DNA from: Pseudomonadota bacterium | GTDB lineage: Bacteria; Pseudomonadota; Gammaproteobacteria; Burkholderiales; Rhodocyclaceae | NCBI GenBank assembly: GCA_018240785.1 | Contig: JAFEFC010000049.1 | Location: forward strand, 1-36,039 | Length of the DNA stretch: 36,039 bases | Reading direction: 5' to 3' | Translations under genes and position numbers: made by a program | Notes under the pieces: generated by a model | Seen by the model: the letters and a program-made list of their open reading frames with translations, nothing else | Told to the model about the DNA's origin: nothing | The model's database searches: none | Shown: in pieces, positions 1-36,039 of the stretch | Numbering within the stretch: position 1 is the stretch's first letter | Layout of the letters: every line of letters starts with the position of its first letter

Positions 1-41
1 GCGGTGTAGGGATGGGCTGCGCTTGTCGTTGGGTGTGGTGT

Positions 42-101
42 TGTAGGAGCGGGCTTGACGGCGATTCGTAGTGGGCGGTCGCGCTCGAGCGCGCTCCTGC
101 A
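42..101. repeat. REP pair (REPIN-like), locus 1
   Basis: A direct copy of the GGAGCGGGCTTGAC-type motif lies at about 42-67, and a diverged inverted copy ending in CGCTCCTGCA lies at about 77-101. The two halves can fold back on each other. The same motif recurs as inverted pairs at 7507-7582, 9662-9735, 17316-17380 and 35980-36034, always between or at the edges of genes. The motif resembles Pseudomonas-type REP sequences. Members of this kind are normally moved by a RAYT transposase, which is not present in this window. Confidence 0.75.
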
Positions 102-116
102 GGACGGGGCGTGGGG

Positions 117-680
117 TCAGTCCTGCAGATCCTCGAACGCCTCGCGCGCGGTGATCGGCATATCGACGCTTGCGAGCTGCAGCGCTGGGCCGCCGGGCTC
201 GGTCTCGAACATCAGCCAGTGGTCGGCTTCGCGGCGATAGAGTTCGAGGCGGCGGTGTTGGATGTCGATCAGCAGGTATTCGCTGAGGTCGGCGAGCTTG
301 CGGTAGGCGGCGAACTTGGCGCCGCGGTCGTAGGCGGCGGTGGAATCGGACAGCACCTCGACGATCAGCCGGGGGTGCTCCATGGCGAGGTCGGCGCGGC
401 GGTCGCGCTCGTCGCAGGTGACCATCACGTCGGGGTAGAAGTAGGCGTCGGCCGCGGCGACGAAGAGCTTCATGTCGGAAATGAAGGTCTGGCAGCGGCT
501 GCCCTTGAGGTGAGCACGCAGGTGACTGGCAATCGTCAGCGCGACGAGGGCGTGCTCACGTTGCACGCCGACCATCGCGAACACTTCGCCGGCGATGTAT
601 TCATGCCTGTCTTCCTGCGTCGCCTCCCACGCGAGGTAGGCCTCGCGGTTCAGCGGTGCGACTTCTTGCGCTTGTCCCAT
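117..680 (-). CDS. Uma2 family (DUF820) putative endonuclease
   Basis: This 187-residue protein matches the Uma2/DUF820 family, which has a PD-(D/E)xK nuclease-like fold and no settled cellular role. Visible landmarks are D84 in a YPDVMV stretch, E108 in LIVEVLSDS and K122 in the following helix, the expected order for the catalytic D-ExV-K triad. The frame extends upstream to 821, but the ATG at 680 begins the conserved N-terminus (MGQAQ..NREAYLAWE), so I chose it. The gene stands alone on the minus strand, with the PIN/HicB-like pair divergent. Such genes are often scattered in multiple copies in genomes rich in mobile DNA. The family call is confident; the function is not known. Confidence 0.85.
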   Translation of the reverse strand: MGQAQEVAPLNREAYLAWEATQEDRHEYIAGEVFAMVGVQREHALVALTIASHLRAHLKGSRCQTFISDMKLFVAAADAYFYPDVMVTCDERDRRADLAMEHPRLIVEVLSDSTAAYDRGAKFAAYRKLADLSEYLLIDIQHRRLELYRREADHWLMFETEPGGPALQLASVDMPITAREAFEDLQD

Positions 681-854
681 GGCTTTGCTCCTGAACGTCG
701 GAAACATTGTGGGCGAGGGCGCAGAGGGCGGCAAGGCGCGATGGACGGGGGACGCTCGATTATTCCCTTCCGTTGCTGCCGGCACGATCTGTCTCGGCTT
801 CGCGTGCAATCGCGACCGCATCGCGCAGGTTCAGAGGCGGGATCAGGTTCTCAG

Positions 855-863
855 TGGTATTAT
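855..863 (+). promoter_or_regulatory. Extended -10 promoter for the PIN/HicB-like module
   Basis: TGGTATTAT fits an extended -10 element (TG-n-TATTAT) with no convincing -35 box. A start about 7 nt downstream would fall near 870, only about 4 nt before the ATG at 874. No Shine-Dalgarno sequence is visible, so the toxin mRNA may be leaderless or nearly so. The stretch GGTATTATCTGTATAACC (857-874) is weakly dyadic and could bind the antitoxin. Confidence 0.4.
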
Positions 864-873
864 CTGTATAACC

Positions 874-1305
874 ATGATCCGCCCGCCACGAACCGTTTTC
901 GACACGAATGTTCTCGTCGCAGGTCTCCGTTCGAGGCGGGGGGCTTCGTTTCGACTGCTTGAGATGATTCGTACTCGGCGTTTTCAGCTCTGCGTCACCG
1001 TGCCTCTGGTGATGGAGTACGACGATGTGCTTGCCCGCCCGGGTATGGTGCCGCTGAGTTCGGCCGCGGTGGACGCTGTACTTGACATGGTCTGCCGAGA
1101 GGCTGTTCAGCAGGCGGTGCACTTCCTGTGGCGTCCGCAGTTGAGGGATCCAAAAGACGAACTGGTCCTTGAGGCGGCGGTCAATGCAAGGGCGGCTTAT
1201 CTGGTGACGCACAACGTCCGTGACTTCGAAGCATGTCGCTTTCACGGCCTCGAAATCGTTACCCCCGGCCAGTTTCTGGCGGTGCTCGAAGGAGATGATC
1301 GATGA
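874..1305 (+). CDS. PIN-domain toxin of a putative toxin-antitoxin pair (COG1569-like)
   Basis: A 143-residue PIN-domain protein, predicted to be a metal-dependent RNase. The first acidic residue is in VFDTNVLVAGL near the N-terminus, later acidic residues are in LRDPKDELVLEAA, and the final motif is YLVTHNVRDFE. This arrangement fits the 'putative toxin-antitoxin system toxin component, PIN family' group (TIGR00305/COG1569). The frame is open upstream to 679, but homologous sequence begins at the ATG at 874. Its stop overlaps the start of the downstream RHH-type gene (ATGA), so the two are translationally coupled. The toxin gene comes first, the reverse of vapBC order. Targets cannot be told from sequence. 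Confidence 0.85.
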   Translation: MIRPPRTVFDTNVLVAGLRSRRGASFRLLEMIRTRRFQLCVTVPLVMEYDDVLARPGMVPLSSAAVDAVLDMVCREAVQQAVHFLWRPQLRDPKDELVLEAAVNARAAYLVTHNVRDFEACRFHGLEIVTPGQFLAVLEGDDR

Positions 1306-1538
1306 CCACACTCAGCGTGCGTTTGCCCGAGTCGATTCACAAGAATGCCCGGCTTTATGCTGAAAAGGAGGGGACGTCCCTGAACCAGTTGGTGGCGACG
1401 GCCCTTGCCGAGAAGCTCGCTGCGCTTGCAGCGGAGGATTACATCCTTGCTCGGGCGCAACGTGCGGATGACGCCGCATTCGACGCCGCCCTTGCGGCGG
1501 TGCCTGATGTGCCACCCGAGCCGGGCGATGTGCGCTGA
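1302..1538 (+). CDS. HicB-like / ribbon-helix-helix antitoxin
   Basis: A 78-residue protein beginning TLSVRLPESIHKNARLYAEKEG, the pattern of a ribbon-helix-helix DNA-binding domain as in HicB-like (pfam05534) and CopG antitoxins. The helix around TSLNQLVATALAEKL completes the fold. The acidic, proline-rich tail (DVPPEPGDVR) is a plausible toxin-binding segment. Its ATG overlaps the stop of the PIN toxin by 4 nt. It is expected to neutralise the PIN protein and autorepress the operon. It converges on rfbB with only 24 nt between the stops. Confidence 0.8.
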   Translation: MTTLSVRLPESIHKNARLYAEKEGTSLNQLVATALAEKLAALAAEDYILARAQRADDAAFDAALAAVPDVPPEPGDVR

Positions 1539-1562
1539 GGGTTTGCCCCCGCCATTGTAAGT

Positions 1563-2624
1563 TCAACCCTGCCCCAGCCGCCCGAGCTGATACGCGCCGC
1601 TCAGCACCCGCTGCCACCAGGCTTCGTTGTGCAGATACCACTGCACCGTCTTGCGCAGGCCGGTCTCGAAGGTTTCCTGCGGCACCCAGCCGAGCTCGCG
1701 CTGGATCTTCGAGGCGTCGATGGCGTAGCGGCGGTCGTGGCCCGGGCGGTCCTTCACGAAGGTGATGAGGTCGCGGTAGCGGGCGAGGCCCTGCGGTTTT
1801 TCGGGGGCGAGTTCCTCGAGCAGGTCGCACAGGGTATGGACCACCTCGATGTTGCGCTTCTCGTTGTGGCCGCCGATGTTGTAGGTCTCGCCGACGTCGC
1901 CGCGGCTCACCACCTGCACCAGCGCGCGGGCGTGGTCTTCGACGTAGAGCCAGTCGCGGATCTGTCCGCCGTCGCCATACACCGGCAGCGGCTTGCCGTG
2001 CAGGGCGTTGAGGATGATGTGCGGGATGAGCTTTTCCGGGAAATGGAAGGGCCCGTAGTTGTTGGAGCAGTTGGTGACCAGCGTCGGCAGGCCGTAGGTG
2101 CGCTGCCAGGCGCGCACCAGGTGGTCGGAGCCGGCCTTGGACGCGGAGTAGGGCGAGCTGGGCGCGTAGGGCGTGGTTTCGGTGAACAGGTCGTCGGTGC
2201 CTTCTAGGTCGCCATACACCTCGTCGGTGGAGATGTGGTGGAAGCGGAAGGCGTCCTTCTCCGCCGCCGGCAGCGTGTTCCAGTAGGCGCGGGCGGCTTC
2301 GAGCAGGGTGTAGGTGCCGACGACGTTGGTTTCGATGAACGCCGCCGGGCCGTCGATGGAGCGGTCGACATGCGATTCGGCGGCGAGATGCATCACCGCC
2401 GTGGGGCGGAATTCCGCGAACACCTTCGCCAGCGCCGGGCCGTCGCAGATGTCGACCTGGTGGAAGCGGTAGCGCGGCGAATCGGCCACCGAGGCGAGCG
2501 ACTCGAGGTTGCCGGCGTAGGTGAGCTTGTCGACGTTGGCGACTTCGTGCCGCGTGTCGTTGATGAGGTGACGCACGACGGCCGAGCCGATGAAGCCGGC
2601 GCCGCCGGTGACGAGGATGCGCAT
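1563..2624 (-). CDS. rfbB: dTDP-glucose 4,6-dehydratase
   Basis: This 353-residue extended short-chain dehydrogenase converts dTDP-glucose to dTDP-4-keto-6-deoxyglucose, the second step to dTDP-L-rhamnose and related sugars. The NAD-binding GGAGFIGS lies at residues 7-14, the family TDEVYG motif at 133-138, and the catalytic YSASK at 159-163. [10 protein letters not shown] is also typical of RmlB. Length is normal. It follows the RelE/Phd pair on the same strand by 45 nt. The usual partners rfbA, rfbC and rfbD are absent: downstream is the convergent HicB-like gene, upstream the toxin pair. It is either an orphan or a piece of a rearranged surface-polysaccharide locus. Confidence 0.95.
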
Positions 2625-2669
2625 GCGGGGGTCCCTTCTGGATTGCTGTTTGCGGTGTGAGCTGACGAT

Positions 2670-2951
2670 TCAGCGGGCGTCCGCAGCCCGGTAGACGGCG
2701 TTGCGTTCCCGCTTGCCGACGGCGACGACCACGACAAGCACCTCGGCGTCATGCACTTCGTAGACGAGCCGGTAGCCGACACTGCGTAGTTTGATCTTGT
2801 AGCGGTCGGGGTGGCCGTGAAGCTTTGCACTGGGCACGCGCGGATTTTCCAGGCGCTCGGCGAGTTTCTTCTTGAACTGGGTGCGCACTGTGGCGTCGAG
2901 CTTGTGCCACTCAGCGAGCGCTTCGCGCTTGAAGCGCAGCTCAAAGCTCAT
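2670..2951 (-). CDS. RelE/ParE-family toxin
   Basis: A 93-residue basic protein with the RelE/ParE pattern: N-terminal FELRFKREALAEWHKLD, then LKLHGHPDRYKIKLRSVGYRLVYEV-like core strands, then a VLVVVVAVGKRERNAVY end. RelE-type members cleave mRNA on the ribosome; the R..YRLVYEV segment and the late basic GKRER favour RelE over ParE. It overlaps the upstream Phd/YefM-type antitoxin by 11 nt, the standard antitoxin-toxin order. rfbB lies 45 nt downstream on the same strand, so readthrough into rfbB is possible. Confidence 0.88.
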   Translation of the reverse strand: MSFELRFKREALAEWHKLDATVRTQFKKKLAERLENPRVPSAKLHGHPDRYKIKLRSVGYRLVYEVHDAEVLVVVVAVGKRERNAVYRAADAR

Positions 2952-3189
2952 CGAGCTTTACCGCGATTTCGTCCTGACCCGCGCGGCTATCGGCGATGGC
3001 GTTGAGCTCGAGATCTTCGAGCCGGTCGAGCAGGGCCTCGTAAGCCTGCGCTGGAACGCAGTAGAAGGCAGGCTCGTTGCGATTCAGGATGGCCACCGGA
3101 AAGCCCTCGCCGGCCGCGACGGTGCCCATCGGGTCGCGCTTCAGTTCGGAAATGCTCGCAGTGGTCTGCGTCAGAATGGTGTGCGCCAT
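2941..3189 (-). CDS. Phd/YefM-family antitoxin
   Basis: An 82-residue protein with the Phd/YefM fold: TTASISELKRDPMGTVA near the N-terminus, FPVAILNRNEPAFYCVP in the core, and an acidic helical tail (LLDRLEDLELNAIADSR..DEL) for binding the toxin. It should bind its own promoter and inhibit the RelE-type partner. The 3' end overlaps the toxin gene by 11 nt. A promoter with matched spacing sits just upstream (3207-3235), giving a very short leader without a strong ribosome binding site. Confidence 0.88.
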   Translation of the reverse strand: MAHTILTQTTASISELKRDPMGTVAAGEGFPVAILNRNEPAFYCVPAQAYEALLDRLEDLELNAIADSRAGQDEIAVKLDEL

Positions 3190-3206
3190 GATGTTGGTCG
3201 TGATGC

Positions 3207-3235
3207 CTTTTACGATGCTGAATATGGTACCTCAA
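3207..3235 (-). promoter_or_regulatory. Promoter of the RelE/Phd operon
   Basis: On the minus strand, TTGAGG (3230-3235) is followed after exactly 17 nt by TAAAAG (3207-3212), each matching four of six consensus sigma-70 bases. Transcription would begin near 3200, about 10 nt before the antitoxin ATG at 3189. The AT-richness stands out from the surrounding DNA. Confidence 0.45.
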
Positions 3236-3287
3236 GAAGAGCTTCGAGTCGCTCGCGAGGCGGTGGTTCACTCGCGATCCGGCTCAC

Positions 3288-6200
3288 TCATTGCATCGCT
3301 GTGATCGAGTGCTTTTCGGACTTGCCTCCTTCCAGCACTTCGACCTCCACGCCCTGCGTGCCCGGCCGGTACCACCAGCGCGTGGTGCGCTGCGGGCCGG
3401 TGATCTCGGCGCCGACGCGGCCGGCTTCTTCCAGGCGTCGCACCGTGGCGCGCGGCTTCTGGCCGGCGAGGCTGGGTTGCATGACGACGAGGAACTGGTC
3501 TTCCTTTGCCTCGCTCGGCGGCATCAGTTCGATGCGCCAGGCGCCGGGCTCGGGGCGACCCGGCTCGGCCTTCTTCATCGCCTGCTGCACCTTGCCGCCG
3601 TCGTCGTAGTTCTTGCCGTCGACGAAGAACTCGAAGCCCGGCCCGCCGATGGTGTTGAGCAGCGGTTTGCGGGGCAGCAGCACCTGGCCGGTGAGCTGGC
3701 CGCCGGCGTGGCCGGGCTGGGTGGTGGCGGGGATGAACAGGCTGAACCGGTCGGCGCCGACGAGCGGCGGTTCGATGGCATGCAGCAGCCAGCGCTTGCG
3801 GAAGCTCGCCTTGGTGGCGACGACGTCGTCGAACACGACGATGGTGTCGTTGGCGCGGTCGTAGCCGAACACCCGCCACAGGCGCTCGACGCGCTTGGTG
3901 CGATCGGGGAAGCCGCCGCGGCCGGACTGGCTGTTGGTGTAGGCGGGGGTGAGATCGGCGACGGCGACGACGAGGTCGTCCTTGTCCAGATGGGCGACGA
4001 TGCGGCCGGTGTGGTAGGTGTCGCGCCGCTTCTGCCACTCGTTGAAGTCCAGCGGCGCGGCCTCGACTGCCCAGCCCGAGCCGATGCGCCGCTGGCCGCC
4101 GTCGTTGGCGTAATGGCGCGGATTGCCGGCGTCGAAGCCGGGGCCGGGCATGACGTCGTCGGGGTCGGTGACGGTGACGAGGTTGTGGGCGATGCTCTGG
4201 TAGGTGTAGTTCATGTGGTGGTCCGAGCCGTAGGCCGGACCGTACAGGCCGCTGTCGATCGCCAGCGCGCCGCCCTTGTAGATGGTGAAGGCGCCCTGGT
4301 CGAGGTGGCTGTGCGACCAGAAGTTGTCGCCGGCCTTGAAGCTGAGGTAGGTGGCGTCGGGCGACCAGTCGCTGCGCGCCACCAGCATGCCGATGCCGTC
4401 GAAGAGTCTTGCCAGTGGCAGGGCTGCGGCGGCGTGCGGGTCGATCAGGGTGGTGTCCGACAGCGGCCCCCAGGGCCAGCCGGTGGGCAGCGGCCCGCGC
4501 TCGGGCGGGGCGAGCGTGTAGGCGGCGGCGTGGCGCAATTCGAGCGCCAGCGGCGTCGCGTCCGGCGAGGGGCGCAGGAAGTAGGAGCCGTCGCCCCAGC
4601 GGAACTGCGTGCCGTCCGGCCGCGTGCGGTAGACGAGGAAATCGAGGAAGCCGCGGATGCCGGGTTCGGACCTGAACAGATCCTCGCCGGTGGCGGCGCG
4701 CCACATCGCCGGCAGGGTGTAGATCGCCTGGCCGATGCCGATGGCGACGTACTCGCCGCCCTCATGCCAGCCACCGTTGCGGCCGAAGACCTGCCGCCAC
4801 ACCGGCAGCACGCGGTTCTTCCACAGCTCGTGGGTGAAGGCCATGTAGGCCTCGCCGCGCGGATGGTCGCGGTACAGCGCGATGGAGCACGCCATCAGCG
4901 CCTGCAGCGGGGCGTTGTACAGATACACGTTGTAGGGCGACAGCGCCTCCTTGCGGATCACGTCGATGACGTAGTCGCAGCCCTTGGCGAGCTTGTCGCG
5001 CAGCGCCTCGCGCTCGGCGACCGTCCATTGGTCGTACAGCCAGTCGTAGGCCAGCGCCAGCGGCTTGACCTGGCCGTGGCCACGCTCCCAGAACTGCAGC
5101 GCCATCAGCTTTTCATGGGTGCGGGACAGATCGACGCTGCTGGGCTTCACCGCGGCGGCGAGGATGGCGGTGTCGATGGCGTTGGGGTTGCTGCGCGCGG
5201 CGCTGGCGATCTGCGCCAGGTAGTTGGGGTTGAAGGTCTGCAGCATCGCCACGTCGGTGGGCGCTGGATGCGGCAGGCGCGGATGGGCGAGGCGGAAGCC
5301 CGGCAGTGCGACCGGCGCGATGGCGGCGGGCGGCGGGTAGGTGGTTTCGGCCTCGTTCACCGGATTGGCCGGCGGCGCCGATGGCACGGTGGTGGCCACC
5401 ACGATGAAGATCGCAATGATGGGCAGCACCGCGGTGAGCAGCACGGGGCGCAGGGATTGCAGGCCACTGTCCGCTGTAGGCGCGGCGATAGCCGCGATCG
5501 CGCGCGGATCATCCGTGCCGGCAGCGTCGTATCGCGGCTGCCGCCGCTCCCACAGGGTGCCGTGCTCGGCAGTGCCGGCGGCATGTGCCAGCAGCCTCTG
5601 CACGATCCAGTGCGCCAGCCAGGCGCTGGCCGCGGCGATCAGCAGGTTGGTGGGGTCGGGCCGCGTGCCGAGAGAGAACAGCTTGAGCACCTCGACGCCG
5701 AAGCACAGCACCAGCGACGCCAGCACGGCGCCAAAGGCTGCGCGACGGGGCGCGGAGGGCCAGCCGATGGCCGCCGCCACGCCGATCGGCGCATAGCTGC
5801 CGGCAACGAACAGCAGGCTGCGCACCGCGGCGGTCTCGCTGGTGTAGTAGTGGTAATAGAAGGGCAGGAAGCGCAGGCCGTCGAGCTTTTCCAGCGCGGC
5901 CCATTCGGGCTGCAGGCGCAGCGGCAGCAGCCCGTTGAGCGCCAGGGCGAGGCCGAGGTGCACCGGCAGCAGAAGGAAGATCGCCCGGCGCGCCGTTGCC
6001 GGCGAGTAGTCCAGCCAGCGCCGCGGATGGCTGCCTGCGAGCATCGCGCCCCAGCCGGTGCCGACGGCGCGGGTCAGCACCGAGACGACCTGGGTGGTGC
6101 CCGAGGCCAGCAAGATCTGCACGCCCTCGACGACGATGCCCAGCGCGGCGCCCGCCGCGAAGCCCCACCCCGGCGCGAGCGGCCGGCTGCCGCGCCCGCG

Positions 6201-6905
6201 CCGCGCCAGCACCAGCAGCAGCCCGAACGGCACTGCGAGCAGCGCCTCCACCAGCAGCTTGACGCCGCAGGTGAAGCTGCTGCCGCAGCTCAGCCCGGGG
6301 CCGATGCTGAAGCTGTCGGGCTTGGCGAGCTTGGCGGAGAGTTCCGCGGAGGAGACGAGAAAGTCGTAGGGGAAGAAGCTCAATCCCAGGTAGCCGAGCG
6401 CATACAGCGCCAGCAGTGCGCGGATGCTATTGGTGCCGCCAATGACGAAGCGCTCCCACATCGCGGCGACGCGCTTGCCCGATACGAACCACAGCCCCGC
6501 GCCGATCGCGGTGCCGAGGCCTTCGGCCAGCAGGTCATTGAGCGACACGGTACGCGGCGGGAAGTAGAGCTGCGCGAACTCGATGCCGACGGCGAGCGCC
6601 ACGCAGGCGGCGAGCACGATGGCGAGCAGCATGACGCGCAGGCTGCGCGTGGCACGCATCGTCCACACCGCGCCGGCGGCGAAATAGGCTAGAACGACAT
6701 AAAGGAGGATGTTGGCCACCCAGTCTGCGCGCGAGCCGACGCCCAGTTGCAGCCAGGGTGTCTGCAGGAATTGCTGCCACGCGTGGGGGTTGGGCTTGAA
6801 TTCGAGCGGGACGAGGCTGCCGTAAGTGACGAACACCGCCCAGGCGATGGCGAGTTTCGCGTGCTGCCACGCGCGCGACGCGGGCTGGTGTGGAGTGGTG
6901 CTCAT
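3288..6905 (-). CDS. Membrane-anchored fusion: three VanZ-like repeats + heparinase II/III-like domain
   Basis: A 1205-residue protein. The N-terminal half is polytopic and carries three VanZ-like signatures: GIEFAQLYFPPR..SLNDLLAEGLGT (from about 107), VVEGVQILLASGTTQ (from about 258) and FGVEVLKLFSLGTRPDPTNLL (from about 402, with K in place of the usual Q). A further membrane segment (VLLTAVLPIIAIFIVVA, about 488-504) leads to a heparinase II/III-like catalytic region. That region has YNVYLYN (about 657), NGGWHEGGEY (711-720), and NFWSHSHLDQGAF (861-873) followed by IAHN (905-908); His and Tyr in these blocks are the likely lyase residues. The first membrane pass orients VanZ inward, so the enzyme is probably periplasmic. 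It may cleave or trim a uronate-containing exopolysaccharide; the substrate is unknown. ATGs at 6914, 6908 and 6905 are all possible starts and none has a good ribosome binding site. Confidence 0.85.
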   Translation of the reverse strand: MSTTPHQPASRAWQHAKLAIAWAVFVTYGSLVPLEFKPNPHAWQQFLQTPWLQLGVGSRADWVANILLYVVLAYFAAGAVWTMRATRSLRVMLLAIVLAACVALAVGIEFAQLYFPPRTVSLNDLLAEGLGTAIGAGLWFVSGKRVAAMWERFVIGGTNSIRALLALYALGYLGLSFFPYDFLVSSAELSAKLAKPDSFSIGPGLSCGSSFTCGVKLLVEALLAVPFGLLLVLARRGRGSRPLAPGWGFAAGAALGIVVEGVQILLASGTTQVVSVLTRAVGTGWGAMLAGSHPRRWLDYSPATARRAIFLLLPVHLGLALALNGLLPLRLQPEWAALEKLDGLRFLPFYYHYYTSETAAVRSLLFVAGSYAPIGVAAAIGWPSAPRRAAFGAVLASLVLCFGVEVLKLFSLGTRPDPTNLLIAAASAWLAHWIVQRLLAHAAGTAEHGTLWERRQPRYDAAGTDDPRAIAAIAAPTADSGLQSLRPVLLTAVLPIIAIFIVVATTVPSAPPANPVNEAETTYPPPAAIAPVALPGFRLAHPRLPHPAPTDVAMLQTFNPNYLAQIASAARSNPNAIDTAILAAAVKPSSVDLSRTHEKLMALQFWERGHGQVKPLALAYDWLYDQWTVAEREALRDKLAKGCDYVIDVIRKEALSPYNVYLYNAPLQALMACSIALYRDHPRGEAYMAFTHELWKNRVLPVWRQVFGRNGGWHEGGEYVAIGIGQAIYTLPAMWRAATGEDLFRSEPGIRGFLDFLVYRTRPDGTQFRWGDGSYFLRPSPDATPLALELRHAAAYTLAPPERGPLPTGWPWGPLSDTTLIDPHAAAALPLARLFDGIGMLVARSDWSPDATYLSFKAGDNFWSHSHLDQGAFTIYKGGALAIDSGLYGPAYGSDHHMNYTYQSIAHNLVTVTDPDDVMPGPGFDAGNPRHYANDGGQRRIGSGWAVEAAPLDFNEWQKRRDTYHTGRIVAHLDKDDLVVAVADLTPAYTNSQSGRGGFPDRTKRVERLWRVFGYDRANDTIVVFDDVVATKASFRKRWLLHAIEPPLVGADRFSLFIPATTQPGHAGGQLTGQVLLPRKPLLNTIGGPGFEFFVDGKNYDDGGKVQQAMKKAEPGRPEPGAWRIELMPPSEAKEDQFLVVMQPSLAGQKPRATVRRLEEAGRVGAEITGPQRTTRWWYRPGTQGVEVEVLEGGKSEKHSITAMQ

Positions 6906-7065
6906 CATCCGCATGAATTCGTGAAGGACCGCTGCAATTGTCGTACGGGATGCGGCAAACTGCGAACGCTGCTGTCGGGTTTCGCGGGCGACGAGCTCAG
7001 CCAGGCTGGCGTCCTGTGCTACGGCGACGGGTGGACGATTTGGTGAACGAATGCGAGGAGTGGTG

Positions 7066-7485
7066 ATGAAGAAGCGGAAAGTCGTTGTCGGGCTGCTTGC
7101 GACCGGTTCCATGCTGCTTGCGGGGCAGGCCATGGCGGCGTGCAACGGTAACGCCCTGAACGTGGGCCAGATCAATACGGCTCTCTCGGGCAAGACCGTC
7201 TGCGGAGCGCGCGGGAAGGAGCGGTGGCAGGAATATCACGCGCCAGGCGGAAATCTGATCGACTACAAGATGGGGCCGAACGACAAGGTCGATCCGTCCA
7301 AGAAGGTGGGGGCTTGGTCGGTGACAGGCAATTCCGGTGGCAACCAGGCGAAAGTCAATTACGACTACGGCTCGGGCGGGCAGTCGAGCTACACCGTCTA
7401 TCCGAACGGCGTCGGCAGCTATAGTTTCTGCGGCGGCGGCGAACTCGTGGTGTCCGTGCTGCCCGGCCAGGTCAAGTGCCCCTGA
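7066..7485 (+). CDS. Small secreted protein, function unknown
   Basis: A 139-residue protein with a clear Sec signal peptide: MKKRK, a hydrophobic core, then cleavage after GQAMA at about residue 24. The mature part has four cysteines (in ACNGN, TVCGAR, SFCGGG and the C-terminal VKCP), which suggests two disulfides in the periplasm or outside the cell. The sequence is rich in Gly, Asn, Tyr and Ser. I recognise no domain. The start at 7066 is supported by GCGAGGAG five bases upstream; an in-frame ATG at 7051 is less likely. It is divergent from the VanZ-heparinase gene across 160 bp, so a shared control region is possible. Confidence 0.75.
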   Translation: MKKRKVVVGLLATGSMLLAGQAMAACNGNALNVGQINTALSGKTVCGARGKERWQEYHAPGGNLIDYKMGPNDKVDPSKKVGAWSVTGNSGGNQAKVNYDYGSGGQSSYTVYPNGVGSYSFCGGGELVVSVLPGQVKCP

Positions 7486-7506
7486 ACCGGTACGGCGCAA
7501 TTGACT

Positions 7507-7582
7507 CGGTCGCAGGCAGGCCCGCTCCTGCCCCAAGCCGGATCGGCCCCCACCGTGCAGGAGCGGGCTTGACCGCGACCGG
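7507..7582. repeat. REP pair (REPIN-like), locus 2
   Basis: An inverted copy (7507-7532, reading CGGTCGCAGG..GCTCCTGCC) faces a direct copy (7555-7582, GTGCAGGAGCGGGCTTGACC...). The pair fills the gap between the converging secreted-protein and decarboxylase genes, and may act as a bidirectional transcription end there. Confidence 0.75.
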
Positions 7583-7615
7583 ATACGAACCCGCAGCGGG
7601 CAGCGCGATGGCCTT

Positions 7616-8869
7616 CTAAACCAGCGCCTCCGCCACTTCCGGGTGGCTGAGGAATCCCTGGGGGCTGGCGCTCGCGCCGTAGGCGCCCGACTGGAACACC
7701 ACCACCAGATCGCCCGGCTGCGCGTCCGGCAGCGCCATGCGGTCGGCGATCAGGTCCAGCGGCGTGCATAGCGGCCCTACGATCGAGATCGGTTCGTCGG
7801 CCGCCTTGTCGTCCATGCGGTTGCCGATGACCACCGGGTGGTTCTTGCGGATCACCTGGCCGAAGTTGCCGCTGGCCGACAGATGGTGGTGCAGGCCGCC
7901 ATCGGTCACCAGATACACCTGCCCGCGCGAGACCTTGCGGTCGGTGACGCGGCACACGTACACGCCGGCCTCGCCGACGAGGTAGCGGCCAAGTTCCAGC
8001 ACCAGTTCCGCCCCGGGCAGGCGCTGCGCCGCGACTTCCGCGATTTCTGCGAGATTGGCGCCGATCGGGCCGAGATCGAGCCGGCTTTCGCCCGGGAAGT
8101 AGGGGATGCCGAAGCCGCCGCCGAGGTTCAGCACCTTGACGGGCGACGGCGCCGATTCGGCCAGGCGCAGCGCGAGCGCGAGGCTTTTCTGCTGCGCCTC
8201 GACGATGGCCTCGGCCTTCAGGTTCTGCGAGCCGGCGAAGAGGTGGAAGCCCTCGAAAGCCAGCCCGGCACGGTCGATCTCGGCGAGCAGTGCCGGCACC
8301 TGTTCGGCATCGACGCCGAACGGCTTGGGGCCGCCGCCCATCTTCACTGCCGAGCTCTTCAGCTCGAAGTCCGGATTCACCCGCACCGCCACCCGCGCCG
8401 GCAGGCCGAGCGCCTGCGAGGCACGCGCCAGCACCGGCACTTCGCGGAAGGATTCGACATTCACCAGGATGCCCGCGGCCACCGCGCGCATCAGCTCCGG
8501 GTCGCGCTTGCCGGGGCCGGCGAAGCTGATGTCGTGCGGATCGGCGCCGGCATCGAGCGCCACCGTCAGCTCGCGCTCGGATGCGACGTCGATGCCATCG
8601 ACCAGCCGCACCATGTGCGCCACCAGCGCCGGCATCGGGTTGGCCTTCATCGCGAAGTGCAGCTTGATCGATGCCGGCAGCGCCGCCCGCAGCTCGCCGA
8701 CGCGCCGGCTCAACAGGCTACGGTCATAGGCGTAGAAGGGTGTCTGGCCGATGCGGGCCGCAAGCCGGGTGAGCGGGACGCCGCCGATGACGAGTTCGCC
8801 GTTGTCGATCGGGAACTGGGACATCGGGGCGTGGACCGGGGCGGTCTTGTGCGGGATGTTGGTGGTCAT
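7616..8869 (-). CDS. PLP-dependent decarboxylase, exosortase A system-associated type
   Basis: A 417-residue fold-III PLP decarboxylase related to diaminopimelate/ornithine decarboxylases. The Schiff-base lysine is K75 in HFAMKANP; the phosphate-binding glycines are in LNLGGGFGIPYF; EL GRYLVGEAG and the GPLCTPLD cysteine motif follow in order. The N-terminus (SQFPIDNGELVIGGVPL) and overall length match the TIGR03099 group found beside exosortase A. The product is unknown; these enzymes occur with a dedicated AMP ligase and carrier protein, and may supply an amine or amino-acid-derived group for a small molecule or polymer decoration. The frame is open to 9103, but the ATG at 8869 begins the conserved region. 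The gene lies 59 nt downstream of vapC on the same strand. Confidence 0.9.
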   Translation of the reverse strand: MTTNIPHKTAPVHAPMSQFPIDNGELVIGGVPLTRLAARIGQTPFYAYDRSLLSRRVGELRAALPASIKLHFAMKANPMPALVAHMVRLVDGIDVASERELTVALDAGADPHDISFAGPGKRDPELMRAVAAGILVNVESFREVPVLARASQALGLPARVAVRVNPDFELKSSAVKMGGGPKPFGVDAEQVPALLAEIDRAGLAFEGFHLFAGSQNLKAEAIVEAQQKSLALALRLAESAPSPVKVLNLGGGFGIPYFPGESRLDLGPIGANLAEIAEVAAQRLPGAELVLELGRYLVGEAGVYVCRVTDRKVSRGQVYLVTDGGLHHHLSASGNFGQVIRKNHPVVIGNRMDDKAADEPISIVGPLCTPLDLIADRMALPDAQPGDLVVVFQSGAYGASASPQGFLSHPEVAEALV

Positions 8870-8928
8870 TTTGGCGAGCGTTTCGATCTGCGATGGTGGG
8901 ATCAGGCGGAGAGGCGTGTGCAAGCGCG

Positions 8929-9327
8929 TCAAATCGACCAGTTTTGCAGGGGCAGACCCTGTATGCGTTCGAATTCGCGGGTGTTGTTGGTGACCAGGGT
9001 CGCACCTTCGGCGAGTGCGTGGCACGCGATCCACAGGTCGTTGGCGCCGATCGGCGTGCCCGCTTCCTTCAGGCGTGTGAAGTGAATGGCGTAGTGCTCG
9101 CATAACGCCCGGTTCGTGCCATAGAGCACGGGGATTTCTCGGGTCAGGGCGTCGAGGCGTCGCAGGACCTCAGGCTTTCGGGCGCTGCGCTCGGCACCCT
9201 TGAGCAACTCGGCGAAGGTGATGAAGGACATGCACAGCGGCGCGCCCTCATCAAGCGCGTTGACCCGCTCGGCCACCGAGGCCGGTTTGTTCCTGATGAG
9301 ATAGATCAGGATGTTGGTGTCCAGCAT
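8929..9327 (-). CDS. vapC: VapC-type PIN-domain toxin
   Basis: A 132-residue PIN-domain RNase. MLDTNILIYLIRNKP holds the first catalytic Asp, the E of FITFAELLKGAE the second acidic residue, GANDLWIACHALAEGATLVTNNTREFERI the last two. These are the VapC hallmarks; known members cut tRNAs or rRNA. The start at 9327 has a TGAGG ribosome site four bases upstream and lies 5 nt from the vapB stop. A longer in-frame opening continues to 12429, but it runs across vapB and the acyl ligase in another frame and is not coding. vapBC sits between two genes that normally neighbour each other. Confidence 0.92.
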   Translation of the reverse strand: MLDTNILIYLIRNKPASVAERVNALDEGAPLCMSFITFAELLKGAERSARKPEVLRRLDALTREIPVLYGTNRALCEHYAIHFTRLKEAGTPIGANDLWIACHALAEGATLVTNNTREFERIQGLPLQNWSI

Positions 9328-9332
9328 GTACC

Positions 9333-9587
9333 TCAAAGCGCTTCCCTGTCCTGCATCTCGGCCTGAGCGAGGCGGTCCGCTTCGAGCGCGTCCAGGAAGT
9401 CGTCGTCGAAGCCTTCGAGCGCGGCGAGCAAAGCTGCGCCTCGGTCGAGCGGCAGCGGGTGGATGATCAAGTCGCCGTTGTCGGCGCGCGTGATCTCGAC
9501 CTTGCGTGCCTCGAGGCGGAACTCCTGCGGAATGCGCACCGCCTGGCTGTTGCCGTTCATGAAAGTCCGGCTGACAAGAGTGGGCAT
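9333..9587 (-). CDS. vapB: VapB-type (AbrB/SpoVT-like) antitoxin
   Basis: An 84-residue protein with a swapped-hairpin AbrB-like DNA-binding domain: SRTFMNGNSQAVRIPQEFRL..KVEITRADNGDLIIHP. The acidic C-terminal helix (EGFDDDFLDALEADRLAQAEM) is suited to bind VapC. I chose the ATG at 9587 because GGAGG lies five bases upstream; an in-frame ATG at 9599 overlaps that ribosome site. Two ATGTATGTA repeats just upstream are candidate autoregulatory sites. Confidence 0.9.
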   Translation of the reverse strand: MPTLVSRTFMNGNSQAVRIPQEFRLEARKVEITRADNGDLIIHPLPLDRGAALLAALEGFDDDFLDALEADRLAQAEMQDREAL

Positions 9588-9597
9588 CGTCGCCTCC

Positions 9598-9623
9598 ATT
9601 ATGTATGTACGCTAATGTATGTA
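9598..9623 (-). promoter_or_regulatory. vapB promoter region with two direct repeats
   Basis: ATGTATGTA occurs at 9601-9609 and again at 9615-9623 (plus-strand reading), a 14-bp period, in a markedly AT-rich island. On the minus strand this reads TACATACAT twice, then CATAAT directly before the GGAGG. A -10 element and operator half-sites for VapB/VapBC probably overlap here. Confidence 0.5.
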
Positions 9624-9661
9624 TGGTGGCAGTTCGGAGGGATTGAGGCAAGTGCGCGCTT

Positions 9662-9735
9662 GTGGTCGCGGTCAAGCCCGCGCCTGCACGATAGGCGGCA
9701 GCCTTGCCTGTAGGAGCGGGCTCGACCGCGACAGG
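9662..9735. repeat. REP pair (REPIN-like), locus 3
   Basis: An inverted copy at 9662-9689 (GTGGTCGCGGTCAAGCCCGC...) and a direct copy at 9709-9735 (CTGTAGGAGCGGGCTCGACC...) lie between the acyl ligase stop (9762) and the vapB promoter. The arrangement is an inverted pair with about 19 bp between the halves. Confidence 0.8.
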
Positions 9736-9761
9736 CGCATGGATCGCGGCCAGATCCGCTT

Positions 9762-11345
9762 CTACGACATCGCCCCTGCCAGCGCCTTTCGGTCGATTTT
9801 CCCGTTCGGGTTGCGCGGCAGCGCGCCCTCTCGCACCTCGATGCGCGCCGGCACCATGTAGGCGGGCATGCGCTTGCGGCATTCGGCCTGCAGCGCGGCG
9901 GGATCGAGACTGGCGCCGGGCGGTGGCGTGACGACGGCGACGATGGCCTGGCCCAGGGTGTCGTGCGGCACGCCGAAGGCGGCGCATTCGCCGACCAGCA
10001 TGGTGGCGTAGAGGATTTCCTCGACCTCGTTGGGGCTGACGCGGTAGCCGGAGGTCTTGATCATCTCGTCGCGGCGGCCGATGAAGTACAGGAAGCCGTC
10101 CTCGTCGCGGCGCACCGTATCGCCGGAAAAGACGGCGATCTCCGGCAGCACCAGGCCGCTGTCGCGGCCGGCGATGGTGGCGGGCAGCGGTCGGTAGCGT
10201 TCGGCGGTCTTCTCCGGGTCGTTCCAGTAGCCCATGCCGACCAGCGCGCCGCGCTGCACCAGCTCGCCCGGTTCGTTGGGCCCGCATTCGCTGCCGTCCT
10301 CGCGCAGCACCAGCACTTCGGCGTTGGGAATGGCCTTGCCGATGGAGTCCGGCCGGCGGTCGACTTCCTCTGGCGGCAGGTAGGTGGCGCGGAAGGCTTC
10401 CGTGAGGCCGTACATCAGGAAGGGCCGGGTGCGCGGCAGGCGCGCGCGCAGCGCGGCGAGCGTCTCGCGCGGCATGCGCCCGCCGGTGTTGGCGATGTAG
10501 CGCAGGTGCTCGGTGACGCCTTCCGGCCAGTCGAGCTGCGCGAGCTGTATCCACAGCGGCGGCACCGCAGTGAGGCCGGTGACCTGCTCGCGCACCACCG
10601 CGTTGAGCACGTCGCGTGGCAGCAGGTAATTGAGCAGCACGACACGGGCACCGGCATGGAAGGCGGTGGTGAGCTGCGAGAAGCCTGCGTCGAAGGACAG
10701 CGGCAGCGCGGCGAGCAGGGTGTCGCCAGCGTGGTTGCCGAGATAGCTCGCCACGCTGTGCGCGCCCATCGTCATGTTGCGGTGCGACAACACTACGCCC
10801 TTGGGCCGTCCGGTGCTGCCGGAGGTGTACAGGATGGCGGTCATGTCGGTGTCGATGACGCGGTGCCCGCGGTTTGGGGACGCGTCGGACAGGTCGCGCC
10901 AGCGGTGTACCGAGGCGCCTTCCACCCCTGGCAGTTCCTTCGGTTCGCCGACCACCACGACCTGGCGCAGGTCGTGGCAGGTGGCCAGCACCGGCTGCAG
11001 CAGCGCAAGGCGCTCGGCGCTGGTGACGAGCACGCGCACGTTGCAATCGCGCAGGATGTAGCCCACCTGGTCGGGTTTGAGCAGCGGATTGACCGGCACG
11101 AAGGCTCCGCCCGCAGCCGCCGCGCCGAAGCAGGCGGCGACGAATTCCGGGCGTTTGTCGAGATACACCGCGACCCGTTCCGCGCGTGCGAGATCGAGCG
11201 CGATGAGCCCCGACGCGAAGCGCTCGCACTGTGCGGCGAGTTCGCCGTAGCTCAGCGCGAGGGCGCCGCTGGTGAGCGCGATGCCGTCTGCGGCGCGGTG
11301 GGCGGAGGCCTGGATCAGCTCGTGGAGAAGGTTTGTCTGGCGCAT
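9762..11345 (-). CDS. Acyl-CoA/AMP ligase, exosortase A system-associated type
   Basis: A 527-residue member of the ANL (AMP-forming) ligase superfamily. The P-loop-like YTSGSTGRPKGV is at 173-184, MYGLTEAFRATY follows in the middle, SGDTVRRDEDGFLYFIGRRDEMIKTSGYRVSP forms the hinge, and the catalytic lysine is in NPNGKIDRKAL near the C-terminus. The whole matches the TIGR03098 type, which occurs beside a PLP decarboxylase in exosortase A genomes. It should activate a carboxylic or amino acid as an adenylate and load it onto the carrier protein encoded divergently at 11464. The ATG at 11345 begins the conserved sequence. Here vapBC and a REP pair lie between it and the decarboxylase. The substrate is unknown. 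Confidence 0.92.
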   Translation of the reverse strand: MRQTNLLHELIQASAHRAADGIALTSGALALSYGELAAQCERFASGLIALDLARAERVAVYLDKRPEFVAACFGAAAAGGAFVPVNPLLKPDQVGYILRDCNVRVLVTSAERLALLQPVLATCHDLRQVVVVGEPKELPGVEGASVHRWRDLSDASPNRGHRVIDTDMTAILYTSGSTGRPKGVVLSHRNMTMGAHSVASYLGNHAGDTLLAALPLSFDAGFSQLTTAFHAGARVVLLNYLLPRDVLNAVVREQVTGLTAVPPLWIQLAQLDWPEGVTEHLRYIANTGGRMPRETLAALRARLPRTRPFLMYGLTEAFRATYLPPEEVDRRPDSIGKAIPNAEVLVLREDGSECGPNEPGELVQRGALVGMGYWNDPEKTAERYRPLPATIAGRDSGLVLPEIAVFSGDTVRRDEDGFLYFIGRRDEMIKTSGYRVSPNEVEEILYATMLVGECAAFGVPHDTLGQAIVAVVTPPPGASLDPAALQAECRKRMPAYMVPARIEVREGALPRNPNGKIDRKALAGAMS

Positions 11346-11363
11346 CGTGTGGAAGCAGTGGGG

Positions 11364-11390
11364 TTGGTGTCGCACGAGCCTGAGTATAAT
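11364..11390 (+). promoter_or_regulatory. Candidate promoter for the acyl carrier protein gene
   Basis: A perfect TATAAT lies at 11385-11390, with TTGGTG at 11364-11369 as a weak -35 (15-nt spacing). Initiation near 11397 would give a leader of about 67 nt before the TTG start at 11464. It lies in the 118-bp gap shared with the divergent ligase gene. Confidence 0.5.
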
Positions 11391-11463
11391 GCGCGCGTTT
11401 TGACGCCGGCCCCGTGGCTTGCAGGGCGGGTGTTGCCGATCCGGTTTTGGAGAGTCCGTTCCC

Positions 11464-11715
11464 TTGAATATCCAGGAAGAAATCCTGTCGCTGCTTGACG
11501 AGACGCTGAGCCTGAACGGCCGCGGCCTGAGCTTCGACGCTGACACCGCGCTGCTCGGTAGCCTGCCGGAGCTCGACTCCATGGCGGTGATCGCGGTGAT
11601 CCATGCCATCGAGGAGCGTTTCGGCATCGCCGTGCCCGACGACGAGATCGACGGCAGTTCGTTCGCCACCGTCGGCACGGTGGTGGAGTTCGTCAGCCGC
11701 CTGTCGGCGAGCTGA
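11464..11715 (+). CDS. Acyl carrier protein (phosphopantetheine-binding)
   Basis: An 83-residue acidic carrier protein. S39 in PELDSMAVIAVI is the expected phosphopantetheine attachment site, followed by the helix HAIEERFGIAVPDDEIDGSSFATVGTVVEFV, the standard ACP/PCP fold. A TTG codon at 11464 is the likely start: GGAGAG lies nine bases upstream and translation from it gives NIQEEILSLLDETL at once. An ATG at 11419 is in frame but would add a tail unlike carrier proteins. It is divergent from the acyl ligase, which probably charges it. The next gene (SLC13) is convergent, so it is monocistronic. Confidence 0.88.
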   Translation: MNIQEEILSLLDETLSLNGRGLSFDADTALLGSLPELDSMAVIAVIHAIEERFGIAVPDDEIDGSSFATVGTVVEFVSRLSAS

Positions 11716-11729
11716 GCGGGTGACCGCGA

Positions 11730-13466
11730 TCAGCCTTTCACGAACGGAAAGGCGATCGGCACCAGCGTCAGCACTCCGATGCCGAAGGTCAGGCTCACCG
11801 GCAGGCCGGCGCGGATGAAGTCGGCCATGCGGTAGCGGCCGGCCGAATACACCATCAGGTGGGTCTGGTAGCCGAAGGGGATGAGGAAGCCGGCGCTCGC
11901 GCCGTAGGCGACGATCATCACGAAGGGCGTCGGGTCCACGTTGAAGGCGCGCGCGGTGGTCAGCGCGATGGGGAAGGCGAGCGCGGCGGCGGCATTGTTG
12001 GTGATGAGCTCGGTCAGCGCCACCGTCATCAGATACACGCCGACGAAGGCGCCCATCACGCCGTAGTCGGCGAAGGCGGCGCGCATCCAGCCCGCCATCA
12101 GCTCGGCGGCGCCGGAGTTCTCCAGCACCTTCGCCATCGCCAGCGACGAGCCTATCGTCACCAGCAGCTCGAACGGAAAACGGCGCCGCATCTCGCCCAG
12201 CGTCAGCAGGCGGCTGGCGAGCAGGGCGGCCATCAGCAGCAGCAGGCCGTCGAACAGCGACAGCCACTCCAGCGCCGACAGCGCGATCACCGCCGCGAAA
12301 CCGGACAGCGCCGCCGTGCTCTGTCCAGAGGTCAGCTTGGGCCGCACGCCCTGGCCGTTGAGCACGTGGAAGTTGCGGTCGAGGTTGCGGTGCTGGAAGA
12401 AATCCGCCCCGGCGGCGAGCAGCAGGCAATCGCCCACGCGCAGCGGAATGCGGCCGAGCTGGCCGGCGAGGCGCTTGTCGCCGCGGCGGATGCCGACCAC
12501 GCCGGCGTCGAACATGGTGCGGAAATCCACCTCGCGCAGCGTGCGGTTGGCCAGCTCCGACTGGCTGGAGACGACCACCTCCACCAGGTTCGACTTCAGC
12601 AGCTTGTCCGCCCGCGCGCCGAACACGTGCAGGCCGGGAAAGCGCTGCAGCGCCTGTACGCGCCGAACTTCACCGGTGAACACCAGCAGGTCGCCCTCCT
12701 GCAGCACTTCCTCGGGGCCGACCGGCGACACCAGGCGGTCGCCGCGTTCGATCTCGAGCAGGAACAGGCCTTCGAGGTTACGCATCTGGTTCTGTTCGAT
12801 GCTGCGGCCGGCCAGGGCCGAGCCAGGCATCACCCGCGCCTCGAGGAAGTAGGGGCTGCCGGCCTCGCTGTCGCCCGGCGGATGGGCCGGCAGCAGGCGG
12901 TTGGTGAGCGCCATGACGGCGATGCAGGCGATGGCCACCGGCACGCCGACGATGGAAAACTGGAACATCTCCAGCGGCGGCAGCCCGGCGCCGACGGCGA
13001 AGGAGTTCACCACCAGGTTCGTGGAGGTACCCACCAGCGTGGTGATGCCGCCCAGGATTGCGGCGTAGGACAGCGGGATCAGCAGCCGGGATGCCGGCTG
13101 CAGGCGCTGGCGGCTGACCATGCCGAGCAGGGCGCCGACGACCGCGGTGTTGTTCATGAAGGCCGACAGCACGACCGCGAAGCCTGACAGTCGCAGCATG
13201 GCGACAGCGGTGCTGCCCTTGAGCAAGGCGTCGGACAGGCGGTCGAGCAGCGGCGAGCGCTCCAGTGTCAGCGACACCAGCAGCAGCAGGATCAGGGTGG
13301 CCAGCGCCGGGTTGGTGAAGCTGGAGAGCAGCGACCCCTGGTCGACCCAGCCGAGGAGGTAATACGACGCGGCGCAGCCGGCGAACAGCACCGCAGGGCT
13401 GATGCGGCCGTGGATGAGCAGCGCCAGCAGCAGTGCGATGGAGCCGAGGACGAGATAGGCCGTCAT
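11730..13466 (-). CDS. SLC13/DASS-family permease with two TrkA-C domains (likely sulfate)
   Basis: A 578-residue sodium- or proton-coupled anion transporter. The first membrane half carries FMNNTAVV (103-110) and GTSTNLVVNS (146-155); two regulatory RCK-C/TrkA-C domains occupy about 205-375; the second membrane half has a matching ELITNNAAAALAFP and ends with IPFGYQTHLMVYSAG. The NNTAVV/ITNNAA pair are the anion- and cation-binding hairpins of this family. Members with TrkA-C inserts include sulfate transporters. It follows cysQ by 34 nt on the same strand and lies next to cysDNC, which supports sulfate as substrate, but this is inferred from context. Confidence 0.88.
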   Translation of the reverse strand: MTAYLVLGSIALLLALLIHGRISPAVLFAGCAASYYLLGWVDQGSLLSSFTNPALATLILLLLVSLTLERSPLLDRLSDALLKGSTAVAMLRLSGFAVVLSAFMNNTAVVGALLGMVSRQRLQPASRLLIPLSYAAILGGITTLVGTSTNLVVNSFAVGAGLPPLEMFQFSIVGVPVAIACIAVMALTNRLLPAHPPGDSEAGSPYFLEARVMPGSALAGRSIEQNQMRNLEGLFLLEIERGDRLVSPVGPEEVLQEGDLLVFTGEVRRVQALQRFPGLHVFGARADKLLKSNLVEVVVSSQSELANRTLREVDFRTMFDAGVVGIRRGDKRLAGQLGRIPLRVGDCLLLAAGADFFQHRNLDRNFHVLNGQGVRPKLTSGQSTAALSGFAAVIALSALEWLSLFDGLLLLMAALLASRLLTLGEMRRRFPFELLVTIGSSLAMAKVLENSGAAELMAGWMRAAFADYGVMGAFVGVYLMTVALTELITNNAAAALAFPIALTTARAFNVDPTPFVMIVAYGASAGFLIPFGYQTHLMVYSAGRYRMADFIRAGLPVSLTFGIGVLTLVPIAFPFVKG

Positions 13467-13500
13467 GCAGGCATGGCGAGGGAGCCGGCGGAGTCGCCGG

Positions 13501-14283
13501 TCAGCCGATCAGGCCCTGGGCGACGAAATGCGGGTTGTCGAAGCCGGGCTTGCCGTAGCTGAACCTGCCGCCCGCCAGTTGCGTGACGCTGCCGCCGGCG
13601 GCGGTCAGCACCGCATGTCCGGCGGCGATGTCCCATTCCATGGTGCGGCCCAGGCGCGGATAAAGATCGGCCTCGCCCGCGGCGATCAGGCACAGCTTGA
13701 GCGAGGAGCCGGCGCTCTTCAGTTCGGCGACCTTGCGCCCGGCAAGAAACGCGTCGAGCGCTGCGGCGTCGCCATGCGAACGGCTGGCGACGACGGTGAA
13801 GCCCTCGAGCGGTGGCCGGCGGCACTTGATCGGCCGGCGACCAATGCAGTTCTCGATGAAGGCACCGCAGCCCGCCGCGCCGGCGAAGGTCTTCTTCAGC
13901 GCTGGTGCATGCACCAGGCCCAGCACCGGCTCGCCGTGCTCGATGAGCGCGATGTTGACGGTGAACTCGCCATTGCGGCTGATGAATTCCTTGGTGCCGT
14001 CGAGTGGATCGACCAGCCAGAAGCGATCGCCGACCTCGGGCACCTGGCCGGCAGCGACCGCTTCCTCTGCAACCACCGGCACGCCGGGCAGCAGCGCGTC
14101 GAGCGCGGGCACGATGAGCGCTTCGGCGCGCTCGTCGGCTTCGGTGACGGGCGAGGCGTCGTCCTTGCCGCGCACGGCGAAATCGGTTTCGTAAATGGAC
14201 ATCACCACGTCACCCGCGTCGCGGATGACGGGAATCAGGTGCTCGATGAGGTCGAGGCGCTCGGCGCAAGACGCATTCGTCAC
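13501..14283 (-). CDS. cysQ: 3'(2'),5'-bisphosphate nucleotidase
   Basis: A 260-residue member of the inositol monophosphatase-like superfamily. VVAEE at 70-74 and DPLDGTKEF at 92-100 provide the metal ligands; EWDIAAGHAVL at 216-226 is the third motif. CysQ hydrolyses PAP to AMP, removing the inhibitor left after sulfate transfer or reduction of PAPS. The start is GTG at 14283, with no better codon nearby. It is divergent from cysD and probably co-transcribed with the SLC13 permease, forming a sulfate unit. Confidence 0.95.
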   Translation of the reverse strand: MTNASCAERLDLIEHLIPVIRDAGDVVMSIYETDFAVRGKDDASPVTEADERAEALIVPALDALLPGVPVVAEEAVAAGQVPEVGDRFWLVDPLDGTKEFISRNGEFTVNIALIEHGEPVLGLVHAPALKKTFAGAAGCGAFIENCIGRRPIKCRRPPLEGFTVVASRSHGDAAALDAFLAGRKVAELKSAGSSLKLCLIAAGEADLYPRLGRTMEWDIAAGHAVLTAAGGSVTQLAGGRFSYGKPGFDNPHFVAQGLIG

Positions 14284-14321
14284 GACGGAAATCCGGGTTG
14301 AATCATGGCAGTCGCCATTTT

Positions 14322-14401
14322 AGCGATCGCTTTTATATTCAGCGCGAGTCGAACGCGGTTTAATAGCGCCCTTCCGGGAAATATTTCCTCTTCGAGTCGA
14401 A
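14322..14401. promoter_or_regulatory. Shared cysQ-cysD control region with two palindromes
   Basis: The 183-bp gap between the divergent starts is AT-rich in its middle. It holds a perfect AGCGATCGCT (14322-14331), a TATATT (14334-14339), a perfect GGAAATATTTCC (14377-14388), and CGAGTCGAA twice (14345-14353 and 14393-14401, 48 bp apart). These are plausible sites for a sulfur regulator such as a CysB/Cbl-type LysR protein, but I cannot match them to a defined consensus. Confidence 0.4.
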
Positions 14402-14466
14402 GTCCGCGGCGCGTGCCAGCCCAAACCGGGCGAGCATGTGCGCACGACAGTACTGCCTTGCACGCC

Positions 14467-15384
14467 ATGTCCACTATCAGCCCCGTCACGCTCACCCATC
14501 TGCAGCGCCTGGAAGCCGAGAGCATCCACATCCTGCGCGAAGTCGTCGCCGAAGCCGACAACCCGGTCATGCTGTATTCCATCGGCAAGGACAGCGCGGT
14601 GATGCTGCACCTGGCGATGAAGGCCTTTCATCCGGCCAGGCCGCCGTTCCCGCTGCTGCATGTGGATACGCGCTGGAAATTCCGCGACATGTACGCCTTC
14701 CGCGACCGCATGGTGCGCGAGACCGGCATGGACCTGCTGGTGCACATCAACCCGGAAGGCGTGGCCAAGGACATCAACCCCTTCACCCACGGTTCGGCCA
14801 TCCACACCGACATCATGAAGACCGAGGGCCTCAAGCAGGCGCTCGACAAATACGGCTTCGACGCGGCCTTCGGCGGCGCGCGCCGCGACGAGGAGAAATC
14901 GCGCGCCAAGGAGCGCGTGTTCTCGTTCCGCACCGCCGGCCACCGCTGGGACCCGAAGAACCAGCGCCCCGAGCTTTGGAAGCTGTACAACGCCAGGAAG
15001 CACAAGGGCGAGTCGATGCGGGTGTTCCCGCTGTCGAACTGGACCGAGCTCGACATCTGGCAATACATCTACCTGGAGAACGTGCCCATCGTGCCGCTGT
15101 ACTACGCCGCGGTGCGGCCGGTGGTCGAGCGCGACGGCACGCTGATCATGGTCGACGACGAGCGCATGCCCCTGAAACCGGGCGAGAAGCCGATGATGAA
15201 GAAGGTGCGCTTTCGCACCCTGGGCTGCTACCCGCTCACCGGCGCTGTGGAGTCCGAAGCCGACACGCTACCGGCGATCATCCAGGAGATGCTGCTGACG
15301 AAAACGTCCGAACGCCAGGGCCGGGTGATCGACCACGATTCGGCCGGCTCGATGGAGAAGAAGAAACAGGAGGGCTACTTCTAA
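14467..15384 (+). CDS. cysD: Sulfate adenylyltransferase subunit 2
   Basis: A 305-residue ATP-pyrophosphatase-fold protein that makes adenosine 5'-phosphosulfate from ATP and sulfate, driven by the GTPase CysN. The PP-loop SIGKDS is at 38-43, [14 protein letters not shown] at 64-76 and [19 protein letters not shown] from 137. The end [12 protein letters not shown] is diagnostic for CysD. The frame is open upstream to 14305, but the conserved N-terminus ([16 protein letters not shown]) puts the start at 14467. Its TAA is directly followed by the ATG of cysNC, so translation is coupled. Confidence 0.97.
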
Positions 15385-17301
15385 ATGGCACACGTATCGG
15401 ATCTGATCGCCACCGACATCGAGCAGTACCTGAAGGCGCACGAGAGGAAGAGCCTGCTGCGCTTCATCACCTGCGGCAGCGTGGACGACGGCAAGAGCAC
15501 GCTGATCGGCCGCCTGCTGTACGAATCGAAGATGCTGTTCGAGGACCAGTTGGCCGCGGTGGAAGCGGACTCGAAGAAATGGGGCACGCAGGGCGATGCG
15601 ATCGATTTCGCGCTGCTGGTCGATGGCCTCGCTGCCGAGCGCGAGCAGGGCATCACCATCGACGTGGCCTACCGCTTCTTCTCCACCGACAAGCGCAAGT
15701 TCATCGTCGCCGACACGCCGGGCCACGAGCAGTACACCCGCAACATGGTCACCGGGGCGTCGACCGCCGACGTCGCCATCCTGATGGTCGATGCGCGCAA
15801 GGGCATCCTGACCCAGACGCGGCGCCACAGCTTCCTGGTGTCGCTGCTGGGCATCCGCCACATCGTGGTGGCGATCAACAAGATGGACCTGGTCGACTAC
15901 GCGGAAAAGACCTTCCGCCAGATCGTCGAGGACTATTCCGCCTTCGCCCGCCAGCTCGGCCTGCAGGACGTGACCTTCATCCCGATGTCGGCGTTCAAGG
16001 GCGACAACATCATCGAGCCCAGCAACGCGATGCCGTGGTACCACGGCACGACGCTGATGGGCTACCTGGAGACGGTGGAGATCGACGACGCGCGCATGCA
16101 GCGCGAGCCTTTCCGGCTGCCGGTGCAGTGGGTGAACCGCCCGAACCTGGATTTCCGCGGCTTTGCCGGCCAGGTGGCGAGCGGCGTGATCCGCCCCGGC
16201 GACCGCATCCGCGTGCAGCCTTCCGGTCGCCAGAGCACGGTGGCGCGCATCGTCACCCGTGACGGCGACCTGGCGCAGGCGGTGGCCGGGCAGTCGATCA
16301 CGCTGACGCTGGCCGACGAGATCGACATCTCGCGCGGCGACGTCATCTCGACGGTGGACGCCCCTGCCGAAGTGGCCGACCAGTTCGAGACCACGCTGGT
16401 GTGGATGCACGACGAGCCGATGCTGCCCGGCCGCCCCTACCTGCTGAAGATCGGCGCCAAGACGGTGACGGCGACGATCACCGAGATCAAGCACCAGGTG
16501 AACGTCAACACGCTGGAGCACATCGCCGCCAAGAAGCTGGAGCTGAACGGCATCGCCGAGTGCAACCTCAGCCTCGACCGGCCGATCGCCTTCGACGCCT
16601 ACGCGCACAACCGCGACACCGGCGGCTTCATCCTGGTCGATCGCCTGTCCAACAACACCGTGGGCGCGGGCATGATCAATTTCGCGCTGCGCCGCGCGCA
16701 CAACATCCACTTCCAGCATGTGGATGTGGACAAGGCCGCGCGTGCCGCGATGAAGGGGCAGAAGGGCTGCGTGCTGTGGCTCACCGGCCTGTCCGGCGCG
16801 GGCAAGTCGACCATCGCCAACATGGTCGAGAAGAAGCTGCATGCGATGGGCCGCCACACCTATCTGCTCGACGGCGACAACGTGCGCCATGGCCTGAACA
16901 AGGACCTGGGCTTCACCGACGCCGACCGCGTGGAGAACATCCGCCGCGTCGCCGAAGTGGCGAAGCTGATGGTGGATGCCGGCCTCATCGTCATGACCGC
17001 CTTCATCTCGCCCTTCCGCTCCGAGCGGCGCATGGCGCGCGGCCTGCTGGAGGCGGACGAGTTCGTCGAGATCCACGTCGCCACGCCGCTGGCGGTGGCC
17101 GAGGAGCGCGACCCCAAGGGGCTGTACAAGAAGGCGCGCCGCGGCGAGCTGAAGAACTTCACCGGCATCGACTCGCCCTACGAGGCGCCGGAGACGCCCG
17201 AGGTCCGCATCGACACTTCGACCTGCAGCGTCGAGGAAGCCGCCGACCAGGTGCTGGCTTACCTGGGGCAGCACGGCCTCATCGCCGACCGCGAACCCTG
17301 A
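15385..17301 (+). CDS. cysNC: Bifunctional sulfate adenylyltransferase subunit 1 / APS kinase
   Basis: A 638-residue fusion. The N-terminal CysN GTPase has GSVDDGKST at 31-39, DTPGHEQY at 110-117 and NKMD at 165-168, followed by EF-Tu-like beta domains. The C-terminal CysC kinase begins near 455, with the P-loop GLSGAGKST at 468-476 and the FISPFR motif at 540-545 (S542 is the conserved serine). The product of the complex is PAPS. The start codon abuts the cysD stop without spacing. No cysH, cysI or cysJ is in this window. The same CysD + CysNC arrangement occurs in NodPQ, which supplies PAPS for sulfation, so either assimilation or polymer sulfation is possible. Confidence 0.97.
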
Positions 17302-17315
17302 GCGCAGGATCTGTG

Positions 17316-17380
17316 CCTGCAGGAGCGGGCCTGACCGCGACCGGCGTCCCCGAAGTCGCGGTCAAGTTCGCTCCTACAAC
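17316..17380. repeat. REP pair (REPIN-like), locus 4, overlapping a gene end
   Basis: A direct copy at 17316-17344 (CTGCAGGAGCGGGCCTGACC...) and an inverted copy at 17353-17380 form the whole spacer between the convergent cysNC and DHA2 genes. The inverted half includes the TAG stop of the DHA2 gene (17374-17376), since TTGTAGGAGCG on the minus strand contains it in frame. Confidence 0.85.
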
Positions 17381-18816
17381 GGCCGCACGTCCTCGCGGTG
17401 CGGCGGCTGAGCCTTCATCAGGCAGGCTGCGGCGAGCGCGACCAGGAACACCCCTGCGACCAGCATGAAGCCGTCCGCATAGGCTGCGGCGACCCCGTCC
17501 GCCGCGCCGGCGTGCACCGTCTCGCGCCACGACACGAACACCGCAGCCATGGCGATGCCCAGCACGCCGCCGAGTTGGCGCATGTAGCTGACCACCACCG
17601 ACGACTGGCCGAGATGATGCGGCTCCAGGTGTTTCAGCGTGGCCAGGCTCAGCGCCGGCAGCACCAGGCCCAGGCCGATGCGCCCGAGGACGGTGGCGGT
17701 GATGATTTCCGGATAGCTGATGTGCGCCGCCACCACGCTGAAGAACACGAAGGACAGGCAGAACAGCGCCAGGCCGGCGATGGTCACGCCCTGCGGTGAA
17801 TGGCGGTCGGCCATGCGCCCGGCCAGCGGGATGGTGAGCGCCAGCACGATGCCCGACGGCAGCAGCGCCGTGCCCGCTGCGGTGGCGGAGAAATGCTGTG
17901 CGTGCTGCAGGAACACCGGAATCAGGTAGGACGAACCGAACAGGCCGAAGCCGTAGGCGAAGGACACCACCGTGCCCATCGAGAACGAGCGCCTGCGGAA
18001 AAGGCCGAGGCTGATGATGGGGTGGCGCGCCCTGCGTGCATGCAGCACGAAGGCCCCCACCGCCAGCGCCGCGAAGCCGAATTGCAGCAGCGTCCAGCCT
18101 GCGGCGGGGCCGCTGTGCTGCAGGCTCGCGATGCCCTCGACGATCGCCAGGGTGGACACCGTCAGCAGGGCCACGCCCAGCCAGTCGAAATTGCGGCGCA
18201 CGATCTCGCGCGGCAGCGGCAGCAGGTAGAGGCCGAGCGCGCCCGCCAGCAGGCACGCCGGGAGATTGATCAGGAAGATGGCCGGCCAGCCGAAGTGGTC
18301 GAGCAGCAGGCCACCCAGGCTGGGTGCGACGGCCGGCGCCAGCACGATGCCGAAACCCAGCGCCCCCGAAGCGCGCCCCTGACCCTTGTCCGGAAACAGG
18401 CGCACGACGGCCAGCGTGCCCAGCGGCTGCAGCACGCCCGCTGCCAGACCTTGCAGGATGCGCATCGCCACGACGAAGGGGTAGCTGGTGGCGAGGCTGC
18501 CCGCGATGCTGGTGGCCATCAGCAGCACGATGGCGCCGAGGAAGAGCTTGCGGAAGCCGAGGCGGTCGAGGATCCAGGGCGTGGGCAGCATGCCGACGGT
18601 CATCGCTGCCATGAAGCCCGTCATGGTCCATTGCACCTGTTCCTGCCCCAGGCCGAAGTCGCGCATCAGCGCAGGGATGGCCACCGCGAAGCTGGTGGTG
18701 GACAGCACGCCGGCGATCGTGCCGAGGCCGACGACGAGCAGTACCAGCCACTTGTAGCGCTCGCCGTGGCGTTGGGACAAGCTGTCGAAAGAGGTGGCGC
18801 GAGGAAGCAGATGCAT
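17374..18816 (-). CDS. MFS transporter, DHA2 (14-TMS) drug-efflux type
   Basis: A 480-residue polytopic protein from the ATG at 18816; a TTG at 18843 would add nine residues. WTMTGFMAAMTVGMLPTPWILDRLGFRKLF is the first-loop MFS pattern, and the RILQGLAAGVLQPLG and GFGIVLAPAVAPSLGGLL segments are the DHA2 antiporter motifs. It probably exports drugs or other hydrophobic compounds by proton antiport. It is divergent from marR-emrA-emrB over a short AT-rich region with a palindrome, so the same MarR protein probably controls it. Its C-terminus and stop lie inside a REP element. Confidence 0.9.
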   Translation of the reverse strand: MHLLPRATSFDSLSQRHGERYKWLVLLVVGLGTIAGVLSTTSFAVAIPALMRDFGLGQEQVQWTMTGFMAAMTVGMLPTPWILDRLGFRKLFLGAIVLLMATSIAGSLATSYPFVVAMRILQGLAAGVLQPLGTLAVVRLFPDKGQGRASGALGFGIVLAPAVAPSLGGLLLDHFGWPAIFLINLPACLLAGALGLYLLPLPREIVRRNFDWLGVALLTVSTLAIVEGIASLQHSGPAAGWTLLQFGFAALAVGAFVLHARRARHPIISLGLFRRRSFSMGTVVSFAYGFGLFGSSYLIPVFLQHAQHFSATAAGTALLPSGIVLALTIPLAGRMADRHSPQGVTIAGLALFCLSFVFFSVVAAHISYPEIITATVLGRIGLGLVLPALSLATLKHLEPHHLGQSSVVVSYMRQLGGVLGIAMAAVFVSWRETVHAGAADGVAAAYADGFMLVAGVFLVALAAACLMKAQPPHREDVRPL

Positions 18817-18833
18817 GTGGACGAAACGATCGG

Positions 18834-18874
18834 TTGACGGCAATATATTAGCAACAAAATTATTAGCATGCTAA
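18834..18874. promoter_or_regulatory. MarR operator/promoter region between divergent efflux genes
   Basis: A perfect 12-bp palindrome TTAGCATGCTAA occupies 18863-18874, and ATTAGCA repeats 15 bp upstream (18847-18853). A promoter for marR can be drawn as TTGACG (18834-18839), 18 nt, AATTAT (18858-18863), with initiation near 18870. The palindrome therefore covers the -10/+1 region and the first candidate ATG (18868), as expected for MarR autorepression. Confidence 0.6.
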
Positions 18875-19305
18875 CAATGACCGCCAAAAGGGATGAGTTC
18901 GCCGCGCTGCTGTATCGCTGTGCCGTCGTGTGGCGCGGCCGGGTGGACGATCAACTGCGCCCGCGGGGCATGACCTATTCCACCTGGCGCATCCTCAAGC
19001 TGCTGCTGGCCGACGAGCAGCGCTACAACCAGAGCTGCCTCGCCGCCGGGATCGGGGTCGAGACGCCCACCCTGGTGCGGCTGCTGGACCGGCTGGAGAA
19101 GCTCGGCCTCGTGCGCCGCCTGCCGGATGCGAGCGACCGACGCCAGAAGCACGTCGAGATCACCGCGGACGGCCGCGCGCTGATGGCGCAGATCGATGCC
19201 GAAGTGATGGACGTGCGCCGACACATGCTGTCCGGTCTCTCCGATGCCGAGTTGCAGGCGGGCATCGAAGTGCTCGACCGGATTCTGCACAATGCCACCA
19301 CCTGA
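18868..19305 (+). CDS. MarR-family transcriptional regulator
   Basis: A winged-helix regulator of 145 residues (142 if the ATG at 18877 is used). The recognition region is QSCLAAGIGVETPTLVRLLDRLEKLGLVRRLPDASDRRQKHVEIT, typical of MarR including the DxRxK wing. It heads an operon with emrA and emrB-like genes and is divergent from a second DHA2 transporter. It probably represses both units until a drug or phenolic ligand binds. No ribosome binding site precedes either ATG; the operator palindrome overlaps this site, so the message may be leaderless. Confidence 0.93.
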   Translation: MLTMTAKRDEFAALLYRCAVVWRGRVDDQLRPRGMTYSTWRILKLLLADEQRYNQSCLAAGIGVETPTLVRLLDRLEKLGLVRRLPDASDRRQKHVEITADGRALMAQIDAEVMDVRRHMLSGLSDAELQAGIEVLDRILHNATT

Positions 19306-19307
19306 AC

Positions 19308-20549
19308 ATGCCGACGACGCCCATGGAAAACGAGTCCGCCCTGTCGGGCAAGCGCAAGCGGGTCCTGCTCGCCTTCACCGCCTTCCTCGTCGTCGCCGCG
19401 CTGGCCTTCGGGGCCTACTGGGCGCTGTGGGGCCGCTACCACGTCAGCACCGATAACGCCTACGTGGCCGGCAACCTGGTGCAGGTTTCGGCCCAGGTGC
19501 CGGGAACGGTGGTGGCCATCCTCGCCGACGACACCGACCTCGTCGAGGCCGGCGCGCCGCTGGTTCAGCTCGACGATGCCGACGCGAAGGTGCAAGTGCA
19601 GGCTGCGGAGGCGGCGCTGGGCGAGGCGGTGAGAGCGGTGCGCGGCCTGTACGCCAGCAAGGGCGAGGCCAGTGCCGGTGTCGCCCAGCGCCTCGCAGAC
19701 GTGCAGCGCAACCAGCACGAGCTGGACCGCGCGCAGGCCGAGTTGCGCCGCGCCGCTGACGAGCTGGCGCGGCGTGAATCGCTCTACCGGCAGAAGTTCA
19801 TCTCCAGCGAGGCGCTGCAGGTGGCGCGTACCGCGGTTGATTCGGCGCGGGCCAGCCGCGACGCGGCGAGTGCCGCGCTGGAGCAGGCGCGCTCGGCGGT
19901 CGCCCAGGCGCGCAGCCAGCAGGCCGGGGCAGAGGGCCTGGTCGATGGCACTTCGCTGGAAACCCATCCGCGCGTGCAGGCCGCGGCGGCGCAACTGCGC
20001 GAGGCGTACCTCGCGCTGGCGCGCACGCGCATCCTCGCGCCGGTGCGCGGGCATGTGGCCAAGCGCAGCGTCCAGTTGGGGGCGCGCATCGCGGTGGGCG
20101 CGCCCTTGCTGGCGATCGTGCCGGACGACCAGTTGTGGGTGGAGGCCAACTTCAAGGAGGCCGAGCTGCGCGATGTGCGCATCGGCCAGCCGGTGACGCT
20201 CGCGTCCGACCTCTACGGCGGCAGCGTGGAATACCGCGGCACCGTGGCGGGCATCGCTTCCGGCACGGGCGCGGTGTTCTCGGTACTGCCGGCGCAGAAT
20301 GCGTCGGGCAACTGGATCAAGGTGGTGCAGCGGCTGCCGGTGCGCATCGCGCTGGAGCCGGATGGGCTCAAGGAGCATCCGCTGCGGCTCGGCCTGTCGA
20401 TGAAGGCTTCCGTCGATGTGCACCAGACCGACGGCGAGCGCCTGGCGAGTGCGCCGCGCCCGGGGCCGGCATTCGCGACAGACGTCTATGCCAGCCGCGC
20501 TGCCGAGGCCGACGCGCTGATCGCGCGCGTCATCCAGGCCAACCGCTGA
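19308..20549 (+). CDS. emrA: EmrA/HlyD-family periplasmic adaptor (membrane fusion protein)
   Basis: A 413-residue protein with one N-terminal membrane helix (VLLAFTAFLVVAALAFGAYWALWG) and then STDNAYVAGNLVQVSAQVPGTVVAI, the EmrA/HlyD barrel-sandwich start. A long alpha-helical hairpin rich in Ala, Gln and Arg follows (about 100-225), then TRILAPVRGHVAKRSVQLGARI and the beta-barrel LWVEANFKEAELRDVRIGQPV. It bridges the inner-membrane EmrB-like pump to an outer-membrane channel, which is not encoded here. The start 2 nt after the marR stop is likely; an ATG at 19323 is an alternative. Confidence 0.93.
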   Translation: MPTTPMENESALSGKRKRVLLAFTAFLVVAALAFGAYWALWGRYHVSTDNAYVAGNLVQVSAQVPGTVVAILADDTDLVEAGAPLVQLDDADAKVQVQAAEAALGEAVRAVRGLYASKGEASAGVAQRLADVQRNQHELDRAQAELRRAADELARRESLYRQKFISSEALQVARTAVDSARASRDAASAALEQARSAVAQARSQQAGAEGLVDGTSLETHPRVQAAAAQLREAYLALARTRILAPVRGHVAKRSVQLGARIAVGAPLLAIVPDDQLWVEANFKEAELRDVRIGQPVTLASDLYGGSVEYRGTVAGIASGTGAVFSVLPAQNASGNWIKVVQRLPVRIALEPDGLKEHPLRLGLSMKASVDVHQTDGERLASAPRPGPAFATDVYASRAAEADALIARVIQANR

Positions 20550-20562
20550 ACGGGGCCGGCCG

Positions 20563-22092
20563 GTGCAACCCGCCCATCCTCCGCTGAAGGGTTTCACGCT
20601 GGTGCTGGCGACCGCGGCGCTCGGGCTGGCGTCGTTCATGAACATCCTCGACCTGTCGATCGCCAACGTATCGGTGCCGACCATCGCCGGCGATCTTGGC
20701 GTGAGCGTCACCCAGGGCACGTGGACCATCACCTCCTACGCAGTGGCCGAGGCCATCATGCTGCCGCTCACCGGCTGGCTGGCCGGTCGCTTCGGACAGG
20801 TGCGCATGTTCGCCGTCGCCACGCTGCTGTTCACGCTCGCATCGGCCGTGTGCGGCATGTCGGTGAGCTTTCCGATGCTGCTGGCGGCGCGCGTGCTGCA
20901 GGGGGTGTTCGGCGCGTCGATGATCCCGCTGTCGCAGGCGCTGATGACATCGATCTACCCGCCGGAAAAGCGCGGCCTGGCGATGGGCCTGTGGTCGATG
21001 ACCACCGTCGTGGCGCCGATCGCGGGGCCGCTGGCCGGCGGCTGGCTGACCGAGAACCTGTCCTGGCACTGGATCTTCCTGATCAACCTGCCGGTGGGCC
21101 TGCTGGTGAGCCTGTTCGCGTGGGAGCTGCTGGCCGAGCGCGAGACGCCGAAGGCCAGGAAGCCGGTGGATTACGTCGGCCTCGCCCTGCTCGTGGTGGG
21201 CATCGGCTCGCTGCAGATCCTGCTCGACAAGGGCAACGAACTCGACTGGTTCGGCTCGCCGCTGATCGTCACGCTGGCCTGCGTATCTGCCGTCGCGCTG
21301 ACCTACTTCGTCATCTGGGAGTGGTACGACCCGCATCCGGTGGTGAACCTGCGGCTGTTCACGCGACGCAATTTCGGCATCGGCGTGGTCTGCCTGCTGC
21401 TGGGCACGGTCGCCTTCTTCGGCACGGTGGTGATCCTGCCGCTGTGGCTGCAGACCTACCACGACTACACGCCGCTGTGGGCGGGCAAGGCGGTGGCCTT
21501 CGGCGGGGTGTTCGCGGTGATCCTCGGTCCCATCGTGGGCGCCAACCTGCATCGCATCGATGCGCGCGCGGTGGCGTCCTTCGGCTTCATCGTGTTCGCC
21601 GGCACCGCGTTCTGGAGCACCACCTTCACGCCGGACGTCGATTACTGGACGGTGGCGCTGACCCGGCTGGTGATGGGCATCGGCATCAGTTGCTTCTTCC
21701 TGCCGCTGATCACGATCAACCTGTCGGGCTTGAGCGGGCCGGAGCTTGCCGGTGCGTCGGGCGTGTCCAACTTCATGCGCAACCTGGGATCGAGCTTCGG
21801 CACCGCGGCGGTGACTTCGCTGTGGGATCACCGCGGCATCCATCACCATGCGGTGCTGACCGAGCACATCACCCGCCAGGACCCGGCCGCGCTGGACTAT
21901 CTCGGGCGCCTCGGCAGCCTGGGGCTGAGCCCGGAGCAGGCGCTCGCGCACGCCAACCGCGAGGTGACGGTGCAGGCCTACCTGCTGGCGACCAACGACG
22001 TCTTCCTGGTGAGTGGCGTGCTGATGATCAGCCTGCTGGGCCTGATCTGGTGGACGCGCCCGCCCTTCACGCCCGCCAGCGGGGCGCACTGA
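20563..22092 (+). CDS. emrB: EmrB/QacA-family DHA2 drug transporter
   Basis: A 509-residue, 14-TMS MFS antiporter starting with GTG at 20563, 13 nt after emrA. SFMNILDLSIANVSVPTIAGDLG in helix 1, WTITSYAVAEAIMLPLTGWLAGRFGQVRMF in loop 2-3 and MTTVVAPIAGPLAGGWL in helix 5 are all DHA2/EmrB motifs. It should pump hydrophobic drugs or uncouplers through the EmrA adaptor. It ends the marR operon and converges on argB with 27 nt between them. Confidence 0.93.
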   Translation: MQPAHPPLKGFTLVLATAALGLASFMNILDLSIANVSVPTIAGDLGVSVTQGTWTITSYAVAEAIMLPLTGWLAGRFGQVRMFAVATLLFTLASAVCGMSVSFPMLLAARVLQGVFGASMIPLSQALMTSIYPPEKRGLAMGLWSMTTVVAPIAGPLAGGWLTENLSWHWIFLINLPVGLLVSLFAWELLAERETPKARKPVDYVGLALLVVGIGSLQILLDKGNELDWFGSPLIVTLACVSAVALTYFVIWEWYDPHPVVNLRLFTRRNFGIGVVCLLLGTVAFFGTVVILPLWLQTYHDYTPLWAGKAVAFGGVFAVILGPIVGANLHRIDARAVASFGFIVFAGTAFWSTTFTPDVDYWTVALTRLVMGIGISCFFLPLITINLSGLSGPELAGASGVSNFMRNLGSSFGTAAVTSLWDHRGIHHHAVLTEHITRQDPAALDYLGRLGSLGLSPEQALAHANREVTVQAYLLATNDVFLVSGVLMISLLGLIWWTRPPFTPASGAH

Positions 22093-22119
22093 CGAGCGCG
22101 CCGGCCGCCCGGCTCTGCC

Positions 22120-23434
<1,315 letters not shown>

Positions 23435-23526
23435 GCAAGCCTCCGATAAGTGTTCGTAAGACTTTTCTAATATAGCACGAAAGCCGACGGTCTGGGCTGG
23501 CTGCAGGATGTGCCGCGTGGCGGCCG

Positions 23527-24294
23527 TCAGGCGTCGAGTTCCAGCACGACCGGTGCGTGGTCGGAAGGGCGTTCCAGCTTGCGTGGCGCCTTGTCGATGG
23601 TGCAACTGCGGCAGGCCTCGCGCAGCGCCGGCGACACCAGGATGTGGTCGATGCGCAGGCCGAAATTGCGGCGGAAGGCCATCATGCGGTAGTCCCACCA
23701 CGAGAAGCTGCGCTCCGGCTGCTCGAACAGGCGGAAGGCGTCGGTGAGGCCGAGGTCGAGCAGCGCGCGGAAGGCGGCGCGCTCGGGCTCGGAGACGTGG
23801 ATTTCGTCCTTCCAGTCAGGGTGGGCGTCGCGGTCTTCCGGTGCGATGTTGAAATCGCCCACCAGCACCAGCTTCTCGTGCGCCTTCAGTTCCTCGCGCA
23901 GCCAGTCGGTCAGCGCGGCGAGCCAGCGCAACTTGTACTCGAATTTGTCCGATCCCACGGCCTGGCCGTTGGGAAAATAGCCGCACACCACGCGCACGCC
24001 GCCGATCGTGGCGGCGATCAGCCGCTTCTGCTCGTCCTCGAAGCCGGGGATGTTGCGCACCACGGTCGTTTCGTCGATCGGCGCCGGGCTCAGGATGGCG
24101 ACGCCGTTGTAGGTCTTCTGGCCGATGAAGGCGGCGTGGTAGCCGGCGGCTTGCAGTTCAGCGAGTGGGAAGGCCTTGTCCTCGAGCTTGAGTTCCTGCA
24201 GGCACAGCGCATCCGGCTTGTTGGCGGCGAGCCAGTCGAGCGCTTGCGGCAGGCGGACTTTGAGCGAGTTGACGTTCCAGGTGGCGATCTTCAT
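23527..24294 (-). CDS. xthA: Exodeoxyribonuclease III / AP endonuclease
   Basis: A 255-residue member of the exonuclease-endonuclease-phosphatase superfamily. [17 protein letters not shown] at the N-terminus, [10 protein letters not shown] with the metal-binding Glu, [13 protein letters not shown] in the middle and [22 protein letters not shown] at the end give the full catalytic set. It cleaves DNA at abasic sites and trims 3' ends in base-excision repair. The frame is open to 24372, but the family N-terminus fixes the start at 24294. A structured repeat lies upstream. Confidence 0.95.
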
Positions 24295-24425
24295 GGGCGA
24301 TCCGGTCGTGGCGCACAGCGTTGTTGCCGGCCTTGCGAAAGGGCGCGCATTGTAACGCGCGCCTTGCTCCATTCAGCGCGGCGGCTAAAGAGGCGTCCAT
24401 GAAATTGCAGCTATCCCCCACCCCC

Positions 24426-24530
24426 GGTCAGGCGGCGGGGGAGACGCTTCACGTCCTGCGCAACTCGACCTCGCTGCGCTCGGGACTCGAACAGTGCTCG
24501 TCCGCTCCGCGTCTCCCCCGCCGCCTGACC
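24426..24530. repeat. Structured dispersed repeat, copy 1
   Basis: Two 22-bp arms (24426-24447 and 24509-24530) are perfect inverted complements and enclose 61 bp. The inner part, from CCTGCGCAACTCGACC (about 24455) to CCGCTCCGCG, is almost identical to the copy at 34794-34899. The left arm begins GGTCAGGCGGCGG. It lies 28 bp past the stop of the DUF4124-glutaredoxin gene, upstream of xthA, in the 263-bp gap between them. No T-tract follows on either strand. I do not recognise a named family. Confidence 0.85.
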
Positions 24531-24557
24531 TGCCATGTTGCGGGCTCTCACGAACCG

Positions 24558-25052
24558 TCACTTCGAAAGCGCCTTGGGGTAGCCGGCGTCGTCCAGCATG
24601 CGGGTCCAGCGTCCGGCTTCGTAGCCCTTCTGCACCTGATTGCCGACGCTGATGGCGGGCACTTCCTCGGGCGTGCCGAAGCGTTCGCGGTAGGCGGCGA
24701 TGTCGGCCTCGGTGGCGAGCTTGTGCTCGGCGAAGGGCACGCCGCGCCGGGTCAGCAGGCTGCGCGCCTCGTCGCACAGGCCGCCGCAGTTGTCGCTGGT
24801 GTAGAAGGTCACCGGGAAATCGGTGGCCGCCTTGCGTGTCGTGTAGGGCAGCGCGGTGTCGGCTGGCGCGTCGCTGAGCTGCTTCTCGATCACCTTGCGC
24901 ACGTTCTGCGGCGGCGGCCGGTCCGAGTAGTTTACCCGTCCGCTTTCATCGATCCAGCGATAGGTTTCGGCGCCCCAGGCCGGGGCGCCGAGGCTGCCCA
25001 GCACGACGGCTACGCTAACCGCCATGCGCCAGGGAACGCCCGCTCCGATCAT
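24558..25052 (-). CDS. DUF4124 + glutaredoxin-like periplasmic protein
   Basis: A 164-residue protein with an N-terminal signal-like segment (MAVSVAVVLGSLGAPAWGAE, 10-29), a DUF4124 module (YRWIDESGRVNYSDRPPP, 31-48) and a C-terminal glutaredoxin-like domain (VTFYTSDNCGGLCDEARSLLTRRGVPF.., with EVPAISVGNQVQKGY as the cis-Pro region). The active site is CxxxC (C89 and C93) rather than CxxC. The ATG at 25052 overlaps the prlC stop as ATGA, which supports that start and translational coupling; an ATG at 25025 directly before the hydrophobic core is the alternative. It probably acts in periplasmic thiol exchange, but the substrate is unknown. Confidence 0.85.
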   Translation of the reverse strand: MIGAGVPWRMAVSVAVVLGSLGAPAWGAETYRWIDESGRVNYSDRPPPQNVRKVIEKQLSDAPADTALPYTTRKAATDFPVTFYTSDNCGGLCDEARSLLTRRGVPFAEHKLATEADIAAYRERFGTPEEVPAISVGNQVQKGYEAGRWTRMLDDAGYPKALSK

Positions 25053-27151
25053 GCATCCACCATCCCGTTGTGACGCAGCAGCGCGTCGACGCGCGGCTCA
25101 CGGCCGCGGAAGGCCTTGAAGGACTCGATCGCCGGACGGCTGCCGCCGACGGCGAGGATCTCGCGCCAGAAGCGGGCGCCCGTCTCGGGGTCGAGCAAGC
25201 TCCCCTTGCCGGCGCCGGCTTCCTCGAAGGCTTCGAAGGCGTCGGCCGACAGCACCTCCGCCCACTTGTAACTGTAGTAGCCCGCTGCATAGCCGCCCGC
25301 AAAAATGTGCGAGAAACTGTGCGGAAATCGATGCCAGGGCGGAGGTACCAGCACCGCCACTTCGCGCCGCACTTCGTCGAGCAGGGCCATCACTCGCTCG
25401 ACCGGCACCGGGCCCGAGGTCTTGTCCGCGCCGGCGTCGAGCTCGGCGTGCAGGCGCAGGTCGAACATCGAGAATTCGAGCTGGCGCACCGTCTGCATGC
25501 CGCTCTGGAAGTTCTTCGCGGCGATCATCTTGTCGTACAGCGCGCGCGGCAGCGGCTCGCCGGTGTCGACGTGGGCGGTCATGCCCTGCAGCACGTCCCA
25601 CTCCCAGCAGAAGTTCTCCATGAACTGGCTGGGCAGTTCGACCGCGTCCCACTCCACGCCGTGGATGCCCGACACCGCGAGGTCCTCGACCTTGGTCAGC
25701 AGGTGGTGCAGGCCGTGGCCGCATTCGTGGAACAGCGTCAGCACGTCGTCGTGGGTGAAGGTGGCGGGTTTGCCTCCGACCGCGCTCGGGAAGTTGCACA
25801 CGAGATAGGCGACCGGCGTCTCGGTGCCGTGCGCGCTGCGGTGGCGGCTGCGCGCCGAATCCATCCAAGCGCCGCCGCGCTTGGTCGGGCGCGCGTGCAG
25901 GTCGAGGTAGAAGTGGCCGACGAGGTCGCCGCTCTTCTCGATGCGGAAGAAGCGGGTGTCCGGGTCCCAGGTGGGCGCTTCATCGGGCAGGATGTCGACG
26001 CCGTACAGCGCGCGGATCACGCCGAACAGCCCGTCGAGCACCTTGGGCTCGGGGAAGTACTGTTTCACTTCCTGGTCGGAGTAGTCGTAGCGCGACTGAC
26101 GCAACTTCTCCGAGGCGTAGGCGACGTCCCAGGGTTCCAGCGGATCGAGCCCGAGTTCGGCCTTGGCGAAGGCCTTCAGTTCGGCGAGGTCGCGTTCGGC
26201 GAAGGGTTTGGCCTTGGCCGCAAGCTCGCGCAGGAAGGCAAGCACCTGGGCTGGCGTGTCGGCCATCTTGGGCACCAGCGACACTTCGGCGAAGTTGGCG
26301 TAGCCCAGCATGCGGGACTCTTCCGCACGCAGCGCCAGGATGCGGCCGATCAGCGGGCCGTTGTCCCAATCCGCCTTGCCCTGCTCGGAGGCGCGCGTGG
26401 CATAGGCGCGGTACATGCGTTCGCGCAGCGCGCGGTTGTCGGCGTACTGCAGCACCGGCAGGTAGGACGGCATGTGCAGCGTGAAGCGCCAGCCCGGCTT
26501 GCCTTCGGCTTCGGCCGACGCGCGGGCCATCGCCAGCGCATCTTCCGGGATGCCGGCAAGCTCGGATTCGTCGGTGATCAGCTCCTCGTGCGCGTTGGTC
26601 GCGTCGAGCAGGTTCTCGGAGAACTTCGCGGCGAGCTGCGACTGCTCCTCCTGGATTTCCTTGAAGCGCGGCTTGAGTTCGTCCGGCAGCTCGGCGCCGG
26701 ACAGGCGGAAATCGCGCACCTCGTGGTCGAGGATCAGCTGCCGGGTGGGCGTCAGCGTGGCGTATTCGGCGCCGTCGTGCAGCGCCTTGTACTTGTGGAA
26801 CAGCGCCAGGTTCTGCCCGACTTCGGCGAAGAAGCCCGACACCTCGGGCAGCAGCGCGTTGTAGGCCTCGCGCCATTCGGGCACGTCCTTCACGCTGTGC
26901 AGGTGGCCGACCACGCCCCAGGCGCGGCCGAGGCGCTCGCCGGCCTCGTTCATCGGTTCGACGAAACCTTCCCAGGTGGGGACGGAGAGATCGGCGGTGA
27001 GGCGTTCGATCAGCGCCCGGTTCTCGTCCAGCAACTGGCGGATCGCCGGGGCGACATGCTCGGGGCGGATATCGGCAAAGCGGGGAAAGCCGGAGAAATC
27101 CAGCAGCGGGTTGGAAGCGTTGTCTGCGGGGGAGGACGTCGGGGTCGTCAT
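25049..27151 (-). CDS. prlC: Oligopeptidase A, M3 family
   Basis: A 700-residue zinc metallopeptidase of the thimet oligopeptidase family, cytoplasmic, which degrades signal peptides and other short peptides. HECGH at 475-479 gives two zinc ligands and the catalytic Glu; the third ligand is in the GVEWDAVELPSQFMENF segment. The C-terminal FSHIFAGGYAAGYYSYKWAEVLSADAFEAF is the conserved substrate-binding loop of this family. The frame is open to 27208; I chose the ATG at 27151, before TTPTSSPADN. Its stop overlaps the DUF4124-glutaredoxin start. Confidence 0.96.
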   Translation of the reverse strand: MTTPTSSPADNASNPLLDFSGFPRFADIRPEHVAPAIRQLLDENRALIERLTADLSVPTWEGFVEPMNEAGERLGRAWGVVGHLHSVKDVPEWREAYNALLPEVSGFFAEVGQNLALFHKYKALHDGAEYATLTPTRQLILDHEVRDFRLSGAELPDELKPRFKEIQEEQSQLAAKFSENLLDATNAHEELITDESELAGIPEDALAMARASAEAEGKPGWRFTLHMPSYLPVLQYADNRALRERMYRAYATRASEQGKADWDNGPLIGRILALRAEESRMLGYANFAEVSLVPKMADTPAQVLAFLRELAAKAKPFAERDLAELKAFAKAELGLDPLEPWDVAYASEKLRQSRYDYSDQEVKQYFPEPKVLDGLFGVIRALYGVDILPDEAPTWDPDTRFFRIEKSGDLVGHFYLDLHARPTKRGGAWMDSARSRHRSAHGTETPVAYLVCNFPSAVGGKPATFTHDDVLTLFHECGHGLHHLLTKVEDLAVSGIHGVEWDAVELPSQFMENFCWEWDVLQGMTAHVDTGEPLPRALYDKMIAAKNFQSGMQTVRQLEFSMFDLRLHAELDAGADKTSGPVPVERVMALLDEVRREVAVLVPPPWHRFPHSFSHIFAGGYAAGYYSYKWAEVLSADAFEAFEEAGAGKGSLLDPETGARFWREILAVGGSRPAIESFKAFRGREPRVDALLRHNGMVDA

Positions 27152-27204
27152 GTTCACTGTGTATCCGTTGGGGATTTCGTTGCGTTGTCTGGAACTATTC
27201 TGCC

Positions 27205-27241
27205 GCAAAAAATACGCCGGGCGCCGCTATGGGCGCCCGGC
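27205..27241 (-). terminator. Rho-independent terminator after the DUF2189 gene
   Basis: A ten-base stem, GCCGGGCGCC (27216-27225) with GGCGCCCGGC (27232-27241), closes a six-base loop; on the minus strand it is followed by GTATTTTTTGC. It lies about 43 nt past the DUF2189 stop and upstream of prlC, so prlC is likely to need its own promoter. Confidence 0.85.
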
Positions 27242-27283
27242 TGTCGCGACGGTCGCGGCGATGAGGGCCGCGACCGATCCCGG

Positions 27284-28057
27284 TCAGTCGACCAGGTCGC
27301 GATACGCGTGCCAGGTGGCGTGGCCGAGCAGCGGCAGCAGCACCACCATGCCGATCATCATCGTGGCGAAGCCGACCGCGACCAGCGCGACGATCAGCGC
27401 CGCCCACAGCGCCATCGCGCCGAGATTCACGCCGACCGCCTTGGCGCTGGTCATCGCCGCGCTGATGGCATCGATGTCGCGGTCCATGATCATCGGGATG
27501 GCGATCGCCGACAGCGCGAATACAACCGCTGCGAGCGCTCCGCCGACGACGAGGTAGGCGACGACGAAGTGGGTGTAGTCGCCCGACAGGAAGACGTCAC
27601 GCGCGAAATTGGACAGCTCCGGTACAGCGCCCTGATAGAACAGCGCAAACAGGATGGCGGACAAGCGCTCCCAGGCGATCAGCGTGATGGCGAGGAACAG
27701 GCCGAAGTACATCAGGCTGTCGCCGTGTCGGGTCAGCCCGCGCAGCGACGTGCCGAAGGACGCCGGCTCGCCCCTATCGTGGCGGCGCGAGATTTCGTAC
27801 AGCCCGGCTGCGGCGATCGGGCCGACGAGGAAGAAGCCCGAGATGGCGGCGGTGAACAGGTAGAGCTTGCCGCTTGCGTAGGTCAGGATCGAATAGCCGA
27901 CCGCGGCAAAGAAGATGCCGTACGTCAGACTGGCGCCGAGGTTGTCACGCATGTCGCCCCATCCCAGTCTCAGCCAGTGGAAGGGGCGCGAAGCGCCGGC
28001 TTCGCGAATGTGCGGCAGGTGGAAGTGCTGGTGCAGCGAATGCATCGATTTGTCCAT
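27284..28057 (-). CDS. DUF2189 family integral membrane protein
   Basis: A 257-residue protein with about six membrane segments after a 35-residue soluble head (HIREAGASRPFHWLRLGWGDMRDN). The pattern ASLTYGIFFAAVGYSILTYA...FFLVGPIAAAGLYEISRRHDRGEPASF and LGHATWHAYRDLVD at the end matches DUF2189. Other proteobacterial members are often near cytochrome oxidase or energy genes, but none is here. GGAGG lies five bases before the ATG at 28057, and a strong terminator follows, so it is monocistronic. The function is unknown. Confidence 0.9.
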   Translation of the reverse strand: MDKSMHSLHQHFHLPHIREAGASRPFHWLRLGWGDMRDNLGASLTYGIFFAAVGYSILTYASGKLYLFTAAISGFFLVGPIAAAGLYEISRRHDRGEPASFGTSLRGLTRHGDSLMYFGLFLAITLIAWERLSAILFALFYQGAVPELSNFARDVFLSGDYTHFVVAYLVVGGALAAVVFALSAIAIPMIMDRDIDAISAAMTSAKAVGVNLGAMALWAALIVALVAVGFATMMIGMVVLLPLLGHATWHAYRDLVD

Positions 28058-28215
28058 GACAACCTCCGTGCGGTGAGGAACGTCCAGGTGGATCCTAGAC
28101 CGCTAGCGTCGGGCGCGTCCTCGACGGATCGCGGTCAGTAGCTTGGATCAGGACAATTTCGTATGAGTTCATCAATGAGATTGATTGGCGTTCGCTATCG
28201 CGTTCCCGTTGCGCG

Positions 28216-29484
28216 TCAATCCTGGTTGGCAGCCCTCCAGATGTTGCGACATCCGGTTTCGCGCAGGAACAGCGTGGAAACGGTGCCGATCAGTCCGGCG
28301 GCGGCAAGCAGGCCCATGCCGTAGCGGAAGGTCTCCACCGGATACATCCGCACGCCGTCGACGATGGTGCCTTCCCAGCCGAAATCCATGATCGCGCCCA
28401 CCGCCGGTTGCAGCAGGGCGCCGGCAAGGAAGCCGCCCATGTTGGTCACGCTGGTGCTCATGCCGGACAACTGTGGTGGATTCACTTCCTTGGCGCAGGC
28501 CCAGGTCAGCGAGAAGCTCGCGGTGACGAGGCCCATCAGCGCGAACAGCGCGTAGCTGACCGGGACGGGCATGCGCACGGCGGACAGCCACACCAGCCAC
28601 AGCACGCACAGGGCGACGCTGCCCGCGATCAGCACCGGTTTGCGCTTGCCGATGCGGTCGGACAGGCTGCCCACGGCCAGGCAGCCGACGGCGAGGCAGG
28701 CAAAGTACAGCGACAGGTGGTTGGCGGCCTGCACGCGGCTGAGCTGGTGCACCTGCATCAGGTAAGGTGTGGCCCACAGGCCGCCGAAGGCAAAGAAGCT
28801 GCCGGCGAGGCCGAAATTGACCCACACTGCGGGCCAGGTGGCGCGATTGCGCAGCACACCGGCGAGCCCGCCGATGATCACGGTGCGGTCGATGCGCGGG
28901 CGCGGCGCGTCGGCCGCATGGCGCTCGCGGATGAAGGCCCAGCACGCCACTCCGAGCAGCACCGACAGCACCGCGGCGCCAAGGAACACCCCGCGCCAGG
29001 ACGTGGCCTGCGCCACCGCCACCAGGGGCGTGCCGGCGAGGATGGAGCCGAGGTTGCCGATCAGCATCGCGAGCCCGACCAGGGTGGCGAAGCGGCGCTC
29101 GTCGAACCACACGGCGATCAGCTTGAGCATGGCGATGAACACCACCGACACGCCGAGGCCGACCAGCGTGCGGCCGACCAGCGCGACCTCCAGGCTGGGG
29201 GCGAGGCCGAACAGCGCGCTGCCGGCGCCGGCGACCAGCCCGCCAAGCAGCAGGATGCGGCGCGGGCCGAGGGTGTCGACCAGGATGCCCGTCGGCACCT
29301 GCATGATCGTGTAGACGTAGAAGTAGGTGGCCGCGAGCGCGCCGAGCGACGCGGCGCTGGTCTGGAACGCGGCGGCGAGATCCTGCGCGATGCCCGCGGG
29401 GGCGAAGCGGTGGAAGAACGACAGCATGTAGGCGGCGACGACGACAGCCATCGCCATCGTGCGGCCGGAAGCAGGCGCTTGCAT
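28216..29484 (-). CDS. MFS transporter (12 TMS)
   Basis: A 422-residue transporter. Helix 1 is followed by FFHRFAPAGIAQDLAAAF; the 2-3 loop reads MQVPTGILVDTLGPRRILL, the 4-5 region RTLVGLGVSVVFIAMLKLIAVWFDERRFATLVGLA, and GSLSDRIGKRKPVLIAG is the second-half copy of the loop motif. This pattern resembles sugar-acid or nitrate-type MFS groups, but the substrate cannot be assigned. It follows purC by 64 nt, in which a GGAGCC/GGCTCC hairpin (29505-29524) may end or slow purC transcription. Confidence 0.88.
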   Translation of the reverse strand: MQAPASGRTMAMAVVVAAYMLSFFHRFAPAGIAQDLAAAFQTSAASLGALAATYFYVYTIMQVPTGILVDTLGPRRILLLGGLVAGAGSALFGLAPSLEVALVGRTLVGLGVSVVFIAMLKLIAVWFDERRFATLVGLAMLIGNLGSILAGTPLVAVAQATSWRGVFLGAAVLSVLLGVACWAFIRERHAADAPRPRIDRTVIIGGLAGVLRNRATWPAVWVNFGLAGSFFAFGGLWATPYLMQVHQLSRVQAANHLSLYFACLAVGCLAVGSLSDRIGKRKPVLIAGSVALCVLWLVWLSAVRMPVPVSYALFALMGLVTASFSLTWACAKEVNPPQLSGMSTSVTNMGGFLAGALLQPAVGAIMDFGWEGTIVDGVRMYPVETFRYGMGLLAAAGLIGTVSTLFLRETGCRNIWRAANQD

Positions 29485-29548
29485 GGAGATCCCCTCGGGG
29501 GCGGGGAGCCTCTTCTCGGGCTCCTCCGCTGGGTGCTGCCGGCGTCGG

Positions 29549-30484
29549 TTACGCCAGCTGGTGGCCGGTCAGGCGCTCGTAGGCTTCGCGGTACTTGCCC
29601 GCGGTGTGCTCGATCACGTCGGCCGGCAGCTTGGGGCCGGGGGCCGTCTTGCCCCAATCCAGCGTCTCGAGATAGTCGCGCACGTACTGCTTGTCGAAGG
29701 AGGGCGGGCTGATGCCTTCGCGGTAGCTGTCCGCGGGCCAGAAGCGCGACGAATCCGGCGTGAGCGCCTCGTCGATCAGGTGCAGCGTGCCCTGGGCGTC
29801 GATGCCGAACTCGAACTTGGTGTCGGCGATGATGATGCCGCGGCTGGCAGCGTAGTCGGCTGCTTCCGAATACAGCGCGATCGCCGACTTGCGCGCTTCT
29901 TCGGCAAGCTGGGCGCCGGTCTTGCCGGTGCCGGCGAGCGCGTCCTTCAGCAGCGCATCGCAGCGCGCCTGCGCCTGCTCGAAGGAGATGTTCTCGTCGT
30001 GCTCGCCCATTTCCGCCTTGGATGACGGCGTGAAGATCGGCGCCGGCAGCTTGGCCGCCTGCTTGAGGTCGGCGGGCAGGGCGATACCGCAGATCGCGCC
30101 GGTAGCCTGGTAGTCCTTCCAGCCCGAACCGATCACGTAGCCACGCACCACCGCCTCGATCGGCAGTGGCTTGAGGCGCTTGACCACCAGCGCACGCCCG
30201 CGCACCTGGTCGCGCTCGTCGGCGGCGACCACGGTCTCCGGGTCGATGCCGGTGAGCTGGTTGGGCAGGATGTGGGCGAGCCTGTCGAACCAGAAGTTCG
30301 CCAGCGCCACCAGCACGCGGCCCTTGTCCGGAATCGGATCGGGCAGCACAACGTCGAAGGCCGACAGGCGGTCGCTGGTGACGATCAGCAGACGGTCGGC
30401 ATCGACCGCGTAGATGTCGCGCACCTTGCCGCGGCCGAGCAGCGGCAGGCTCTTGATGGAGGATTCGAACAGGGGAGTCGCCAC
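29549..30484 (-). CDS. purC: SAICAR synthase (phosphoribosylaminoimidazole-succinocarboxamide synthase)
   Basis: A 311-residue enzyme that joins CAIR and aspartate in purine synthesis. [46 protein letters not shown] and [15 protein letters not shown] are all family motifs in order; the length is that of the long form (about 300 residues). I place the start at GTG 30484, which yields [17 protein letters not shown]; the frame upstream to 30736 is unlike the family. A perfect TATAAT lies 31 nt upstream. Confidence 0.96.
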
Positions 30485-30514
30485 GGCGGGGCCTCGGTTG
30501 CTGGCAAAGCAGCG

Positions 30515-30542
30515 ATTATAGGGGAGGGGCGCGCTCTTTCGA
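30515..30542 (-). promoter_or_regulatory. Candidate purC promoter
   Basis: On the minus strand a perfect TATAAT (30515-30520) is preceded after 16 nt by TCGAAA (30537-30542), a four-of-six -35 match. Initiation near 30508 leaves a leader of about 24 nt. The -35 overlaps a small CGCTC-TTTC-GAGCG dyad (30532-30545). Confidence 0.5.
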
Positions 30543-30543
30543 G

Positions 30544-30807
30544 CGTGAGAGGGGCGTGAGAGGGGCTTGAGAATACCGAGCGCCTTCGCCCTGCGCGAAC
30601 CCCTCGGCGATACCGCTTCTCCCGCCCTGGCCCGCAACAACCAGGCGGCCGGCGACGCTCCCTTCCGGAGGTGTCGCAGGACATGACGATTGACGAACGC
30701 GCGTACCAGGGGAACGCATTGCCGTTCGGCCCGCAAGCTGCAATCCTTGCACCCGATCCATTGTGATCGGTTCTTGTCAGCCTGTTCCTGGCCAGAGGAG
30801 TGAAGCC
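30544..30807. other. Divergent gap between purC and the amidohydrolase
   Basis: The gap between the two genes totals 323 bp. CGTGAGAGGGG occurs twice in tandem (30544-30554 and 30555-30565), with a partial third unit. CCGATC-CATTGT-GATCGG (30753-30770) is an inverted repeat 38 bp before the amidohydrolase ATG. The rest, 30570-30750, encodes nothing I recognise. Confidence 0.5.
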
Positions 30808-31815
30808 ATGCATCACCACGCCCATTCGTCCATCGACATCCATGCGCACTACTATCCGGAATCCTATATCCGTCTGATTGAAAAACATGGATCGGAGTTC
30901 GGTGCCATGGTGGATACCTCGAACCCGTCCAGGCCCGTCATCAAGTCGCCGCCCACCGTTTCAGCCCTGGAAGACCGCTTCATTCACATGGAGGCCCGGA
31001 TTGAGGACATGGACAGGATCGGCGTGGATGTGCATGCAATTTCCATGACCATGCCGATGATTCTCTGGGCTGGTGCAAAGCTGCAACAACAACTGGTTGA
31101 AGCTCACAATGACTCGGCGTTCGAGGCTTATCAGAAATACCCGGATCGGCTTTGCGTACTCGCAACCCTGCCTTTCGACAACATCGATCTGGCGATCGCG
31201 GAACTCGATCGCATTGCGAAAATGCCCGGCCTGAAGGGGATTTATTCCGAAACCCGGATCTCCAGGAACAAGGAGATCGATGACGAGTCCCTGTATCCAC
31301 TGTGGGAGCGCCTCGAAACAATGGGGTTGCCCCTGTTCCTGCATCCAGTGCATGTGGTCGAGCCGGCGCGGCTGGGCAAATACTTCATGGTCAACACCAT
31401 CGGCAATCCGGTGGACACGGGTATCGCTGCCTCGCGACTGATCTTCAGCGGCATCCTTGACCGCTTTCCGAAGCTGGAGGTGGTCCTGCCGCACGCCGGC
31501 GGCGTCTATCCGATTCTGTTCGGTCGCATGACTCGCGCCTGGGAACGGAGCAAAGGTGGTCTCGACGCCAGCAAGGGCCGGGGCGCGGATGCTTATCTGA
31601 AACGTTTCTACTACGACAATATTTCCCACTCCAATGAAGTCATGGAGTATCTGGTGAAACTGGTCGGTGCCGACCGGATCATGCTGGGCAGCGATTATTG
31701 TTTCGACATGGGCTATGAGCGCCCCTGCGACAAGGTCGAAGGCTATGACTTTCTCAACGATTCGGACAAGAAGCTGATCCTGGGCGAAACAGCCAGGAAG
31801 CTGTTGAAACTCTGA
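30808..31815 (+). CDS. Amidohydrolase 2 family, ACMSD-like decarboxylase/hydrolase
   Basis: A 335-residue metal-dependent enzyme of the ACMSD branch of the amidohydrolase superfamily. HAH at 12-14 and H179 in FLHPVH are the first metal ligands, followed by H229 in LPHAGG and D296 in LGSDYCFD. Known relatives decarboxylate aromatic acids (aminocarboxymuconate semialdehyde, resorcylate) or hydrolyse ring compounds; the substrate here is not known. The start at 30808 has AGAGGAG seven bases upstream; the frame is also open from 30763. By hand count, 31081-31140 has 28 G/C of 60 and 31141-31200 has 36, below its neighbours, and no catabolic genes adjoin, so it may be a recent acquisition. Confidence 0.88.
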
Positions 31816-31854
31816 GTGGGTTCACGTCTCTGCCGATCGAAATTGCGACCGCCG

Positions 31855-31887
31855 GCTCCGCCCCCTGCCGCCCATGCGAGGCGGAGC
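31855..31887. terminator. Hairpin between convergent genes (weak terminator candidate)
   Basis: GCTCCGCC (31855-31862) pairs with GGCGGAGC (31880-31887) over a 17-base loop, just before the end of the DUF3422 gene and about 40 nt past the amidohydrolase stop. There is no T-tract, so a role in termination is uncertain. Confidence 0.35.
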
Positions 31888-31892
31888 GGGAC

Positions 31893-33188
31893 TCACTGAT
31901 GCGCGTCGCCTTCTTCCTTGCCCAGCAATTTCCGCATCCGCCGCAGCCCCATGTACACGAAGCCGGCGATCACCGGGATCGACACCGCGGTGAGCAGCTC
32001 CGGCGACACCGGCTCGATCAGATGCTTGGCGCCCTTGGACATGTAATTGACCAGTTGCGACGCGTAATACGTGATCGCCACCACTGACAGGCCTTCCACC
32101 GTTTCCTGCAGGTGGAGCTGGATCTTGGCGCGGCGGTTCATCTGCGCCAGCAGCTCCTGGTTCTGGCGTTCGAGTTCGATGTCCACCCGCGTACGCAGCA
32201 GTTGCGAATTGCGCGCGATCCGCGCCGACAGGTCGTCCTGGCGGCGGGCGATGGAGGCGCAGGTGTCGATCGCCGGCACCAGGCGCCGATCCATGAACTC
32301 GCCGATGGGCGAGAAGCCGGGCAGGCGCTGCTCGCGCAGGTCGTCGATGCGCTGTTGCACGAGCCGGTAGTAGGCTGCCGCCGCACCGAAGCGAAAGGTG
32401 GTGCGCGCCACCGAACGTTCCACCTCGGCGGCGAGCCGCGACAGGCGGGCGAGCACTGCGCGGTCGTCCTCGGCGCTGCGCGCCTGGCCCATGCCGTCCA
32501 TCAGGTCGGCCAGCTCGTCCTCCGCGCGCGACAGCAGGCGGCCCACCTGCTTGGCGACCGGGAAGGCGAGCAGCGCCATGACGCGGTAGGTCTCGATTTC
32601 CACCAGGCGCTGGGCGATGCGGCCGGCCTGGCGCGGCGTGAGGTCGTCGTCCAGCACCAGGAAGTGCGAGAAGCCCTCATGCAGGTGGAAGTCGGTCAGC
32701 ACCCAGCCGGCGCCGTCGGCCACCTTTGAGGCCACCATGGCCTGGCCGCGGGGCGACTGCTGTTGCAGCACCGTCTCGGGCCGCACTTCGTCGGTGCCGC
32801 GCACCTCGATGTGGGTGGCGGCGATCAGTTGTCCCGGAATGGCCTTGCGCCAGGCGGCCGGCACGTGCAGCAGCGCGTATTCGTCGGCCGTGTCGGTGGG
32901 ATCGATGCGGCGGAAGAAGCAGTAGCTGGAGAATTCGTTGTGCCGCTCCCACTTCAGCCGGAAGCCGGCCGACTGCAGCAGCAGGTGGCCCGACGCCAAG
33001 TCCGGCTCGGGCAGGTCGAGCTGCGCGGCCAGCGCCCTCAGGTGATCCGCTTCGCGCTCGGCGCTGCCTTCGTGGTGCAGGAAGGCGAGATAGGTGACGA
33101 ACTCGGGGGTGTCGAGCGCGACCGGCGGACGGGCATGGACTTCGTCGCTGAGCGTCTGGCGCAGCGGGTGCTGTTCGAAGAAGGGCAT
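31893..33188 (-). CDS. DUF3422 family membrane-anchored protein
   Basis: A 431-residue protein. The conserved N-terminus (HPLRQTLSDEVHARPPVAL) and FSSYCFFRR belong to DUF3422. A long helical, coiled-coil-like part (about 250-370, rich in Arg, Gln and Leu) leads to two C-terminal membrane helices (TVEGLSVVAITYYASQLVNYM and LLTAVSIPVIAGFVYMGL). The topology resembles CorA-like proteins, but the ion-pore GMN motif is absent. It lies downstream of dctA on the same strand. No Shine-Dalgarno sequence precedes the ATG; a 22-bp palindrome sits 11 nt upstream instead. The function is unknown. Confidence 0.9.
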   Translation of the reverse strand: MPFFEQHPLRQTLSDEVHARPPVALDTPEFVTYLAFLHHEGSAEREADHLRALAAQLDLPEPDLASGHLLLQSAGFRLKWERHNEFSSYCFFRRIDPTDTADEYALLHVPAAWRKAIPGQLIAATHIEVRGTDEVRPETVLQQQSPRGQAMVASKVADGAGWVLTDFHLHEGFSHFLVLDDDLTPRQAGRIAQRLVEIETYRVMALLAFPVAKQVGRLLSRAEDELADLMDGMGQARSAEDDRAVLARLSRLAAEVERSVARTTFRFGAAAAYYRLVQQRIDDLREQRLPGFSPIGEFMDRRLVPAIDTCASIARRQDDLSARIARNSQLLRTRVDIELERQNQELLAQMNRRAKIQLHLQETVEGLSVVAITYYASQLVNYMSKGAKHLIEPVSPELLTAVSIPVIAGFVYMGLRRMRKLLGKEEGDAHQ

Positions 33189-33198
33189 TGAATGCGCG

Positions 33199-33220
33199 GC
33201 GGGCGCCCCGGGGCGCCCGC
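33199..33220. repeat. Perfect 22-bp GC palindrome before the DUF3422 gene
   Basis: The dyad is centred at 33209/33210 (CCCC|GGGG) and every base from 33199 to 33220 pairs with its mirror. It lies in the 129-bp gap after dctA. As RNA it could form a very stable hairpin that ends dctA transcription or hinders DUF3422 translation. There is no T-tract on either side. Confidence 0.6.
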
Positions 33221-33317
33221 GTCGAATGAGGAAGCCGCATTCTTGCCCAGGCTCGATGTGGGGACAAGCGCGGCGGTGCGAAGGGGAAGCCCGTGCCGGC
33301 CTCCCCTGCCGCGGGGC

Positions 33318-34661
33318 TCAGGCCTTCTGGCCGGCCATCGAGGTCACGTGCAGGTGGGATTCGACCGCGTCCAGCACCACCTCGGGCTCGTCGGCCTCGA
33401 GTTCGGTCTCGTTGTTCAGGTGGCTGCGCAGGCGCTCCTCGTCGAGATCCTTGCACCACTTGGCCACCACCACCGTCGCCACCGAGTTGCCGATCAGGTT
33501 GGTCAGCGCGCGGGCTTCCGACATGAAGCGGTCGATGCCCAGGATCAGCGCCAGGCCGGCCACCGGTACGCCACCCACCGCCGACAGCGTGGCCGCCAGC
33601 ACGATGAAGCCGCTGCCGGTGATGCCCGCGGCGCCCTTGGAGGTGAGCAGCAGCACCAGCAGCAGGGTGATCTGCTGGGTGATGTCCATCGGCGTGTTGG
33701 TGGCCTGGGCGATGAACACCGCCGCCATCGTCAGGTAGATGGAAGTGCCGTCCAGGTTGAAGGAGTAGCCGGTGGGGATGACCAGGCCGACGGTCGACTT
33801 CTTGCAGCCGAGGTTCTCGAGCTTGGCCATGATGCGCGGCAGGGCCGATTCCGACGACGAGGTGCCGAGCACGATCAGCAGCTCTTCCTTGATGTAGCGG
33901 ATGAGCTTCACCACCGAGAAGCCGTGCAGCCGCGCGATGGTGCCGAGCACGCCGAAGATGAAGATCAGGCAGGTGGCGTAGAAGGTGGCCATCAGCATGC
34001 CGAGCTGGGCCAGCGTGCCGACGCCGTGCTTGCCGATGGTGAAGGCCATGGCGCCGAAGGCACCGATCGGGGCGACCTTCATGATGTAGCCGACGATGGC
34101 GAACAGCACGTGCGAGAACTTCTCGATCATGTCGAACACCAGCGTGCCGCGGCCGCCGAAGCGATGCAGCGCGAAGCCGAACAGCACCGAGAACAGCAGC
34201 ACCTGCAGGATCTCGCCCTTGGCGAAGGCATCCACCACGGTGGTCGGGATCACGGCTAGCAGGAACTCGGTGGTCGTCTGCATCTTGCCCGGTGCGGTGT
34301 AGGCGGCGATGGCCTTCGTGTCGAGCGTGGCCGGATCGACGTTCATGCCGGCGCCCGGCTGCACCACGTTGACGATGATGAGGCCGACGATCAGCGCGAT
34401 CGAGCTGACGATCTCGAAATACAGCAGGGCGAGGCCGCCGGTCTTGCCGACCTTCTTCATGTCTTCCATGCCGGCGATGCCGACGACCACCGTGCAGAAG
34501 ATGATCGGGGCGATGATCATCTTGATGAGCTTGATGAAGCCGTCGCCCAGCGGCTTCATCGCGGCGCCGGTCTCGGGGTAGAAGTGGCCCAGCAACACGC
34601 CCAGGATGATCGCGACGATCACCTGGAAGTACAGCGAACGGAACAGCGATTTCCGGATCAT
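33318..34661 (-). CDS. dctA: C4-dicarboxylate:cation symporter DctA
   Basis: A 447-residue symporter of the DAACS family for succinate, fumarate and malate. [20 protein letters not shown] is the first re-entrant-loop motif, [25 protein letters not shown] the helix 7 motif, [20 protein letters not shown] the second hairpin and [26 protein letters not shown] the helix 8 motif. All are typical of DctA. The ATG at 34661 has AAGGAGG eight bases upstream. No dctBD pair adjoins and I found no clear sigma-54 promoter, but two inverted repeats lie in the leader. Confidence 0.96.
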
Positions 34662-34684
34662 GGTTGTCTCCTCCTTGGAAGGTG

Positions 34685-34740
34685 GGCGGATTGTGTCCGC
34701 CACCGCCCAAAGGGGAAATTGTGTTCATCCACATTGTGGA
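34685..34740 (-). promoter_or_regulatory. dctA leader with two inverted repeats
   Basis: GGCGGA-TTGTG-TCCGCC (34685-34701) lies about 24 bp before the dctA ATG. TCCACA-T-TGTGGA (34728-34740) lies about 66 bp before it. The first may fold in the mRNA leader; the second looks like a protein-binding dyad. The identity of any regulator is unknown. Confidence 0.4.
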
Positions 34741-34793
34741 AACTACGCATGTCGGGTTCTTGCACCGGATCGCGCGACCAGTGCCGCAAACCC

Positions 34794-34899
34794 GGTCTGG
34801 CGGTGGGGGATACGCTCCGTCGGCCTGCGCAACTCGACCTCGCTGCGCTCGGGACTCGGACAGTGCTTGTCCGCTCCGCGCATCCCCCGTCGCCAGACC
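34794..34899. repeat. Structured dispersed repeat, copy 2
   Basis: The arms are 34794-34815 and 34878-34899, enclosing 62 bp. Nineteen of 22 arm positions form Watson-Crick pairs, two form G-T pairs and one is mismatched (plus-strand reading). The left arm begins GGTCTGGCGGTGG. The inner block matches copy 1 at nearly every base from CCTGCGCAACTCGACC on. The right arm touches the aldolase stop codon (34899-34901), and the left arm faces dctA, so it occupies the same place relative to the upstream minus-strand gene as copy 1. Confidence 0.85.
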
Positions 34900-35948
34900 T
34901 ACCGTGGCGCCACCCCGTAGCGTTTTGCCAGCACCTCCAGCGGCAGCGGCCTGATGCGGCTGGCCTGCCCGGCGCAGCCGAAGGCCTCGAAGCGTTCGCG
35001 GCAGATGTCGCGCGCCGCGTCGCGGGCGGCCTTGAAGAACTTGCGGGGGTCGAACTCCTTGCGGTCGGTCATCATCAGCCGGCGCATCGCGCCGGTCATC
35101 GCCAGGCGCAGGTCGGTGTCGATGTTGACCTTGCGCACGCCGCTCCTGATGCCCTGCACGATGGCCTCGACCGGCACGCCATAGGTCTCGCCGATCTCGC
35201 CACCGTGCTCGCGGATGATCGCAAGCCATTCCTGCGGCACGCTGCTGGAGCCGTGCATCACCAGGTGGGTGTCGGGGATGCGGGCATGGATGGCGGCGAT
35301 GCGGTCGATGGCGAGGATGTCGCCGGTGGGCGGGCGGGTGAACTTGTAGGCGCCGTGGCTGGTGCCGATCGCCACCGCCAGCGCATCGACGCCGGTGGCG
35401 GCGACGAAATCGGCGGCCTCCGCCGGATCGGTCAGCATCTGGCTGTGGGCGAGCGTGCCTTCCGCGCCGACGCCGTCCTCCTCGCCGGCCTGGCCGGTCT
35501 CGAGCGAGCCCAGGCAGCCGAGTTCGCCTTCCACCGACACGCCCACCGCATGCGCCATTTCCACCACGCGGCGGGTGACCTCGACGTTGTACGCGTAGCT
35601 CGCCGGTGTCTTCATGTCGTCGCGCAGCGAGCCGTCCATCATCACGCTGGTGAAACCGCTGCGGATCGACTGCTGGCACACCGCCGGGCTGGCGCCGTGG
35701 TCCTGGTGCAGGCAGATGGGGATGTCCGGCCACTGCTCGACGGCGGCCTCCACCATCTTCTTCAGGAAGGCTTCGCCGGCGTAACTGCGCGCGCCGGCCG
35801 AGGCCTGCAGGATCACCGGGCTGCCGGTGGCCTCGGCGGCGAGCATGATGGCGTGGATCTGCTCCATGTTGTTGATGTTGAAGGCGGGCACGCCGTAGCC
35901 GTGTTCGGCGGCGTGGTCGAGCAGTTGACGCAGGGCAATCATGGACAT
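34899..35948 (-). CDS. fba: Fructose-bisphosphate aldolase class II, Calvin-cycle subtype
   Basis: A 349-residue zinc aldolase of central carbon metabolism that splits or forms fructose 1,6-bisphosphate. LHQDHGAS carries the first zinc ligand and catalytic Asp, [15 protein letters not shown] the Glu ligand, GTSHGAYKF and [12 protein letters not shown] the later His ligands and phosphate loop, and [10 protein letters not shown] the final loop. The sequence fits the longer CbbA-like subtype (TIGR01521). GGAG lies six bases before the ATG at 35948; an ATG at 35942 is a weaker option. No other glycolytic gene adjoins within the window. Confidence 0.95.
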
Positions 35949-35979
35949 GGGGGACTCCGGAAGTTGGGAGGGTTCTGTT

Positions 35980-36034
35980 TCGTAGGAGCGGGCTTGACCG
36001 CGATTGCGGTGTTCATCGCGCTCAAGCGCGCTTA
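35980..36034. repeat. REP pair (REPIN-like), locus 5
   Basis: A direct copy (35980-36009, TCGTAGGAGCGGGCTTGACC...) is followed by a shorter inverted copy (36014-36034, CATCGCGCTCAAGCGCGC...) at the window edge. It lies 31 bp upstream of the aldolase start codon. Confidence 0.75.
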
Positions 36035-36039
36035 TATGG

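Follow-up and report, generated by a model that had tools for sequence, protein, structure and literature searches.

The two palindromes of the window, the whole 36,039-bp stretch of DNA analysed, are probably degraded copies of a Thauera mini-transposon (MITE) that is non-autonomous, and their arms seem to have been kept complementary mainly by template switching at replication. The palindromes are the inner part of a larger element, whose complete copies also carry terminal inverted repeats on the outside.

Palindromes in the window

The features of the two copies and their neighbouring genes are listed below.

23527..24372, minus strand: gene downstream of copy 1, endonuclease/exonuclease/phosphatase family
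24426..24530, plus strand: inner palindrome of copy 1 (22-bp arms and a 61-bp spacer with the core), core-plus, opposite to the direction of the flanking genes
24426..24447, unstranded: left arm of copy 1
24456..24500, plus strand: conserved core of copy 1, CTGCGCAACTCGACCTCGCTGCGCTCGGGACTCGAACAGTGCTCG
24509..24530, unstranded: right arm of copy 1
24531..24557, unstranded: right-end remnant of the element in copy 1 (TGCCATGTTGCGGGCTC...), extending to the upstream gene's stop codon; no terminal repeat recognisable
24558..25052, minus strand: gene upstream of copy 1, whose end lies 27 bp short of it; DUF4124 and glutaredoxin-like domains
33318..34703, minus strand: gene downstream of copy 2, sodium:dicarboxylate symporter family
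34763..34793, unstranded: possible decayed left end of copy 2, CACCGGATCGCGCGACCAGTGCCGCAAACCC resembling CAGGGCRATCGCAYGAGTGCCCCGAATCC; a weak match by global alignment and eye, without a control
34794..34899, plus strand: inner palindrome of copy 2 (22-bp arms and core), oriented as copy 1
34825..34869, plus strand: conserved core of copy 2
34899..34917, minus strand: final codons of the aldolase gene and its TAG stop, aligning with the right end of the element (TACCGTGGCGCCACCCCG versus TGCCGCGTCGCGCCATCCCG)
34899..35948, minus strand: class II fructose-bisphosphate aldolase gene, ending in copy 2

The first-pass annotation had described a pair of palindromes with 22-bp arms around a near-identical core, and this was confirmed, with lengths of 105 bp (copy 1) and 106 bp (copy 2). 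The compensatory changes between the arms were verified pair by pair, position 5 being A-T in one copy and T-A in the other, and position 18 G-C and T-A; the single mismatch was also found, as A.C at position 19 of copy 2. Two further changes had been read as keeping G-T pairing in RNA. In copy 2, positions 10 and 11 do read G.T and T.G on the plus strand, but that strand is not transcribed from the flanking genes. Since these genes lie on the minus strand, both G.T pairs become A.C mismatches in their transcript and the A.C becomes G.U.

Each copy folded much better than its shuffled sequences: for copy 1 the z-score was -8.2 on the plus and -9.2 on the minus strand, for copy 2 -4.4 and -6.4; on each strand, none of 200 shuffles folded as well. 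No Rfam family matched within the window at gathering scores, and the weak matches to copy 1 were to microRNA models, with scores falling far short of the cut-offs. A scan of 24300-24700 returned no site with a G+C-rich hairpin and a T-run, and an intrinsic terminator was thereby rejected for copy 1.

The terminal repeats are no longer recognisable at most ends of the window copies, a weak remnant being present at one end only, and membership of the family is therefore assigned on the shared inner 100+ bp.

Copy number and conserved core

The repeat had been taken to exist in two copies, which proved far too few: about 27 are present in the Thauera-like genome of the window. A core search at E<=0.001 gave 27 matches there and 24, 29 and at least 40 in three relatives, and across twelve relatives of the genus the number of copies per genome ranged from 0 to at least 40. 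Among the matches listed, the core of about 45 bp was present across genera, namely Thauera, Uliginosibacterium, Niveibacterium and a Gallionella bin. An exact 26-base core pattern occurred in one of 274 genomes sampled from the class, that of the window itself; the pattern is too strict and the sample too sparse for mapping the spread. Core subtypes differ, by eye, in a C-G to G-C switch inside the core. The two collections searched for a plasmid or phage source gave no match to the element, and no earlier account of the repeat was found in the literature searched, ISfinder and most subscription papers lying outside that search.

Complete copies and mobility

In the relative G001, complete copies were mostly about 183 bp long, with ends CAGGGCRATCGCAYGA. 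Terminal inverted repeats (AGGGCRATCGCAYGA, up to two mismatches allowed) were present at both ends of ten copies, eight of 171-186 bp and two, enlarged by an internal tandem copy, of 281-283 bp; an eleventh complete copy measured 281 bp. The flanking 10-mers of these 11 copies matched at a mean of 5.64 of 10 positions compared with 3.76 when re-paired, a value reached in 42 of 100,000 shuffles. The target duplications are degenerate, with 10, 9, 8, 7, 7, 7, 5, 4, 3, 2 and 0 matches per 10. Joined flanks of two sites were queried for empty counterparts: at L170 the element is present in G001 while G003 and G301 align without it, and L159 gave no spanning match.

Insertion sequences of 1,264-1,267 bp in Thauera encode an ISAs1-family transposase (NF033564, E 9e-90), and most have the ends CAGGGCAATCGCACC. 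Their terminal inverted repeats were AGGGCAATCGCACC, and 10 of 13 copies were flanked by exact 10-bp target duplications, a length measured here on the Thauera copies. The outermost 12-13 bases (CAGGGCRATCGCA) are common to these insertion sequences and the mini-transposon, the agreement being confined to the ends. The shared ISAs1 ends, the 10-bp target duplications and the empty site identify the element as a non-autonomous ISAs1-type MITE. A non-autonomous mobile repeat had been one of three identities suggested in the first-pass annotation, and it is the one that these terminal repeats, target duplications, empty site and matching insertion sequence support.

In complete copies, ISAs1-type terminal inverted repeats enclose a further palindrome, the inner one, made up of the 22-bp arms and the conserved core. 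Its mobiliser was most likely an ISAs1-family transposase acting in trans, with 10-bp target duplications as the product. No relative of the transposase of G007 was found in G000 or G001 at E<=1e-15, so the candidate mobiliser is drawn from other Thauera.

Position relative to genes

The placement on the 3' side of genes was borne out, at least one gene ending towards the element in 97 of 103 classified rows. Divergent gaps were avoided: they make up 6 of the 103 element rows, as against 41 of the 149 gaps used as a control (Fisher p 6e-6). This table includes four extra tandem units from two G001 elements; when these were dropped, the count was 6 of 99 (p 1.2e-5). The 99 rows comprised 78 between same-direction genes, 15 between converging and 6 between diverging genes, and the median distances were 44 bp to the upstream stop (n 97) and 132 bp to the downstream start (n 80). 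One match (L029), which falls within a gene, was excluded as due to chance. Copies within genes, or without a preferred position, had been named as evidence against selection for folding, and neither pattern was seen. At copy 2, the alignment of its right end suggests that the 3' end of the aldolase gene, stop codon included, comes from the element.

Covariation of the arms

The arms were compared in 73 A-type rows at 21 arm pairs. Each row stands for one distinct combination of arms, 8 preceding bases and 40 bases of core, with identical copies counted once, and more diverged arms are under-counted, as B-type arms and arms with more than seven changes lie outside the set. L159 and L051 were excluded, an arm deletion having caused an out-of-register match that in L159 alone produced seven false doubles.

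Double Watson-Crick changes numbered 76 (44 transitions and 32 transversions) and mismatched cells 75; the rows are related by descent, so these counts are not independent events. The doubles were of 26 kinds, 14 of them transversions, and 15 of the 26 occurred in a single row only. When the right arms were re-dealt within each genome, the means were 18 doubles, 5 transversion doubles and 188 mismatches. The first-pass annotation had held that arm changes breaking pairing as often as keeping it would speak against folding. Taken as worded, that is the balance observed, with 75 mismatched cells against 76 doubles, but the re-dealt arms, at about 188 and 18, place it far from chance. In 25 orthologous A-type pairs, 43 doubles (20 transversions) were found alongside 53 single or mismatched differences.

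Such changes could reflect a structured RNA, either a 3'-UTR processing or stability element or a small RNA, in which selection keeps the pairing and compensation proceeds in two steps through harmful unpaired intermediates. This reading is quite improbable. It would account for arm pairing well above chance, for the location of copies just past stop codons and for the C-G to G-C switch seen by eye between core subtypes. Selection on a core-minus RNA would likewise predict the excess, on the core-plus strand, of A.C mismatches (G.U on core-minus) over G.T (37 versus 20, p 0.03). An automatic stem alignment of both types gave A.C and G.T counts of 36 and 9 in G000, 27 and 6 in G003 and 23 and 7 in G007; in G001, however, the same alignment gave 19 and 23. 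Both neighbouring genes lie on core-minus in 49 rows and on core-plus in 31, and with both orientations present no single strand is always transcribed. When 57 of the 73 rows were assigned a transcript strand (the other 16 lying in other settings or without a call), core-minus transcripts had 17 A.C and 11 G.T, and core-plus transcripts 12 and 3. Wobble on the transcript thus amounted to 20 cells and the reverse to 23. A wobble intermediate is moreover impossible for 32 of the 76 doubles. RNA-folding selection, which had been proposed to explain the paired changes, is therefore not retained as their main cause. The transversion doubles, the absence of a wobble preference on the transcript strand, the many tolerated mismatches and the in-place inversions described below argue for a process acting on DNA.

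An alternative at the DNA level is ectopic gene conversion from one copy to another, in which whole arm-core-arm units spread and the doubles are only apparent, without template switching within a copy. It would fit the core subtypes that, by eye, differ between species at the same site (L019/L127 versus L042/L051; L014/L040 versus L075), and the core subtype of copy 2, which differs by eye from its orthologues L191/L192. Against this, the 15 kinds of double change confined to one row have no donor in the set, itself incomplete, and at the site of L027/L061/L063/L065 a single position carries no fewer than three clearly distinct arm pairs that are mostly paired. We consider conversion unlikely as the source of the doubles. 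Under the preferred explanation, template switching at replication would copy a mutation of one arm into the other and so yield a double change in a single step.

Orientation at orthologous sites

The element or its core lay in opposite orientations at 7 of 24 orthologous sites, a tally compiled by hand from which the paralogue pair L153/L154 (both G001) was kept apart. Of 22 candidate inverted pairs with both flanks, 13 held up in a position check; nine (five with L037, together with L021/L085, L026/L060, L039/L047 and L176/L038) were dropped owing to a second core at the site or a long gap. Pairs in the same orientation with both flanks numbered 46, with one (Niveibacterium/Uliginosibacterium) left out. 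The B-type pair L061/L063 showed a clean core inversion with near-identical arms and colinear flanks, the one such case. At the other six inverted sites, the outer ends flip along with the core.

Opposite orientations could also arise without inversion in place, if the element inserted independently into a target that it prefers on the downstream side of genes. The asymmetric outer ends that flip with the core at 6 of 7 sites, the often entirely different bases between stop codon and element (both by eye) and the clear preference for 3' sides agree with such insertions. They would not, however, give the L061/L063 pattern, in which the flip is confined inside the arms and both arms and flanks are kept. 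At the site of L012/L050/L179 and L146, moreover, the left junctions agree by eye within about 2 bp (CCAATCC), and of the 11 checked sites shared by the closely related G000 and G007, 5 show opposite orientations. Independent insertion therefore seems rather unlikely. The patterns suggest instead that, in template switching, a switch between strands would invert the spacer or the whole element.

Arm homogenisation together with spacer inversion is described in cited passages of PMC8604942 and PMC8794818 as a signature of replication template switching. The spacer inversions given there are short, with 2-5 changed bases in yeast and loops of up to 8 nt in RNA genes. Since the flip here spans 61 bp or the whole element, ordinary recombination may be what inverts it.

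Comparison with known systems

The element resembles ISAs1-family (NF033564) MITEs in its outermost bases and in the 10-bp duplication of the Thauera ISAs1 copies, and IS-derived MITEs generally in its presence or absence between relatives and a length too short for a transposase gene. It differs from ISAs1-derived MITEs in holding a second long inner palindrome and a conserved core that do not come from the IS ends. ERIC/IRU, Correia/NEMIS, RUP and YPAL, as presented in passages of PMC2229807, are likewise short non-coding mobile repeats with transcripts able to form long hairpins, and YPAL further shares the lack of TA ends, the internal inverted repeats and a composition that is not A+T-rich. 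According to the same passages, most of these repeats have TA termini and are A+T-rich, whereas the Thauera element has ISAs1-type ends (CAGGGC...GCCCTG, without TA termini), arms that turn over and a core that is kept.

Extragenic palindromic repeats of the GTAG/CGTC REP class also occur in Thauera, GTAG-1 repeats being reported in Thauera sp. MZ1T in the portion of PMC3733652 cited. REPs are given there as 20-40 bp and the Thauera GTAG-1 stems as 5 bp; the present element differs in its 22-bp arms, its terminal repeats and its length of about 183 bp, and was rejected as a GTAG/CGTC REP. Homogenised arms, compensatory changes of several bases and inverted spacers or loops are features that it shares with the template-switch mutations at inverted repeats in the cited parts of PMC8604942 and PMC8794818. 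Those cases come from coding DNA of yeast and from RNA genes, and their spacers are short, in contrast to a bacterial repeat family with a 61-bp spacer.

Implications

The element would have inserted mostly directly downstream of genes, and its arms would then have been kept complementary. An RNA role, such as a 3'-end hairpin altering mRNA stability, would be secondary and is putative. More tentatively, and at somewhat less than even chances, the palindromic element may persist because template switching rewrites its arms and flips it in place, so that arms, ends and orientation would keep changing around a core of about 45 bp that lasts across genera, giving strong RNA-like covariation without RNA selection.

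Covariation is widely taken as proof of functional RNA structure, and the paired changes described here can mimic a structured RNA. With dozens of natural copies whose doubles seemingly come from a DNA replication process, the family offers a test bed for the frequency of misleading covariation. For Thauera, the analysis adds an apparent ISAs1-type MITE that lies on the 3' sides of genes and in one case apparently supplies the stop codon.

Structure and local history of the two window copies

The first-pass annotation had described a two-copy structured repeat, in which 22-bp arms enclose a conserved core, and had proposed selection for RNA folding. The observation itself was confirmed, and the coordinates of both palindromes were exactly reproduced on re-checking:

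24426-24530, copy 1, palindrome with arms GGTCAGGCGGCGGGGGAGACGC / GCGTCTCCCCCGCCGCCTGACC
34794-34899, copy 2, palindrome with arms GGTCTGGCGGTGGGGGATACGC / GCGCATCCCCCGTCGCCAGACC

Comparison of the two sets of arms revealed two pairs altered on both sides; on the plus strand, two others read G.T and a fifth A.C. Because the genes flanking both copies lie on the minus strand, their transcript turns each G.T into a mismatch and the A.C into a wobble pair; the G-T pairing reported earlier is present on the plus strand, but not in that transcript. Folding of each copy beat 200 of 200 shuffles on both strands.

At the copy 1 site, the relative G007 carried an apparent deletion scar, judged by eye, with CCGCCTGACC remaining and a junction at CCCGC, common to both deletion ends. 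At the copy 2 site, the element was present in G007 and in another relative, G003 (L191 and L192), with a palindrome of 140 bp compared to 106 bp in the window, owing to a core with 34 additional bases. By eye, locus L018 of the window's genome (G000) was similar to this long-core variant. The right end of copy 2 appears to supply the final codons and stop (34899-34917) of the class II aldolase gene, and thus its 3' end. In 11 further loci (same gene, >=90% identity), the element was not found within 330 bases after the aldolase gene; in two of them, L199 and L200, a core-like sequence matched at a distance of over 1 kb. The 11 loci are not clean empty sites for copy 2, as the next gene differs in several.

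Distribution and types of the core

At E<=0.001, the core was matched 27 times in G000, at least 40 times in the relative G001, 29 times in G007 and 24 times in G003, with one to three matches in each of six other genomes of the genus. At the same threshold there were no matches in three of 12 relatives of the genus or in any of eight genomes representing other families within the order. Overall, 10 of 21 genomes bore the core. Among the matches listed were Thauera species, Uliginosibacterium, Niveibacterium, a Gallionella bin and less precisely named bins. Two types were found in Thauera. Type A carries the window copies' arms; type B has a related core and arms that varied from site to site.

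In the Gallionella bin (L117), an A-type core more than 1 kb from any called gene was flanked by wholly different arms, AAACAAGCGG / CCGCTTGTTT. Two Uliginosibacterium loci (L062:2000-2640 and L128:3480-4200) each carried two occurrences of the same core, oppositely oriented and separated by about 200-350 bp; these sit in larger composite palindromes whose arms are different and whose flanks are repeated.

The complete element and its likely mobiliser

When 30 G001 copies were aligned, conservation extended past the arms and was followed by an outer inverted repeat. Both ends were present in 10 G001 copies, eight of 171-186 bp and two, carrying an internal tandem unit, of 281-283 bp; L220 (281 bp) provided an eleventh two-ended copy. 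A partial unit, consisting of one arm side and the core, was tandemly repeated in L156, L165, L220, L167 and L173 of G001, inside or before the element, and the extra cores were decayed.

With the element bounds set as CAGGGC...GCCCTG, the flanking 10-mers of the 11 copies agreed at 10, 9, 8, 7, 7, 7, 5, 4, 3, 2 and 0 positions. The mean was 5.64 compared to 3.76 when re-paired, and 42 of 100,000 shuffles reached the observed mean. The L170 site, occupied in G001, had its flanks joined without the element in G003 and in the relative G301.

Thirty DDE_Tnp_1 transposase loci were fetched from four genomes, and one, from G007, had the outermost bases of the MITE at both its ends. Its transposase matched the NCBIfam ISAs1 model (9e-90) and had relatives at E<=1e-15 in 16 of 29 genomes of the genus, with none in G000 or G001 at that threshold. 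From a subsequent set of 30 loci, 13 with both ends entered the duplication test; exact 10-bp direct repeats were found for 10 of them, with C and G standing between the direct repeats and AGGGC / GCCCT, as in the MITE. Based on the common end bases and these direct repeats, the repeat is most plausibly a non-autonomous ISAs1-type element, and we infer that an ISAs1 transposase acts on it. A non-autonomous mobile repeat had been one of the options raised initially, and is supported by the outer inverted repeats, the 10-mer flank agreement, the empty site and the matching ISAs1-family ends. The G007 ISAs1-family copy (L242:1384-2647) had two overlapping frames of 197 and 308 codons, compared to a single open frame of about 397 codons in relatives of its transposase, and may be broken.

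Position relative to genes

Genes were called on the fetched stretches with a purpose-written codon-usage gene caller. From 106 rows of G000, G001, G003 and G007, three were excluded: one matched by chance within a gene, and two lay at a stretch edge. The remaining 103, in which rows of orthologous sites are non-independent, comprised 80 rows between same-direction genes, 17 between converging and six between diverging genes (78, 15 and 6 of 99 without four extra tandem units). Element-free control gaps of at least 100 bp, drawn from both the window and these stretches, were diverging in 41 of 149 cases (Fisher p 6e-6 against 6/103; p 1.2e-5 against 6/99). Median distances, measured from the palindrome, were 44 bp for the stop upstream (n=97) and 132 bp for the start downstream (n=80).

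Maintenance of arm pairing

Arm pairs were counted in 73 A-type rows of 21 pairs (1,533 cells), leaving out two out-of-register rows. The consensus was found in 1,382 cells, 76 were doubles (both bases changed, Watson-Crick pairing kept) and 75 were mismatched. When right arms were re-dealt among the copies of each genome, doubles averaged 18 and mismatches 188, and none of 2,000 shuffles gave more than 37 doubles; pairing is therefore maintained within each copy.

Among the 76 doubles, 32 were transversions, as were 14 of the 26 distinct kinds; a G.U intermediate cannot bridge these. Sorted by gene direction, the mismatches were A.C 17 and G.T 11 where the transcript was core-minus (37 rows), and A.C 12 and G.T 3 where it was core-plus (20 rows). 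Wobble on the transcript thus had 20 cells for and 23 against, and does not track the transcript. Both results speak against transcript selection as the main cause, and RNA-folding selection is not the best reading of the arms.

On the core-plus strand, A.C mismatches outnumbered G.T overall (37 vs 20; binomial p 0.03). Selection on the core-minus strand would fit as the source of this excess; the excess was absent from G001 in a cruder count. A.C exceeded G.T among the A- and B-type arms of G000, G003 and G007, regardless of flanking gene direction.

Orientation flips and proposed template switching

Comparison of flanks identified 46 same-orientation and 22 opposite-orientation pairs in which both flanks matched. 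After the core position was checked, 13 of the 22 opposite pairs were kept, at seven sites; 17 other sites had one orientation only, both site counts being tallied by hand. At six of the seven flipped sites the outer ends were inverted together with the core. At the seventh, between L061 (G003) and L063 (G007), the flanks and arms were unchanged and only the segment between the arms was inverted. The A-type flips may instead reflect independent re-insertion at a preferred site. As the template-switch inversions described in PMC8604942 and PMC8794818 are short, the flips could fairly be attributed instead to recombination between the arms or between the ends.

According to PMC8604942, polymerase template switching between inverted repeats can produce arm homogenisation and spacer inversion together; the paper also notes published bacterial data in which template switching favoured transversions. 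Template switching has also been proposed as a source of compensatory changes in RNA stems (PMC8794818). Overall, the repeat is read as a MITE with an unusually clear record, one that fits evolution by template switching.
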